Source of the DNA: Sanguibacter suaedae
Lineage (GTDB): Bacteria > Actinomycetota > Actinomycetes > Actinomycetales > Cellulomonadaceae
Direction of reading: 5' to 3'
Length of the DNA stretch: 64,000 nucleotides
NCBI RefSeq assembly: GCF_016342785.1
Contig: NZ_JAEINH010000008.1
Location: 1-64,000 of the forward strand
How positions within the stretch are numbered: the stretch's first letter is position 1; each line of letters begins with the position of its first letter. Below the pieces are notes generated by a model, which was not told where the DNA came from, made no database searches, and saw nothing but the letters and a program-made list of their open reading frames with translations. A program made the position numbers and the translations under genes. This document shows positions 1 through 64,000 of the stretch, one piece after another.

Positions 1-115
1 CAGAACCCAGCCACGCTCTCAAGTGAGGAAACCAACCCCGGGACCAGCCACTTCGCGCCAGCCCTCACGGGCCTCGCAGTGGTGTCTGTGCCTCCCTGTC
101 GGGCTGACATCCAGA

Positions 116-144
116 ACATTACGCGGACGTGAACACCACGTCAA
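116..144 (-). promoter_or_regulatory. Strong sigma-70-type promoter firing out of the window
   Basis: Read on the - strand, a -35 TTGACG (139-144) and a -10 TAATGT (116-121) are separated by exactly 17 bases. This is the closest match to the housekeeping consensus in the window. It lies just past the tyrS terminator and points to the left edge, so the transcript would start near 109. The roughly 108 bases after it hold no convincing coding frame, only a small GCCC-tcac-GGGC hairpin at 61-72. A long untranslated leader behind a strong promoter suits an rRNA operon or another highly expressed gene, but the target is outside the window. Confidence 0.6.
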
Positions 145-180
145 CCCGCGCCTCCGTGACCGCGGTCACGGAGGCGCGGG
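145..180 (-). terminator. Perfect palindromic terminator after tyrS
   Basis: Two 17-base arms (145-161 and 164-180) are exact inverted complements around a two-base centre. The arm begins CCCGCGCCTCC. It sits 9 bases past the tyrS stop codon and just before a strong promoter of the same direction. There is no long T run, which is common for actinobacterial terminators. Confidence 0.75.
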
Positions 181-188
181 ACGCGACG

Positions 189-1454
189 TCAGGCGGACCG
201 GACCCGGGCCACTGCGAGAGTCCGCTTCCCGCGACGGACGACGGCGAAGCCGCCCGAGAGGAGCTGATCCCCGGAGACGACCTGGTCCTCGCCGGCCACC
301 TTCACGTTGTTCACGTAGACGCCGCCCTCGGCGATCGCCCGACGCGCGGCACCCTTGCCCGCGACGAGGCCGGTCGCCACGATGACGTCGACCCAGGCGT
401 CCCCCACGGCGGCGTCCGCGCCCGGCAGCTCGGCCATGGCTGCAGCGACGGTCTCGGGGTCGAGGTCCGCGAGGTCCCCACGACCGAAGAGCGCCTGGCT
501 GGCCGCGACGGCCTGCTGCGTAGCCCGTTCGCCGTGGACCATCGTGGTCACGTCCTCCGCGAGCGCACGCTGCGCCTCACGGAGCTGAGGGCGCTCGGCG
601 ACGGACAGCTCGAGGGCCGCGATCTCCTCGCGCGTCCGGAAGGTGAAGGTCCGCAACCACCCGACGACGTCGGCGTCGTCGGCGTTCACCCAGAACTGGT
701 AGAAGGCGTACGGGCTCATCATCTCCGGGTCGAGCCACACCGCGCCCCCCTCCGACTTGCCGAACTTCGTGCCGTCGGCCTTCGTGATGAGCGGGGTGGT
801 CAGGGCGTGCACCGCCTTGCGCTCCTCCTTGCGGACGAGCTCGACGCCGGCGAGCAGGTTCCCCCACTGGTCGTTGCCCCCTGTCTGCAAGGTGCACCCG
901 TGGCGCCGGTTGAGCTCGAGGAAGTCCATGCCCTGGAGGATCTGGTAGCTGAACTCGGTGAAGGAGATCCCCTGCTCGCTGTTCAGGCGGCGAGCGACCG
1001 TCTCCTTGGCGAGCATGGTCCCGAGGCGGAAGTGCTTGCCGACGTCCCGGAGGAAGTCGATCGCCGACAGCTCCCCCGTCCAGTCGAGGTTGTTGACCAT
1101 CGTCGCGGCGTTCTCGCCCTCGAACGACAGGAAGCGGGAGATCTGCTCGCGCAGGCGCTCGACCCACTCGGCCACCGTGTCCTTCGAGTTGAGGACCCGC
1201 TCCCCCGACATCCTCGGGTCACCGATGAGACCGGTCGCGCCACCGACGAGAGCGAGCGGGCGGTGCCCGGCGAGCTGCAGGTGGCGGAGGAGGACGAGCT
1301 GGACGAGGTGCCCGTGGTGCAGGCTGGGCGCTGTGGGGTCGAAGCCGCAGTAGTAGGTGACGGGTCCGCTGTCGAACGCCTCCCGGAGGGCGTCGATATC
1401 GGTGGTCTGGCTCACCAGTCCACGCCAGACCAGCTCATCAAGGACGTTGCTCAC
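189..1454 (-). CDS. tyrS: Tyrosyl-tRNA synthetase
   Basis: Charges tRNA-Tyr with tyrosine in the cytoplasm. The 421-residue length is typical for the bacterial enzyme. The class I HIGH-type motif is HHGH at residues 46-49 and the KMSKS-type loop is KFGKS at 230-234. An S4 RNA-binding domain closes the protein (RRAIAEGGVYVNN region). The GTG start is chosen because a good GAGGAG ribosome site lies just upstream and the conserved N-terminus begins at VSNVLDEL; the open frame continues upstream without homology. It lies 10 bases after the glycosylase gene and is followed by a strong palindromic terminator, so it is probably the last gene of the unit. Confidence 0.96.
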   Translation of the reverse strand: MSNVLDELVWRGLVSQTTDIDALREAFDSGPVTYYCGFDPTAPSLHHGHLVQLVLLRHLQLAGHRPLALVGGATGLIGDPRMSGERVLNSKDTVAEWVERLREQISRFLSFEGENAATMVNNLDWTGELSAIDFLRDVGKHFRLGTMLAKETVARRLNSEQGISFTEFSYQILQGMDFLELNRRHGCTLQTGGNDQWGNLLAGVELVRKEERKAVHALTTPLITKADGTKFGKSEGGAVWLDPEMMSPYAFYQFWVNADDADVVGWLRTFTFRTREEIAALELSVAERPQLREAQRALAEDVTTMVHGERATQQAVAASQALFGRGDLADLDPETVAAAMAELPGADAAVGDAWVDVIVATGLVAGKGAARRAIAEGGVYVNNVKVAGEDQVVSGDQLLSGGFAVVRRGKRTLAVARVRSA

Positions 1455-1464
1455 TACGTGCTCC

Positions 1465-2139
1465 TCACAAAGGTTCCGGGCTCTTAGTCTGCCCTGTCCT
1501 CGGACGACGCACCGACGCCGGTCGGTACGTCGAGACCGTCGGCTCCCCCGCGATCCAGAACCGCCAGGGGAAGACCTCCCCGTCCCCACCCGCGCCACCC
1601 ACACCCACGCGCGGACCGGTCCGGACGTCCGGCACCCCGTCGCCGCGCTCGAGACCGACAGCCGAGCACTCGGCCAGGAGGTCCGTCCCGGCGTGCGCCA
1701 TCGACAAGCCGAGCGCGACCGTGAGACGGGCAGGACCGCTCGCGAGGTCCTCCTCCCGGCGGACGACCCCTGCGGCGAGCCTGCGTCGTCGGGCGAGATC
1801 CCGACCGAGGACGACCTCGCCGGCACGGAGGAGCACAGCGGCCGCCTCGCCCGGGGGACCGCACACGACGTTCACGCACGTGTGGAGCCCCATGTGGCGG
1901 TAGACGTAGAGCAGGCCCGGCCCCTCGAACATGACCGCGTTGCGTGCCGTCCTCCCCCGGAACGCGTGCGACCCCGGGTCCTGCGCACCGTGGTAGGCCT
2001 CCACCTCGGTGAGACGGACCGCGACCGTCCCCTCGTCCGAACGGTGCACGATCCTCGCACCGAGCAGGTCACGCGCGACCTCGAGCGGATCACGGTCGAA
2101 GAACGCCCGGTCGAACGCGGGCACGTCGTCACCGCTCAT
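1465..2139 (-). CDS. DNA-3-methyladenine glycosylase (AAG/MPG family)
   Basis: Base-excision repair enzyme that removes alkylated purines such as 3-methyladenine from DNA. The protein has 224 residues, the usual size. Visible family features are the N-terminal FFDRDPLEVARDLLG stretch, the catalytic glutamate within EVEAYHGAQDPGSHA, and the conserved GPGLLYVYRHMGLH segment of the AAG fold. It overlaps the upstream P-loop kinase by 4 bases and runs into tyrS with a 10-base gap, so the three genes are likely cotranscribed. Pairing with tyrS is seen in other actinomycetes. The C-terminal 25 residues are low-complexity and may be unstructured. Confidence 0.92.
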   Translation of the reverse strand: MSGDDVPAFDRAFFDRDPLEVARDLLGARIVHRSDEGTVAVRLTEVEAYHGAQDPGSHAFRGRTARNAVMFEGPGLLYVYRHMGLHTCVNVVCGPPGEAAAVLLRAGEVVLGRDLARRRRLAAGVVRREEDLASGPARLTVALGLSMAHAGTDLLAECSAVGLERGDGVPDVRTGPRVGVGGAGGDGEVFPWRFWIAGEPTVSTYRPASVRRPRTGQTKSPEPL

Positions 2140-2726
2140 CGCCGCACCCGTGCAGCACCCGCCCCGACCCAGCGTCCGACGCCGTCGAGACGCACGTGCG
2201 CCCGCTCCGCCGTGCGGTGCTCCCCGTACAGCTCCCGCTCGTCACGCATGAACCTCTCCCACTCCGGGCGGCTGGCCGCCCCGTCCCGCGCGAGACCTCT
2301 CGCGAGGCGCACCTCGTCGTCGGCCTCGACCCAGACGACGAACGCGTCGTGCTCGTCGACCTCTGGAGGAGCCGAACCGCAGCCCTCCACCAGCAGGGTG
2401 GCGCACACCGGGACCTCACGGGTCTCCGCGTACTCGCCCCGCTCCCAGTCGAACCGCCGGTACGAGCCGGGCAGCCCGATCGAGAGAGGGGCGAGGACGT
2501 CCTCGACGAGCGTGCGCACGCCGGCGCGCAACCCGGTCCACCCGTCGTACAGGTCGTCCATGTGGACGACCCGTACGGCCAGGGCCGCCTCGAGCTGGGA
2601 GGCGAGGGTGGTCTTCCCCGACCCGGCAGGGCCGTCGACCACGACCAGGCGCGTCCGTCCCAGACCGACCGGGTGCGAACGCGCCGCCGCCACGAGCCGG
2701 AGCAGGACGTCGTCCGGCACCGTCAC
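2136..2726 (-). CDS. Uridine-kinase-like P-loop ATP-binding protein
   Basis: Small P-loop NTPase of 196 residues with a clear Walker A motif, DGPAGSGKTT, near residue 31. An acidic HMDDLYDGW segment follows, as in uridine kinases and related nucleoside kinases. A later DEVRLARGLARDG stretch resembles the lid arginines of these folds. The substrate cannot be named from sequence. The start is GTG, 31 bases after argH, and the end overlaps the glycosylase gene by 4 bases, so translation is probably coupled to it. It could be the 3' end of the arginine transcript or a separate unit; no clear promoter was seen in the gap. Confidence 0.8.
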   Translation of the reverse strand: MTVPDDVLLRLVAAARSHPVGLGRTRLVVVDGPAGSGKTTLASQLEAALAVRVVHMDDLYDGWTGLRAGVRTLVEDVLAPLSIGLPGSYRRFDWERGEYAETREVPVCATLLVEGCGSAPPEVDEHDAFVVWVEADDEVRLARGLARDGAASRPEWERFMRDERELYGEHRTAERAHVRLDGVGRWVGAGAARVRR

Positions 2727-2757
2727 ACGTCCACCCCGTCCTCTCGTGCCACCGTCG

Positions 2758-5476
<2,719 letters not shown>

Positions 5477-5550
5477 GGCACTTCTCTTTCTCAGTGGGTT
5501 GTGTGTCAAGTGTGTCATCGCGCCCCTGCCGGAGGATGCGCGTGCGGGCG

Positions 5551-8262
<2,712 letters not shown>

Positions 8263-8266
<4 letters not shown>

Positions 8267-9300
8267 GACGAGGCCTCCCCACGCTGCTCGGCCCGCACCA
8301 CGGGGACGGGGCTCGTCGGCGGCGACGTCGCGAGACGCCCGTCGCTGTCCGGCACCACCATCGTCCCGATGCCGCGGGTGGTGAAGACCTCCATGAGGAC
8401 CGAGTGCGCCGCCCGGCCGTCGATGACGTGCGCCTCGCGCACCCCGCCCCTGACCGCACGCAAGCACGCCTCCATCTTGGGGACCATCCCGGACTCCAGG
8501 GACGGCAGGAGCTCCGCGAGGGCGCTCACCGTGATGCGGCTGGCCAGCGACGACCGGTCCGGCCAGTCCGTGTACAGGCCCTCGACGTCGGTGAGGACGA
8601 TGAGCTTGCGCGCACCGAGGGCGACCGCGAGCGCCGCGGCAGCGGTGTCCGCGTTGACGTTGAGCACCTGCGTGGGATCCGCGACGTCCGGGGCGATCGT
8701 CGAGACGACAGGGATGCGTCCTGCGTCCAGGAGGTCCTGGACCGCCCGCGGGTCGACCTCGACGACGTCGCCGACGAGCCCGACGTCCACGGGCTCCCCG
8801 TCGACGGTCGCGTGCCGACGCCTGGCGCGCAGGAGCCCGCCGTCCTCGCCGGAGAGACCTACGGCGTGCGGGCCGTGCGCGTTGAGGAGGCCGACGAGCT
8901 CCCGGGAGACCTTGCCCGTGAGCACCATGCGGACGACGTCCATGGCCTCAGGGGTGGTCACCCGCAGACCGCCCCGGAACTCGGACTCGATGCCGAGGCG
9001 GGCGAGCATCTCGGTGATCTGCGGTCCGCCGCCGTGCACGATGACGGGACGCAGACCCACCTGGCGGAGGAACACCATGTCCTCGGCGAACGCGGCCTTG
9101 AGGGTCTCGTCGACCATCGCGTTGCCGCCGTACTTCACCACGACGAGCGCCCCGTGGAACTGTCGGAGCCACGGGAGCGCCTCGAGGAGCACCTCCGCCT
9201 TCTGCGACGGCGCGAGGTCGGCGGTGACGTCGATCTGCGTGATGTCGAACGGCTCGACGCCGTCGGCGTCCCCGTGGGTCCCTGCTGCGGTGTCGCTCAT
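8263..9300 (-). CDS. argB: Acetylglutamate kinase
   Basis: Phosphorylates N-acetylglutamate, the second step of the pathway and usually the arginine feedback point. The protein has 345 residues, longer than the common 300 because of about 35 extra N-terminal residues and a C-terminal proline-rich tail. The amino-acid kinase fold is shown by [19 protein letters not shown] and [12 protein letters not shown]. The extended N-terminal helix is typical of the hexameric, arginine-inhibited forms, so feedback inhibition is likely. It overlaps argJ and argD by 4 bases each. Confidence 0.95.
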
Positions 9301-10484
9301 GAGGAGTACGCGCTGTTCTCGTGGACGTAGTCGTGCGTGAGGTCGTTGGTCCAGACGGTGGCCTCGGCGTCGCCCGCGTGGAGGTCGACGAGGACGTGGA
9401 CCTCCCGCGAGGCGGCGAGGTCCACGAGGTCGCGGTCGTCCCCGACGCCCCCGGCGCGGCAGACCTGCACACCGTTGACGGACACGTCGAGGCGTGCGGC
9501 GTCGAACGGCGCGACGCTCTCGGGGACGGTGCCCACCGCGGAGAGGACGCGTCCCCAGTTGGGGTCGTTGCCGAAGACGGCCGCCTTGAAGAGGTTGGAC
9601 CGGGTCACGGAGCGGGCGACGGCGACGGCCGCGTCGACCGTCGTGGCGCCGACGACGCGCACCGCGATGTCGTGGCTGGCTCCCTCGGCGTCGGCGACGA
9701 GCTGGCGGGCGAGGCTCGCGCACGCCTCGGTGAGCGCGTCGGTGAGGGCGTCCACGTCGACGGTGGTGCCGCTCGCGCCCGACGCGAGGAGGACGACGGT
9801 GTCGTTGGTGGACATGCAGCCGTCGGAGTCGACCCGGTCGAACGTCGCGGCGGTCGCGGCGCGCAGCGCGGCGTCCGCGGTGGCTGCGTCGACCCGGGCG
9901 TCCGTGGTCAGCACGCAGAGCATCGTCGCGAGCCCCGGGGCGAGCATGCCCGCACCCTTGGCCATGCCCCCGACCGTCCAGCCCTCGTCGTCCGGGTGGT
10001 CCTCGGAGCGGACGGTGACGACCACGGTCTTGGGGACGGTGTCCGTCGTCATGATCGCGCGGGCCGCGTCCTCACCACCGTCGTCCGACAAACGGCCCGA
10101 CGCGTCGTCGACGCCGGCGAGGAGCTCCGTCATGGGCAGCCGGGTGCCGATGAGCCCCGTGGAGCAGACGAGGGTGTCCCCCGCGGAGACACCCAGGGCG
10201 TCGGCGGTGTGCTCGGCGGTGCGGTGGGTGTCGGCGAAGCCCTCGGGACCGGTGCAGGCGTTGGCGCCCCCGGAGTTGAGGACGACGGCGCTCGCCCGAC
10301 CGTCGGCGACGGCCTGGCGCGACCACGCGACGGGCGCCGCGAAGACACGGTTCGTCGTGAAGACGGCGGCGGCGACGTCGTCGGGACCGTCGTTGACGAC
10401 GAGTGCGACGTCGCGCTCCCCCGTCGACTTCAGGCCGGCGGCGACGCCGGCCGCGCGGAAACCTCGGGCTGCGGTGACGCTCAC
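9297..10484 (-). CDS. argJ: Glutamate N-acetyltransferase (ArgJ, ornithine acetyltransferase)
   Basis: Transfers acetyl from N-acetylornithine to glutamate, which closes the acetyl cycle. The family cleaves itself into two chains at a threonine; here this is Thr187 in the motif APGLATMLC. The preceding KGAGM segment and the downstream TNDTV and FGNDPNWGR blocks are conserved. The 395-residue length is normal. The GTG start overlaps the argC stop. No argA is seen in the window, so ArgJ may also make the first N-acetylglutamate, as bifunctional homologues do; that is inference. Confidence 0.95.
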
Positions 10485-11548
10485 GGGGCCACTCCTCCGG
10501 TGGTCAGGCCCAGGGTCTGCGGGAGACCGAGCGCGATGTTCATGGACTGGACTGCGGCACCGGCGGTGCCCTTGACGAGGTTGTCGAGCGCGGTCACGGT
10601 GACGACACGACCCGCCCGGCGGTCGACGGCGACCTGGACGAGCGCCGTGTTGGCGCCGACCGTCATGGCCGTCGTGGGCCACTGCCCCTCGGGGAGGAGC
10701 TCGACGAAGGGCTCTCCGTCGTAGGCCTGCTCCCACGCGCGGCGGACCTCCTCGAGCGTCGTGCCGGGTGCCGTGAGGCGCCCGGTGGCGGTCGCGAGGA
10801 TGCCGCGGGACATCGGGACGAGGACCGGGGTGAAGGACAGGCGCACCGAGCCGGCGCCGGCGGCGACGAGGTTCTGCTCGACCTCGGGGACGTGCCGGTG
10901 GGTGCCACCGACGGCGTAGGGCTGGGCCGACCCGAGCCCCTCCGACGCGAGGAGGTGCGGCTTGAGGCTCTTGCCCGCCCCGGAGTAGCCGACGGCGAGG
11001 ACAGCGACGAGGTCGTCGGTGTCGACGAGCCCGGCCGACACCCCGGGCTGCAGGCCGAGCGTCACGGCCGTGACGTTGCACCCCGGGACCGCGATGCGGC
11101 GCGCTCCGACGAGGTGCTCGCGCTGCTTGGTGAGGGTGCCCGTCCCGTCGGTCGGCGCCAGGAGGAGCTCGGGCAGGCCGTAGGGCCAGGCGCCTGCGTG
11201 CTCCGTGCCGTAGAACTGCGTCCAGGCGTCCGGGTCGGTCAGCCTGTGGTCCGCCCCGAGGTCGATCACGAGCACGTCGTCGGGCAGCTGGGCGGCGATC
11301 TCCGCCGAGGCGCCGTGCGGCAGCGCGAGGACGACGACGTCGTGGCCGAGGAGGTTCTCGACCGTGGTCGGGAGCAGGACCCGGTCCGCGAGCGCACGGA
11401 TGTGGGGCTGGTGCGTCCCGAGGGCGGCCCCGGCGTTCGAGTGGGCGGTGAGGGCCCCGACCTCGACCTCGGGGTGGTCGGCGAGGATGCGCAGGGCCTC
11501 CCCGCCGGCGTAGCCGCTCGCCCCGGCGACAGCAACGGTGATCGTCAT
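10481..11548 (-). CDS. argC: N-acetyl-gamma-glutamyl-phosphate reductase
   Basis: NADPH-dependent reduction of N-acetylglutamyl phosphate, third step of arginine synthesis. The Rossmann start [14 protein letters not shown] and the catalytic cysteine in [13 protein letters not shown] are present. The protein has 355 residues from the chosen ATG. Four in-frame ATGs lie within 36 bases; the last is chosen because a TAnnnT -10 box lies seven bases before it and no ribosome site is visible, which suggests a leaderless transcript. The other ATGs fall in or upstream of the ARG box. It is the first gene of argCJBDFRGH. Confidence 0.94.
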
Positions 11549-11549
11549 A

Positions 11550-11563
11550 TGCATAACCATACA
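11550..11563 (-). promoter_or_regulatory. ARG box (ArgR operator) over the argC promoter
   Basis: The 14 bases TGTATGGTTATGCA fit the TGnATnnnnATnCA half-site palindrome of ArgR operators exactly. The candidate -10 of argC, TATGGT at 11556-11561, lies wholly inside it. ArgR is encoded five genes downstream in the same operon. Binding here would block RNA polymerase and the predicted leaderless start together. Confidence 0.8.
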
Positions 11564-11592
11564 CAGTGGCGGGAGAAGATACATCCAGGGAC

Positions 11593-11598
11593 TATCCT
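11593..11598 (+). promoter_or_regulatory. -10 box of the hydrolase gene, leaderless type
   Basis: TATCCT followed by six bases and then the ATG. No ribosome site lies between, so transcription probably begins at the start codon. It diverges from the argC promoter with about 30 bases between the two -10 boxes, so ArgR binding could affect both. Confidence 0.5.
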
Positions 11599-11604
11599 CG
11601 GGGC

Positions 11605-12405
11605 ATGGCCCCTCCCCCGATCGTCGTCGTCCGTGCGGGCGCCCCCTCGAGCGCCGGGTTCGTCCTCGTCCTCGCGGGCGGCGGGTACGGCTTCCGGAGC
11701 GAGCACGAGTACCTTCCCGTGACCCGCTGGCTCGCCGACGCAGGTCTCCCCTGCGGCTACCTCGACTACGCGGTGGCCCCGGAGACCTACCCCACGCCCC
11801 TCGTGCAGGTCCTCGCCGCGCTGCGCGAGCTGCGCGCCGGCACGTACGGGGCCGTCCACGGCCCGCTCGTCGTCCTCGGGTTCAGCGCAGGCGCCCACCT
11901 CGCCGGGCTCGCGCTCACCGCGACGCGCGCGGAGCGCGAGCTCGCCGCGTCCCGGCACGGGTCGGGCGTCGACGAGTACGCCCGACCCGACGCCGCGGTG
12001 CTCTGCTACCCCGTCGTTTCCATGACGCACCTTCCCCACCTCGGGTCGCGGAACAACCTCCTCGGCGAGCTCACCGCCGACACCGCCACCGCCAAGTCCC
12101 TCTCCGTGGAGCAGCGCGTGGACGCCGCCACCGCGCCGACGTTCCTGTGGCACACCGCGGACGACGCCGTGGTCGACGTCGACCACAGCCTCCGGCTGAC
12201 CGCTGCGCTGGCACGCCACGGCGTACCGACCGAGCTCCACGTGTACCCGTCCGGGTCCCACGGGCTCGGCCTGGCCCGTGGCACCGGAGCACCCGCCGGG
12301 TGGCCCGACGCCTGCCTGCGGTGGCTCGACGAGCAGGGTGTCGGCCCGCGGCAGGTGCACGCTCCGGGCGAGCCGCCCGCTCACGCGCCGGAGGTCGGAC
12401 CGTGA
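11605..12405 (+). CDS. Alpha/beta hydrolase, esterase-like
   Basis: A 266-residue protein with a full alpha/beta hydrolase triad. The nucleophile is Ser in the elbow [12 protein letters not shown], the acid is probably in [13 protein letters not shown], and the histidine is in SGSHGLGL. The GFSAGAHL elbow resembles small acyl or carboxyl esterases such as the BD-FAE and acetyl-xylan esterase groups. No signal peptide is visible, so it is likely cytoplasmic. The chosen ATG follows a TAnnnT box by six bases. It overlaps the next oxidoreductase by 4 bases, so the two are cotranscribed. The substrate is unknown. Confidence 0.85.
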
Positions 12406-13397
12406 CGACCGGCACCACGACCGTCGTCGCCACCGCACCGGGCGGCCCCGAGGTGCTCGCCGTCCGCACGGTGCCCGCCCTCCGGCCCGGACCCGGCGAG
12501 GTCGTGGTGGACGTCGCCGCCGCAGGCGTGAACTTCATCGACACGTACCGCCGCTCCGGCGTCTACCCCATGACATACCCCGGGGTCCTCGGCTCCGAGG
12601 GAGCAGGGACCGTGACGGCGGTGGGCGACGGGGTCGAGACGGTGCGGCCAGGAGACCGCGTCGCGTGGTGCGACGCCCCGGACTCGTACGCGAGCCAGGT
12701 CCTCCTCCCAGCGGAGCGGGCCGTCCCCGTGCCCGACGACGTCGACCTCCTCACCGCGGCGGCGCTCCCTCTCCAAGGGCTCACCGCCCACTACCTCGTC
12801 ACCTCGACCTTCGCCGTCGGGCCGGGGCAGGACGTCCTCGTCCACGCCGGGGCCGGCGGGGTCGGGCTCCTCCTCACCCAGCTGGCGGTCCGGCGCGGCG
12901 CACGGGTGATCACCACGGTCTCCACGTCCGACAAGGCTGACCTGTCGCGCGCCGCCGGCGCCCACGACGTCGTCCTCTACACGGAGCTCGACGACCTCAC
13001 CCGCGACCTCCCCGCGGTCGTCCGCGGTCTCACGGACGACCGCGGGGTGCACGTCGCCTACGACTCCGTCGGCAAGGACACCTTCGACGCGTCGCTGGCC
13101 TCCGTGCGCACCCGAGGGACGCTCGTCCTCTTCGGCGGGTCCTCGGGCCAGGTTCCCCCCTTCGACCTCCAACGCCTCAACGCCGCCGGGTCGCTCGCCG
13201 TCGCCCGCCCCAGCCTCGCCCACCACGTCGCCACCCGCGAGGAGCTCCTGAGCAGGTCGGACGACCTCTTCCGGGCCGTGTCCGACGGCACCCTCCACGT
13301 CCGAGTCGGAGCGACCTACCCCCTCGCGGACGCGGCACGGGCCCACGAGGCGCTCGAGTCGCGGCGCACCACCGGCAAGGTCCTCCTCGTCCCCTGA
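12402..13397 (+). CDS. Quinone oxidoreductase (zinc-independent MDR family)
   Basis: NADPH:quinone reductase-like member of the medium-chain dehydrogenase family, 331 residues. The N-terminal AAGVNFIDTYRRSGVYP segment and the GSEGAGTVTAVGDGV segment match quinone oxidoreductases. The nucleotide-binding motif is HAGAGGVGLLLTQLA. Zinc-binding cysteines of alcohol dehydrogenases are absent. The GTG start overlaps the hydrolase stop by 4 bases. Physiological role is not set by sequence; detoxification of quinones or enals is usual for the family. Confidence 0.9.
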   Translation: MTTGTTTVVATAPGGPEVLAVRTVPALRPGPGEVVVDVAAAGVNFIDTYRRSGVYPMTYPGVLGSEGAGTVTAVGDGVETVRPGDRVAWCDAPDSYASQVLLPAERAVPVPDDVDLLTAAALPLQGLTAHYLVTSTFAVGPGQDVLVHAGAGGVGLLLTQLAVRRGARVITTVSTSDKADLSRAAGAHDVVLYTELDDLTRDLPAVVRGLTDDRGVHVAYDSVGKDTFDASLASVRTRGTLVLFGGSSGQVPPFDLQRLNAAGSLAVARPSLAHHVATREELLSRSDDLFRAVSDGTLHVRVGATYPLADAARAHEALESRRTTGKVLLVP

Positions 13398-13414
13398 CCC
13401 CGAGGCGACCGCGC

Positions 13415-13420
13415 TAGGCT
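13415..13420 (+). promoter_or_regulatory. -10 box of the 81-residue gene, leaderless type
   Basis: TAGGCT, then six bases, then the ATG. It lies 18 bases after the oxidoreductase stop and gives the small membrane protein its own promoter. Confidence 0.45.
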
Positions 13421-13426
13421 CGGTCC

Positions 13427-13672
13427 ATGAACCACTCCTGGGCGGACGGCGGGTACGAGAACCAGGGACCCGGCCCCTCGAGAGCAGCACGCACAGCGGT
13501 CACGGTCCTCGTGGTGCTCGCCACGGCCACCGCAGCAGCCGCGTACGCGAAGATGGGGCTCGACCAGATGGAGACACGCTGCTACACGGAGGCACCCGCC
13601 GGGACGACGGCCGCGGACGTCACCGCGACGTTCCGCTGGCTGCCCCCCGGGTACGACTGCTCCTACTCCTGA
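13427..13672 (+). CDS. Small single-span membrane protein of unknown function
   Basis: I do not recognise this 81-residue protein. It has a hydrophilic N-terminus of about 22 residues, one hydrophobic span (TAVTVLVVLATATAAAAYA) and an extracytoplasmic tail of about 35 residues. Two cysteines in the tail (CYTEAP and YDCSYS) could form a disulfide. A TAnnnT box six bases before the ATG supports real expression. Its last 10 bases overlap the convergent thiD 3' end, so the two genes share their ends. Codon use matches the neighbours. Confidence 0.65.
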   Translation: MNHSWADGGYENQGPGPSRAARTAVTVLVVLATATAAAAYAKMGLDQMETRCYTEAPAGTTAADVTATFRWLPPGYDCSYS

Positions 13673-14592
13673 ACCGCCTCGGCGAGGACGGCTCCAGGCC
13701 GCCCGCCCTCAGCGACCCGCGCGTCACGGCGGACCGGCCAGCCCGTCAGGGTCGAGGACGGGACGCACGCGTGGAGATGATCGACCGGGCCACGCCCCTG
13801 ACCCACGCGGAGCGCGTCGGCGGCCTCGAGCGCGCCGCGCAGCCACGGCCGGGCCACCGCGAGCGCCGCCCCCCAGGAGCCGCAGCGAGGGCGCAGAGCG
13901 GCGAGCGCCGCCGACAGCGAGCATCCCGTGCCGTGCGTGCTCGTCGTGGCCACGCGAGGTCCCGGGACGACGGACGTCCCTGCCGCGGTGACCAGGACAT
14001 CCGTGCACGACGCACCGTCGAGGTGCCCGCCCGTGACGAGCACGTCCGTCCCGCTGCGCCCCTGCAGCTCCTCCCCCTGCGCCACCGCCTCGTCGAGGTC
14101 TCGTGCCTCCGGGCGCCCTACCAGGGCCGCGAGCTCCGGGAGGTTGGGAGTCACGAGGTGCACCCGGTGCACGAGGGCCTCGAGCGATGGTCCGGCGTCC
14201 GGCTGCAGCAGACTGTGCCCGGAGGTGGACACCATGACGGGGTCCAGGACCACCAACGGTGCGTCCACCCGGTCGAGCCAGGCCCGAACGACGTCACCGT
14301 TCTCCGCGGACCCGACCATCCCGATCTTCACCGCATCGAGCGCCACGTCGTCGCTCACGGTGTCGAGCTGTGCGGCGAGCACGTCGGGCGGCGGCACGTG
14401 CACGGACCGCACACCGCGGGTGTTCTGGGCGACGACCGCCGTGACCACAGCCATGCCGTAGGCGCCGTGGGCGGAGAACGACTTGAGGTCCGCGTGGATG
14501 CCCGCCCCGCCGGTGGGGTCCGTGCCCGCGATGCTCAGCACCCGGGGGCGGGATCCCGGAGGCGCGTCCTGGGCGGTGCAGGGTGGAGTCAT
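13663..14592 (-). CDS. thiD: Hydroxymethylpyrimidine/phosphomethylpyrimidine kinase
   Basis: Phosphorylates HMP and HMP-phosphate to the pyrimidine half of thiamine. The ribokinase-like fold shows SIAGTDPTGGAGIHADLK at the N-terminus, DPVMVSTSGH in the middle, and the anion-hole and base motif THGTGCSLSAAL near residue 210. The protein has 309 residues, somewhat long, with about 45 extra C-terminal residues rich in arginine and alanine. A TPP riboswitch lies directly upstream, which confirms the thiamine role and predicts repression by thiamine pyrophosphate. Confidence 0.95.
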   Translation of the reverse strand: MTPPCTAQDAPPGSRPRVLSIAGTDPTGGAGIHADLKSFSAHGAYGMAVVTAVVAQNTRGVRSVHVPPPDVLAAQLDTVSDDVALDAVKIGMVGSAENGDVVRAWLDRVDAPLVVLDPVMVSTSGHSLLQPDAGPSLEALVHRVHLVTPNLPELAALVGRPEARDLDEAVAQGEELQGRSGTDVLVTGGHLDGASCTDVLVTAAGTSVVPGPRVATTSTHGTGCSLSAALAALRPRCGSWGAALAVARPWLRGALEAADALRVGQGRGPVDHLHACVPSSTLTGWPVRRDARVAEGGRPGAVLAEAVQE

Positions 14593-14596
14593 CTCA

Positions 14597-14683
14597 CGAC
14601 ATCCCTTCGCTAGTACGAGCTAGATCAGGTTCGACGGGTGTGCTCTCAGCCCTGCGCCCGATGGCGCACGGCACCCCGTGTCG
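14597..14683 (-). promoter_or_regulatory. TPP (THI-box) riboswitch controlling thiD
   Basis: The - strand holds the conserved TPP aptamer blocks in order: GGGGTGC, GGCTGAGA, ACCC, GAACCTGAT, GCG and AAGGGA. A closing helix P1 pairs CGACA (5') with TGTCG (3'). The aptamer ends only 4 bases before the thiD ATG, so the ribosome site must lie inside or against it. Control is therefore likely at translation initiation. Confidence 0.95.
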
Positions 14684-14689
14684 TGGACG

Positions 14690-14695
14690 ACCCTA
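14690..14695 (-). promoter_or_regulatory. -10 box before the TPP riboswitch
   Basis: TAGGGT lies six bases before the first pairing base of riboswitch helix P1, a distance that would start the RNA at the aptamer. It sits in the short gap after pheT, so thiD need not depend on pheST read-through. No good -35 is visible. Confidence 0.45.
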
Positions 14696-14702
14696 CAGGC
14701 GG

Positions 14703-17281
14703 TCAGCTGCGCAGGGTGGCCCCCGTCCGGCGCTGAGCCTCCGCGACCGCGTCCGCACGGACGCGGGCCGCGTCCTCGCCCGTGAGCGTGCGGTCCCGGC
14801 CGCGAAGGCGGAGGGAGAACGCCAAGGACTTCATGCCGTCCCCGAGCTGCTCGCCCGTGAACACGTCGAAGAGGCTCAGCTCCTCGAGGAGGTCCCCGGC
14901 CCCGTCCCGCACCGCGGCGAACACGTCCTCGGCGGGAACCGCCGCGTCGACCACGAGCGCGATGTCCTCCTTGGCCAGCGGGAAGGTCGAGACCGGGACG
15001 GCCTGACGCGGCCCGCCGGGCGCCGCCCCGAGCAGCACGTCGAGGTCGACCTCGAAGGCGACTGTCCGCGCCGGCAGGGAGAGCGACTCGACGACCTTCG
15101 GGTGGAGCTCGCCGGCGTGCCCGACGAGCGTGCCGTCCACCAGGGTCAGGCGAGCGCAGCGCCCGGGGTGCCACGGAGCGGTGTCCGCATCGCGCTCGAC
15201 GACGATCTCCGCGCCGGTGCGGTCCGCCACGAGACGGGCCGCCGCGAGGGCGTCCGTCCAGTCGGCGTCCCTGGCGGGTCCCCACCACCCGGCACGGTCC
15301 CGCTGACCGGCGAGCACCCCGGCGACGCGCCGAGGCTGGTGCGGGACGGCGGCGCGCAGCGCCTCGAGGTCCTCGTCCGACGGACGTGCGCCCCCGGGGA
15401 GGAGCGGCGCGGGCGCGGTGCCGGGCACGGGCAGGGTGACCAGACCGATCTCGAACAGCGCGAGGTCCGCGTGACCGCGAGCGACGTTGCGGCGTGCCGT
15501 GTCGAGCAGCGTGACGAGGAGCGTCGTGCGCATCTGCCCGCGCTCCGCGGACATCGGGTTGCGCAGGACGAGACCGTGGCGTCGCGCGTCGTCCGCAGGG
15601 AGGCCGAGGGCGTCGTGCTGGTCGCTGCCCACGAACGGGTAGCTCAGGGTCTCGACGAGACCGTCCTCGGCGAGGGCGCGCGCGACGGACCGACGGACCA
15701 CCTGGGCGGCGGTGAGCCCGCGCCCGGCAGGAGCTGCCGGGAGGACCGACGGGATCGCGTCGTACCCGACGATCCGTGCCACCTCCTCGACGAGGTCCGC
15801 CGACCCGGTGAGGTCAGGGCGCCAGGACGGCGGCACCACCCGGACGGCGCCGGGCTCCGCGTCGAGGACCTCGCAGCCCACCTCCCGGAGCACGGACACG
15901 ACACGGTCCGCCGGGTAGGGCACTCCCACGAGCCGCTCCGGCTCGGACAGCGAGAACCGGATCTCCACCGGCGCGGGGACGGCGTCGAGGTCGCTCACAG
16001 CCTCGTCGGTCGTGCCGCCCCCGAGCTCGACGAGCAGCTCGACGACGCGCTGGGCGGCGACGCCCGCGAGCCGCGGGTCGACCCCCCGCTCGAAGCGCTT
16101 GGCCGCCTCGCTCGGGAGCTTGTGCCGACGCGCCGTCCGTGCCACGGACACCGCGTCGAAGTGCGCGGCCTCGACGAGGACGTCGGTGGTCGACGGGACG
16201 ACCTCGGTCTCCGCACCCCCCATCACTCCCGCGAGCCCGAGGATCCTGCTCCCCCGGGCGCCGTCGGGGCTGTCGGTGATGAGGAGGTCCTCCGGGTCGA
16301 GCGACCTGTCCTGGCCGTCGAGCGTCGTCAGACGCTCGCCCGGTGCCGCACGGCGCACGACGACCGGTGCGGCGAGGGTCGCCAGGTCGTAGGCGTGCAG
16401 CGGCTGCCCCAGGTCGAGCATGACGTAGTTGGTGACGTCCACGGGCAGGGAGACCGGACGCATCCCCGCCTGCGTGAGCCGCCGCTGCATCCACGCCGGC
16501 GAGGCCGCGGACGCGTCGATGCCGCGGACGATGCGGGTGACGAAGCGGTCACACCCCGGTCGGCCGTGCACGGGCGTGGCATCGTCGACCTCCACGACGA
16601 ACCCCGAGGCGGTCGGCGCGGGAACCGACCCGGTGTCGAGCCCTCGGTCGGTGAAGACCGCGCCCGTGGAGTGGGCGTACTCCCGCGCGACACCGCGGAC
16701 GGAGAAGCAGTACCCGCGGTCCGGGGTGACGTTGATCTCGAGGACCTCCTCGCCCAGCCCCAGGAGGGCGAGGGCGTCGGCCCCCGGCGTCGTGTCGTGA
16801 CCGAGCGCCTCGGAGTAGCCGAGTCGCTCGAGGACGATGATGCCGTCGTGGTCGTCGCCGAGCCCGAGCTCGCTCTGCGAGCAGATCATGCCGTCGGAGA
16901 CGTGACCGTAGGTCTTGCGCGAGGCGATCGCGAACGGTCCGGGCAGGACCGCCCCGGGCAGCGCGACGACGACCCGGTCACCGACCCCGAAGTTGTGGGC
17001 CCCGCACACGATGCCCCGCGGGACGGTGGGCGATCCCGCCTCGTCGAGGGTGTTGTGCGACCCGACGTCCACCTGGCACCAGTTGATCACCTTGCCGTTC
17101 TTCTGCGGCTCGGCGACGAGGGAGACGACCTCCCCGGCCACCAGTGGACCGGTGACGCCGGCACCGTGCACGGCCTCCTCCTCGAGGCCGACCCTCACGA
17201 GGTCGGCCGCGAGGCGCTCCGCGGTGAGGTCCGACGGGATCTCGACGTGCTCGCCGAGCCAGCCCAGGACGATGTTCGGCA

Positions 17282-17282
<1 letters not shown>
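14703..17282 (-). CDS. pheT: Phenylalanyl-tRNA synthetase beta subunit
   Basis: Beta chain of the alpha2-beta2 enzyme that charges tRNA-Phe. The 859 residues span the usual domains: an N-terminal EMAP/tRNA-binding-like region with GVGDRVVVALPGAVLPG, the B3/B4 editing domain, B5, a catalytic-like domain, and the C-terminal ferredoxin-like anticodon-binding domain ending EAQRRTGATLRS. The ATG overlaps the pheS stop by one base (TGATG), so the two chains are translationally coupled. Confidence 0.96.
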
Positions 17283-19787
<2,505 letters not shown>

Positions 19788-19794
19788 CGTTCTC

Positions 19795-20628
19795 CTAGCG
19801 TTGTGCGCGCGAGCTGGCGTAGAGGCAGACCGTCGCCGCCGTGGCCACGTTGAGCGACTCGGCGAGGCCTCGTAGGGGGACGCGCACGACGTGGTCGGCG
19901 CGCGCACGGTCGACGTCCGGCAGGCCCCACGCCTCGTTGCCGAACACCCAGGCGGTCGGCGCAGCGAGGTCCGGGCTGCCCTCGGGGCCGGTGCCTGCGA
20001 CGTCGAGGAGGTCGTCCAGGTCCGCCGTCCCGGTGCCGTCCGCCGCGAGCACCTGGATCCCCGCCGAGCGGAGTGCCACCTCCGCCTCCTCCAACGTCAC
20101 TCCCGCCACGACGGGCAGGTGGAACAGGGACCCGACCGTCGACCGGACGAGCTTCGGGTTGTGCAGGTCGACGCTCTGGCCGGCGAGCACCACGAGGTCC
20201 GCGCCGGCGGCGTCCGCGGCGCGGACGATGGTGCCCGCGTTGCCGGGGTCGCGCACCGTGGCGAGCACGGCGACGAGAGACGCTCCTTGCCGCAGCGCCT
20301 GTCCGAGGGCGGCGGGACCGGCGGGGGCCGTGGTGGCGACGGCGAGGATGCCCTGGGCGTCGGCGCTCATCGCGTCGAGGACCTCCGGCGTCCCGGTGTG
20401 GACACGGATCGGGTGGTTCCCCGCTTCGTGGAGGATCTCCTCGTAGCGGGACGCGGCGACCGGGGTGACGTAGAGGTCCACGACACGCGCGGGGGCGTGC
20501 CGCACCACCTCGCGGACCCCCTGGGGGCCCTCGACGAGGAACGTCCCGGTGCGGGAACGCGCAGGACGCCCGGCCAACGACCGCACCGACTTCACCCGCT
20601 CGCTGCGGGGGCTGGTCAGGTCAGTCAT
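19795..20628 (-). CDS. SPOUT (TrmH/SpoU-family) rRNA methyltransferase
   Basis: RNA 2'-O-methyltransferase of 277 residues with the deep trefoil-knot motifs. These are the VRDPGNAGTIVRAADAAGAD block, the WVFGNEAWGLPD block and the C-terminal VPLRGLAESLNVATAATV block. The N-terminal substrate-binding domain includes FLVEGPQGVREV. The position right after rplT is conserved in actinomycetes, where the gene is annotated tsnR-like; a 23S rRNA target is likely but unproven. The ATG is chosen for an AGGA site nine bases upstream; an upstream start would add 18 residues. Confidence 0.92.
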   Translation of the reverse strand: MTDLTSPRSERVKSVRSLAGRPARSRTGTFLVEGPQGVREVVRHAPARVVDLYVTPVAASRYEEILHEAGNHPIRVHTGTPEVLDAMSADAQGILAVATTAPAGPAALGQALRQGASLVAVLATVRDPGNAGTIVRAADAAGADLVVLAGQSVDLHNPKLVRSTVGSLFHLPVVAGVTLEEAEVALRSAGIQVLAADGTGTADLDDLLDVAGTGPEGSPDLAAPTAWVFGNEAWGLPDVDRARADHVVRVPLRGLAESLNVATAATVCLYASSRAQR

Positions 20629-20709
20629 GGTCCGGGCGTCCTGTGGGTACGTGTCCTGAGGTCGGACGGGGTCGGTGCGCACGGGGTGCGCACCTCGGCC
20701 GCGACTTGA

Positions 20710-21096
20710 TCAGGCCGCGTCCCGGGGAGCGTTGACGTCCGCGGGGAGTGCTTCCTTCGCGACCTTGACGAGCGCGTTGAACGCGACGACGTCGCTCACC
20801 GCGAGCTCGGCGAGCACGCGACGGTCGACCTCGACACCCGCGGCCTTGAGGCCCTGGATGAAGCGGTTGTAGGTGAGGCCCTCGGCGCGCGCCGCGGCGT
20901 TGATGCGCTGGATCCACAGCTTGCGGAAGTCGCCCTTGCGCGCCTTGCGGTCGCGGTACGCGTAGACGAGGGAGTGGGTGACCTGCTCCTTCGCCTTACG
21001 GTAGAGGCGCGAGCGCTGGCCGCGGTAACCGCTGGCGCGCTCGAGAGTTGTACGACGCTTCTTCTGGGCGTTGACCGCCCGCTTCACGCGTGCCAC
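20710..21096 (-). CDS. rplT: Ribosomal protein bL20
   Basis: Large-subunit protein needed early in 50S assembly; in some bacteria it represses its own operon. The 128 residues include the basic N-terminal [20 protein letters not shown] and [17 protein letters not shown] helices and the globular C-terminal RRVLAELAV region. The start is GTG with the ribosome site GGAG and spacer CATCAC. The same 10-base stretch precedes infC. It is the third gene of infC-rpmI-rplT. Confidence 0.97.
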
Positions 21097-21164
21097 GTGA
21101 TGCTCCTTGCAGTTCGGGTCCGGATGTGCGTTCGGTCAGCGAGGGGTCGCCCCGCCGTGCCGGG

Positions 21165-21359
21165 TCACTTTCCGAGCAGCTTCTTGATCTTCTTGACGTC
21201 GGCGGCGCTGACGACCTGGTCGACGGACAGTCGGCGGGTCCGCTTGCTCGACTTGTGCTCGAGCAGGTGGCGCTTGTTGGCCTGCTCGCGCATGACCTTC
21301 CCGCTGCCGGTGATGCGGAACCGCTTCTTGGCGCCGGAGTGCGTCTTGTTCTTCGGCAT
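21165..21359 (-). CDS. rpmI: Ribosomal protein bL35
   Basis: Small basic 50S protein of 64 residues beginning [20 protein letters not shown], the standard bL35 start. A GGAG ribosome site lies about 10 bases upstream. Upstream in-frame codons give a non-conserved extension and are rejected. It lies between infC and rplT with gaps of 112 and 68 bases. Confidence 0.97.
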
Positions 21360-21471
21360 GGCTGCCGTGTCTCCTCGGGTCTGGTCGTGCGCCACGTTCA
21401 GCGCACGACGTGTTCGGGCTGGAGCCGGTGGACTCCAGCACGGTAGGTCAAGGACCTAGCCAGGTGGTCTG

Positions 21472-22437
21472 TTACTCGGACTTCTTCGGCGCCGGTCGGG
21501 CTCCGGGCTTGGCCGGGGGCCGCGGGGTGGCGCTCGGCTTCGCCGTGGGCCTCGGGGTCGCGGCCGGCCGCGGGGCGGGCTGCTCCGTCGGCGCGGGCTT
21601 CGAGGCCGCAGCGGGCTTCGACGCAGCCTTGACCGCCGGCTTCACGGCAGGTGCTGCCGCTGGTTCCGCGGGTGCCTCGGTGACCGTCTGCTGCTCGACC
21701 GGGGAGGTCTCGGCGACGGGCGCGGCTTCCTCGGGCTCAGGCGTTGCGGCGGGTGCCGACTCCTGGGGCTCGGGTGTCGCAGCGGGCGTGGTCACGGCCT
21801 CGTCGCGGACAGCCTCGTCGACCTGGGGGTCCACGGTCTCGTCGGTGTCGGGGGCGGGACGCTCCCGTGCCGGCTTCGAGGGCTGCGACTCCTGGGCCTT
21901 GCGGCGCTGCTCGTTCTTGGCGTCGACCTTCTTCTTGGTCGGGCCGAGCACCATGATCATGTTTCGCCCGTCCTGCTTGGGCGAGCTCTCGATGAAGCCG
22001 AGCTCTGCGACGTCCTCGGCGAGACGCTGCAGGAGTCGGATGCCCATCTCGGGGCGCGACTGCTCACGCCCACGGAACATGATCATGACCTTGACCTTGT
22101 CGCCCGCGCTGAGGAAGCGCTCGACGTGGCCCTTCTTGGTGCCGTAGTCGTGCGGGTCGATCTTCAGGCGGAAACGAATCTCCTTGAGGACCGTGTTCGC
22201 CTGGTTCCGGCGAGCCTCACGGGCCTTCATGTCGGACTCGTACTTGAACTTCCCGTAGTCCATGAGCTTGCAGACGGGGGGACGTGCGTCGGGCGCGACC
22301 TCCACGAGGTCCAGGTCCGCGTCCTGGGCAAGGCTCAGGGCGACCTCAATGCGGACGACGCCGACCTGCTCCCCACCTGGGCCGACGAGCCGGACCTCGG
22401 GGACGCGGATCCGATCGTTGATGCGAGGCTCGCTGAT
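21472..22437 (-). CDS. infC: Translation initiation factor IF-3, AUC start, long C-terminal tail
   Basis: IF-3 binds the 30S subunit and checks the start codon. Residues 1-170 cover the N- and C-domains ([18 protein letters not shown] near the start; [13 protein letters not shown] near 118-130). The start is placed at an ATC codon. A GGAG site with a six-base spacer lies directly before it, conserved homology begins there, and infC genes commonly use rare start codons so that IF-3 represses its own synthesis. An in-frame ATG 39 bases upstream has no good ribosome site. Residues 171-321 are an acidic, then Ala/Pro/Lys-rich tail with repeats such as AATPEP, so the protein is nearly twice the usual length. 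Confidence 0.93.
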
Positions 22438-22734
22438 GTGATGCTCCTTGTGACTCGTGGGTGGTCCGTCAGACATGGGAAAGGCCCCCAGCCTGAGCAC
22501 AGGAGGAGGGCCTTCACGTCCGACGGTCACGAGCGGGGGCGCATCGACGCCCACCGTGCACGACACGAGCCTCGGGGCACGCCGGTGCCCCACGACTCAC
22601 GGACCGGGACCCGGACTCTGCTGCCGTCCGAGGACGGGCGGTCGAGACTCGGGTGGGAAGAGCTCCACTTGTGCACCGTCGTTCCGTCACGACCCGGGGT
22701 GCCGGGCATGCGAGAGCGACGATCGGTCGAGGAC
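22438..22734 (-). promoter_or_regulatory. Long 5' leader of the infC-rpmI-rplT operon
   Basis: A candidate -10 TAGTCT at 22735-22740 would give about 290 bases of untranslated RNA before the ATC start of infC. No protein-coding frame was recognised. Several hairpins are visible, including GGGCAC-cggc-GTGCCC near 22576-22592. Another pairs AAGGCCC with GGGGCCTT around 22480-22518, shortly before infC. A leader with this much structure in front of ribosomal protein genes is a good candidate for L20 or IF-3 feedback. Confidence 0.5.
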
Positions 22735-22740
22735 AGACTA
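22735..22740 (-). promoter_or_regulatory. -10 box of the infC operon
   Basis: TAGTCT on the - strand, near AT-richer DNA that also holds the divergent furA promoter. A clear -35 at 17 bases was not found. It is placed by position and hexamer only. Confidence 0.35.
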
Positions 22741-22824
22741 GCACGGGCCCGTCCGCAATCACACGCCCCGCCTCTCGGGTCCGGCGCCACCAGCCAGCAC
22801 CCGCACCCTGGATCGAATCACTCC

Positions 22825-22839
22825 TTGGAACGATTCCAA
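22825..22839 (+). promoter_or_regulatory. Fur-family operator, also the -35 of furA-katA
   Basis: TTGGAA-CGA-TTCCAA is a perfect inverted repeat. Its left arm fits a -35 (TTGxxA), and 17 bases later comes TTCACT as a weak -10, then six bases and the ATG. A regulator bound here would block the promoter. The regulator gene itself is immediately downstream, so autoregulation with derepression by peroxide is likely. Confidence 0.7.
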
Positions 22840-22859
22840 ATATGTGCTTCACTGCTGCC

Positions 22860-23360
22860 ATGCCCACCCCGTCGACCGACACCGTGCTCCGTGAGCACGG
22901 CCTGCGCGTCACCGCCATCCGGCTGGCGGTGCTCGGCGCCGTCGAGCGCACCCCGCACGCCGACGCGGACGCGATCCGCACGCTCGTGAGGGAGACGCTC
23001 GGGACAGCCTCGGTGCAGGCCGTCTACGACGGTCTCGCCGCGCTCACCGGCGCAGGCCTCCTGCGGCGCATCGAACCAGCAGGACACCCGGCGCGCTACG
23101 AGCGGAGGGTCGGCGACAACCACCACCACGTGGTGTGCCGGGACTGCGGCGCCCTCGACGACGTCGACTGCCCCGTCGGGCACGCACCCTGCCTCGCCCC
23201 ACCGTCGGACCACGGATTCACCATCGACGAGGCCGAGGTGACCTTCTGGGGGCTGTGCCCCCGATGCCGGAGCACCCGGACGCCGTCCGGCACCACGACC
23301 ACCAGCACCAGCACCAGCACCAGCACCAGCACCACGTCACACCGAGGAGAACACCCATGA
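22860..23360 (+). CDS. furA: Fur-family peroxide-sensing regulator
   Basis: Metal-dependent repressor of 166 residues. The winged-helix part contains [19 protein letters not shown] and [14 protein letters not shown]. The metal region has [10 protein letters not shown] and a second pair CPRC, giving the two CxxC zinc site. Location before a catalase gene, as in actinobacterial furA-kat pairs, supports a peroxide sensor. The last 25 residues are a Thr/Ser repeat encoded by tandem six-base units and are not part of the fold. The ATGA junction overlaps katA by 4 bases. Confidence 0.92.
23301..23333 (+). repeat. Six-base tandem repeat (accagc) in the furA 3' end
   Basis: Five exact copies of accagc plus a partial unit. 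In the furA frame they encode alternating Thr and Ser; in the frame shared with katA they would read His-Gln repeats. Units of six keep the frame, so copy-number change would alter only tail length and the distance to the katA ribosome site. Confidence 0.9.
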
Positions 23361-24853
23361 CAGAACGCCCCGCGACCACCACCCAGACGGGAACCCCCGT
23401 CGCCAGCGACGCGCACTCGCTGACGACCGGGCAGGACGGCGTCACCGCGCTCCACGACCGCTACCTCGTCGAGAAGCTCGCGCAGTTCAACCGCGAGCGC
23501 GTCCCCGAGCGCGTCGTCCACGCCAAGGGTGGCGGGGCGTTCGGCACGTTCGAGGTCACCGAGGACGTCTCGCGCTACACGCGAGCAGCGGTCTTCCAGC
23601 CCGGCGCCACGACCGAGACCCTGCAGCGCTTCTCGAGCGTCGCGGGCGAGATGGGCAGCCCCGACACGTGGCGGGACGTCCGCGGGTTCTCCGTGAAGTT
23701 CTACACGTCCGAGGGCAACTACGACATCGTCGGGAACAACACCCCGGTGTTCTTCATCCGCGACGGCATCAAGTTCCCGGACTTCATCCACTCCCAGAAG
23801 CGCCTTCCCGGCTCCGGCCTGCGCGACGCCGACATGCAGTGGGACTTCTGGACCCTCTCCCCCGAGTCGGCCCACCAGGTCACCTACCTCATGGGTGACC
23901 GCGGCCTCCCCACGTCCTGGCGCGAGATGCCCGGGTACGGGTCGCACACGTACCAGTGGATCAACGCCGAGGGCGAGCGCTTCTGGGTCAAGTACCACTT
24001 CAAGTCCCTCCGGGGGAACAGCGAGATGACCGGGTCCGCGGCGGAGGCCATCGCCGGGGCCGACGCCGACCACTACCGTCGCGACCTGTACGAGGCCATC
24101 GCCGAGGGCGACTTCCCCGCGTGGGACCTCTACGTCCAGGTCATGCCCTACGAGGACGCGAAGACCTACCGCTTCAACCCGTTCGACCTCACCAAGGTCT
24201 GGCCGCACGCCGACTACCCGCTCATCAAGGTCGGCACGCACACCCTCAACCGGAACCCCGAGAACTTCTTCGCCGAGATCGAGCAGGCGGCCTTCTCCCC
24301 CGCGAACCTCGTCCCCGGCATCGACGCGAGCCCGGACAAGATGCTCATGGCCCGCATCTTCTCCTACCCGGACGCCCAGCGGTACCGCGTGGGGACCAAC
24401 TACAACCAGCTCCCCGTCAACGCCCCCAAGGCAGCCGTCCACAACTACTCCCAGGACGGCTCGCAGCGCCACCACTTCAACCCGTCGACGGCTCCCGTCT
24501 ACGCACCCAACTCCTTCGGCGGGCCCGCCGCGGACCCCGCCCTCGCGGGCGAGGGCGGCTGGGAGACGGACGGCGAGCTCGTGCGGGCCGCCGCGACGCT
24601 CCGCTCCGACGACTCCGACTTCGGCCAGGCCGGCACGCTCTACCGGGACGTGTACGACGACGCCGCGAAGGCACGGTTCCTCGAGACCGTCACCGGCGCC
24701 GTCGGTGGCGTGACCTCGCTCGAGATCCGCGAGCGCGCGATCTGGTACTGGACCCAGGTCGACGCCGACCTCGGCGCGAGGCTCCGGGCCAACCTCGAGG
24801 CGCCCGGCGAGAGCGCCGACGCCGCGGCGGAGTACGTCGGCGTCGCCGACTGA
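23357..24853 (+). CDS. katA: Monofunctional heme catalase
   Basis: Converts hydrogen peroxide to water and oxygen. The 498-residue small-subunit catalase has the distal histidine in [13 protein letters not shown] (His55) and the distal asparagine in [14 protein letters not shown]. The proximal heme tyrosine lies in [14 protein letters not shown]. An ACCGAGGAGA ribosome site precedes the ATG, which overlaps the furA stop. No signal peptide is visible. It is followed by a 15-base-pair hairpin terminator. Induction by peroxide through FurA is expected. Confidence 0.96.
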
Positions 24854-24875
24854 CCGACCCTTCCACCGAGCCCTC

Positions 24876-24912
24876 GGCGACCCTCCGCACCTCCCCGGTG
24901 CGGAGGGTCGCC
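24876..24912 (+). terminator. Hairpin terminator after katA
   Basis: Two exact 15-base arms, GGCGACCCTCCGCAC and its complement, with a 7-base loop, start 22 bases after the katA stop. The following bases are not T-rich. It separates katA from the next promoter. Confidence 0.8.
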
Positions 24913-24943
24913 GTGGGTGCTCCGACTTTGTGACAATAGGCGC

Positions 24944-25318
24944 ATGACCGTTGACCCGAGCACCGACGCCACCCCCACCGATCCCTCGGCCTCCCAGGCC
25001 GTCCGGGACATCGCCGACGTCGCGGCGGTCGAGGTCATCACGACCGCCGCCGTGCACCTCATGAGCGCCGCGGCCGTCAAGTGCGGGCTCGCCGACGAGC
25101 CCGGGGCGGCGGACCACCTCGATCTCGACGAGGCACGCAAGCTCATCACCGCCCTCGCCGCGCTCGTCACCACCGCGGCACCCGACATCGGCAACCAGCA
25201 CGCGCGGTCCCTCCGCGACGGGCTGCGCTCGCTGCAGCTCGCCTTCCGCGAGGCCTCCCTCTACCCGGACGCTCCCGGTGAGGGACCGGGCGAGAAGTTC
25301 ACCGGGGCCGTCAGTTGA
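24944..25318 (+). CDS. DUF1844 family protein
   Basis: A 124-residue protein with a variable Thr/Pro-rich start and a helical core (ASQAVRDIADVAAVEVITTA, MSAAAVKCGLAD, DEARKLITALAAL). These match DUF1844, which in actinomycetes usually sits beside infC. Its biochemical role is unknown. A GACAAT box with six bases before the ATG suggests a leaderless transcript. It ends in a TTGA overlap with the next gene, so it heads a three-gene unit with a membrane protein and a protease. Confidence 0.85.
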   Translation: MTVDPSTDATPTDPSASQAVRDIADVAAVEVITTAAVHLMSAAAVKCGLADEPGAADHLDLDEARKLITALAALVTTAAPDIGNQHARSLRDGLRSLQLAFREASLYPDAPGEGPGEKFTGAVS

Positions 25319-26229
25319 CCGAGGCCCCCCGCCAGCCCCGGTCCTGGGTGCCGGAGGACGGGCCGGCGCGCACCGACGGGCCGCCTCCGTCGATCCCTCC
25401 CTCGGCTCCTCCGCCCCCGGCGCGGCACGCCCCGCCGGAGGGCGTCCGGACGGCCGGGCACGAGGCCGCGGGCCGGGTCGCCGACCCGTATCCGGCCGCG
25501 GTGCGTCCGACCTTCGACGTCCCGCTGTCCACCCCGGCGATCCCCCAGTTCACCGACACCGTGTCCGCGCCGACCGGCACGACGACCTCCGGGCCGGACC
25601 ACGGCGCCCAGCACACGGCATCGCCCAGGGGCGTACCGTCCCCCGGCGTCGGGCGTCGGGCACGACGGTCCCGCGGCGAGGGCACCGCCATCGGTGCACT
25701 CGGGTCGGGCGGCACCGGCCGCCGGTCCGGTGGGCTGCCGGTCGTGGTCCTGGGTCTCCTCCTCGTCCTCGCGCTCGGGGCCGGGGCATACCTCGCCGTC
25801 CTGTCGAACAAGTGGAAGGAGCGCAGCGACGAGTGGGAGGCCGAGTCCCGCACGCTCGGGGGCGACGTCGCGGAGCTCACCGCCGACCTCGCAGGGATGA
25901 CGAGCGAGCTCGCGACCGTCCGGGACCAGCTCGCGACCGCGCAGACCCGGATCACCGAGCTCGCCGACGAGAAGGCGCAGGTCGGGGACGACCGCGAGAA
26001 CCAGCGGATCATCGCGGACGACGTGCAGGAGGTCGCACAGACCGCGCTCGACGTCGCGCAGTCCCTCGGTGACTGCTCGACCGCCCAGGGCACGGTCATC
26101 AACCACCTCGCGACACCCGAGACCACCACACCCGAGGAGACGCAGTCCGCCATCGACCAGGCGAACACCGTGTGCACGTCCGCGGTCGACGCGTACAACT
26201 CGCTCCGCGACGACCTGGCGGCACGATGA
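25315..26229 (+). CDS. Proline-rich, single-span membrane protein with coiled coil
   Basis: I do not recognise a family. The 304 residues divide into three parts. Residues 1-138 are a Pro/Gly-rich, probably disordered cytoplasmic region. One transmembrane helix follows at about 140-163 (VVVLGLLLVLALGAGAYLAV). An extracytoplasmic part starts with a heptad-like coiled coil at about 165-225 and ends with two cysteines (GDCST, NTVCTS) that could pair. The TTG start overlaps the DUF1844 stop and the end overlaps the protease start, each by 4 bases. The arrangement suggests a membrane-anchored partner of the protease or of a surface complex. Confidence 0.75.
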   Translation: MTEAPRQPRSWVPEDGPARTDGPPPSIPPSAPPPPARHAPPEGVRTAGHEAAGRVADPYPAAVRPTFDVPLSTPAIPQFTDTVSAPTGTTTSGPDHGAQHTASPRGVPSPGVGRRARRSRGEGTAIGALGSGGTGRRSGGLPVVVLGLLLVLALGAGAYLAVLSNKWKERSDEWEAESRTLGGDVAELTADLAGMTSELATVRDQLATAQTRITELADEKAQVGDDRENQRIIADDVQEVAQTALDVAQSLGDCSTAQGTVINHLATPETTTPEETQSAIDQANTVCTSAVDAYNSLRDDLAAR

Positions 26230-26984
26230 CACCGGCCGACGCGCGGCGCGGCCCACGCGCACCCCGAGGGGTCCTGCTCGTCCTCGCAGCAGGGTTCCTC
26301 GTCGGCGGGTGCGGCGTCGTCCCCGACGCACCCGGTCCCATGCCCGACTCCGTGGTGCCCTCCGAGCCTGCAGGCGCCGTGGCGGGGCCCGACGGGCACC
26401 TCTCCCCCGACGGCTTCGACGCCGCCCAGCGGATGGCGGTCCGCATCCGCAACGTCAGCTGCGCGGACGTGGTCCGTGGGACCGGGTTCGCGATCGACGA
26501 GAGGACACTCATCACGAACAAGCACGTCGTCGACGGGACCACGGAGATCCAGCTGAGCACCTACGACGGCCGCGACGTGAGCGTCACGAACTCCGGGGCG
26601 TCGTCGCTCGCGGACCTCGCCGTGGTGCGCACCGCCGAGGACCTCGACGCCTTCCCCGAGCTGGCCCCGACCGACCCGGCACCCGGAGACCCCGTCACCG
26701 TGGTGGGTTACCCCAACGGTGGACGGCTCACGGTGACGGACGGCACGGTCCTCGAGTACGGCTCGGACCCGCTCAACGCGAACCTCGGCCAGGTCCTCCT
26801 CACGGACGCACCCGTGGAACCCGGGAGCTCGGGATCAGCGGCCCTCGACTCGGAGGGTCGCGTCATCGGCGTGGTCTACGCGAAGAGCTCGACGGGGCAC
26901 AGCTACCTGGTCCCCGTGAGCACCCTGCGTGACCTCCTCGCCGACGACGCGGGATTCGTCCCGCAGGAGGTGCCCGCCTGCTGA
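26226..26984 (+). CDS. Trypsin-like serine protease, predicted lipoprotein
   Basis: A 252-residue secreted protease. The N-terminus is basic, then hydrophobic, then a lipobox LVGGC, so lipid anchoring outside the membrane is likely. The chymotrypsin-fold triad is visible: His in TLITNKHVVDG, Asp in SSLADLAVVRT and Ser in EPGSSGSAAL. There is no PDZ domain, unlike HtrA. The ATG overlaps the previous stop by 4 bases. Substrate is unknown; the neighbouring coiled-coil membrane protein is a candidate partner. Confidence 0.85.
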   Translation: MTPADARRGPRAPRGVLLVLAAGFLVGGCGVVPDAPGPMPDSVVPSEPAGAVAGPDGHLSPDGFDAAQRMAVRIRNVSCADVVRGTGFAIDERTLITNKHVVDGTTEIQLSTYDGRDVSVTNSGASSLADLAVVRTAEDLDAFPELAPTDPAPGDPVTVVGYPNGGRLTVTDGTVLEYGSDPLNANLGQVLLTDAPVEPGSSGSAALDSEGRVIGVVYAKSSTGHSYLVPVSTLRDLLADDAGFVPQEVPAC

Positions 26985-27041
26985 CCCCAGCGTATCGACC
27001 GATCTCGATCTTTCGATGCGACGGGTCAGGAAGCGCAGAGG

Positions 27042-27776
27042 TCAGGAGGCGCGACCGATGCGGAGCTCGAGCCCGTCGACCCGTTCGCTCACCACGTCGC
27101 TGCCCGCCAGCGCGGCGTTCACCTCCGCCAGGACCACGTCGAGCCGGGCCCGGGTGAGACCGGGATCGATGGCGAGCACGACGGCGACCTCGGCCGTGCG
27201 TCCGGGTTCCGCCCGGACCTTCGCCACGGAGGGCACCGGCGAGACCGCGGAGACGATCGCCTCCTCGACAGCAGGGTCGACGACGCCGCCCGACACCGCC
27301 GGGACCCAGGTGCGGCCCTGCGCGACGGACCACACGGCCGGTCTCGGGACGAGCGCGGTCGCCGGACCCGCCGGGTCCACGACGAGGAGGGCCCAGCCCT
27401 CGCTCACCGCCGACAGCGCGGCCCGCACCGCGTCGGTCGGGACCGGCCGGGCATCGGGCCGCCACGCCGTCATCGCTGCGACGCTCGTGAAGACCGGGAG
27501 GGCGCGACGCCCGTCCGGGGCCTCCAGCGCCACGACACCGGCCGAGGCCTCCTTGTCGACCGTGAGACCGTGCTCCCCCTCCCCGGCGCTCTCCAGCTGG
27601 GCGAGGACCGGCACGAGGACCCGCACCTCTGCGAGGCGGGCCACGACGTCCACCAGCGACCCGTGGCCTGCCGCGTGATCGGCGAGGAGCCGCGCGAGCT
27701 CCTCGTCGGCCGAGCCGTCGTCCCCCGCGAACGGGGACGCCCCGGGGAGCTCCCTGCCGGTCGGCTCCGACGTCAC
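27042..27776 (-). CDS. SseB-family protein
   Basis: A 244-residue protein with the SseB N-terminal domain ([11 protein letters not shown] and [19 protein letters not shown]) and a C-terminal enhancer-like domain ([21 protein letters not shown]). Function of the family is unclear. The GTG start overlaps the priA stop by 4 bases, so it belongs to the histidine operon transcript; this neighbourhood recurs in actinomycetes. Its 3' end converges on the protease gene with 57 bases between. Confidence 0.85.
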
Positions 27777-28504
27777 GCGCGGCCGGCGACGTCGAGCGCC
27801 TGCGGGAGCGTGAAGGCCCCCGCGTAGAGGGCCTTGCCCACGATGGTCCCCTCGACCCCGGAGGGCACCAGCTCACGGAGCGCCGCGAGGTCGTCGAGGC
27901 TCGAGATGCCCCCGGAGGCGACGACGGGGGCGTCGGTGCGCGCGCAGACGTCCCTCAGGAGATCGACGTTGGGGCCGCGCAGCGTGCCGTCCTTGGTGAC
28001 GTCGGTCACGACGTAGCGGGAGCAGCCCGCGTCCTCGAGGCGTGCGAGGACCTCCCAGAGGTCACCGCCCTCCTCCGTCCAGCCGCGGGCGGCGAGGGTC
28101 GTGCCGCGCACGTCGAGCCCCACAGCCACGGCGTCGCCGTGCTCGGCGATGACCTCGGCCGTCCACGCCGGGTTCTCCAGCGCGGCGGTCCCGAGGTTCA
28201 CACGAGCGCACCCGGTGGCGAGCGCGCGCGCCAGGGACTCGTCGTCGCGGATCCCGCCCGAGAGCTCGACCTTGACGTCGAGGCGACCGACGACCTCCGC
28301 GAGCAGATCGGCGTTCGAGCCGCGCCCGAAGGCCGCGTCGAGGTCGACGAGGTGGATCCACTCGGCCCCACCGCTCTGCCAGTCGAGGGCGGCCGCGAGC
28401 GGGTCGCCGTAGGACGTCTCGGAGCCCGCCTCGCCCTGGACGAGGCGCACGGCCTGACCGTCCGCGACGTCGACGGCGGGCAGGAGGATGAGACGGTCGG
28501 ACAT
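27773..28504 (-). CDS. priA: Phosphoribosyl isomerase (HisA, probably bifunctional PriA)
   Basis: A 243-residue (beta-alpha)8 barrel for the fourth histidine step, isomerisation of ProFAR. The catalytic aspartates are in [18 protein letters not shown] and [12 protein letters not shown]. In actinomycetes that lack trpF the same enzyme also does the tryptophan-pathway isomerisation. The sequence looks like that PriA group, but the trp genes lie outside the window. It follows hisH after 77 bases. Confidence 0.93.
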
Positions 28505-28581
28505 GGATGGATCCTCTCGGAGGTGCGGGGCGAGCACGACGGCTCAGGGAAGCTGTGGGCGACGGGCCCGTGGACGGACCG

Positions 28582-29229
28582 TCAGAGCGTCGCCAACCAG
28601 TTGCGCAGCAGCTGTGCGCCGGCGTCACCCGACTTCTCCGGGTGGAACTGCGTCGCGGACAGCGGGCCGTTCTCGACGGCGGCCACGAAGCGGCCCCCGT
28701 GGTCGGACCAGGTGACCAACGGCGCGGCGAACCGCCCCGTCGGGTCCTCGGCCGTCCCGAGCCGGAAGCTGCGGGCCGCGTAGGAGTGGACGAAGTAGAA
28801 GCGCTCGTCCTCGAGCCCGGCGAACAGCGTCGAGCCCTCGGGGACGTCGACGGTGTCCCATCCCATGTGGGGCACCACCGGGGCCTCGAGGCGGTCGACC
28901 AGGCCGGGCCACTGGCCCAGGCCGTCGGCGCGCACGCCGTGCTCGTCGCCCTCGTCGAACATGACCTGCATGCCGACGCAGATGCCGAGCACGGGGCGAC
29001 CGCCGGCGAGGCGACGCTCGACGATCTGGTCCCCCCGCACGGACCGCAGCCCGTCCATGACGGCCGCGAAGGCTCCGACGCCCGGGACGACGAGGCCGTC
29101 GGCCTCCGCGGCGGCGCGCGCGTCGGCGGTGAGCTCCACGCGGGCACCGGCGCGCTCGAGCGACCGCACCGCCGACCGGACGTTGCCGAAACCGTAGTCG
29201 AGGACGACGACGGACGGGTGGGTGGTCAT
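28582..29229 (-). CDS. hisH: Imidazole glycerol phosphate synthase, glutaminase subunit
   Basis: Class I glutamine amidotransferase that feeds ammonia to HisF. The 215-residue protein has the nucleophile in [10 protein letters not shown] and the His/Glu pair in FHPEKSG. The N-terminal [12 protein letters not shown] is typical. The start lies one base after the stop of the unknown gene between hisB and hisH. hisF is not in the window. Confidence 0.95.
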
Positions 29230-29230
29230 G

Positions 29231-29713
29231 TCAGCTCCCGGGAGGTGTGGTTCGTGGTGCGCGGGCGGAGCGTGGCGGACGCGCCGCCCGGGCCGTCGCC
29301 GCGAGCCGGCGTGCCGCCTTCCAGCGCGACATGCCGACGCTCGAGACGACGCCCTCGACGTCGCCGACCTGGCGGGCGCCCAGGAGGATGTCCTCGAGCT
29401 CGTGGGGCGCGCCGTCGAGCACGAGCGCCGGCGCGAGCGACCCAGTCCGCTCCCCCGCCTGCCACTGGGACGCGGACACCTGACCGTCCTGCGCCTCGAA
29501 GAGGATGAGCGGGACGCTGCGCACGAGGGCGGAGACGGCCTTGGCGAGCTCCTGGGGGGCGTCGCCGGAGGCGTCACGGCACACCGCGTAGGAGCCGACG
29601 GGTGAGGTGACGGCGTCCACCGCGATGCGGCTCATGGCGCACGCGGCGGCGAGCGCGTCGGCCGTGGCGATCTGGGTGAGGACGACCGCGACCTTCGGTG
29701 CCTGCGCGGTCAC
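29231..29713 (-). CDS. Unknown protein encoded inside the his operon
   Basis: I do not recognise this 160-residue protein. No membrane segment or signal peptide is seen. The core (about residues 5-115) alternates hydrophobic strands and helices, for example [18 protein letters not shown] and [17 protein letters not shown]. The C-terminus is arginine-rich. The GTG start overlaps hisB by 4 bases and hisH begins one base after its stop, so it is translated with them. A role tied to histidine synthesis or its control is an inference from position only. Confidence 0.75.
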
Positions 29714-30324
29714 AGGGCGCCCTTGGTGGACGGGATGCCCTCGACCCGGGCGTCGGGCTCCACGGCGGCCCGCAGCGCGCGTGCGAGCGCCTTGAACTGC
29801 GCCTCGACGATGTGGTGCGGGTCCCGTCCGGCGAGCACCCGCATGTGGATGCAGATCCCCGCGTGGTGGGCGATCGACTCGAGGACGTGCCGGGTGAGCG
29901 ACCCGGTGAAGTGGCCGCCGATGAGGTGGTACTCCTGACCGGCGGGCTCGCCGGTGTGCACGAGGTAGGGCCGTCCCGAGACGTCGACGACGGCCTGGGC
30001 GAGCGCCTCGTCGAGGGGCACGAGTGCGTCGCCGAACCGGGCGATGCCCGCCTTGTCCCCGAGCGCCACCCGCAGGGCCTCGCCCAGCGCGATCGCGACG
30101 TCCTCGACGGTGTGGTGGGCGTCGATGTGGGTGTCGCCTGTGGCCTTCACGGTGAGGTCGACGAGCGAGTGCTTGCCGAGGGCCGTGAGCATGTGGTCGT
30201 AGAACGGCACGGTCGTGGACACGTCGGTCCGTCCCGAGCCGTCGAGGTCGATCTCGACGAGCACGCTCGACTCGCTCGTCGTGCGCTCGATGCGGCCCGT
30301 CCTGGTCGTCCGGTCTGCGCTCAC
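29710..30324 (-). CDS. hisB: Imidazoleglycerol-phosphate dehydratase
   Basis: Sixth histidine step, a manganese enzyme of 204 residues and monofunctional (no phosphatase domain). The metal-binding histidine motifs are DAHHTVEDV and [11 protein letters not shown], with [13 protein letters not shown] at the substrate end. The GTG start overlaps the hisC stop by 4 bases. Confidence 0.96.
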
Positions 30325-31472
30325 AGCCCTGCCACCTCCACAAGTGCGTCCTTGAACGCTGTCATGTCCTGCGGGGTACCGATGGATACCCGCAACCACC
30401 CGTCGGGGCCGGTCTCCCGGACGAGGACCCCTCGGTCGAGAAGACCCTGCCACACGGCGTGGCGGTCGTCGAACGTGCCGAAGAGCACGAAGTTCGCGTC
30501 GGTGTCGGCGACGTCGAGCGGGACGCCGTCCCGCGTGCGAGCACGGAGCCACGCGACGGTCGCGTCGCGCTCGGTCCGCAGCGCGTCGACCTGCGCGAGG
30601 AGCGCCGTCGAGTGCCGCAGGGCGGCTCGGGCGACCGCCTGGGTGACGGCGGACAGGTGGTACGGGAGACGGACGACGCGCAGCACGTCCACGAGGTCCC
30701 TGGACGCCGCGAGGTACCCGACGCGGGCGCCGGCGAGCGCGAACGCCTTGGACATGGTGCGGCTCACCGCGAGGTTCGGGTACTCCTCGAGGAGCTCGAG
30801 CGCGGACGGCACGCCGATGCGCCGGAACTCGCCGTACGCCTCGTCGACGACGACGACGGCGGGCGCCCCGTCGACGTCCACCTCGAGCGCCGCGTCGCAG
30901 ACGGCCCGAACCGTGGCGAGCGGGAGCGTCGTGCCGGTCGGGTTGTTCGGGCTGGTGAGGAGGATCACGGACGGCTGGTGGGTCGCCACCGCGGCACGCG
31001 CCGCGTCGACGTCCACCGTGAAGTCCTCCGCCCGGCGTCCGGCGACCCACTCGGTAAGGGTGTCACGGGCGTACTCGGGGTACATCGAGTAGGTGGGCGC
31101 GAAGGACAGGACGCGACGCCCGGGGCCACCGAAGGCCTGCAGGAGGTGCAGCATCACCTCGTTGGAGCCGTTCGCGGCCCAGACCTGCTCCGGCGCGACC
31201 CGCACGCCCGACTCGGACGCGAGGTAGTCGGCGAGGTCCGCCCGCAGGCCGAGGAACTCGCGGTCCGGGTAGCGGTTGAGCGTCCCGGCCGCGGCGGCGA
31301 CGTCGGCGGCGATGCTCGCGACGACGTCCGCGTCGGGCGGGTACGGGTTCTCGTTGACGTTGAGCAGGTGCGGGACGTCGAGCTGGGGGGCACCGTAGGG
31401 CTCGGTCCCGACGATGCCGGGACGCACGGGCAGGCGGAGGGAGCGCCCGGGGGCGCTGGCGGGTGACGTCAC
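30321..31472 (-). CDS. hisC: Histidinol-phosphate aminotransferase
   Basis: PLP class I/II aminotransferase of 383 residues. The PLP lysine lies in [16 protein letters not shown], with [11 protein letters not shown] and [11 protein letters not shown] at the cofactor ring. It starts with GTG six bases after a TAGACT box and no ribosome site, so the hisCB-x-HA transcript is probably leaderless. In most actinomycetes hisD directly precedes hisC; here about 7 kb of other genes separate them. Confidence 0.95.
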
Positions 31473-31478
31473 GGGACC

Positions 31479-31484
31479 AGTCTA
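31479..31484 (-). promoter_or_regulatory. -10 box of the hisC operon, leaderless type
   Basis: TAGACT, then six bases, then the GTG of hisC. It diverges from the recQ promoter 109 bases away. The separate promoter explains how hisC is expressed without hisD upstream. Confidence 0.55.
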
Positions 31485-31592
31485 GGGAGCCTGTCGAGGC
31501 GGATCGTGCGCCGTCCACCTGGCGACAGGGCCCGGCGCGCCGACTCCGTCCACAGGACCTGCGCCGGTGCGTGGTCCTGCGGTCCGGGTCTC

Positions 31593-31598
31593 TAGGCT
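31593..31598 (+). promoter_or_regulatory. -10 box of recQ, leaderless type
   Basis: TAGGCT, then six bases, then the ATG of recQ. It is the same hexamer and spacing as at the 81-residue gene. No ribosome site lies between. Confidence 0.55.
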
Positions 31599-31604
31599 GG
31601 GCAC

Positions 31605-34256
31605 ATGACCACACCCGGCGAGCCCGACCCCACCGTGCCCGACGCCGCACCCGCCACGGACGGTACGCCCGCCCCCCGGGAACGGCCCAAGGGGCCCAAG
31701 CGGTGGGGCGTCGAGCCCGACTGGTCGAAGCTCCCGAGCACGCCGCGCCGGCGTGTCGTGGCGGACGTCCCGGAGTGGGGTGCGTCGTCCTTCGACGCCC
31801 GTCAGATGGTGAGCCCCCCCGAGCCGGACCCCGCACCGGCTCCTGCACCTTCGCCCGCGCCTGCGGCTCGACCGGACGCCCCTGTGCCGGCTCCAGCTCC
31901 TGCGCCCGCTCCCCGGCCGGAGCGTCCGGCCAGGCCCGTCAGCGCACCCGAGGACCCGTACGCCGACGTGCCGTTCTTCGACGAGCCGGTCGACTTCGAC
32001 GGCGACGGGATGGTCGGACCGCCGGAGCAGGACCACGACCCCCGAACGGAGACCGCCCCGGGTCCCGGGGTCGGAGCGAGCGCGCCACCCCTGCCGCGCG
32101 GCACGGCGCGCCCCGTCGTGGGCGACGAGGAGGACCTGCGCGAGGAGGCCGAGGCCGCGCTGCGGCGCCTCGTCGGGCGGGACGACGCACGGCTGCGGGA
32201 CGACCAGTGGCGGGCGATCGACGCGCTGGTGAGCGAGCATCGGCGGGCCCTCGTCGTGCAGCGCACGGGATGGGGCAAGTCGGCCGTGTACTTCGTGTCG
32301 ACGGCGCTCCTGCGGGCCCGGGGTGCCGGGCCGACGATCATCGTGTCGCCCCTCCTCGCGCTCATGCGCGACCAGATCGCCGCCGCCGGACGGGCGGGCA
32401 TCCGGGCCGCGACGATCAACTCCGCGAACGTCACCGAGTGGGACGAGATCCACGCCCGCATCTCGGCCGGGGAGGTCGACGTGCTGCTCTGCTCGCCGGA
32501 ACGCCTCAACAACCCGGGTTTCAGGGACGAGGTGCTGCCGCGCCTTGCGGCCGACGCCGGTCTCGTGGTGGTCGACGAGGCGCACTGCGTCTCCGACTGG
32601 GGCCACGACTTCCGGCCCGACTACCGCCGCATCCGCACGCTCCTCGCCGAGCTGCCCGTCGGGATCCCGGTCCTGGCGACGACCGCGACGGCCAACGCCC
32701 GCGTCACCGCGGACGTCGCCGAGCAGCTCGAGACGACCGGGCACGAGGACGCCCGCAGCGACGTGCTCGTGCTCCGTGGCGGCCTCGACCGCGAGTCGCT
32801 GCACCTCGGGGTCCTGCGCCTCGGAGACCAACCGACGCGCGTCGCGTGGCTGCTCGAGTTCCTCGCCGCCACGGACGGCTCCGGCATCGTGTACTGCCTC
32901 ACGGTCTCCGTCGCGGAGCAGGTCGCCGCACAGCTCAGGGAGGCCGGTGTCGCGGTGGCCGCGTACACCGGCCGGACGGACCCCACGGAGCGGGAGTCCC
33001 TCGAGGCGGACCTCAAGGAGAACCGCGTCAAGGCGCTCGTCGCGACGTCCGCCCTGGGCATGGGCTTCGACAAGCCCGACCTCGCCTTCGTGGTCCACAT
33101 GGGCGCCCCGAGCTCGCCGATCGCCTACTACCAGCAGGTGGGCCGTGCAGGGCGCGGGGTCGACGAGGCCGTCGTCGTGCTGCTCCCCGGTGAGGAGGAC
33201 GCCCGGATCTGGGAGTACTTCGGGTCCCTCGCGTTCCCGGAGGAACGGCAGGTGCGGGCGACGCTCGACGCCCTCGAACGCGGCGGCACCCAGTCCGCCC
33301 AGCTCCTGGAGACGCAGGTGGACCTCACGCGCTCGCGGCTGGAGATGATGCTCAAGGTCCTCGACGTCGACGGTGCCGTGAAGCGCGTCAAGGGTGGCTG
33401 GGAGTCCACCGGCGCGGGGTGGACGTACGACGCCGAGCGGTACGCCCGAGTGGAGCAGGCGCGCCTCGCGGAGCAGCGGACGATGGTCGATTACGTCTCC
33501 ACGGACGGGTGCCGCATGGCCTTCCTCCGTGCGACGCTCGACGACCCCGAGCTCGAGGCGGGGACCCGGTGCGGGCGGTGCGACAACTGCGGCGGTGTGA
33601 CCCTGCCGTCGGCCCCCACACGAGAGCACGTCGCCCAGGCACGGAAGGCCATGGACGTCCCCGGCGTGGTCGTCGAGCCCCGGAGGATGTGGCCCTCGGG
33701 GATGCCGGGACTGGGCGTGGAGCTCAAGGGGAAGATCCCGCCCGCCGAGCAGGCCCGCCCCGGGAGGGCGGTCGCCCGGCTCGACGGGCTCGGCTGGTCG
33801 CAACCCCTGCGCGAGCTCTTCGCGCCCGGCACCCCTGACGGGGAGGTGCCGGTGCACCTGCGCAAGGCGGCGGTGCAGGTCCTTGACGCGTGGCCCGAGG
33901 GCACAACGGTCGACGGGGTGGTGGCGATCCGGTCCACCACGCGTCCCGAGCTCGTCTCCCACCTGGCGCAGGGCCTGGCCCGGTACCTGGGCAAGCCGTT
34001 CGTCGGCACCGTCGGGCCCTCGCCCGAGCACGAGGCGCCCGGACGCCACGACGTGAACTCCGCCATGCGGCTCGCCGGCGTCGCCCAGCGGCTCACGCTC
34101 GAGCTGTCGCCCGCCGCGCGCACAGGGCTCGCCGGTCGCTCCATCCTCCTCGTCGACGACCTCACGGCCTCCGGGTGGACCCTCGCCGTCGCGACGCGAC
34201 TCCTCACGGAGCACGGGGCGACGGGAGTGCAGCCCTTCGTCCTCGCCCAGCGCTGA
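31605..34256 (+). CDS. RecQ-type DNA helicase fused to a phosphoribosyltransferase-like domain
   Basis: An 883-residue protein in four parts. Residues 1-175 are Pro/Ala-rich and acidic, probably disordered. Residues 180-560 are the SF2 helicase: DDQWRAI near 200, Walker A RTGWGKS at 220-226, DEAH at 324-327, and ATSALGMGFDKPD and YYQQVGRAGRG in the second lobe. A RecQ-type zinc knuckle follows (CRMAFLR, then CGRCDNC). The last part is a PRTase-like fold ending in the PRPP-binding loop LLVDDLTASGWT near 848-860. There is no HRDC domain. It unwinds DNA by homology; the role of the PRTase tail is unknown. Confidence 0.9.
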   Translation: MTTPGEPDPTVPDAAPATDGTPAPRERPKGPKRWGVEPDWSKLPSTPRRRVVADVPEWGASSFDARQMVSPPEPDPAPAPAPSPAPAARPDAPVPAPAPAPAPRPERPARPVSAPEDPYADVPFFDEPVDFDGDGMVGPPEQDHDPRTETAPGPGVGASAPPLPRGTARPVVGDEEDLREEAEAALRRLVGRDDARLRDDQWRAIDALVSEHRRALVVQRTGWGKSAVYFVSTALLRARGAGPTIIVSPLLALMRDQIAAAGRAGIRAATINSANVTEWDEIHARISAGEVDVLLCSPERLNNPGFRDEVLPRLAADAGLVVVDEAHCVSDWGHDFRPDYRRIRTLLAELPVGIPVLATTATANARVTADVAEQLETTGHEDARSDVLVLRGGLDRESLHLGVLRLGDQPTRVAWLLEFLAATDGSGIVYCLTVSVAEQVAAQLREAGVAVAAYTGRTDPTERESLEADLKENRVKALVATSALGMGFDKPDLAFVVHMGAPSSPIAYYQQVGRAGRGVDEAVVVLLPGEEDARIWEYFGSLAFPEERQVRATLDALERGGTQSAQLLETQVDLTRSRLEMMLKVLDVDGAVKRVKGGWESTGAGWTYDAERYARVEQARLAEQRTMVDYVSTDGCRMAFLRATLDDPELEAGTRCGRCDNCGGVTLPSAPTREHVAQARKAMDVPGVVVEPRRMWPSGMPGLGVELKGKIPPAEQARPGRAVARLDGLGWSQPLRELFAPGTPDGEVPVHLRKAAVQVLDAWPEGTTVDGVVAIRSTTRPELVSHLAQGLARYLGKPFVGTVGPSPEHEAPGRHDVNSAMRLAGVAQRLTLELSPAARTGLAGRSILLVDDLTASGWTLAVATRLLTEHGATGVQPFVLAQR

Positions 34257-34282
34257 CGGGAACCGCGGCGGTCCGGCAGTGC

Positions 34283-36076
34283 TCAGCGCCCGGCTGCGTA
34301 CCCCTGAGCGCCGCGCGGGTTCGCCGCGGCGCTCAGCCGGCCCGTCCGCGGGTCACGGCTGACGCTCGACAGGCGCCCGAGCGACCACTCTCCCGCGAGC
34401 GTCACGTGGTGCCCGCGCCGCCGGAGCCCGTCGACCACGTCGGACCCGAGCCGGTCCTCGACGACGGCACCCCCCGGTGTCCAGGTCCGGGGCCAAAACG
34501 ACGACGGGACGGAGGTGGTGTGGAGGGCCGGGGCGTCGATGGCCTGCTGGGGGCTGTAGCCGCCGACGATGGTACGCAGGAGGTAGAGGAGCTGCCACTG
34601 GTCCTGCTGGTCACCACCCGGCGACCCGAGCGCGCTCACCGGCAGCCCGTCACGGAGCACGAGCGTCGGCGTGAGCGTGGTCCGCGGGCGGCGCCCCGGG
34701 CGCAGGCTCGACGGGGCGCCCTCCGTGAGCCACGTCATCTGGAGCCTCGTGCCCAGGCAGAAACCGAGCCCGGGCACGGTCGGCGACGACTGGAGCCACC
34801 CCCCGGACGGGGTCACGGCGACCATGTTGCCCCACCGGTCGACGACGTCCACGTGGCACGTGTCGCCCCGCGTCTCGCCGTCCCGGGCGACGGTCGGCTC
34901 CCCCGCGCCTTCGACGACGCCGTGGGGTCCCTCCTCGACGAGGGGCGGAGCGAATGGCTCGTGGCCCGGCACGTCGCTCGGCCGTATCCGGTGGGAGACC
35001 TCGTCGCCGAGGAGCGCGCGTCGACGTGCGGCATGGTCCGGGGAGAGCAGCACCGCGAGGAGGTCGGGCGCCACGTCGTGCCCGTAGTAGGCCTCGCGGT
35101 CGGCGAGCGCCAGCTTCTGCACCTCGAGGACCGTGTGGGCACCGAGCTCCGTCGACGGGTCGAGGGCCTCGTCGGGGAGGCCCTCGAGGATCGCCAGCGC
35201 CTGCAGGAGGGCGGGTCCCTGCGTCCAGGGACCCGCCTTGGCGATGGTGGAGCCGCGGAAGTCGAGCGTCACGGCCGGCTCGACGGTGGCCGCGAAGGAC
35301 GCGACGTCGGCGGCCGTGAGGACCCCGGCGTGGACGGTCCCGCTGGAGTGGCGGTGCGGCCGGCGCGCCGCAGCCTCGAGCTGCCGTGCCACGTGGCCGT
35401 GCTTCCACTCGGCGCGGGCGGCCTGGATGCGCGCCTCCCGGGTCCGCGCTCCGCGGCCTGCCGACACGAGCCGTCCGAGGGTGTCGGCGTACGCGTGGTT
35501 GCGGATGATCTCCCCCGGGTGCGGCGGGCGCCCGTGCGGCATCCACAGGTCCGCCGAGGTGGTCCAGTGGTCCTGGAAGAGCCGGGCGACCGTCGCCACG
35601 GTGGCCGCGACGCGCGGCAGGACCGGGTGACCGTCGCGCGCCATGGTGATCGTGTAGGCGAGGACGTCGGCGAGCTCCCACGTGCCGTGCTCGAGGAGCA
35701 TGAGCAACCAGGCGTCGACCGCGCCGGGGACGGCGGCGGCGAGCGCGCCCGCACCGGGCACGAGGTCGAGGCCCTCTCCCCGCAGGTGGGCGATGCTCGC
35801 CCCGTCGGGCGCGGGGCCCTGCCCGGCGAGGACACGCGGGGTCGGGTCGGACGCCGTCGCGAAGATCCCCACGAGGTCGCCACCCGGGCCGTTGAGGTGG
35901 GGCTCGACGACGTGCAGGACGAACCCGGCGGCGACGGCCGCGTCGAACGCGTTGCCGCCGCGCTCGAGGACCGACTGGGCCGTGCCGGTCGCCGACCAAT
36001 GGGTGGATGCGGACATCCCGAAGGTGCCCTGGAGGGTCGGGCGGGTGGTGAAGGCCGAGGGGGGCACGAAGGCCAT
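34283..36076 (-). CDS. Gamma-glutamyltransferase family protein
   Basis: Ntn-hydrolase of 597 residues related to gamma-glutamyltranspeptidase. The autocleavage threonine is expected in RGDTCHVDVVD, where the classical family has TTH. The large-subunit NGPGGDLVGIF and the small-subunit LGSPGGDQQDQWQL blocks are present. No signal peptide is visible, so it may be cytoplasmic. The ATG has a strong AGGAGG site. It lies between convergent recQ and an MFS gene in the same direction. It could act on glutathione-like or other gamma-glutamyl compounds; this is not settled by sequence. Confidence 0.87.
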   Translation of the reverse strand: MAFVPPSAFTTRPTLQGTFGMSASTHWSATGTAQSVLERGGNAFDAAVAAGFVLHVVEPHLNGPGGDLVGIFATASDPTPRVLAGQGPAPDGASIAHLRGEGLDLVPGAGALAAAVPGAVDAWLLMLLEHGTWELADVLAYTITMARDGHPVLPRVAATVATVARLFQDHWTTSADLWMPHGRPPHPGEIIRNHAYADTLGRLVSAGRGARTREARIQAARAEWKHGHVARQLEAAARRPHRHSSGTVHAGVLTAADVASFAATVEPAVTLDFRGSTIAKAGPWTQGPALLQALAILEGLPDEALDPSTELGAHTVLEVQKLALADREAYYGHDVAPDLLAVLLSPDHAARRRALLGDEVSHRIRPSDVPGHEPFAPPLVEEGPHGVVEGAGEPTVARDGETRGDTCHVDVVDRWGNMVAVTPSGGWLQSSPTVPGLGFCLGTRLQMTWLTEGAPSSLRPGRRPRTTLTPTLVLRDGLPVSALGSPGGDQQDQWQLLYLLRTIVGGYSPQQAIDAPALHTTSVPSSFWPRTWTPGGAVVEDRLGSDVVDGLRRRGHHVTLAGEWSLGRLSSVSRDPRTGRLSAAANPRGAQGYAAGR

Positions 36077-36137
36077 CGGGTCCTCCTGTCGTGGTGCGAG
36101 CGGGCGCGGGACGGCGAGGGCGGGCGAGGCTCCCAAC

Positions 36138-37451
36138 CTACGCGAGGTGCTCCGGACGCCGGGGGGCCCAACGCCGCTCGCCGAGCCGGAAACCGAGGCC
36201 GACGAGCAGGAACAACCCGGCGAGGACCGCCCACCCGACGGCGCCGTGGCTGATCGCCGTGACGGTCACGAGGAGCGGGGCGATCATCATCGCGACCGCG
36301 TACCCCATGGCGCTGACTCCCTGGTAGGCGCCCGCGGTGCGCTCGTCGGCGAGGTCGAAGGCCAGGGTCCACGACCCGGCCTCCCCCCAGAGCTCCGCGG
36401 CCGCGTGGACGAGACCGGCCAGGACGAGGAGCACGACGGCGAGCACGACGTCCCCGGCCGCTGCGGCGGCATAGATCCCGCACGCGACGGCGAGGACCAC
36501 GCACGCCCGGGTCATCGTCCTCGCGGCACCCGGGACGGTCGTCGCACCCCGGGCGAAGCGCACCTGGAAAAGCGCCACGAGGACGGTGTTGAGGACGAGG
36601 AGGACCGAGATCATGACGGTGGGCGCCTCGGTGTGACCGGCGATCCACAGCGGGAGCCCGACGGTCTGCAGGCCGAAGTGCACCGCGAAGACGCTCGTGA
36701 GCGCGACGACGGTGAGGTACTGGGGGTCGCGGAAGGGGGACCGCCCGGCTGCCACGGCCTGCTCCGGGACCGTGGGACGTTCCTCCGGCGGCCCCGCGAG
36801 ACGGCGGGAGGCGTCCGTGCGTCGGGCGAGCAGGGCGAGCGGCACGGCACCCGTGGCGGCGAGCAGTCCCACGAGGAGGACGCTCACCCGGTACGCGGTC
36901 GGGGTGTCGACGAGCAGCGCGAGCGCGGCGACGCACGTGCCGATGCCGATCCCCACGTTGACGACCACGTGCAGCCTCGCTCGCATCTCGACGCGGGACG
37001 GTCCCGTGAAGGACCGCGCGACGAGCGCGGACCGCGCCGACGCGCCCGCCTGCCGCGTCCCCGTCGCGAGGCACGCGACGACGACGAACGCCGCGACCCC
37101 GTCGACGACGGAGAACACCGCGAGGGAGATCCCCTGCGCGAGGACGCACAGCGTGAGCAGCCGCAGCGCCCCGACCTTGTCCGCGAGGAAGCCCGCGCCG
37201 AGCGACGTGGCCACGCCGACCGCACCGGCGACCGTCAGGCCGACGCCGACGGTGACCGCCGGGATGCCCATGGCCCGCGTGAACAGGAGCGCGGACACGG
37301 CGTAGAACATGCCGTTCGCCACGGTGAGGGACAGGGACGCGGCGGTGAGGGCGCGGGCGACAGGGTCGGCAGGGCGGAAGGTGGCGGAGATCTCGGTGCG
37401 GAGGCGGGAACGACCGCCGCGTACGACGCGGCTGGCCTCGGTGACGGGCAT
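36138..37451 (-). CDS. MFS transporter
   Basis: A 437-residue major facilitator protein with about 12 hydrophobic helices and a loop of about 45 polar residues between the two halves (RRTDASRRLAGPPEERP). The conserved loop 2-3 motif is seen as GFLADKVGALRLL. It is divergent from an ArsR-type regulator, which suggests an inducible exporter. The ATG at MPVTEASRVV is chosen; an upstream ATG would overlap the start codon of the regulator gene. The substrate is unknown. Ggt follows in the same direction after 61 bases. Confidence 0.87.
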   Translation of the reverse strand: MPVTEASRVVRGGRSRLRTEISATFRPADPVARALTAASLSLTVANGMFYAVSALLFTRAMGIPAVTVGVGLTVAGAVGVATSLGAGFLADKVGALRLLTLCVLAQGISLAVFSVVDGVAAFVVVACLATGTRQAGASARSALVARSFTGPSRVEMRARLHVVVNVGIGIGTCVAALALLVDTPTAYRVSVLLVGLLAATGAVPLALLARRTDASRRLAGPPEERPTVPEQAVAAGRSPFRDPQYLTVVALTSVFAVHFGLQTVGLPLWIAGHTEAPTVMISVLLVLNTVLVALFQVRFARGATTVPGAARTMTRACVVLAVACGIYAAAAAGDVVLAVVLLVLAGLVHAAAELWGEAGSWTLAFDLADERTAGAYQGVSAMGYAVAMMIAPLLVTVTAISHGAVGWAVLAGLFLLVGLGFRLGERRWAPRRPEHLA

Positions 37452-37489
37452 GCTCGAATCACACACCGCTCGACCCGCGCGCCCTAATG

Positions 37490-37508
37490 ATGAAGACTCT
37501 GGCTTCAT
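37490..37508. promoter_or_regulatory. Palindrome between MFS and ArsR genes, candidate operator
   Basis: ATGAAGAC-TCT-GGCTTCAT pairs in seven of eight positions. It covers the regulator's GACTCT -10-like box and its start codon, and lies 39 bases before the MFS start. The ArsR protein encoded here is the natural candidate to bind it. Confidence 0.55.
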
Positions 37509-38481
37509 GTTGCGCTATCGCCTCTCGGACTCCGACCTCAGCGAGGTCCGCTTCGCGATCTCACCCCTCAACGAGCTCGGGCTGTCCCTGCGAGCGCTGA
37601 GCGACCCGGCCCGGTTCCCGACGCACCTCAGGTGGGTCCGACGGGTCACCGACGACCTCCCCGCGCACGCGCTCGAGATCCTCCGCGCGCTCGTCGACGA
37701 GAGGCACTGGGTGCCGGACTTCCTCAACCCGGTCCCCACCACCCCGCTCACCCGCTTCGACGACGAGCTCGACGCCGTGGCGGCCCTCCCCGGGTCGCGG
37801 GTCGATCGTGACCTCGACGCCGTGCACCGGGTCCGGCCCGCCCCGCTGCGCGGCCCTGCGGAGACCGTCCGTGACCGCGTGCTCGACGCCGTCGCCACCT
37901 ACTGGGACGCCTCGTTCCGCACCACGTGGGCGCGGATGCGCGGCGTCCTGGACGCCGACATCGTGCACCGAGGTCGCACCGTCGGGAGGTCAGGACTGGT
38001 CGGCATGTTCGCCGACCTGGCCCCGGCCGTGAGCTTCGGCGGCCGGACCGTCTCCCTGGCCCTGCGGGACCCGCGGGACCGCACGATCGACACCGGCGGG
38101 GCGGGCCTCACGCTCATCCCGAGCCTCTTCACCCTGCGCGTGTCGTCACCGGTCACGGACGACGGCCCGCCGTCGGTGATCTACCCCGCCCGCGGCTCGG
38201 CGACCCTCTGGGAACCGGTGCGACCCCGTGGCAGCGGAGCACTCCGCAACCTCCTCGGGGCCACCCGCGCGGGGCTGCTCCTCGAGCTGCGCCGACCCGG
38301 CTCGTCCACGGAGCTCGCGGCACGGCACGGCGTGAGCACCAGCGCCGTGAACCAGCACCTGCGGGCCATGCACGACGCCGGGCTGCTCACCCGCGCGCGG
38401 CACGGCCGGTCCACCCTGTACCTCACGAGCGAGCTCGGGGAGAGCCTCGCTGCCGTCGCGGACGACGCGACACCGGGCTGA
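37507..38481 (+). CDS. ArsR-family winged-helix regulator with a large N-terminal domain
   Basis: A 324-residue regulator. The C-terminal 80 residues form the winged helix (STELAARHGVSTSAVNQHLRA and LLTRARHGRSTLYLTS). The N-terminal 240 residues resemble the DUF5937 domain common in actinobacterial ArsR proteins; it has no arsenic-type cysteine motif, so the ligand is probably organic. The start codon lies within a palindrome shared with the divergent MFS gene, consistent with autoregulation. Confidence 0.85.
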   Translation: MLRYRLSDSDLSEVRFAISPLNELGLSLRALSDPARFPTHLRWVRRVTDDLPAHALEILRALVDERHWVPDFLNPVPTTPLTRFDDELDAVAALPGSRVDRDLDAVHRVRPAPLRGPAETVRDRVLDAVATYWDASFRTTWARMRGVLDADIVHRGRTVGRSGLVGMFADLAPAVSFGGRTVSLALRDPRDRTIDTGGAGLTLIPSLFTLRVSSPVTDDGPPSVIYPARGSATLWEPVRPRGSGALRNLLGATRAGLLLELRRPGSSTELAARHGVSTSAVNQHLRAMHDAGLLTRARHGRSTLYLTSELGESLAAVADDATPG

Positions 38482-38485
38482 ACGC

Positions 38486-39811
38486 TCAGGAGAAGCGCGC
38501 GCGCACCGCTTCACCGTGCGCCGGCAGGTCCTCGGCCTCGGCGAACGCGACGAGCCGGTCGGCGACCTCAGCGAGCGCGTCCGCGGAGTACTCGACGACC
38601 TGCACGGCCTTGACGAAGCTGTGCACGCCGAGCCCGCTCGCGAAGTGGGCGCACCCGCCGGTCGGCAGGACGTGGTTGGAGCCCGCCATGTAGTCGCCGA
38701 GCGGGACGGGCGAGTACGGCCCGACGAAGATCGCGCCGGCGTTGCTGATGCGCTCCGCGACGTCCGCGGCGTCGGCGGTCTGGATCTCCAGGTGCTCCGC
38801 ACCGTAGGCGTCGACCACCTCGATGCCGTGCTCGATGCTGTCGACGACGACGATCGCGGACTGCGGCCCGCCGAGCGCCTCGGCGACGCGTGCGGCGTGC
38901 CGCGTGCCCTCGACCCGGTCCTTGAGGCGTGCCTCGACGGCTCCGGCGAGCTCGACGCTTGGCGTCACGAGCACCGAGGCGGCGGCCGGGTCGTGCTCGG
39001 CCTGGCTGATGAGGTCGGCCGCGACGTGGACCGGGTCCGCCCCCGCGTCGGCGAGCACGGCGATCTCCGTCGTGCCGGCCTCGGCGTCGATGCCGACGAC
39101 GCCACGGACCAGGCGCTTGGCGGCCGCGACGTACACGTTCCCGGGTCCGGTGACGACGGCCACCGGCTCGCAGAGCACGTCACCGTCCTGCTCCTCGGTC
39201 CCCCGCGCCCCGTAGGCGAACATGGCCACGGCCTGGGCGCCGCCCACCGCGTACACCTCGTCGACGCCCAGCAGGGCGCACGCGGCGAGGATGGTGGGGT
39301 GGGGCAGCCCGCCCTGGTCGGCCTGCGGCGGTGACGCGACGGCGAGCGACCGCACGCCAGCCTCCTGCGCGGCGACCACGTTCATGATCACGGACGACGG
39401 GTAGACGGCGAGGCCTCCCGGGACGTACAGCCCCACACGGGCCACGGGGACCCACCGCTGCCGGACCTGCGCCCCGGGCGCGAGGTCGACGGTGAACGGC
39501 TGAGGGAGCTGCGCTGCGTGGACCTTCCGCACTCGGGCGATGGACTCCTCGATCGCGGCCCGGACGTCCGGGGCAAGGCCCCGCAGAGCGTCCTCGAACG
39601 CCTCGGCGGGGACGCGGAGGTGGACCGGCCGGACCCCGTCGAACCGCTCCGCGAGGTCACGCAGCTCGTCGGCGCCCCGGTGGCGGACCGCCTCGATGAT
39701 CGGTGCGACGCGCTCGGCGGCGTCCTCGACGCGCAGCTGCGCACGCGGGAGCGCGTCGACGAGCTCACGGGCGGACAGGGAACGACCACGGAGGTCGAGT
39801 CGGTTGATCAC
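38486..39811 (-). CDS. hisD: Histidinol dehydrogenase
   Basis: Oxidises histidinol to histidine in two NAD steps. The 441-residue protein has the zinc-binding QAEHDPAA motif, the [12 protein letters not shown] segment and the C-terminal [11 protein letters not shown] block. It begins with GTG six bases after a TAGGAT box without a ribosome site. Its 3' end converges on the ArsR gene with four bases between. It stands alone, separated from hisC by an insert of recQ, ggt, MFS and arsR genes. Confidence 0.96.
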
Positions 39812-39847
39812 CCCGCCATCCTAGTGCGGAGCACCGCACCGGCGGGG
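39811..39847. promoter_or_regulatory. Nested inverted repeats between divergent hisD and S4 gene
   Basis: An outer pair CCCCGCC/GGCGGGG encloses an inner pair TGCGG-agca-CCGCA. The hisD -10 (TAGGAT, 39818-39823) lies between outer and inner arms. The dyad could be a regulator site for both divergent promoters or form a cruciform. Confidence 0.5.
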
Positions 39848-39864
39848 TCGGGGAGAATGGGCGC

Positions 39865-40083
39865 ATGGACACGGTGGAGATCAGCGACGACGTCATCCGG
39901 CTGGGCCAGTTCCTCAAGCTCGCGAACCTCGCGGAGTCCGGCGCGCAGGCACGCGACCTCGTCGCCGACGGCGAGGTCAGCGTCAACGGTGAGGTGGACA
40001 CGCGTCGAGGGCGTCAGCTGCACCGGGGCGACGTGGTGGAGGTCGACGCCCCGACCGGACGCCGCGGCGCCACCGTGGGATGA
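39865..40083 (+). CDS. Small S4-domain RNA-binding protein
   Basis: A 72-residue protein that is almost only an S4 domain (RLGQFLKLANLAESGAQARDLVADGEVSVNG). It resembles the YbcJ/YaaA-type stand-alone S4 proteins that bind RNA, perhaps rRNA. A GAGAAT box lies six bases before the ATG. It is divergent from hisD and converges on the PPOX gene. Confidence 0.85.
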   Translation: MDTVEISDDVIRLGQFLKLANLAESGAQARDLVADGEVSVNGEVDTRRGRQLHRGDVVEVDAPTGRRGATVG

Positions 40084-40093
40084 GCGGTGCGCG

Positions 40094-40501
40094 TCAGCGC
40101 TGCATGTAGGACGAGCTCATGACCCTGTCCGCCTCGACGAGGAGGATGACACGCGCCGGGTTCTCCCTCGGGACGCGGTAGCGACGGGTGTACCGGTCCA
40201 CGGCGTCGGCGACGACGTCCGGGTCCTGCGACACGCGCACGGGCCCCTCGAGGGTGAGCCACCGGCCGCCGTCGACCTGGCAGACCGCTGCGCGGGGCAG
40301 GGCCCCGTCAGGGGCCGGACGGCCCGCGTTGCGCGCCTTGACCGAGGTCCCGCTCGTCATGATGCGCACGAGCCCGGTCTCGGGGTCCCAGGTGAACCCC
40401 ACCGGCACGACGTGCGGCGAACCGTCCGCCCGCAGCGTCGAGAGGGTGGCGAGGTGGCGCTCGGTGACGAAGACGTGCTGCTCCGGGGTCAGGTGGATCA
40501 C
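40094..40501 (-). CDS. Pyridoxamine 5'-phosphate oxidase-like FMN/F420 protein
   Basis: A 135-residue split-barrel protein. It starts with HLATLSTLRADGSPHVVPVGF and contains TSGTSVKARNAGR and WLTLEGPVRVSQDPDVV, as in F420-dependent PPOX-class proteins. Cofactor and substrate are uncertain. The GTG start lies six bases after TAGACT, and that box includes the TAG stop of the Nudix gene upstream. Confidence 0.85.
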   Translation of the reverse strand: MIHLTPEQHVFVTERHLATLSTLRADGSPHVVPVGFTWDPETGLVRIMTSGTSVKARNAGRPAPDGALPRAAVCQVDGGRWLTLEGPVRVSQDPDVVADAVDRYTRRYRVPRENPARVILLVEADRVMSSSYMQR

Positions 40502-40507
40502 TCCCCG

Positions 40508-40513
40508 AGTCTA
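40508..40513 (-). promoter_or_regulatory. -10 box of the PPOX gene containing the Nudix stop codon
   Basis: TAGACT with a six-base gap to the GTG. Its first three bases are the stop codon of the upstream Nudix gene. Confidence 0.5.
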
Positions 40514-41026
40514 GGTCGCGCGGAAGGCCCGGCCCCTCGGGGCGACCGGAAAACCGAAGGTCGTGACCGGCGTCACGCTCGAGCTCACCATGCCGTCGAG
40601 CACGGCCCGTTCGTGCGGGACCACCGGTTCCGGGAGGCAGGCCAGCGGAACCCACCTCAGGTCCGCCGCCTTGTCGGCCTCCTGGAGGACGGGTGAGCCG
40701 GACCACGTCCGGCACCGGAAGAAGAAGTCGACGCGCTCCTCGACGGGACCGCCTCCCGGGGTGGTGCGGTGCATGACCGTCACGGGGTCGAGCTCGGCCG
40801 GGTCCACGACGATCCCGAGCTCCTCACGCGCCTCCCGGACCGCGGCGTCGAGCACGGACTCGCCCTGCTCGACATAACCGGCCGCCGCGCACGCCCAGTG
40901 GTCGTCCATGTACCCGGTGCCCCGGCGCAGCTGGAGGAGCACCTCGGGTCCCTGCTCACCCTCGCGCAGGAGCACGACGTACGCCGCGGGGACGACGCGG
41001 AAGCGATCGACGGCGGCGGTGCTCAT
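40511..41026 (-). CDS. Nudix hydrolase
   Basis: Hydrolyses a nucleoside diphosphate linked to another group. The 171-residue protein has a complete Nudix box from GYVEQGESVLDAAVREAREE to LGI at about residues 50-72. The N-terminus AAYVVLLREGEQGPEVLLQLR is typical of MutT-type proteins. The ATG overlaps the dnaE stop by 4 bases, so it is coexpressed with the replicative polymerase; clearing damaged dNTPs would fit but is not proved. Confidence 0.9.
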   Translation of the reverse strand: MSTAAVDRFRVVPAAYVVLLREGEQGPEVLLQLRRGTGYMDDHWACAAAGYVEQGESVLDAAVREAREELGIVVDPAELDPVTVMHRTTPGGGPVEERVDFFFRCRTWSGSPVLQEADKAADLRWVPLACLPEPVVPHERAVLDGMVSSSVTPVTTFGFPVAPRGRAFRAT

Positions 41027-44000
41027 CCGAGGCAGCTGGGCCCGAGGAGCGCCTTGAGGTCGCCGAAGAGCGCCGGGGTGCGCTCGACGCGCAGCGCGTC
41101 GTCGAGCCGCATCACCTTGGTGCGCCCCGGGGTGGTCAGCCGCAGGTGCACCTCGGTGACACCCGGGTGCGTGCGCAGGATCTCCCGGAGCCGCTCCACG
41201 ACCGGCTGCGTGCAGCGTGACTCGGCGAGCGTCACGAGGATGGGTGCGTCCGCGACCGCGGAGATGTCGGGGAGCGAGACCTCCATGGCCTGCAGCTGCA
41301 TCGTGTCGTCACGACGGCGGACCCGTCCACGCAGGACCACGACCTGGTCCTCGGCGAGGATCGTCGAGTACGCCAGGTAGGTCTCACCGAAGAACATCAC
41401 CTCGACACCCCCGTCGAGGTCCTCGATGGTCACCGCGGCCCACGGGTTCCCCTGCTTGGACATCTTGCGCTGCAACGACGTGATGAGACCCGCGATGACC
41501 ACCGTGGAGCCGTCGGGCCTCGTCTCGTCCGCGAGGAGCGCCGCCACGGAGGTCTCCGCCGCCTGGGCGAGGACGTGCTCGAGCCCGGACAACGGGTGGT
41601 CGGACACGTACAGCCCGAGCATGTCGCGCTCGAAGGCGAGCAGCTGCTTCTTGTCCCACTCGGGCAGGTCGGGGATGTCGATGCTGAACGACACGGCGTC
41701 GTCCCCGTCGCCCCCGAAGTCGGCGAACAGGTCGAACTGCCCCTTGGCCTCCTCCCGCTTGACCCCGATGACGGAGTCGACGGCCTGCTCGTGCACGACC
41801 TGCAGCGCCCGCCGCCCGTGGCCGAGCGAGTCGAACGCCCCGGCCTTGACGAGCGACTCGATCGTCCGCTTGTTGCACACGACGGCGGGCACCTTGTCGA
41901 GGAAGTCCGTGAAGGACGTGAACTCGCCCTTCGCCTCTCGGGTCGTGACGATCGCGTCCACGACGTTCGCGCCGACGTTGCGCACGGCGGTGAGCCCGAA
42001 CCGGATGTCGCTGCCGACGGCCGTGAAGTTCGCGGACGAGGAGTTGACGTCCGGGGGCAGGACCGTGATGTGCATGCGGCGGCACTCGTTGAGGTAGAGG
42101 GCCGACTTGTCCTTGTCGTCCCGCACCGAGGTGAGGAGCGCCGCCATGTACTCCGTCGGGTAGTTCGCCTTGAGGTACGCCGTCCAGTAGGACACCACCC
42201 CGTACGCGGCGGAGTGCGCCTTGTTGAACGCGTAGTCCGAGAACGGTAGGAGGATGTCCCACAGGGTCTTCACCGCGGCCATCGAGTAGCCGCGCTCCGT
42301 CATCCCGTTGGAGAAGCCCTCGAACTGCTTGTCGAGCTCCGACTTCTTCTTCTTGCCCATCGCGCGGCGGAGGATGTCGGCCTGGCCGAGGCTGTACCCG
42401 GCGACGCGCTGGGCGATCGCCATGACCTGCTCCTGGTAGACGATCAGGCCGTGCGTGGTGCCGAGGATCTCCGCGAGCGGTTCCTCGAGCTCCGGGTGGA
42501 TCGGGGTGACCTCCTGCATGCCGTTCTTGCGGAGCGCGTAGTTCGTGTGGGAGTTGGCGCCCATCGGGCCCGGGCGGTAGAGCGCGCCCACCGCGGAGAT
42601 GTCCTCGAAGTTGTCGGGGCGCATGAGCTTGAGGAGCGTACGCATACCGCCACCGTCGAGCTGGAACACGCCGAGCGTCTCGCCGCGCCCGAGGAGTGCG
42701 TACGTCGCAGGGTCGTCGAGCGTGAGCGTCTCGAGCTCGACGGGCTCCTTGCCGTTCATGACGATGTTCTCGAGAGCGTCGTCGAGGATCGTGAGGTTCC
42801 TCAGCCCGAGGAAGTCCATCTTGATGAGGCCGAGCTCTTCGCACTTCGGGTAGTCGAACTGCGTGATGACGGCGCCGTCCTGCGGCCTGCGCATGATCGG
42901 GATGATGTCGATGAGCGGGTCGCTCGACATGATCACGCCCGCCGCGTGCACGCCCCACTGCCGCTTCAGGCCCTCGATGCCCTTGGCGAGCTCCACCACG
43001 CGCTGGGCCTCGGGGTCCGCGGCGTGGACCTGCCGGAACTCCTCGGCCTCGTTGTAGCGCTTGTCCTCCGGGTCGAAGATCCCCGTGAGGCTGATGTCCT
43101 TGCCCATGATGGCGGGCGGCATCGCCTTGGTGAGCTTCTCCCCCATCGCGAACGGCAGGCCGAGGAGGCGGCTGGAGTCCTTGAGGGCCTGCTTCGCCTT
43201 GATCGTCCCGTAGGTGACGATCTGGGCGACACGGTCCTCGCCGTACTTCTCCGTGACGTACCGGATGACCTCCCCACGACGACGCTCGTCGAAGTCGACG
43301 TCGAAGTCGGGCATGGACACACGGTCCGGGTTGAGGAACCGCTCGAAGATGAGCCCGTGCTGGAGAGGGTCGAGGTCCGTGATGCGCATCGCGTACGCCA
43401 CCATCGACCCCGCACCCGACCCACGTCCCGGTCCCACGCGGATCCCGTTGTCCTTGGACCAGTTGATGAAGTCCGCGACCACGAGGAAGTACCCGGGGAA
43501 CCCCATCTGGGTGATCACCTGGACCTCGTAGTCCGCCTGCTTGCGCACTGCGTCGGGGATCCCGTCGGGGTACCGGTAGCGCAGGCCGCTCTCGACCTCC
43601 TTGATGAACCACGACGTCTCGTCCTCACCGGGCGGCGCAGGGAAGTTCGGCATGTAGTTGGCCGCGGTGTTGAAGCTCACGTCGCACTGCTCCGCGATGA
43701 GCAGCGTGTTGTCGCACGCCTCCGGCAGCTCCGACCACAGGCGCCGCATCTCCGCGGCGGACTTCACGTAGTAGCCGTCGCCGTCGAACTTGAAGCGGTC
43801 CGGGTCCGCGAGCGTCGAGCCCGAGTTGATGCACAGGAGAGCCTCCTGCGAGTGGCTGTCCTCCTGCTTGACGTAGTGGAGGTCGTTGGTCGCCACCAGG
43901 GGCGCGCCGATGTCCTGCGCCACGCTCAGGAGGTCCTTGAACACGCGGCGCTCGATGTCGAGCCCGTGGTCCATGAGCTCCACGTACAGGCTGTCCTTGC

Positions 44001-44568
44001 CGAAGATGTCCTGGAGCTCGCCGGCCGCCCGGACCGCCTCGTCGTACTGGCCGAGCCGCAGCCTGGTCTGGACCTCGCTCGACGGGCACCCCGTCGACGC
44101 GATCATCCCCGGGCTGTACCGCTCGAGGAGCTCGCGGTCCATGCGGGGCCACTTGCCCATCTGACCCTCGAGGGACGCGTACGAGCTCATCCGGAAGAGG
44201 TTGTGCAGGCCGTCGTTGTTCTTCGCCCACATCGTCAGGTGGGTGTACGCGCCCCGTGCGGAGACGTCGTCGGACTCCTGCCCCTTCTCCCCGAACCGCA
44301 CGCGGGTCTGGTCGAACCGGCTCGTGCCGGGTGTGACATACGCCTCGACGCCGATGATGGGCTTCACACCGGCAGAGGTGGCCTGCTTCCAGAAGTCGTA
44401 GGCACCGAAGAGGTACCCGTGGTCCGTGGTCGCGATCGCGCGCTGTCCCAGCCGCTGGGTCTCCTCGAAGAGGTCACCCAGACGCGCCGCCCCGTCGAGC
44501 ATGGAGTACTCGGTGTGCACGTGCAGGTGGACGAAGTCATCGGACGCAGGGGCGACGGCAGACGGCAT
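41023..44568 (-). CDS. dnaE: DNA polymerase III alpha subunit
   Basis: Main replicative polymerase, 1181 residues, the DnaE1 size. The N-terminal PHP domain begins HLHVHTEYSMLDGAARLG. The active site shows VGPGRGSGAGSMVAYA and the catalytic aspartates in PDFDVDFDERR. The beta-binding and OB parts follow. The ATG lies six bases after a TAGACT box with no ribosome site, so dnaE has its own leaderless promoter inside the end of the GNAT gene. The position between rluD and hisD is conserved in actinomycetes. Confidence 0.97.
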   Translation of the reverse strand: MPSAVAPASDDFVHLHVHTEYSMLDGAARLGDLFEETQRLGQRAIATTDHGYLFGAYDFWKQATSAGVKPIIGVEAYVTPGTSRFDQTRVRFGEKGQESDDVSARGAYTHLTMWAKNNDGLHNLFRMSSYASLEGQMGKWPRMDRELLERYSPGMIASTGCPSSEVQTRLRLGQYDEAVRAAGELQDIFGKDSLYVELMDHGLDIERRVFKDLLSVAQDIGAPLVATNDLHYVKQEDSHSQEALLCINSGSTLADPDRFKFDGDGYYVKSAAEMRRLWSELPEACDNTLLIAEQCDVSFNTAANYMPNFPAPPGEDETSWFIKEVESGLRYRYPDGIPDAVRKQADYEVQVITQMGFPGYFLVVADFINWSKDNGIRVGPGRGSGAGSMVAYAMRITDLDPLQHGLIFERFLNPDRVSMPDFDVDFDERRRGEVIRYVTEKYGEDRVAQIVTYGTIKAKQALKDSSRLLGLPFAMGEKLTKAMPPAIMGKDISLTGIFDPEDKRYNEAEEFRQVHAADPEAQRVVELAKGIEGLKRQWGVHAAGVIMSSDPLIDIIPIMRRPQDGAVITQFDYPKCEELGLIKMDFLGLRNLTILDDALENIVMNGKEPVELETLTLDDPATYALLGRGETLGVFQLDGGGMRTLLKLMRPDNFEDISAVGALYRPGPMGANSHTNYALRKNGMQEVTPIHPELEEPLAEILGTTHGLIVYQEQVMAIAQRVAGYSLGQADILRRAMGKKKKSELDKQFEGFSNGMTERGYSMAAVKTLWDILLPFSDYAFNKAHSAAYGVVSYWTAYLKANYPTEYMAALLTSVRDDKDKSALYLNECRRMHITVLPPDVNSSSANFTAVGSDIRFGLTAVRNVGANVVDAIVTTREAKGEFTSFTDFLDKVPAVVCNKRTIESLVKAGAFDSLGHGRRALQVVHEQAVDSVIGVKREEAKGQFDLFADFGGDGDDAVSFSIDIPDLPEWDKKQLLAFERDMLGLYVSDHPLSGLEHVLAQAAETSVAALLADETRPDGSTVVIAGLITSLQRKMSKQGNPWAAVTIEDLDGGVEVMFFGETYLAYSTILAEDQVVVLRGRVRRRDDTMQLQAMEVSLPDISAVADAPILVTLAESRCTQPVVERLREILRTHPGVTEVHLRLTTPGRTKVMRLDDALRVERTPALFGDLKALLGPSCLG

Positions 44569-44574
44569 GCGTCG

Positions 44575-44580
44575 AGTCTA
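44575..44580 (-). promoter_or_regulatory. -10 box of dnaE containing the GNAT stop codon
   Basis: TAGACT, six bases, then the dnaE ATG. The TAG of the hexamer is also the stop codon of the upstream acetyltransferase gene. Confidence 0.55.
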
Positions 44581-45093
44581 GGACCCCGTGCGCGGTGCTC
44601 GGACGACCTTCGACGCGTCCCGGTGGCGGATCCCGGCGTCGAGGTACGCCTCACCGGTGACGACGTACCCGAGACGTTCGTAGAACCCGGTGGCGCTCTC
44701 CTGCGCGCTCAGCAGCACGGTCACCGACCCGCCGACACCGTGCCGGGAGAGCGCCACCGCCTCGAGCTCCGCCATGAGCCGCGCGCCGACCCCGCCGGAC
44801 CGCCGCTCGGCGAGGACCGCGACGCGGCCGACGTGGACCTCCCCGGGGTGCGTCGGATCGCTGAGCACGCGCCCGGTGGCGATCACCTCGTCCGCGCCCG
44901 ACGGCCCTGTGCCCGGGGACACGAGGAGCAGGTGGGTGGTGGTCGCCGCGGTGTCGGCGTCGTCGATCTCCTCCTCGACGGGGACGCCCTGCTCGTCGAC
45001 GAAGACGGCGAGCCGCACGGCCCAGGCCGCCTCGAGCTGCTCACGCGTGGTGACGTGCACCACGACGAGCGGGCCGGGCCCGGACGAGGTCAC
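44578..45093 (-). CDS. GNAT-family N-acetyltransferase
   Basis: A 171-residue acetyl-CoA-dependent transferase. The acetyl-CoA loop is [11 protein letters not shown], preceded by [11 protein letters not shown], and followed by the [19 protein letters not shown] strand. It resembles ElaA/YitI-type proteins ([14 protein letters not shown]). Substrate unknown. The GTG start overlaps the rluD stop by 4 bases and its TAG stop forms part of the dnaE promoter. Confidence 0.88.
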
Positions 45094-46028
45094 CGGTACG
45101 CCCCGCGAACCACCTCGAGCGCCGCGGCGAGGTCCGCCGGGTACTCGCTCCGGACCTCGAGGTGCTCGCCCGTGGAGGGGTGCTCGAAGCCCAGGCGCAT
45201 CGCATGGAGCCACTGCCGGGACAGGCCGACCTTCTTCGCGAGGGTCGGGTCCGCACCGTAGGTGAGGTCCCCCACGCACGGGTGGCGCAGCGCGGAGAAG
45301 TGCACGCGGATCTGGTGGGTGCGTCCCGTCTCGAGGTGCACCTCGACGAGGGACGCCGCGGACAGCATCTCGAGCACCTCGTAGTGGGTCACGGACGGCT
45401 TCCCCTCGGCCGTGACGGCGAACCGGTAGTCGGAACCCGGGTGCCTGCCGATGGGCGCGTCGATCGTGCCGGTCGTGGGCTCCGGATGGCCCTGGACGAG
45501 CGCGTGGTAGACCTTGTCCACCGTGCGCTCCTTGAAGGCCCGCTTGAGCACCGTGTACGCGTGCTCGCTCTTCGCGACCACCATGAGTCCCGACGTGCCC
45601 ACGTCGAGCCGGTGGACGATCCCCTGCCTCTCCGCGGCCCCCGACGTGGAGATGCGGTACCCGGCGGCGACGAGCGCCCCGACGACCGTCGGGCCCGTCC
45701 AGCCGACCGACGGGTGCGCGGCTACCCCGACCGGCTTGTCGACGACCACGACGTCGTCGTCGTCGTGCACGATCCGCATCCCGGGCACCGGCTCGGCGAC
45801 CACCTCGAGCCCACGGGCCTCCTCGACCTCCGGGAGGGTCACCTCCAACCATCCGTCGGGGTGCAGACGGTCGGACTTGCCCACCACGCGCCCGTCGAGG
45901 AGGACACCACCGTCGGTGGCGATCTGCGCGGCGACGGTCCGGGACAGCCCGAGCATGCGGGACAGCGCGGCGTCGACCCTCTCGCCGACGAGACCGTCCG
46001 GGACGGGGAGCGTCCGTGGTGCAGCCAT
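45090..46028 (-). CDS. rluD: Ribosomal large-subunit pseudouridine synthase (RluD family)
   Basis: Isomerises uridines in 23S rRNA. The 312-residue protein has an N-terminal S4 domain ([20 protein letters not shown]) and the catalytic aspartate in [16 protein letters not shown]. The [15 protein letters not shown] block is present. The ATG overlaps the lspA stop by one base (TGATG). The lspA-rluD-dnaE order is typical for the phylum. Exact target uridines are not known. Confidence 0.94.
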
Positions 46029-46627
46029 CAGGCGTCCGCCTCCTCGTCCGTCTCGTCCGTGCGGCCCTCGGGGCCCACACCGACGAACGCGAGCACGGTG
46101 ATGAGCACGGCGGCTCCCACGATCGCGATGTCCGCGACGTTCCCCACGAACGGCCCGTAGTCGATGAAGTCCACCACGTGCCCGGTGGGGAACCCCGGGT
46201 CGCGGAAGAGGCGGTCGAGGAGGTTGCCGACCGCACCACCGAGCACCATCCCGAGAGCGACAGCCCACGACATGGTCCGGACCCTGCGTGCCGTCACCAG
46301 GATGATCACGACCACCACGGCGGACAGGAGCGTCAGGACCCAGGTCATCCCGCTCGCGATCGAGAGCGCCGCGCCCGGGTTGTAGACCAGGCGCAGCTGC
46401 ACGAGCTCGCCGAGGAGAGGCTCGGCGGCGCCTCCCGCGACGAGCGCGGACTCCGCCCAGATCTTCGTCAGCTGGTCGGCGACGAGCACCAGCGCCGCCA
46501 GCCCGAGGAGCACGGCGAGCGTGCGCCCGCGGGTCCCGGTACGACGGTCGTCGGCACCACCACGGGGCTCACCTCGCTCCACGGCGGGGGCAGTGTCGGT
46601 CTCTGGGGTCTCGTCAGGCTCAGACAT
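46028..46627 (-). CDS. lspA: Lipoprotein signal peptidase
   Basis: Membrane aspartic protease that removes signal peptides from lipidated prolipoproteins. The 199-residue protein has four hydrophobic helices after a polar N-terminus of about 35 residues. The two catalytic aspartates are in [12 protein letters not shown] and [11 protein letters not shown]. It would process the lipoprotein protease found in this window. The ATG at MSEPDETPE is used; GTG codons one and six positions earlier are possible. Confidence 0.95.
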
Positions 46628-46684
46628 CACGGAGAAGTCTCGCACGGCCGACCGACCACGCCCGCGCGCCCTGGATCGAGATGC

Positions 46685-47146
46685 TCAGCGACGTTCCTCG
46701 CGCTGCTTGCAGGTCACGCAGAGCGTCGCCCGAGGGAACGCCTGCACGCGCGCCTTGCCGATCGCGTCCCCGCAGGACTCGCAGGTCCCGTAGGTCCCGG
46801 CACCGATGCGCGCGAGGGCGCGCGCGTCCTGCGCGAGCATGTCGCGCGTGTTGTTCACGAGGGTCAGCTCCTGCTCGCGCTCGAGCGCGGAGGATCCTGA
46901 GTCGGCCTGGTCGTCCCCGGCGCCGTCACCGGAGTTCCTCAGGAGCTCGGAGAGCTCCTGGTCGGCGGCGACGAGCTCGTCCTGCAGGCGGACCGACTCC
47001 GCGATGAGGTCGTCTGCGAGGACCTCGACCTCGGCGACCGTCCAGGGCTCTTCGCCCTCACGGACGGGGAAGCCGGGTGCGTCCTTGGAGAGGTTCGGGA
47101 ACTGCTCCCGAGCGGGGGCGCTGCTCATTGCGTCACGGGTGGACAT
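46685..47146 (-). CDS. DksA/TraR-type zinc-finger protein
   Basis: A 153-residue protein with a coiled-coil-like middle (VLADDLIAESVRLQDELV, then ELSELLRN) and a C-terminal C4 zinc finger with CESC and CVTC 17 residues apart. Such proteins reach the RNA polymerase secondary channel; actinobacterial members are thought to modulate transcription. An AAAGAGG site precedes the ATG. It lies after a large inverted repeat that separates it from wag31. Confidence 0.9.
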   Translation of the reverse strand: MSTRDAMSSAPAREQFPNLSKDAPGFPVREGEEPWTVAEVEVLADDLIAESVRLQDELVAADQELSELLRNSGDGAGDDQADSGSSALEREQELTLVNNTRDMLAQDARALARIGAGTYGTCESCGDAIGKARVQAFPRATLCVTCKQREERR

Positions 47147-47183
47147 CACGGCCTCTTTCGTCGAAGTGAGCCGACATTAAACG

Positions 47184-47250
47184 CCCGAGCCGGTGCACGC
47201 AATTCACCACGCCGCGTCGTGCGCGGGTGGGTCGCGTGCACCGGCTCGGG
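47184..47250 (-). terminator. Large inverted repeat between wag31 and the DksA-like gene
   Basis: Two perfect 17-base arms, 47184-47200 and 47234-47250, flank a 33-base loop that can itself fold. On the - strand the 3' arm is followed by CGTTTAAT. It can serve as the wag31 terminator; because the downstream gene is only 38 bases further, it could also act as an attenuator. Confidence 0.65.
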
Positions 47251-47281
47251 TGCGCTCGGCCTGCTGGTGGGACGAGGGGGT

Positions 47282-47941
47282 TCAGATTCCCTGCTTGCCC
47301 TGACCGTCGCCGGGACGGGAACCCGGGAGGGCGCTCCCTCGGTTGTCGAGGTCGCCGAGGAGGTTCTGCAGGTAGCTCTTGAGCCGCGTCCGGTAGTCGC
47401 GCTCGAAGATGCGCAGCTCGTCGATCTTCCGTTCCAGGAGCGCTCGCTCCTGCTCGAGCTGGGACAGCGTGCGCTGCGACGTCTCCTCGGCCTCTCGGAC
47501 GATCCGCCCGCCCTCGGCCTTGGCCTCGGCGATCAGACGGTCACCCTCCTCCTGGCCGGCCCGCACGTGGTCGTCGTGGAGCTTCTGGGCCATCTGGATG
47601 ATCCCGGTCGCCATCTCCGGCTCGCGCGGCGGCATCCCGGGCGCGGCTGCGGGCTGCGGGGTCTCGACCACCGGCGCCGGAGCAGGCTCGGGCGTCTTCT
47701 CGACGGAGACCGGCTGGTCGGCGGCCTGCTGCTGGGCGTTGGCCCGGCTGAGCTCGGCGACCCGACGCTCGGACGCCTCGAGCTTCGCCTTGAGGTCGTC
47801 GTTCTCCGCGTAGAGCTCCCGCAACGTGTGCAGGACCTCGTCGAGGAAGTCGTCCACCTCTACGACGTCGTAACCCTCCCGGAACTTGGTCGCCGGGAAC
47901 TTCTTGGTCAGGACGTCATCTGCTGTGAGCAGTGCCACCAT
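47282..47941 (-). CDS. wag31: DivIVA/Wag31 polar growth protein
   Basis: Coiled-coil scaffold that marks poles and septa and directs cell-wall growth. The N-terminal DivIVA membrane-binding domain starts MVALLTADDVLTKKFPATKF and continues with GYDVVEVDDFLDEVLHTLR. A Pro/Ala linker at about 75-105 and a second coiled coil at about 115-200 follow. At 219 residues it is shorter than the mycobacterial protein. A GAGGTGA site precedes the ATG. It lies in the conserved order sepF-yggT-wag31. Confidence 0.95.
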   Translation of the reverse strand: MVALLTADDVLTKKFPATKFREGYDVVEVDDFLDEVLHTLRELYAENDDLKAKLEASERRVAELSRANAQQQAADQPVSVEKTPEPAPAPVVETPQPAAAPGMPPREPEMATGIIQMAQKLHDDHVRAGQEEGDRLIAEAKAEGGRIVREAEETSQRTLSQLEQERALLERKIDELRIFERDYRTRLKSYLQNLLGDLDNRGSALPGSRPGDGQGKQGI

Positions 47942-48002
47942 CGTTTTCACCTCGAATACTTGCGCTGGTCTAGTCCGGTCAATCCACCGACCGCCACTGG
48001 TC

Positions 48003-48008
48003 ACGCTA
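48003..48008 (-). promoter_or_regulatory. Candidate -10 box of wag31
   Basis: TAGCGT in the context CTAGCGTGA, 61 bases before the wag31 ATG. The same nine bases precede sepF, which suggests the two genes share promoter properties. No clear -35. Confidence 0.35.
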
Positions 48009-48109
48009 GCGGACGTTCAGTCTGACGCGCTCACCATGGGCCCGTGTCGGCCGCTCATTCCCGTCGGGGGGTGCGCGGCGTCACAGCACCCTCGGCGCCG
48101 TGACGAACC

Positions 48110-48397
48110 TCAGCCCCTGCCCAGGGCACCGAAGATCTGCCAGAGGAACGTCACACCCACGAAGAGGATGAGGAATCCCACGTCCAGGCGGAACTGCCCG
48201 ATCGTCAGGGGCGGGATCACGCGACGCAACAACTTCACGGGCGGGTCCGTGACCGTGTAGAACGCCTCGGCGAGGACGAGCAGGAAGCCCGTGGGCCTCC
48301 AGTCGCGGGAGAACACCTGGACCCAGTCAAAGATCACCCGCCCGAAGAGGGCGATGATGTAGAGCAGGCACAGGAAGGCGAGCAGGTTCCAGATCAC
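48110..48397 (-). CDS. YggT-family membrane protein
   Basis: A 95-residue protein with two hydrophobic segments (NLLAFLCLLYIIALFGRVIF and LDVGFLILFVGVTFLWQIF). The conserved YggT stretch TDPPVKLLRRVIPP lies between. The GTG start comes 3 bases after the sepF stop. The family is linked to division genes in Gram-positive bacteria but its activity is unknown. Confidence 0.92.
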   Translation of the reverse strand: MIWNLLAFLCLLYIIALFGRVIFDWVQVFSRDWRPTGFLLVLAEAFYTVTDPPVKLLRRVIPPLTIGQFRLDVGFLILFVGVTFLWQIFGALGRG

Positions 48398-48400
48398 GCG

Positions 48401-48892
48401 TCAGCTCTGGTTGTAGAAGCCGGCCCGCGTCGAGCCCGTCTTCTCGGCGACGCGCTCCTCCCCGGAGACCTCGACGTGCTCGGGCGAGAGGAGGAACACC
48501 TTGTTGGTGACGCGCTCGATGGCACCGCGCAGGCCGAAGATCAGCCCGGCCGAGAAGTCCACGAGTCGCTTGGCGTCGGCGTCGTCCATGTCGGAGAGGT
48601 TGATGATGACCGGGGTCCCGCCGCGGAACGCCTCGCCGATCACCCGGGCGTCGTTGTACGACCGGGGGTGCACGGTGGTGATCCGGCGCAGCTCGGCGGC
48701 GGGCGTCGGCGCAGCCGTCTCGCGCCGCGCGACGGCGCGGTTGATCGGCGTCACCTGCGCCTCGTACTCCTGGGGCACGTCGGTTCCTACCTCGTCGTAG
48801 TCGTCGTAGTCCTCGTAGGTGTCGTGCTCGAGGTCGCCTCGATCATCAGCGAGGCCTAGGTACAGCATGGTCTTGCGCAGGGCTCCGGCCAT
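48401..48892 (-). CDS. sepF: Cell-division protein SepF
   Basis: Membrane anchor and bundler of FtsZ. The 163-residue protein begins with an amphipathic helix ([17 protein letters not shown]), followed by an acidic linker and the SepF dimer domain ([19 protein letters not shown] and [19 protein letters not shown]). The second of two close ATGs is chosen because a GGAGAG site is six bases before it. Essential in actinomycetes that lack FtsA. Confidence 0.95.
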
Positions 48893-48961
48893 CGCCATCT
48901 CTCCGTTCTTCTCGGGCCGTCCGGCGGTGCCCGGATGGCTCCGGCCGCTGACGGTGGCTTC

Positions 48962-48967
48962 ACGCTA
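48962..48967 (-). promoter_or_regulatory. Candidate -10 box of sepF-yggT
   Basis: TAGCGT within CTAGCGTGA, 69 bases before the sepF ATG in the 154-base gap after pgeF. The nine-base context is identical to the one before wag31. Confidence 0.4.
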
Positions 48968-49046
48968 GCCCAGGTGCCGTGGTCCCACCTCACGACACGC
49001 CACTCCTACGCAGAACATTCAACCTCGACTTGAGGTGGAGCCGTGA

Positions 49047-49808
49047 TCAGGCGTCTCGCACGACGACGGCCGCGAAGCGACCCGTGGTCGACCCCAGGGC
49101 AGTTGCCCTGCGGTGGGAGAAGAACCTCTCGTCGGTGACGGTGCACGCGTCGACGCGCTCGACGGCACCGACGCCGGCCGCGCCGAGCTGGGTGGCCACC
49201 GCGGCGGGCAGGTCCAGGGCGGTGGTCCCCCACGACGTGGTGGACCTCGCTGCGGGCACGACCCGGCACACGTCCTCCTGGAGGCCGGGAGGCACCTCGT
49301 AGCACCTCCCGCAGACCGCCGGTCCGACGACGGCGCGCACCCGCGCTGGTTCCGCGCCCGAGGCGACCATCGTCGCGACGGCACCGGGCACCACGCCGGC
49401 GAGAACACCGGCCCTCCCTGCGTGCACGGCTGCGACGACTCCCGCGACCGGGTCGGCGAGGAGCACCGGGACGCAGTCGGCCACGAGCACCGCGACGGGG
49501 ACGCCCACCGAGGTCGCGACCAGCGCGTCGTGCTCCCCGACGGCCGAGGCCGAGTCCGCCGGGGGGCGAGCCACGAGTGCGACGCCCGCCCCGTGGACCT
49601 GTGTCGCGTACGTCACGGGCGCGCCGGCCCACCCGTCGACCCGTCGCCTGTTCTCCGCGACGCGGGCGGGCTCGTCGGTGACACCGAGACCGAGGTTCAT
49701 CGAGGACCAGGGGGCGGGTGACACGCCGCCGTGCCGCAGGGTGAACGCACCGCGGACCCCGGGCCCGAGGTCGGCCTCGAGCATCGGGGCCCGCGAGGGC
49801 GACGTCAT
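49047..49808 (-). CDS. pgeF: Peptidoglycan editing factor PgeF (YfiH family)
   Basis: A 253-residue protein of the DUF152/laccase-domain family. The metal or active-site residues are His in ATQVHGAGV, Cys in LVADCVPVLLAD and His in VAAVHAGRAGV, with a later VVGPAVCGRCYEVP block. Members remove wrongly incorporated amino acids from cell-wall precursors. It begins 4 bases after ftsZ, as is common. The yggS gene that usually follows is absent here. Confidence 0.93.
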   Translation of the reverse strand: MTSPSRAPMLEADLGPGVRGAFTLRHGGVSPAPWSSMNLGLGVTDEPARVAENRRRVDGWAGAPVTYATQVHGAGVALVARPPADSASAVGEHDALVATSVGVPVAVLVADCVPVLLADPVAGVVAAVHAGRAGVLAGVVPGAVATMVASGAEPARVRAVVGPAVCGRCYEVPPGLQEDVCRVVPAARSTTSWGTTALDLPAAVATQLGAAGVGAVERVDACTVTDERFFSHRRATALGSTTGRFAAVVVRDA

Positions 49809-49812
49809 CGCG

Positions 49813-51165
49813 TCACTTGAGGAAGTCGGGGACGTCGAGCTCCTCGACCCTGCGCCGCGGGGGCTCCTCGTCGAAGATCCGCGGCACCTCGAGCTGCCCC
49901 GTGCGCGTCACCGCGTCCGGGTCGGTGGAGAGGAACGCGGGGACCTGCTCCGGCTGCTGGTGCTGGTGGTGCTGCTCCTCGCGCTGCTCCGGTGCGGGCT
50001 GGACGGGCTGGCGCGTGCTGGGGTTGAGCGGCGCGACGTCCGCGCCGTCGAAGCCGGAGTCGAGCGGCACGACGGGGCGGGCGAGCGCGTGGACGCCCGT
50101 GGTCGTGGGCACAGGAGCGAGCGTCACGGGGGGCGGTGCGGCCTGGGTCTGCTGCACGGGCGCCTGCGGGGCACCGCCACCGACCTGACCGCCGCGGGCG
50201 TCCTTGCGGGTCTGGGGAGCACCGCCGTCGAAGCCTGCAGCGATGACGGTCACGCGCACCTCGTCACCGAGCGCGTCGTCGATGACCGCACCGAAGATGA
50301 TGTTGGCCTCGGGGTGGGCGGCCTCGTGGACGAGACGGGCGGCCTCGTTGATCTCGAAGAGACCGAGGTCGGACCCGCCCTGGATGCTCAGGAGCACGCC
50401 GTGCGCGCCGTCGATGCTCGCCTCGAGCAGCGGGGAAGAGATCGCGAGCTCGGCAGCCTGGACCGCGCGGTCGTCGCCCCGTGCGGAGCCGATGCCCATG
50501 AGAGCGCTGCCCGCACCCTGCATGACGGACTTGACGTCCGCGAAGTCGAGGTTGATGAGCCCCGGTGTGGTGATGAGGTCCGTGATGCCCTGGACACCGG
50601 AGAGGAGGACCTGGTCGGCCGAGTGGAAGGCGTCGAGGGCCGAGACGTTGCGGTCGGACATCGACAGCAACCGGTCGTTCGGGATGACGATGAGGGTGTC
50701 GACCTCCTCGCGCAGCGCCTCGATCCCGGAGTCGGCCTGCGTGGCACGGCGACGCCCCTCGAAGGTGAAGGGGCGGGTGACGACGCCGACGGTGAGCGCA
50801 CCGAGCGACCGGGCGATGCGGGCGACGACGGGAGCGCCACCGGTCCCGGTGCCACCTCCCTCTCCCGCGGTGACGAAGACCATGTCGGCGCCCCGCAGGA
50901 CGTCCTCGATCTCCTCCTCGTGGTCCTCGGCGGCCTTCTTGCCGACCTCGGGGTCCGCGCCCGCGCCGAGACCGCGCGTGAGCTCGCGGCCCACGTCGAG
51001 CTTGACGTCGGCGTCGGACATGAGCAGCGCCTGCGCGTCGGTGTTGATGGCGATGAACTCGACGCCCTTGAGGCCGACCTCGATCATCCGGTTGACGGCG
51101 TTCACCCCGCCGCCGCCGATCCCGACCACCTTGATCACTGCTAGGTAGTTCTGCGGAGTTGTCAC
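49813..51165 (-). CDS. ftsZ: Cell-division GTPase FtsZ
   Basis: Tubulin homologue that forms the Z ring. The 450-residue protein has the GTP signature [15 protein letters not shown], the N-terminal [17 protein letters not shown], and the T7 synergy loop ([17 protein letters not shown]). A Pro/Gln-rich linker follows from about 320, and the C-terminus ends with DVPDFLK, the peptide that binds SepF and FtsW. The GTG start has a GAGAGG site. Its own promoter lies upstream. Confidence 0.97.
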
Positions 51166-51201
51166 GTCCGTGCCTCTCGATCCTGGTAACCCTGAACCCT
51201 C

Positions 51202-51222
51202 ACCCTCAACTAGAGGGTTATA
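51202..51222 (-). promoter_or_regulatory. ftsZ promoter -10 and leader hairpin
   Basis: TATAAC at 51217-51222 is the most AT-rich stretch of the 162-base gap between ftsQ and ftsZ. Directly after it, ACCCTC-TAGTT-GAGGGT can form a hairpin at the predicted 5' end of the mRNA. The hairpin may protect the transcript or act as a protein site. Confidence 0.5.
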
Positions 51223-51327
51223 GTTATGTCAGGCTGTGCTGTGCGCGACGCTATGCGCCACGCCTCGCCCTATCAACGACCGAGGCCGCGTGTCGGGAAC
51301 TTCTCCCCCATCATCCCCCGAGATCGC

Positions 51328-52326
51328 TCAGCGGGTGATCGGGAAGGTCGGCGCCGACACGTCGAAGACCGCCGCACCCCGGCTCACCTCCGCCGTGCGC
51401 AGCGTCTCGAGGACCCGCACCTTGAGCGCCGAGTCCTGCGAGCTCCCCCACTCCACCACGACGCCGTCGCGCAGCGTCAGCGTCACCGCGTCCTGCGACG
51501 CGGCCGAGATCGACGCCACCTCGGCAGCGAGGCCCTCGGGCAGCGAGTTGAGGACCACGAGGGCCGCCTCGACGGTCCGACGGTCGTCCCCCGTCAGGGG
51601 GATGTCGATCACCGGGAGCTCGGGCGGGGCCGAGTCGACCCGCGCCACCTCCACCGCGTCCCGGTCCAGCAGCGCCGCACCGCCCTCGACAGGGACCGCG
51701 ACCACGGGCTCGCGCGCCTCCACGTCCACACGGAGCCCGGACGGCCACTGCCGGGCGATGTCGACGTCGCGGACGTTCGGGACCGCGAGGATCTGGTCCC
51801 GGAGCCGCACCGTGTCGAGCAGCGCCAACGAGGTCCCGGCCTCCTGGGACACGACCTCACGGATTGCGACAGGATCCACCGAGCTGCCGGTGCCGTTCAC
51901 CGCGAGATGGTCCGTGTCGAAGGACAGCAGCTCGGAGTAGAGGAGCACCCAGAGCGCGCCCCCGAGCACGAGGGCGGCCACGGCCCCCAGGCCGATCCTG
52001 CGCACGATCCGGTGCCGCCGCATCGCGCGCTGCTCCGCGAGCCGCTCGGCCATCCCGGTCGACAGGACCGGCACCCTGTTCGTGGGCGCAGTCGTCAAGG
52101 ACCGCACCACGGGGACCACGGCACCGTCCTGCCCGGCGTCATCCCGGCGCGCCACGGCCCCCGACGATGCCGCCTCTGACGCGCCGTGGCCGGACCGACG
52201 AGGAGCGGCACGCCCCTCGGACCGTCCCGGGCGCGGGTCGGACGACGGGCGCCGGGGCGTGGGCGGGCGGCGCGCGCCCTGCCCTGACCCGGACCCGCGC
52301 GGCCGCGGAGCGGCAGGCTGCTTCAC
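51328..52326 (-). CDS. ftsQ: Cell-division protein FtsQ
   Basis: Single-span division protein that links early and late divisome parts. The 332 residues comprise a long basic, Pro/Ala-rich cytoplasmic region of about 110, one helix (LGAVAALVLGGALWVLLYS), and a POTRA domain (LLSFDTDHLAVNGTGSS onward). The GTG start overlaps the murC stop by 4 bases. A 162-base gap with a promoter separates it from ftsZ. Confidence 0.92.
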   Translation of the reverse strand: MKQPAAPRPRGSGSGQGARRPPTPRRPSSDPRPGRSEGRAAPRRSGHGASEAASSGAVARRDDAGQDGAVVPVVRSLTTAPTNRVPVLSTGMAERLAEQRAMRRHRIVRRIGLGAVAALVLGGALWVLLYSELLSFDTDHLAVNGTGSSVDPVAIREVVSQEAGTSLALLDTVRLRDQILAVPNVRDVDIARQWPSGLRVDVEAREPVVAVPVEGGAALLDRDAVEVARVDSAPPELPVIDIPLTGDDRRTVEAALVVLNSLPEGLAAEVASISAASQDAVTLTLRDGVVVEWGSSQDSALKVRVLETLRTAEVSRGAAVFDVSAPTFPITR

Positions 52327-53777
52327 GTCGCCCCCGGAGAGCTTCCGCCGAGACGCTGCGCGAGGGCGTCGAGGACGGTCGAGCCGAGCTCCGTCACGTC
52401 ACCGGCGCCCACCGTGAGGACGACGTCCCCCGGAGCCGCCTCGGAGGCGACGGTGAGCGCCGCCTCGACCCGGTCCAGGACGACGCGGCCACGGCCGGAG
52501 CGCATCCGGTCGACCACGAGGTGCGGTCCGACCGACGGGTCCACGTCCTCACGCGCCGCGTAGACGTCGCACACGACGACGAGGTCGGCGGCGTCGAAGG
52601 CGTCGGCGAACTCCTGCGCGAAGATGCGCGTCCGGGAGTACAGGTGCGGCTGGAAGAGGGCCAGCACACGCCCGCCCCGCGCCACGCCGCGTGCTGCGGC
52701 GAGGAGCGCGGCGACCTCGGTGGGGTGGTGGGCGTAGTCGTCGACCACACGCACCCCACCGACCTCTCCTCGCGTCTCGAAGCGGCGGCCGGTCCCCCGG
52801 AACTCCCCCACGGCGCGGGCAGCCTCGTCGGGTGTCACCCCGAGCACCACGGCGGCCACGACCGCGGCCGCGGCGTTGGACGCGTTGTGCTCGCCCGAGA
52901 CCCGCAGCCGGACGTCGAGCCGGACGTCCTCGTCGACGAGCGACGTCCCCGGGTGGAGCGTCAGGACGAAGGAGCACCCCCCGCTCAGGTCGTCGACCAC
53001 GTACCCGCTCACCGTCGCGCCCGCGGCCGACGCGGTGCCGTACGTCACGACCCGCGCACCCGCGTCCGCGCGACGCCGGGCGAGGGCGGCCGAGCCCGCG
53101 TCGTCCGCGCACGCCACGAGGGTGCCGCCCTCGACGACGTTCGCCGCGAAGTCGTCGAAGGCCTGCTCGAAGGCGGCCCGGGTGCCGTAGTGGTCGAGGT
53201 GGTCGGGCTCCACGTTCGTCACGACGGCGACCGTCGGACGGTAGTTGAGGAACGACCCGTCGGACTCGTCGGCCTCGGCGACCAGGACGTCACCCGTGCC
53301 CCGGTGCCCCCCGGGCAGCGGGCCGTCCTCGGTGAGCACGGTGCCGCCGATCGCGAACGACGGGTCGAGGCCCGCCCCGCGGAGCGTCACCGCGGTGAGG
53401 GCAGAGGTGGTGGTCTTCCCGTGGGCGCCGGCCACCGCCACGGAGCGGCGCCCGGCCATGAGGACGGCGAGCGCCTCGGACCGGTGCATGATCCGCAGGC
53501 CGCGCGCCCGTGCGCCGGCGAGCTCGGGGTTGTCGTCCCGGACCGCGCTCGACAGGACCACCGTCGTCGCGTCGCCGAGGTTCGACGCACGGTGCCCCAC
53601 GTGGACCGTGACGCCTTCCGCCACCAGCTGGTCCGTGGTGACGCTCCGCCGGGCGTCGGACCCCTGGACGGCCGCGCCGTCGGCCGCGAGGAGCCGCGCG
53701 ACGACCGACATGCCGGCGCCCCCGATGCCGACGAGGTGGACCGTCCCGAGATCGGTGACCGTCGGCCGGGCTGTCAC
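52323..53777 (-). CDS. murC: UDP-N-acetylmuramate--L-alanine ligase
   Basis: Adds L-alanine to UDP-MurNAc. The 484-residue Mur ligase has VHLVGIGGAGMSVVARLL at the N-terminus, the ATP loop AVAGAHGKTTTSAL, EADESDGSFLNYRP and the HNASNAAAA block. The GTG start overlaps the murG stop by 4 bases. Confidence 0.96.
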   Translation of the reverse strand: MTARPTVTDLGTVHLVGIGGAGMSVVARLLAADGAAVQGSDARRSVTTDQLVAEGVTVHVGHRASNLGDATTVVLSSAVRDDNPELAGARARGLRIMHRSEALAVLMAGRRSVAVAGAHGKTTTSALTAVTLRGAGLDPSFAIGGTVLTEDGPLPGGHRGTGDVLVAEADESDGSFLNYRPTVAVVTNVEPDHLDHYGTRAAFEQAFDDFAANVVEGGTLVACADDAGSAALARRRADAGARVVTYGTASAAGATVSGYVVDDLSGGCSFVLTLHPGTSLVDEDVRLDVRLRVSGEHNASNAAAAVVAAVVLGVTPDEAARAVGEFRGTGRRFETRGEVGGVRVVDDYAHHPTEVAALLAAARGVARGGRVLALFQPHLYSRTRIFAQEFADAFDAADLVVVCDVYAAREDVDPSVGPHLVVDRMRSGRGRVVLDRVEAALTVASEAAPGDVVLTVGAGDVTELGSTVLDALAQRLGGSSPGAT

Positions 53778-54910
53778 GGGGCGCCCCGCCCGTGCGCGGC
53801 GGCCTCCTCGACGAGGTGCGCCACCTTCCCGGCGGCGTCCGGGACCCCCACGCTCGCTGCGGCCACCCGCATGCGCGCGAGCGCCTCGGCGTCCCCGAGG
53901 AGGGGGACGACCTCGGACCGTACCCAGCCGGCGGTGAAGTCGTCGTCGGCGACCAGCAGCCCGCCCCCTGCCTCGACGAACGCCGCAGCGTTGAGGCGCT
54001 GCTCGCCGTTGCCGATGGGGAGCGGCACGAAGACCGCAGGTAGCCCCAGGGCTGCGAGCTCGCAGACGGTCCCGGCGCCGGAGCGGCACACGACCAGGTC
54101 CGCCACCGCGTAGGCGTGATGCATGTCCGCGAGGTACTCGAGCACGTGGTAACGGGCCGCCTGGTCGGCGGGCAGGCCTGCTACGGCGCTGCGGACGTCG
54201 TCCGCCTTGCCGCGGCCCGTGAGGTGCAGGACCTGGACGCCGTCACGGGTCAGCTCTTCCGCGCAGGACGCGACGGTGTCATTGATGCGCTTCGCGCCGA
54301 GGGACCCTCCGGTGACGAGCACGACGGGTGCGTCCGGGTCGAGCCCGAGCTCCGCGGCCGCCTTGCGCCGCGACCCGTCGGCGTCGTCGGCACGCTCCGT
54401 CAGCAGGCCCGCGATCTCGGTCCGCAGCGGCAGACCCGTCACCTGGGCGTCGGGGAAGGCCGCCGCCGGGAACGTCAGGGCCACGGAGCGCGCCCACCGT
54501 GCACCGAGGCGGTTCGCAAGACCGGGGCGGGCGTTCTGCTCCTGCACGACGACGGGAACGCCCCGACGGCGTGCGGCGAGGTACGCCGGCGTCGACACGT
54601 AGCCCCCGAAGCCGACGACCACCTGGGCGTCGATCTCGTCGATGGCCGCGCCGGCCGCCCGGACCGCCGCCCGCAGCCGTCCGGGCAGCCGGAACCAGTC
54701 GAGCGTCGGTCGGCGGGGCATCGGCACCCGGGGGACGACCGCGAGCCGTAGCCCTCGGGCCGGGACCAGGTCGGACTCGAGCCCTTCTCGGGTCCCGAGG
54801 ACGACCATCCTCACCCCAGGGTTCCTGCGCTCCAGCTCGTCCGCGACCGCCAGCAGCGGATTGACGTGCCCGGCCGTGCCGCCGCCCGCCAGGAGTACTG
54901 ACTCAACCAC
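53774..54910 (-). CDS. murG: UDP-GlcNAc transferase MurG
   Basis: Converts lipid I to lipid II at the inner face of the membrane. The 378-residue GT28 protein has LLAGGGTAGHVNPLLAVAD at the N-terminus, QEQNARPGLANR in the middle and RSGAGTVCELAALGLPA at the UDP site. The GTG start lies inside the ftsW 3' end (8-base overlap) and has a GAGGGA site. Confidence 0.96.
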   Translation of the reverse strand: MVESVLLAGGGTAGHVNPLLAVADELERRNPGVRMVVLGTREGLESDLVPARGLRLAVVPRVPMPRRPTLDWFRLPGRLRAAVRAAGAAIDEIDAQVVVGFGGYVSTPAYLAARRRGVPVVVQEQNARPGLANRLGARWARSVALTFPAAAFPDAQVTGLPLRTEIAGLLTERADDADGSRRKAAAELGLDPDAPVVLVTGGSLGAKRINDTVASCAEELTRDGVQVLHLTGRGKADDVRSAVAGLPADQAARYHVLEYLADMHHAYAVADLVVCRSGAGTVCELAALGLPAVFVPLPIGNGEQRLNAAAFVEAGGGLLVADDDFTAGWVRSEVVPLLGDAEALARMRVAAASVGVPDAAGKVAHLVEEAAAHGRGAP

Positions 54911-56213
54911 GAGATCCCTCACGTTCTGTCTTCTCGTCCGCGCGCCCTGCGCGGCCCCGTCGTCCTCGCGCGGCGCCACCGACGACCGCGATCGACCGGC
55001 GCACCACGCTGGGTCGCGCCGAGAGCGCCTCGCGCGCGCCCGGTTCGTCCCGTGCGAAGGATAGAGCCATCCCGAGGCCGAGCATGGTCGCGACCAGCGC
55101 AGACCCTCCTGCCGAGACCAGCGGGAGCGGAACCCCGATGACGGGGAAGAGCCCGATGACCACGCCGATGTTCACCAGCGCCTGACCCACGATCCAGCAC
55201 GCGAGGGCCGACGTGGTGATCTTCACCATGGGGTCCGGGTGACGGCGGACGACGCGGACCATGGACAGGCCCAGGAGGCCGAACAGGAGGAGCACGAGGA
55301 GCGTCCCGGGCAGGCCGAGCTCCTCCCCGAGGACCGCGAAGATGTAGTCGTTGTGCGCCTCGGGGAGGTAAGACCACTTCTCGAAGCCCGCACCCAGCCC
55401 GACTCCGGTGAGCCCGCCCGTCCCGAGGGCCTCGAGTCCCCGAGCAGCCTGGTAGCACTCGTTCTGCTTGTCGCAGTCGGCGCCGTAGGTGGCCATGATG
55501 CGCATCACGCGGTTCTGCGAGGTGAGGACGAGCGCGACCACACCGGCGATCCCGGCGAGGCCCGCGACGGCGAACATCCGCATGGGCACGCCGGCGACGA
55601 ACATGGCCCCGGCGACGAGGAGGAGGAGGATGAGCGCCGTCCCCAGGTCGTTGCCCGCGAGCACGAGGAGGACGACGAGCCCCGCCACGGGGACCGCCGG
55701 GACGAAGGCGTGCTTCCAGCTGGTCAGCAGCGAGAGCTTGCGGCCGAGGACCACGCCGAGCCACAGCGCGAGAGCCACCTTCGCGAGCTCGGACGGCTGG
55801 ATCATGACGCTGCTGCTGAGCCGCACCCAGTTCGTGTTGCCGTTCGCGCCGTAGGCCAACGGCGTGAAGATCAGCATCTGCAGGGCGATCGCCACGAACA
55901 GCGCGGGCCAGGCGATGCGCTTGTAGAACGACGGGCGCAGGAACATCGCCAGGATCATGAAGGGCAGGCCCATGAGGGCGAACTTCGCCTGGTTGAGGAA
56001 CACCGAGTAGGCGGAGTCGCCGTTCTGGAGCGCGTCGACCGACGAGCTGGACAGGACCATGGCGAGCCCGAGCACGAGCAGGAGGATCGTCGAGCCGCCC
56101 ATGAGGTAGTAGCTCATCACCGGGCTGCGCCACTGCACCGACCAGATGCCGCGCACGGTGGGCGGCTGGTCGTCCCGCGGGCCTGCGGGGCGCGGAGAGG
56201 TCGTCTGCGTCAT
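54903..56213 (-). CDS. ftsW: Septal peptidoglycan glycosyltransferase FtsW
   Basis: SEDS-family polymerase that works with FtsI at the septum. The 436-residue protein has about ten hydrophobic helices. Conserved blocks are IQPSELAKVALALWLG, the EAHNDYIFAVLGEELG loop and PLPLVSAGGSALVATMLGLG. The C-terminal 50 residues are cytoplasmic and basic. It starts 11 bases after murD. Confidence 0.95.
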   Translation of the reverse strand: MTQTTSPRPAGPRDDQPPTVRGIWSVQWRSPVMSYYLMGGSTILLLVLGLAMVLSSSSVDALQNGDSAYSVFLNQAKFALMGLPFMILAMFLRPSFYKRIAWPALFVAIALQMLIFTPLAYGANGNTNWVRLSSSVMIQPSELAKVALALWLGVVLGRKLSLLTSWKHAFVPAVPVAGLVVLLVLAGNDLGTALILLLLVAGAMFVAGVPMRMFAVAGLAGIAGVVALVLTSQNRVMRIMATYGADCDKQNECYQAARGLEALGTGGLTGVGLGAGFEKWSYLPEAHNDYIFAVLGEELGLPGTLLVLLLFGLLGLSMVRVVRRHPDPMVKITTSALACWIVGQALVNIGVVIGLFPVIGVPLPLVSAGGSALVATMLGLGMALSFARDEPGAREALSARPSVVRRSIAVVGGAARGRRGRAGRADEKTEREGSRG

Positions 56214-56224
56214 GAAACCGTGCC

Positions 56225-57658
56225 CTACCCGCCGTGCGACGAGGTCTCGGCGACGCGACGCGCCTCCTGGGCGAAGGAGTCGCCCCGCTCCGCGTAGGAC
56301 CGGAACTGGTCCATGGAGGCGCACGCGGGCGCGAGGAGGACCGTGTCGCCCGGACGGGCGAGCACGGTGGCCTGGTCGACGGCACGGCGCATCACCGTCC
56401 CAGTGTCACCAGGATCGATCTCGACGACCGGGATATCGGGGGCGTGTCGGTCCAGCGCCGCCCGCAGCCCCGCACGGTCGACGCCGATGAGCACCGCCGC
56501 CCTCAGACGGTCGGCGCGCGCGGCGACGAGCTCGTCGAAGGTGGCACCCTTGACGAGCCCTCCCGCGATCCAGACGACCGAACCCTCCGCGAACGCGCCC
56601 AACGAGGCACCGGCCGCGTGGGCGTTGGTCGCCTTCGAGTCGTCGACGAAGGTCACTCCCCCGACCGTCGCGACGGTCTCGATGCGGTGGCCGCCCGGAG
56701 CGAACGCCCGCAGCCCGTCGCGGACCGCGCTCGCCCCGACACCGTAGCCGCGGGCGAGGGCCGCCGCCGCGAGGGCGTCGGCGACCACGTGGGACGGGAC
56801 CCGACCGTCCGGGCCGGCGAGGTGAACGAGGTCGTCGAGCGTCCCCAGCTCGGCGGCCGTGCCGTAGCGGGACGGGTCGTCGGGCGCGGCGTGGAACGCA
56901 CGGTCGACGAGCACGCCCTCGACGACCCCGAGCTGTGACCGTCCGGGAGCCCCGAGGGTGAAGCCGACGGCGAGGGCACCCTCGACGACGTCGGCGTCGC
57001 GGACGAGGCCCTCGGTGAGGGGGTCAACCGTGTTGTAGACGCAGGCCACCTGGGCGCGGGCGAACACGCGGCCCTTCGCGGCGGCGTACTCGTCGAACGT
57101 CCCGTGCCAGTCGAGGTGGTCGGGCGCGACGTTGAGGACCGCGCCGACGAGCGCGGACATGGAGTGCGTGAAGTGCAGCTGGAAGCTCGACAGCTCGACC
57201 GCGAGGACCTCGAGGTCCGGGTCGAGCACGGCCTCCACGAGTGGCCGTCCGACGTTCCCCACCGCTGCCGCCCGGCGACCGTCGGCCGTGAGGATCGAGG
57301 CGAGCATCTCGACGGTGGTGGTCTTCCCGTTGGTGCCCGTGAGCGCGAGCCACGGCGCCGGTTCCCCTGTCGCCGCGGTCGGCACCCGAAGGTGCCAGGC
57401 GAGCTCGACCTCGCTCCACACGGGGATCCCGCGAGCGGCGGCCTCGGCGAGGGCGGGCTCCGTGGGACGCCACCCGGGCGAGGTGACGACGAGGTCCACC
57501 TCGTCGAACGGCACCGTCGACGCCTCCCGGTGGTCGGCGTCGGCCGCGGACGCGTCGAGGGTGACCACGGCCTTCGTACGCCCGCGCAGCGCGGCGACGA
57601 CCGCGCGCCCGGTGACCCCGAGCCCGGTGACGAGGACGCGCGACGATCCGATGTCCAC
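56225..57658 (-). CDS. murD: UDP-MurNAc-L-Ala--D-glutamate ligase
   Basis: Adds D-glutamate to the stem peptide. The 477-residue protein has VLVTGLGVTGRAVVAAL at the N-terminus, the ATP loop ALTGTNGKTTTVEML, APDHLDWHGT and DSKATNAHAA. The GTG start overlaps the mraY stop by one base (TAGTG). Confidence 0.95.
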   Translation of the reverse strand: MDIGSSRVLVTGLGVTGRAVVAALRGRTKAVVTLDASAADADHREASTVPFDEVDLVVTSPGWRPTEPALAEAAARGIPVWSEVELAWHLRVPTAATGEPAPWLALTGTNGKTTTVEMLASILTADGRRAAAVGNVGRPLVEAVLDPDLEVLAVELSSFQLHFTHSMSALVGAVLNVAPDHLDWHGTFDEYAAAKGRVFARAQVACVYNTVDPLTEGLVRDADVVEGALAVGFTLGAPGRSQLGVVEGVLVDRAFHAAPDDPSRYGTAAELGTLDDLVHLAGPDGRVPSHVVADALAAAALARGYGVGASAVRDGLRAFAPGGHRIETVATVGGVTFVDDSKATNAHAAGASLGAFAEGSVVWIAGGLVKGATFDELVAARADRLRAAVLIGVDRAGLRAALDRHAPDIPVVEIDPGDTGTVMRRAVDQATVLARPGDTVLLAPACASMDQFRSYAERGDSFAQEARRVAETSSHGG

Positions 57659-58740
57659 TACCCGACGACCCACTCCGCGTAGAAGATGCCCATGCCCAGG
57701 GCGACGAAGAGCCCGGCGATGATCCAGAACCGGATGACGATGGTCACCTCGCCCCACCCGGACAGCTCGAAGTGGTGGTGGAGCGGGGCCATCTTGAAGA
57801 CCCGCTTGCCGGTCATCTTGAAGAACCCGATCTGGATGACGTCCGAGAGGACGACGAGGACGAACATGCCGCCGACGATCACCGCGAGCAGCTCCGTCCT
57901 CGAGAGGATGGAGAGGCCGGCGAGCGCGCCGCCGAGCGCGAGCGACCCGGTGTCTCCCATGAAGATGCGCGCAGGTGAGGCGTTCCACCAGAGGAACCCG
58001 AAGCACGCGCCGACGATGGCCGCGGCGACGATCGCGAGGTCGAGCGGGTCGCGCACCTCGTAGCAGCGGGGTCCCACCGAGCTCAGCCACTGGCAGTTCT
58101 GGTTGTACTGCCAGATGCCCATGATGACGTAGGCACCGAACACGATGAGGGACACGCCGGTCGCCAGGCCGTCGAGCCCGTCGGTGAGGTTCACGGCGTT
58201 GGACCACGCGGTGATGACGAGGTTCGCCCAGACCACGAAGAGGATGAGTCCCACGGTGACGCCGGCGAACGCGAGGTCGAGGTTCGTGTCACGGATGAAC
58301 GAGATCTTCGTGGACGCCGGCGTGCGGAAGTTCGAGTTGGGGAACTGCAGCGCCAGGACCGCGAAGGAGATCCCGACGACGCCCTGCCCGACGATCTTCC
58401 ACCGGGCGGACAGGCCGAGGCTCCGCTGCCTGGAGATCTTGATGTAGTCGTCGAGGAACCCGACGAGCCCCAGCCCCGTCATGAGGAAGATCACGAGGAT
58501 GGCCGACGCGGACGGGATCTTGCCGCTGACGATGCTCGACACCGCCCACCCTGCGAGGGTGGCTCCGATGATGACGACCCCACCCATGGTGGGGGTGCCG
58601 CGCTTGGTGAAGTGCGCAGTGGGGCCGTCCTGCCGGATGAACTGCCCGTAGTTGCGCCGGACGAGGAGCCGGATGAACAGCGGCGTCCCGAACAGTGCGA
58701 CGAGCAGCGCCACACCGGACGAGACGAGGACGGCGATCAC
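57658..58740 (-). CDS. mraY: Phospho-MurNAc-pentapeptide transferase
   Basis: Makes lipid I at the membrane from UDP-MurNAc-pentapeptide and undecaprenyl phosphate. The 360-residue polytopic protein has the magnesium motif [21 protein letters not shown] and the [13 protein letters not shown] loop. The GTG start overlaps the murF stop by 4 bases; codons further upstream in frame are arginine-rich and not conserved. Confidence 0.96.
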
Positions 58741-60134
58741 GAGGCGACCGACCCGGCGGCGAGCTCGTCGGCGAGTCGCCACAGCCCGGAGCCGTTGGAC
58801 GACTTCACGAGGACGACGTCCCCGTCACGCAGCTCGCCCGCGAGGAAGGCCGACGCCGCGGCCACGTCGGCCACCTCGACGACCTCGTCGCCCCACGATC
58901 CCTCCTGGGTGGCCCCGTCCGCGATGCCGGACGCACCCGCCCCGACCACCACGAGGAGCTTCACGTTGAGCCGCACCGCGAGGCGGCCGATCTCGTCGTG
59001 CGCCTCGCGGGCGTCCGGACCGAGCTCGAGCATCTCCCCGAGGACCGCGACGGAGCGGCGCTCCCGGCCCGCCATGACGGCGAGCGCCTTGAGCGCCGCG
59101 CGCATGGAGTCCGGGTTGGCGTTGTAGGAGTCGTCGATGACGGTCACACCGTCGGGACGGTCGGTGACCGCCATCCGGTGCGGGCTCACGGCACCCGCGG
59201 AGGCGAGGCGACGCGCCACCTCCTCGACGGGGACGCCCAGCTCGAGGGCGGCGGACGCCGTCGCGAGCGCGTTGGTCAGGTGGTGCTCCCCCACGAGGCG
59301 GAGGGACACCGGGGTCGCCGTCCCGTCGACGAGCATGGAGAAGGACACGTGGCCGCCGTCGTCCGTCCGGACGTCACGTGCCCGCACGGTCGCGTCTCGC
59401 ACGGTGCCGTAGGTGACCACGCGGCCCGGTGCGACGTCACGCATCGCCACGACCCGGTGGTCGTCGGCGTTGAGGACGGCAACGCCACCGGGCGCCAGCC
59501 CGGTGACGATCTCGGACTTGGCGCGGGCGACCGACTCGATGCCTCCGAACCCACCGAGGTGCGCGCTGCCGACGACGAGGACGATCGACACGTCCGGCGG
59601 TGCGATGCCCGTGAGGTACGTGAGCTCGCCGATCGCCGCCGCACCCATCTCGAGGACGAGGAAACGGGTGGAGGGCGAGGCCTCGAGCACGGTGAGGGGA
59701 AGACCGATCTCGTTGTTGAACGAGGCCTCGGGCATGACGGTCTCCCCCGACGACGCGAGGACCTGACCGAGAAGGTCCTTCGTGGTCGTCTTGCCGACGG
59801 AACCGGTGACCGCGACCACGCGCAGGTCGCCGGCGGCCCGCAGCCTCCGCAGGTGCTCGGCGGCGAGGAGCCCCAGCGCGTGCGCGACGTCGTCGACGAC
59901 CACGCACGGCACATCGTCGACCTCGCGCCCCGCGAGGACCAGCTGGGCGCCGGCCCGCACCGCGCCGACCGCGTGGTCGTGCCCGTCGGAGCGGTCCCCT
60001 GCGAGGGCCACGAAGAGCCCGCCGGGGCCCGCCTTGCGCGAGTCGATGACGACGGGCCCGTGCACCCGCCCGGGGTCGGCCGTGAGGCGCCCGCCGGTGA
60101 GGTGCGCCACCTCGGCTGCTGTCAGGTCGATCAC
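58737..60134 (-). CDS. murF: UDP-MurNAc-tripeptide--D-Ala-D-Ala ligase
   Basis: Adds D-Ala-D-Ala to the tripeptide. The 465-residue Mur ligase has [15 protein letters not shown] in the N-domain, the ATP loop [14 protein letters not shown], and [15 protein letters not shown] in the C-domain. The GTG start overlaps the murE stop by 4 bases. Confidence 0.95.
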
Positions 60135-61759
60135 TCGTCGCGCTCCGTCTCTCGTTGCGTACCGGACGCCCCCGCGACCGCACCGGCACGGGTGGCCCAG
60201 GCGTCGCGGACCGCGTCGCGGTCGTTGTACCGGTGGAACACCCCGGCGACCTCCTGGGTGGGCTCGTGCCCCTTCCCCGTGACGATGACGGTGTCGCCGT
60301 CACCTGCCAGCGACACACCGTACGCCACCGCGGCGGATCGTGGCGCCACCTCGTGCACCCTGTCGAGGTCCGGGCGGACGGTGCGCACCCCCTCGAGGAT
60401 CGCGGCGCGGATGCTCTCCGGCGCCTCCGACCGCGGGTTCTCGTCGGTGACGACGAGGACGTCCGCGAGGCGCGCCGCGATCTCGCCCATGATCGGTCGC
60501 TTGCCGGTGTCCCTGTCGCCGTCGGACCCGAAGACGATCACGAGCCTGCCGGGCGTGATGGCGCGGACGCCGGAGAGCGCGAGCTCGAGGGCGTCGGGCG
60601 TGTGCGCGTAGTCGACGAGGACGAGCGGCCCACCGTCCTCGCGCTCGACGACCCGCTCCATGCGTCCGGGGACCGCCGCCGCGACGGCGACGCCCTGCGC
60701 CGCGTCCTCGAGCGGCACACCGGCCCGCGCTGCGACGACGAGGGCCAGCGCCGCGTTCGACACGTTGACCTCCCCGGGGAGCGGGCTGCGGCCCGTGACG
60801 CTCTGGCCGTCGGGGCCCTCGAGGACGAAGGTCGAGCCGACCCCGTCGAGCCCGACGGTCGCCGAGGTGACCCGCCAGTCGGCCGTGGCCGACGCCGGGG
60901 TCCCGGGCCGGGTGGAGAGCGTGTCGACCCGGATGGTCGCCTCGCGGGCGAGGCGTGCCCCCCACTCGTCGTCGACGCAGACGACCCCCCGGGCGGCGAG
61001 CTCGGGCGAGAAGAGCCGAGCCTTGTCCCGGTAGTACCCCTCCATGTCGCCGTGGAAGTCGAGGTGGTCGCGCTGCAGGTTGGTGAAGGCCACGACGTCG
61101 AACCGCATCCCCGCGACCCGTTGCAGCGCGAGAGCGTGCGACGAGACCTCCATGGTGAGCGCCGTCGTGCCTTCCTCGAGGGCGAGATCGAGGATGCCGT
61201 GGAGCACCGGGGCCTCGACCGTGGTCCGCGGGCTCTCGATGGACCGGTCGCCGATCCGCAGCTCGATGGTGCCCACGACGGCCGTGGTGCCGTGCATCTG
61301 GCGCAGCGCGGCGTCCACGAGGTACGTCGTGGTCGTCTTGCCGTTGGTGCCCGTCACCCCGACGGTGAGGAGCCGCTCGGCCGGGTCGTCGTAGAACCAC
61401 GCGGACAGGGCACCGAGGGTCCGCCGCGCGTCGGCGGCGTCGGGCAGGACGAGGACGGGGAGGTCGGGCCCACCGTCCGCGGCGGCCTGCTCGACGATGC
61501 GCGCCCCGGCGGGATCGGTGAGGACCGCGACGGCGCCGGACTCGACCGCTGCGGCGACGTACCGCGCACCGTGGGACGTGAGGCCGGTGAGGGCGACGAA
61601 GAGGTCTCCGGGGAGGACGTCGGCGCTGCCGACGGCGAGCCCGGTGACCTCCACGTCGGCCGCAGACGGATCGCTCACCAGCGTGAACGCCGAGGCGATC
61701 GACTCGAGTGTGCGGGGGTTCCTCACGGTCGGGCGCATGCGGCCCTGCTCGGACGTCAT
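60131..61759 (-). CDS. murE: UDP-MurNAc-dipeptide--diamino acid ligase
   Basis: Adds the third, diamino residue of the stem peptide. The 542-residue protein has the ATP loop VTGTNGKTTTTYLV at 134-147, NLQRDHLDFHGDMEGY and DYAHTPDALE. The specificity loop reads ENPR at 440-443, where diaminopimelate enzymes usually have DNPR. The residue could be diaminopimelate, lysine or ornithine. A TAGATT box lies six bases before the ATG, so murE heads a leaderless transcript within the cluster. Confidence 0.95.
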   Translation of the reverse strand: MTSEQGRMRPTVRNPRTLESIASAFTLVSDPSAADVEVTGLAVGSADVLPGDLFVALTGLTSHGARYVAAAVESGAVAVLTDPAGARIVEQAAADGGPDLPVLVLPDAADARRTLGALSAWFYDDPAERLLTVGVTGTNGKTTTTYLVDAALRQMHGTTAVVGTIELRIGDRSIESPRTTVEAPVLHGILDLALEEGTTALTMEVSSHALALQRVAGMRFDVVAFTNLQRDHLDFHGDMEGYYRDKARLFSPELAARGVVCVDDEWGARLAREATIRVDTLSTRPGTPASATADWRVTSATVGLDGVGSTFVLEGPDGQSVTGRSPLPGEVNVSNAALALVVAARAGVPLEDAAQGVAVAAAVPGRMERVVEREDGGPLVLVDYAHTPDALELALSGVRAITPGRLVIVFGSDGDRDTGKRPIMGEIAARLADVLVVTDENPRSEAPESIRAAILEGVRTVRPDLDRVHEVAPRSAAVAYGVSLAGDGDTVIVTGKGHEPTQEVAGVFHRYNDRDAVRDAWATRAGAVAGASGTQRETERDE

Positions 61760-61765
61760 GGGCTC

Positions 61766-61771
61766 AATCTA
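61766..61771 (-). promoter_or_regulatory. -10 box of murE, leaderless type
   Basis: TAGATT, six bases, then the murE ATG. It lies in the 72-base gap after ftsI, the first real gap of the cluster in this window. Confidence 0.5.
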
Positions 61772-61831
61772 TCCTGGCGAACGCGACGCTCCGTGCGCCC
61801 GCGAGCGTCCTGACCTGCGGTGTGGTGATCC

Positions 61832-64000
61832 TCACCACGTCGTCGGGTAGAGGTCGGGAGCGGACCCGGTGGGCTCGACCCCGAGCTGCTGGAGGGCGAA
61901 GGCCGTGACGTCGGCGAAGACGGGGGCTGCGACCTCTCCCCCGTAGATCGAGGTCTTCGGGTTCTCGATGAAGACGCCGACCGCGACGCGCGGCGCGTCG
62001 ACCGGGGCCACGCCGATGAAGGACGCGAGGTGGTTGGTGAGATCACCGTTCGCGTCGGGGGTCTGCGCCGTCCCTGTCTTCCCTGCGACGCGATACCCGG
62101 AGATCGCCGCCTTGGCTCCGGTGCCGTCCGTGACGGCGGACTCCATCATCTTGAGGACCTGGTCGGCGGTGGCCTCGGACACCACCTGCTGAGGCGCAGG
62201 CAGCTCCGACGGGACGAACTCCCCGTCAGGTGCTGTGGTGCCGGCGACGAGGTGCGGCGTGGTCCGCACACCGCCGTTGGCCATCGTCGCGAAGACGCTC
62301 GTCGCCTGCAGCGCCGTGACCGACACGCTCTGCCCGAACATCACCGCGTACTCCGTGCGGCCGTCCCAGTCGTCCGCGTCCGCGAGGATCCCACGGGACT
62401 CACCGGCGAGCTCGATCCCGGTGGGCTGCCCGAAGCCGAACTTCGTCAGGTAGTCGTGGCGCACCTGCTTCGGGATGTGCTGACCGACCATGAGCGTGCC
62501 CGTGTTCGAGGACTGGGCGAGGATCCCGGTGAGCGTGAGGTTCTCGACGTCGTGGTCGTGGGAGTCCTTGAACGTCTGACCGTTGGCCGTCGTGTAGCGG
62601 TCGGGGACCTCGAACTGGTCGGTCGGCGTCGCGAGTCCCGTCTCGATGGCGGCTGCCATCGTGATGATCTTCGCGGTCGACCCCGGGTCGAAGACGTTCG
62701 AGATCGACTTGGTGCCGCCCATGCCGGACGGGTTGTTGGGATCGATCGACCCGGAGTCCGCCAGAGCGAGGACGGCCTGGGTCCTGGTGTCCAGCACCAC
62801 GACGAAACCGCCCGTCCCGCCGGTCGCCTCGAGCTGTTCCGCGAGCCGCGCCTCCGCCATCCACTGGAGGTCCGTGTCGGTCGTGACCTGCACGTCGCTC
62901 CCCGGGACGGCAGGGACCGTCGACTGCTCCCCGGACGGGATCACGTGCCCCTTCTTTCCCCGCTCGTACGTCGTGCTGCCCGCGGAACCCGCGAGGAGGT
63001 CGTCGAGAGAGGCTTCGAGCCCGGCCTGACCGGACCCCTCGTTCCCGACGAATCCCACGAGGTTGCCCCCCGTCGTGCCTGCCGGGTAGGTGCGCTTGAG
63101 GAACGTCTCCGCGCTGATCCCGCCAATGTTCAGGGCGCGGACCGCGTCCCAGGTCTCGGGTGGGACGTCGAGCTTGAGACGCTTGTACCGCCGTTCCCCG
63201 TCCATCATCGCCGCGAGCTCCGCCTCCGGGATCCCGAGGACCGGCGCGAGGAGGCGCGCGGCCTCCGTCGGACCGCCCAGGACGGTGCCGTCGACCGAGT
63301 GCTTCCAGGTGGCGATGGCCACCGGGTCCGCGATGATGTGGTGCCGCGTCACCGAGGTCGCGAGGACCTCACCGTTGACGTCGACGATCTCCCCGCGCAC
63401 GGCGGGGATCTCGACCGTGTCCGTGCGCATGGTGCGGGCGTCCGCAGCCAGGGCCTCGGCCTCGAAACCCTGGACGTACACGAGGCGCCCGGAAAAGAGG
63501 GTGAGGACCAGCAGCGCGATGACCGACAGCACCTGCATGCGGCGGGACGAGTCCGGCAGGGCGGCGGTACGCCGGGGCCGGGTCGGACGACGACGCCCAC
63601 GGGGCGTGCCGTCGACGGTTCGCGGGGTGCGTAGCCGCGTTCGTGCGGGAGCGCTGGGTGCCCCGCGTCTCACGACTGCCCGGTCCGTGGCGGGGCGCGG
63701 GGACCGCGCGGACCCCTGCCTGGTCGACGACGTCGAGGCCGAGGTGCGGGGCCGGTCCGCTCCGGCACGGGACCTCGGGTTCCGAGCGGGCTCGGGAGCG
63801 GTCTGCCGGGCCGCTCCTCGCGTCTGCCGCTGCCCGGTCGCCCCGGTGCTCCCGGCCGCGCTCGTCGAACCCTTCGCGCGTGGGGCCCGCCGCGACGGGT
63901 CTCCTCCACGTGCCGTCGCACCGGAACGCGGCGCAGGGCTCTTCGCTGCGGAACCACTGCTCCGTGGACGCTCACCCCGGCCGGTGTCAGCCGTACGGCC
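61832..64000 (-). CDS. ftsI: Septal penicillin-binding protein FtsI (PBP3/PbpB), 5' end beyond the window
   Basis: Class B transpeptidase that cross-links septal peptidoglycan with FtsW. The transmembrane helix is VLSVIALLVLTLFSGRLVYV; after it come the PBP dimer domain (PAVRGEIVDVNGEVLATS) and the transpeptidase motifs STAK, SSN and KTG (AGKTGTAQ). The frame stays open and rich in G/C third positions right to the window edge, giving at least 155 residues rich in Arg, Ser, Ala, Thr and Gly before the helix. A GTG at 63673 is possible but lacks a ribosome site, so the true start is probably outside the window. ftsL and rsmH would be expected there. Confidence 0.92.
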   Translation of the reverse strand, partial: GRTADTGRGERPRSSGSAAKSPAPRSGATARGGDPSRRAPRAKGSTSAAGSTGATGQRQTRGAARQTAPEPARNPRSRAGADRPRTSASTSSTRQGSARSPRPATDRAVVRRGAPSAPARTRLRTPRTVDGTPRGRRRPTRPRRTAALPDSSRRMQVLSVIALLVLTLFSGRLVYVQGFEAEALAADARTMRTDTVEIPAVRGEIVDVNGEVLATSVTRHHIIADPVAIATWKHSVDGTVLGGPTEAARLLAPVLGIPEAELAAMMDGERRYKRLKLDVPPETWDAVRALNIGGISAETFLKRTYPAGTTGGNLVGFVGNEGSGQAGLEASLDDLLAGSAGSTTYERGKKGHVIPSGEQSTVPAVPGSDVQVTTDTDLQWMAEARLAEQLEATGGTGGFVVVLDTRTQAVLALADSGSIDPNNPSGMGGTKSISNVFDPGSTAKIITMAAAIETGLATPTDQFEVPDRYTTANGQTFKDSHDHDVENLTLTGILAQSSNTGTLMVGQHIPKQVRHDYLTKFGFGQPTGIELAGESRGILADADDWDGRTEYAVMFGQSVSVTALQATSVFATMANGGVRTTPHLVAGTTAPDGEFVPSELPAPQQVVSEATADQVLKMMESAVTDGTGAKAAISGYRVAGKTGTAQTPDANGDLTNHLASFIGVAPVDAPRVAVGVFIENPKTSIYGGEVAAPVFADVTAFALQQLGVEPTGSAPDLYPTTW

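Follow-up and report, generated by a model that had tools for sequence, protein, structure and literature searches.

A conserved gene pair of membrane coiled-coil protein and lipoprotein serine protease in Sanguibacter suaedae and its relatives

Comparative sequence evidence provides good support for the view that a membrane coiled-coil protein (hereafter the coil) and a lipoprotein serine protease, encoded by adjacent genes in the 64,000 nucleotides of Sanguibacter suaedae DNA that we analyzed (hereafter the window), constitute a two-gene pair that has been conserved, lost and duplicated together. In our reading this pair is the functional unit, the DUF1844 gene that precedes it is separable and the coil would bind and assist the protease on the membrane's outer side, a reading to which we assign a probability of roughly 0.55. 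We propose that the pair represents a MarP-like protease that is split and lipid-anchored, with the coil as an adaptor that would supply the missing scaffold.

The protease and its coiled-coil neighbor

The three genes lie on the forward strand: DUF1844 (24944..25318, 124 aa) is followed by the coil gene (25315..26229, 304 aa), whose TTG start at 25315 falls within a TTGA overlap, and then by the protease gene (26226..26984, 252 aa), whose ATG start at 26226 falls within the ATGA (26226..26229) that also holds the coil stop. The earlier note had these coordinates right and both of its 4-base overlaps are real, although the fixed stoichiometry that it read from them would be no more than a possibility at either junction; it was likewise correct in describing an anchored trypsin-like protease, which carries a lipobox (VGGC) ending in Cys29 and matches Trypsin_2 (PF13365, E = 1.2e-26), and a membrane-spanning coil protein, which has one transmembrane (TM)-like stretch, a Pro/Gly/Ala-rich tail, an outer part and exactly two cysteines. 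Upstream in the window, infC lies on the other strand, together with genes for a Fur-like protein and a catalase (named by eye), and downstream, on the other strand, are sseB (PF07179), hisA and hisH (the last by eye). A promoter and terminator consensus scan gave no match. A very stable hairpin (24868-24922; -50.9 kcal/mol, z -9), missed by the T-run terminator scan, lies between the catalase gene and DUF1844, which starts about 20 bases downstream of it.

The protease has the S1C (HtrA/MarP) fold, and its triad (H100/D130/S202) and two further cysteines (Cys79 and Cys252) are invariant in 11 of 11 aligned rows, seven of which are MarP. Judged from this alignment, the protease and MarP (Rv3671c; NF033740) have in common both the triad and a cysteine pair at the MarP disulfide positions, at 25-26% identity; they differ in that MarP rows are 385-394 aa long and MarP has a fused four-helix membrane half, whereas the protease has a single N-terminal hydrophobic stretch that ends in the lipobox, lacks the four N-terminal TM helices of MarP and combines its lipid anchor with a separate coil partner. 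We rejected membership of MarP itself on the missing four-helix membrane half and on a score of 82.6 bits against the MarP model NF033740, below its curated cut-off of 250. Membership of the PDZ-bearing HtrA proteases was also rejected, as no match to a PDZ domain was found in the protease and the last element listed for its model is a helix at residues 231-239 of 252; HtrA, DegS and DegP have PDZ domains, whereas this enzyme is a lipoprotein with an additional cysteine pair that the HtrA family is not known to possess. Protease sequences were further compared in an alignment (A3) of the window and 58 of 79 distinct proteases, and sequences scored as negative for catalytic residues by strict patterns show candidate His, Asp and Ser residues when read. 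A role as a defense system was considered and set aside; in PADLOC the protease matches two RT-Protease_XI models (best E = 1.1e-18, confined to the protease domain) and, more weakly, three others, and the coil is matched by JetC (E = 8e-4).

The coil begins with a 142-residue tail (25315..25740), taken as cytoplasmic from the single TM-like hydrophobic stretch near residues 136-161. The length from this stretch to the C-terminus is nearly constant (quartiles 161-166 residues in 106 proteins), and the inner tail has a median of 83 residues and a range of 0-657, on starts chosen by script that give some long tails from far-upstream start codons. An AF2 model of a 174-aa coil fragment (pLDDT 90, pTM 0.53) predicts a long helix (11-93) followed by a helical hairpin (97-136/143-173); the TM stretch and coil would form a single helix, and the numbering places the hairpin cysteines on the two arms, roughly equidistant from the turn. 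A conserved LADEKAQVGD motif (25960..25989) is located where the long helix ends, with L86, E89, K90 and D95 invariant and A91 and G94 invariant or at least 90% conserved in alignments A2 and A4 (A4 comprising the window and 63 of 73 coil fragments). In the hairpin (25993..26226), both cysteines (Cys124 and Cys157 of the fragment) are invariant in the same alignments, 71 of 73 coils checked have exactly two cysteines in their last 160 residues, and the hairpin is perhaps stapled by a Cys124-Cys157 disulfide.

Five coils from one genus (g32) of group f8 have no cysteine in the hairpin region, and the two g32 coils that were read (L224 and L116) stop shortly beyond the EKA stretch, which both retain. 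This pattern suggests that a coil can do without the hairpin but not without the EKA..GD hinge. The f8 coils that lack the two-Cys hairpin (L224-L228 and L116) are yet paired with a triad-bearing, cysteine-containing protease. Searches for relatives of the coil were uninformative: the family search gave no match except coiled-coil-type ones below cut-off, comparison with solved structures by sequence gave a single match (E = 0.82), and comparison by fold gave 293 matches, none with E <= 0.001 and none an informative relative.

How the pair may work

We hypothesize that the coil binds the protease at the external face of the membrane and acts as scaffold, substrate presenter or activator, the role that would fall to the membrane half in MarP and to the PDZ domain in HtrA. 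Envelope proteins may be the substrates of the complex, cell-wall hydrolases possibly among them, in the manner of MarP and RipA; MarP is reported to activate this peptidoglycan hydrolase in acid (PMC8565819). An envelope protease with a separate partner is likewise found in Prc-NlpI and in CtpA-LbcA, where the lipoprotein LbcA is reported to activate CtpA (PMC11021448). In these systems the partner is the lipoprotein, whereas here it is the protease, and the likeness meant is one of arrangement. MarP-RipA and CtpA-LbcA illustrate possible mechanisms for the pair and do not count as evidence for one. A further counterpart in anatomy is SteB (Rv1698) of Mycobacteriales, which is described as having a single TM segment followed by an outer coiled coil and as the partner that activates the envelope enzyme RipA (PMC12977500); SteB has a globular beta/alpha core, whereas the coil model contains only a helical hairpin.

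A more specific version, in which a split MarP exists beside or instead of the fused enzyme, the EKA..GD hinge docks the protease, and the hairpin cysteines together with the protease cysteine pair confer a redox or envelope-stress response, is offered tentatively and would more probably prove wrong in one of its parts than hold as a whole.

The alternative that fares best casts the coil as the dedicated substrate of the protease or as a releasable sensor: the protease would cleave the outer part of the coil, near the EKA..GD hinge for instance, and signal through the membrane, as DegS acts on RseA. The tight pairing of the two genes, the conservation of the hinge that joins the long helix to the hairpin and the inner tail present in most coils examined speak for it; however, the tail is very variable in length and of low complexity in the window, no cytoplasmic signaling domain was found there and no sigma factor occurs among the neighbors identified (infC, fur, kat, sseB, hisA and hisH), and we regard this account as possible, if rather doubtful.

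Coupling and distribution of the pair

Of 240 confirmed relatives, the best 80 were compared (a set biased to close kin, in which all 80 loci hold the coil). The coil gene is directly upstream of the protease in 80/80; the gap between them is -4 in 71, as it is in 29 of the 31 loci of a second set (30 loci of the same-family group f1, plus L108), with the start codon nearest -4 chosen by script in both sets, a bias towards -4 that is equal at the DUF1844-coil junction. It is because -4 recurs at these frequencies that we consider the overlap conserved. The same gap is found in 5/5 loci of f3 and in 9/12 first and 4/9 second copies of f9, and in f8 and f17 the two genes are 1-74 bases apart.

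Loss and duplication follow the same unit. Of the 36 f1 loci, 31 have the protease at the site, the coil being detected with the window query in 30 of these; both are absent from the locus in four genomes (G009, G015, G029 and G033), all of which keep DUF1844, and one locus (L098) is cut off by a contig edge. Joint absence of coil and protease, with DUF1844 retained, recurs in another genome of the family (G407), the fifth such case. In f9, which is a different family, 9 of 12 loci have two proteases, each preceded by its own coil, as does L108. The nine second copies of f9 tested form one clade in both the coil tree (support 0.997) and the protease tree (0.887), and the pair was therefore duplicated as a unit; the trees omit the second copy of L108, and the L223 protease, whose branch is very long, is perhaps in the wrong frame. 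One genome (G189, L234) has a third coil copy that lacks its own protease and lies between two coil-protease units. In another (G390, L245 3860-5245), coil and protease fall within a single continuous open frame; as this frame holds an internal Met and a lipobox, it was not accepted as evidence of a fused protein.

In the order, 83 of 396 genomes match the coil profile A2 (L082, where the window query gave no coil match, was omitted from A1 and A2; a coil is present in L180, which has a contig of equal length), or 78 after removal of five weak matches (G082 and G261 of f13; G152, G206 and G229 of f15); the loci of the first four of these were read and the protease is absent from them. The 78 are counted as pair-bearing on a read locus in 37 and on the coil match alone in the remainder, and at least 17 of the 109 genera sampled contain the pair. 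Among 394 genomes sampled from the class there are three coil matches, namely the window's own genome, G025 and G522, the last of which lies outside the order and shows the same anatomy (E = 4.4e-7). The pair is located between infC and sseB, with DUF1844 absent there, in all five f3 loci; the approximately 8 kb read in f8 and f17 showed no infC and no sseB. That coil and protease are independent, their adjacency reflecting only a conserved gene order passed down vertically, would suit the fact that most cases come from one family and one conserved site, but the pair is located away from infC and sseB in the stretches read of f8, f17 and G522 and is lost and duplicated as a unit, which makes independence improbable.

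Full-length MarP occurs in 55 of 109 genera and is not in the window's own genome. It is present in 5 of 17 pair-bearing genera versus 50 of 92 others (Fisher p = 0.07), in 16 of 78 pair-bearing genomes versus 160 of 318 others (genomes that are not independent of one another) and in 0 of 34 pair-bearing f9 genomes. These counts are suggestive only of the pair as a replacement for MarP.

DUF1844 as a neighbor of the pair

The overlapping genes had been read in the earlier note as an envelope protease with a membrane adaptor and a cytoplasmic partner, DUF1844. The protease and its membrane partner are upheld; DUF1844 (PF08899, E = 5.5e-16, 58.9 bits against a gathering score of 27) looks instead like a neighbor that belongs to an infC-sseB-hisA block and lies outside the module. 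DUF1844 was detected in 50 of 59 genomes, among them the window's own, and the 49 DUF1844 loci examined with the window's proteins have infC in 44 and sseB in 42, coil and protease forming an insert in an infC-DUF1844-sseB block. Across the order, DUF1844 is present in 248 of 396 genomes, comprising 71 of the 78 that bear the pair and 177 others; in the seven remaining pair-bearing genomes (G101, G168, G253, G303, G402, G189 and G241), no DUF1844 match exists genome-wide. Occurrence of DUF1844 without the other two genes in random contexts, which the earlier note held would refute a trio, is thus largely seen as to the first part (177/248, by the coil profile) and not as to the second, since where loci were read DUF1844 usually lies beside infC and sseB/hisA.

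The junctions differ as well: the overlap is conserved between coil and protease and not between DUF1844 and coil, where the gap is -4 in 21/80 and 12/31 loci and exceeds 60 bases in 24/80. Seven of the 80 have no DUF1844 match; six of them extend <3.2 kb upstream of the protease match, so that most may simply be cut, and the seventh (L141, from a metagenome bin) lacks DUF1844, with infC on its upstream side. In all three long-gap relatives read (L100, L144 and L185), DUF1844 is separated from the coil by an MFS transporter (PF07690, E = 3e-32 to 9e-32) encoded on the opposite strand, and a single mRNA from DUF1844 to the pair is therefore unlikely there. A Spore_YtfJ-family gene (PF09579) occurs at L076 7118-7573 and L081 5061-5942; it lies between protease and sseB in G010, and in G015, after loss of the pair, such a gene (E = 3.4e-6) fills the space between DUF1844 and sseB.

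A true trio, with DUF1844 as cytoplasmic partner of the coil tail, could draw on the -4 overlap, which the window shares with 5/5 same-genus relatives, and on the frequent presence of DUF1844 in pair-bearing genomes, but given the separability of DUF1844 in both directions, its variable spacing, the intervening opposite-strand gene and its retention where the pair is lost, we ruled it out as a module partner and consider a trio highly improbable.

No description of the coil-protease pair was found in the open-licence literature, as judged by titles and the beginnings of abstracts, and within that scope the earlier claim that no system of this make-up has been described holds for the pair, though not with DUF1844 as a member. 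If our reading is true, the pair would be an undescribed two-subunit envelope protease, MarP-like with its scaffold encoded as a separate gene; DUF1844 would be removed from the list of likely partners, and the duplicated pairs of f9 would provide natural controls of partner specificity.
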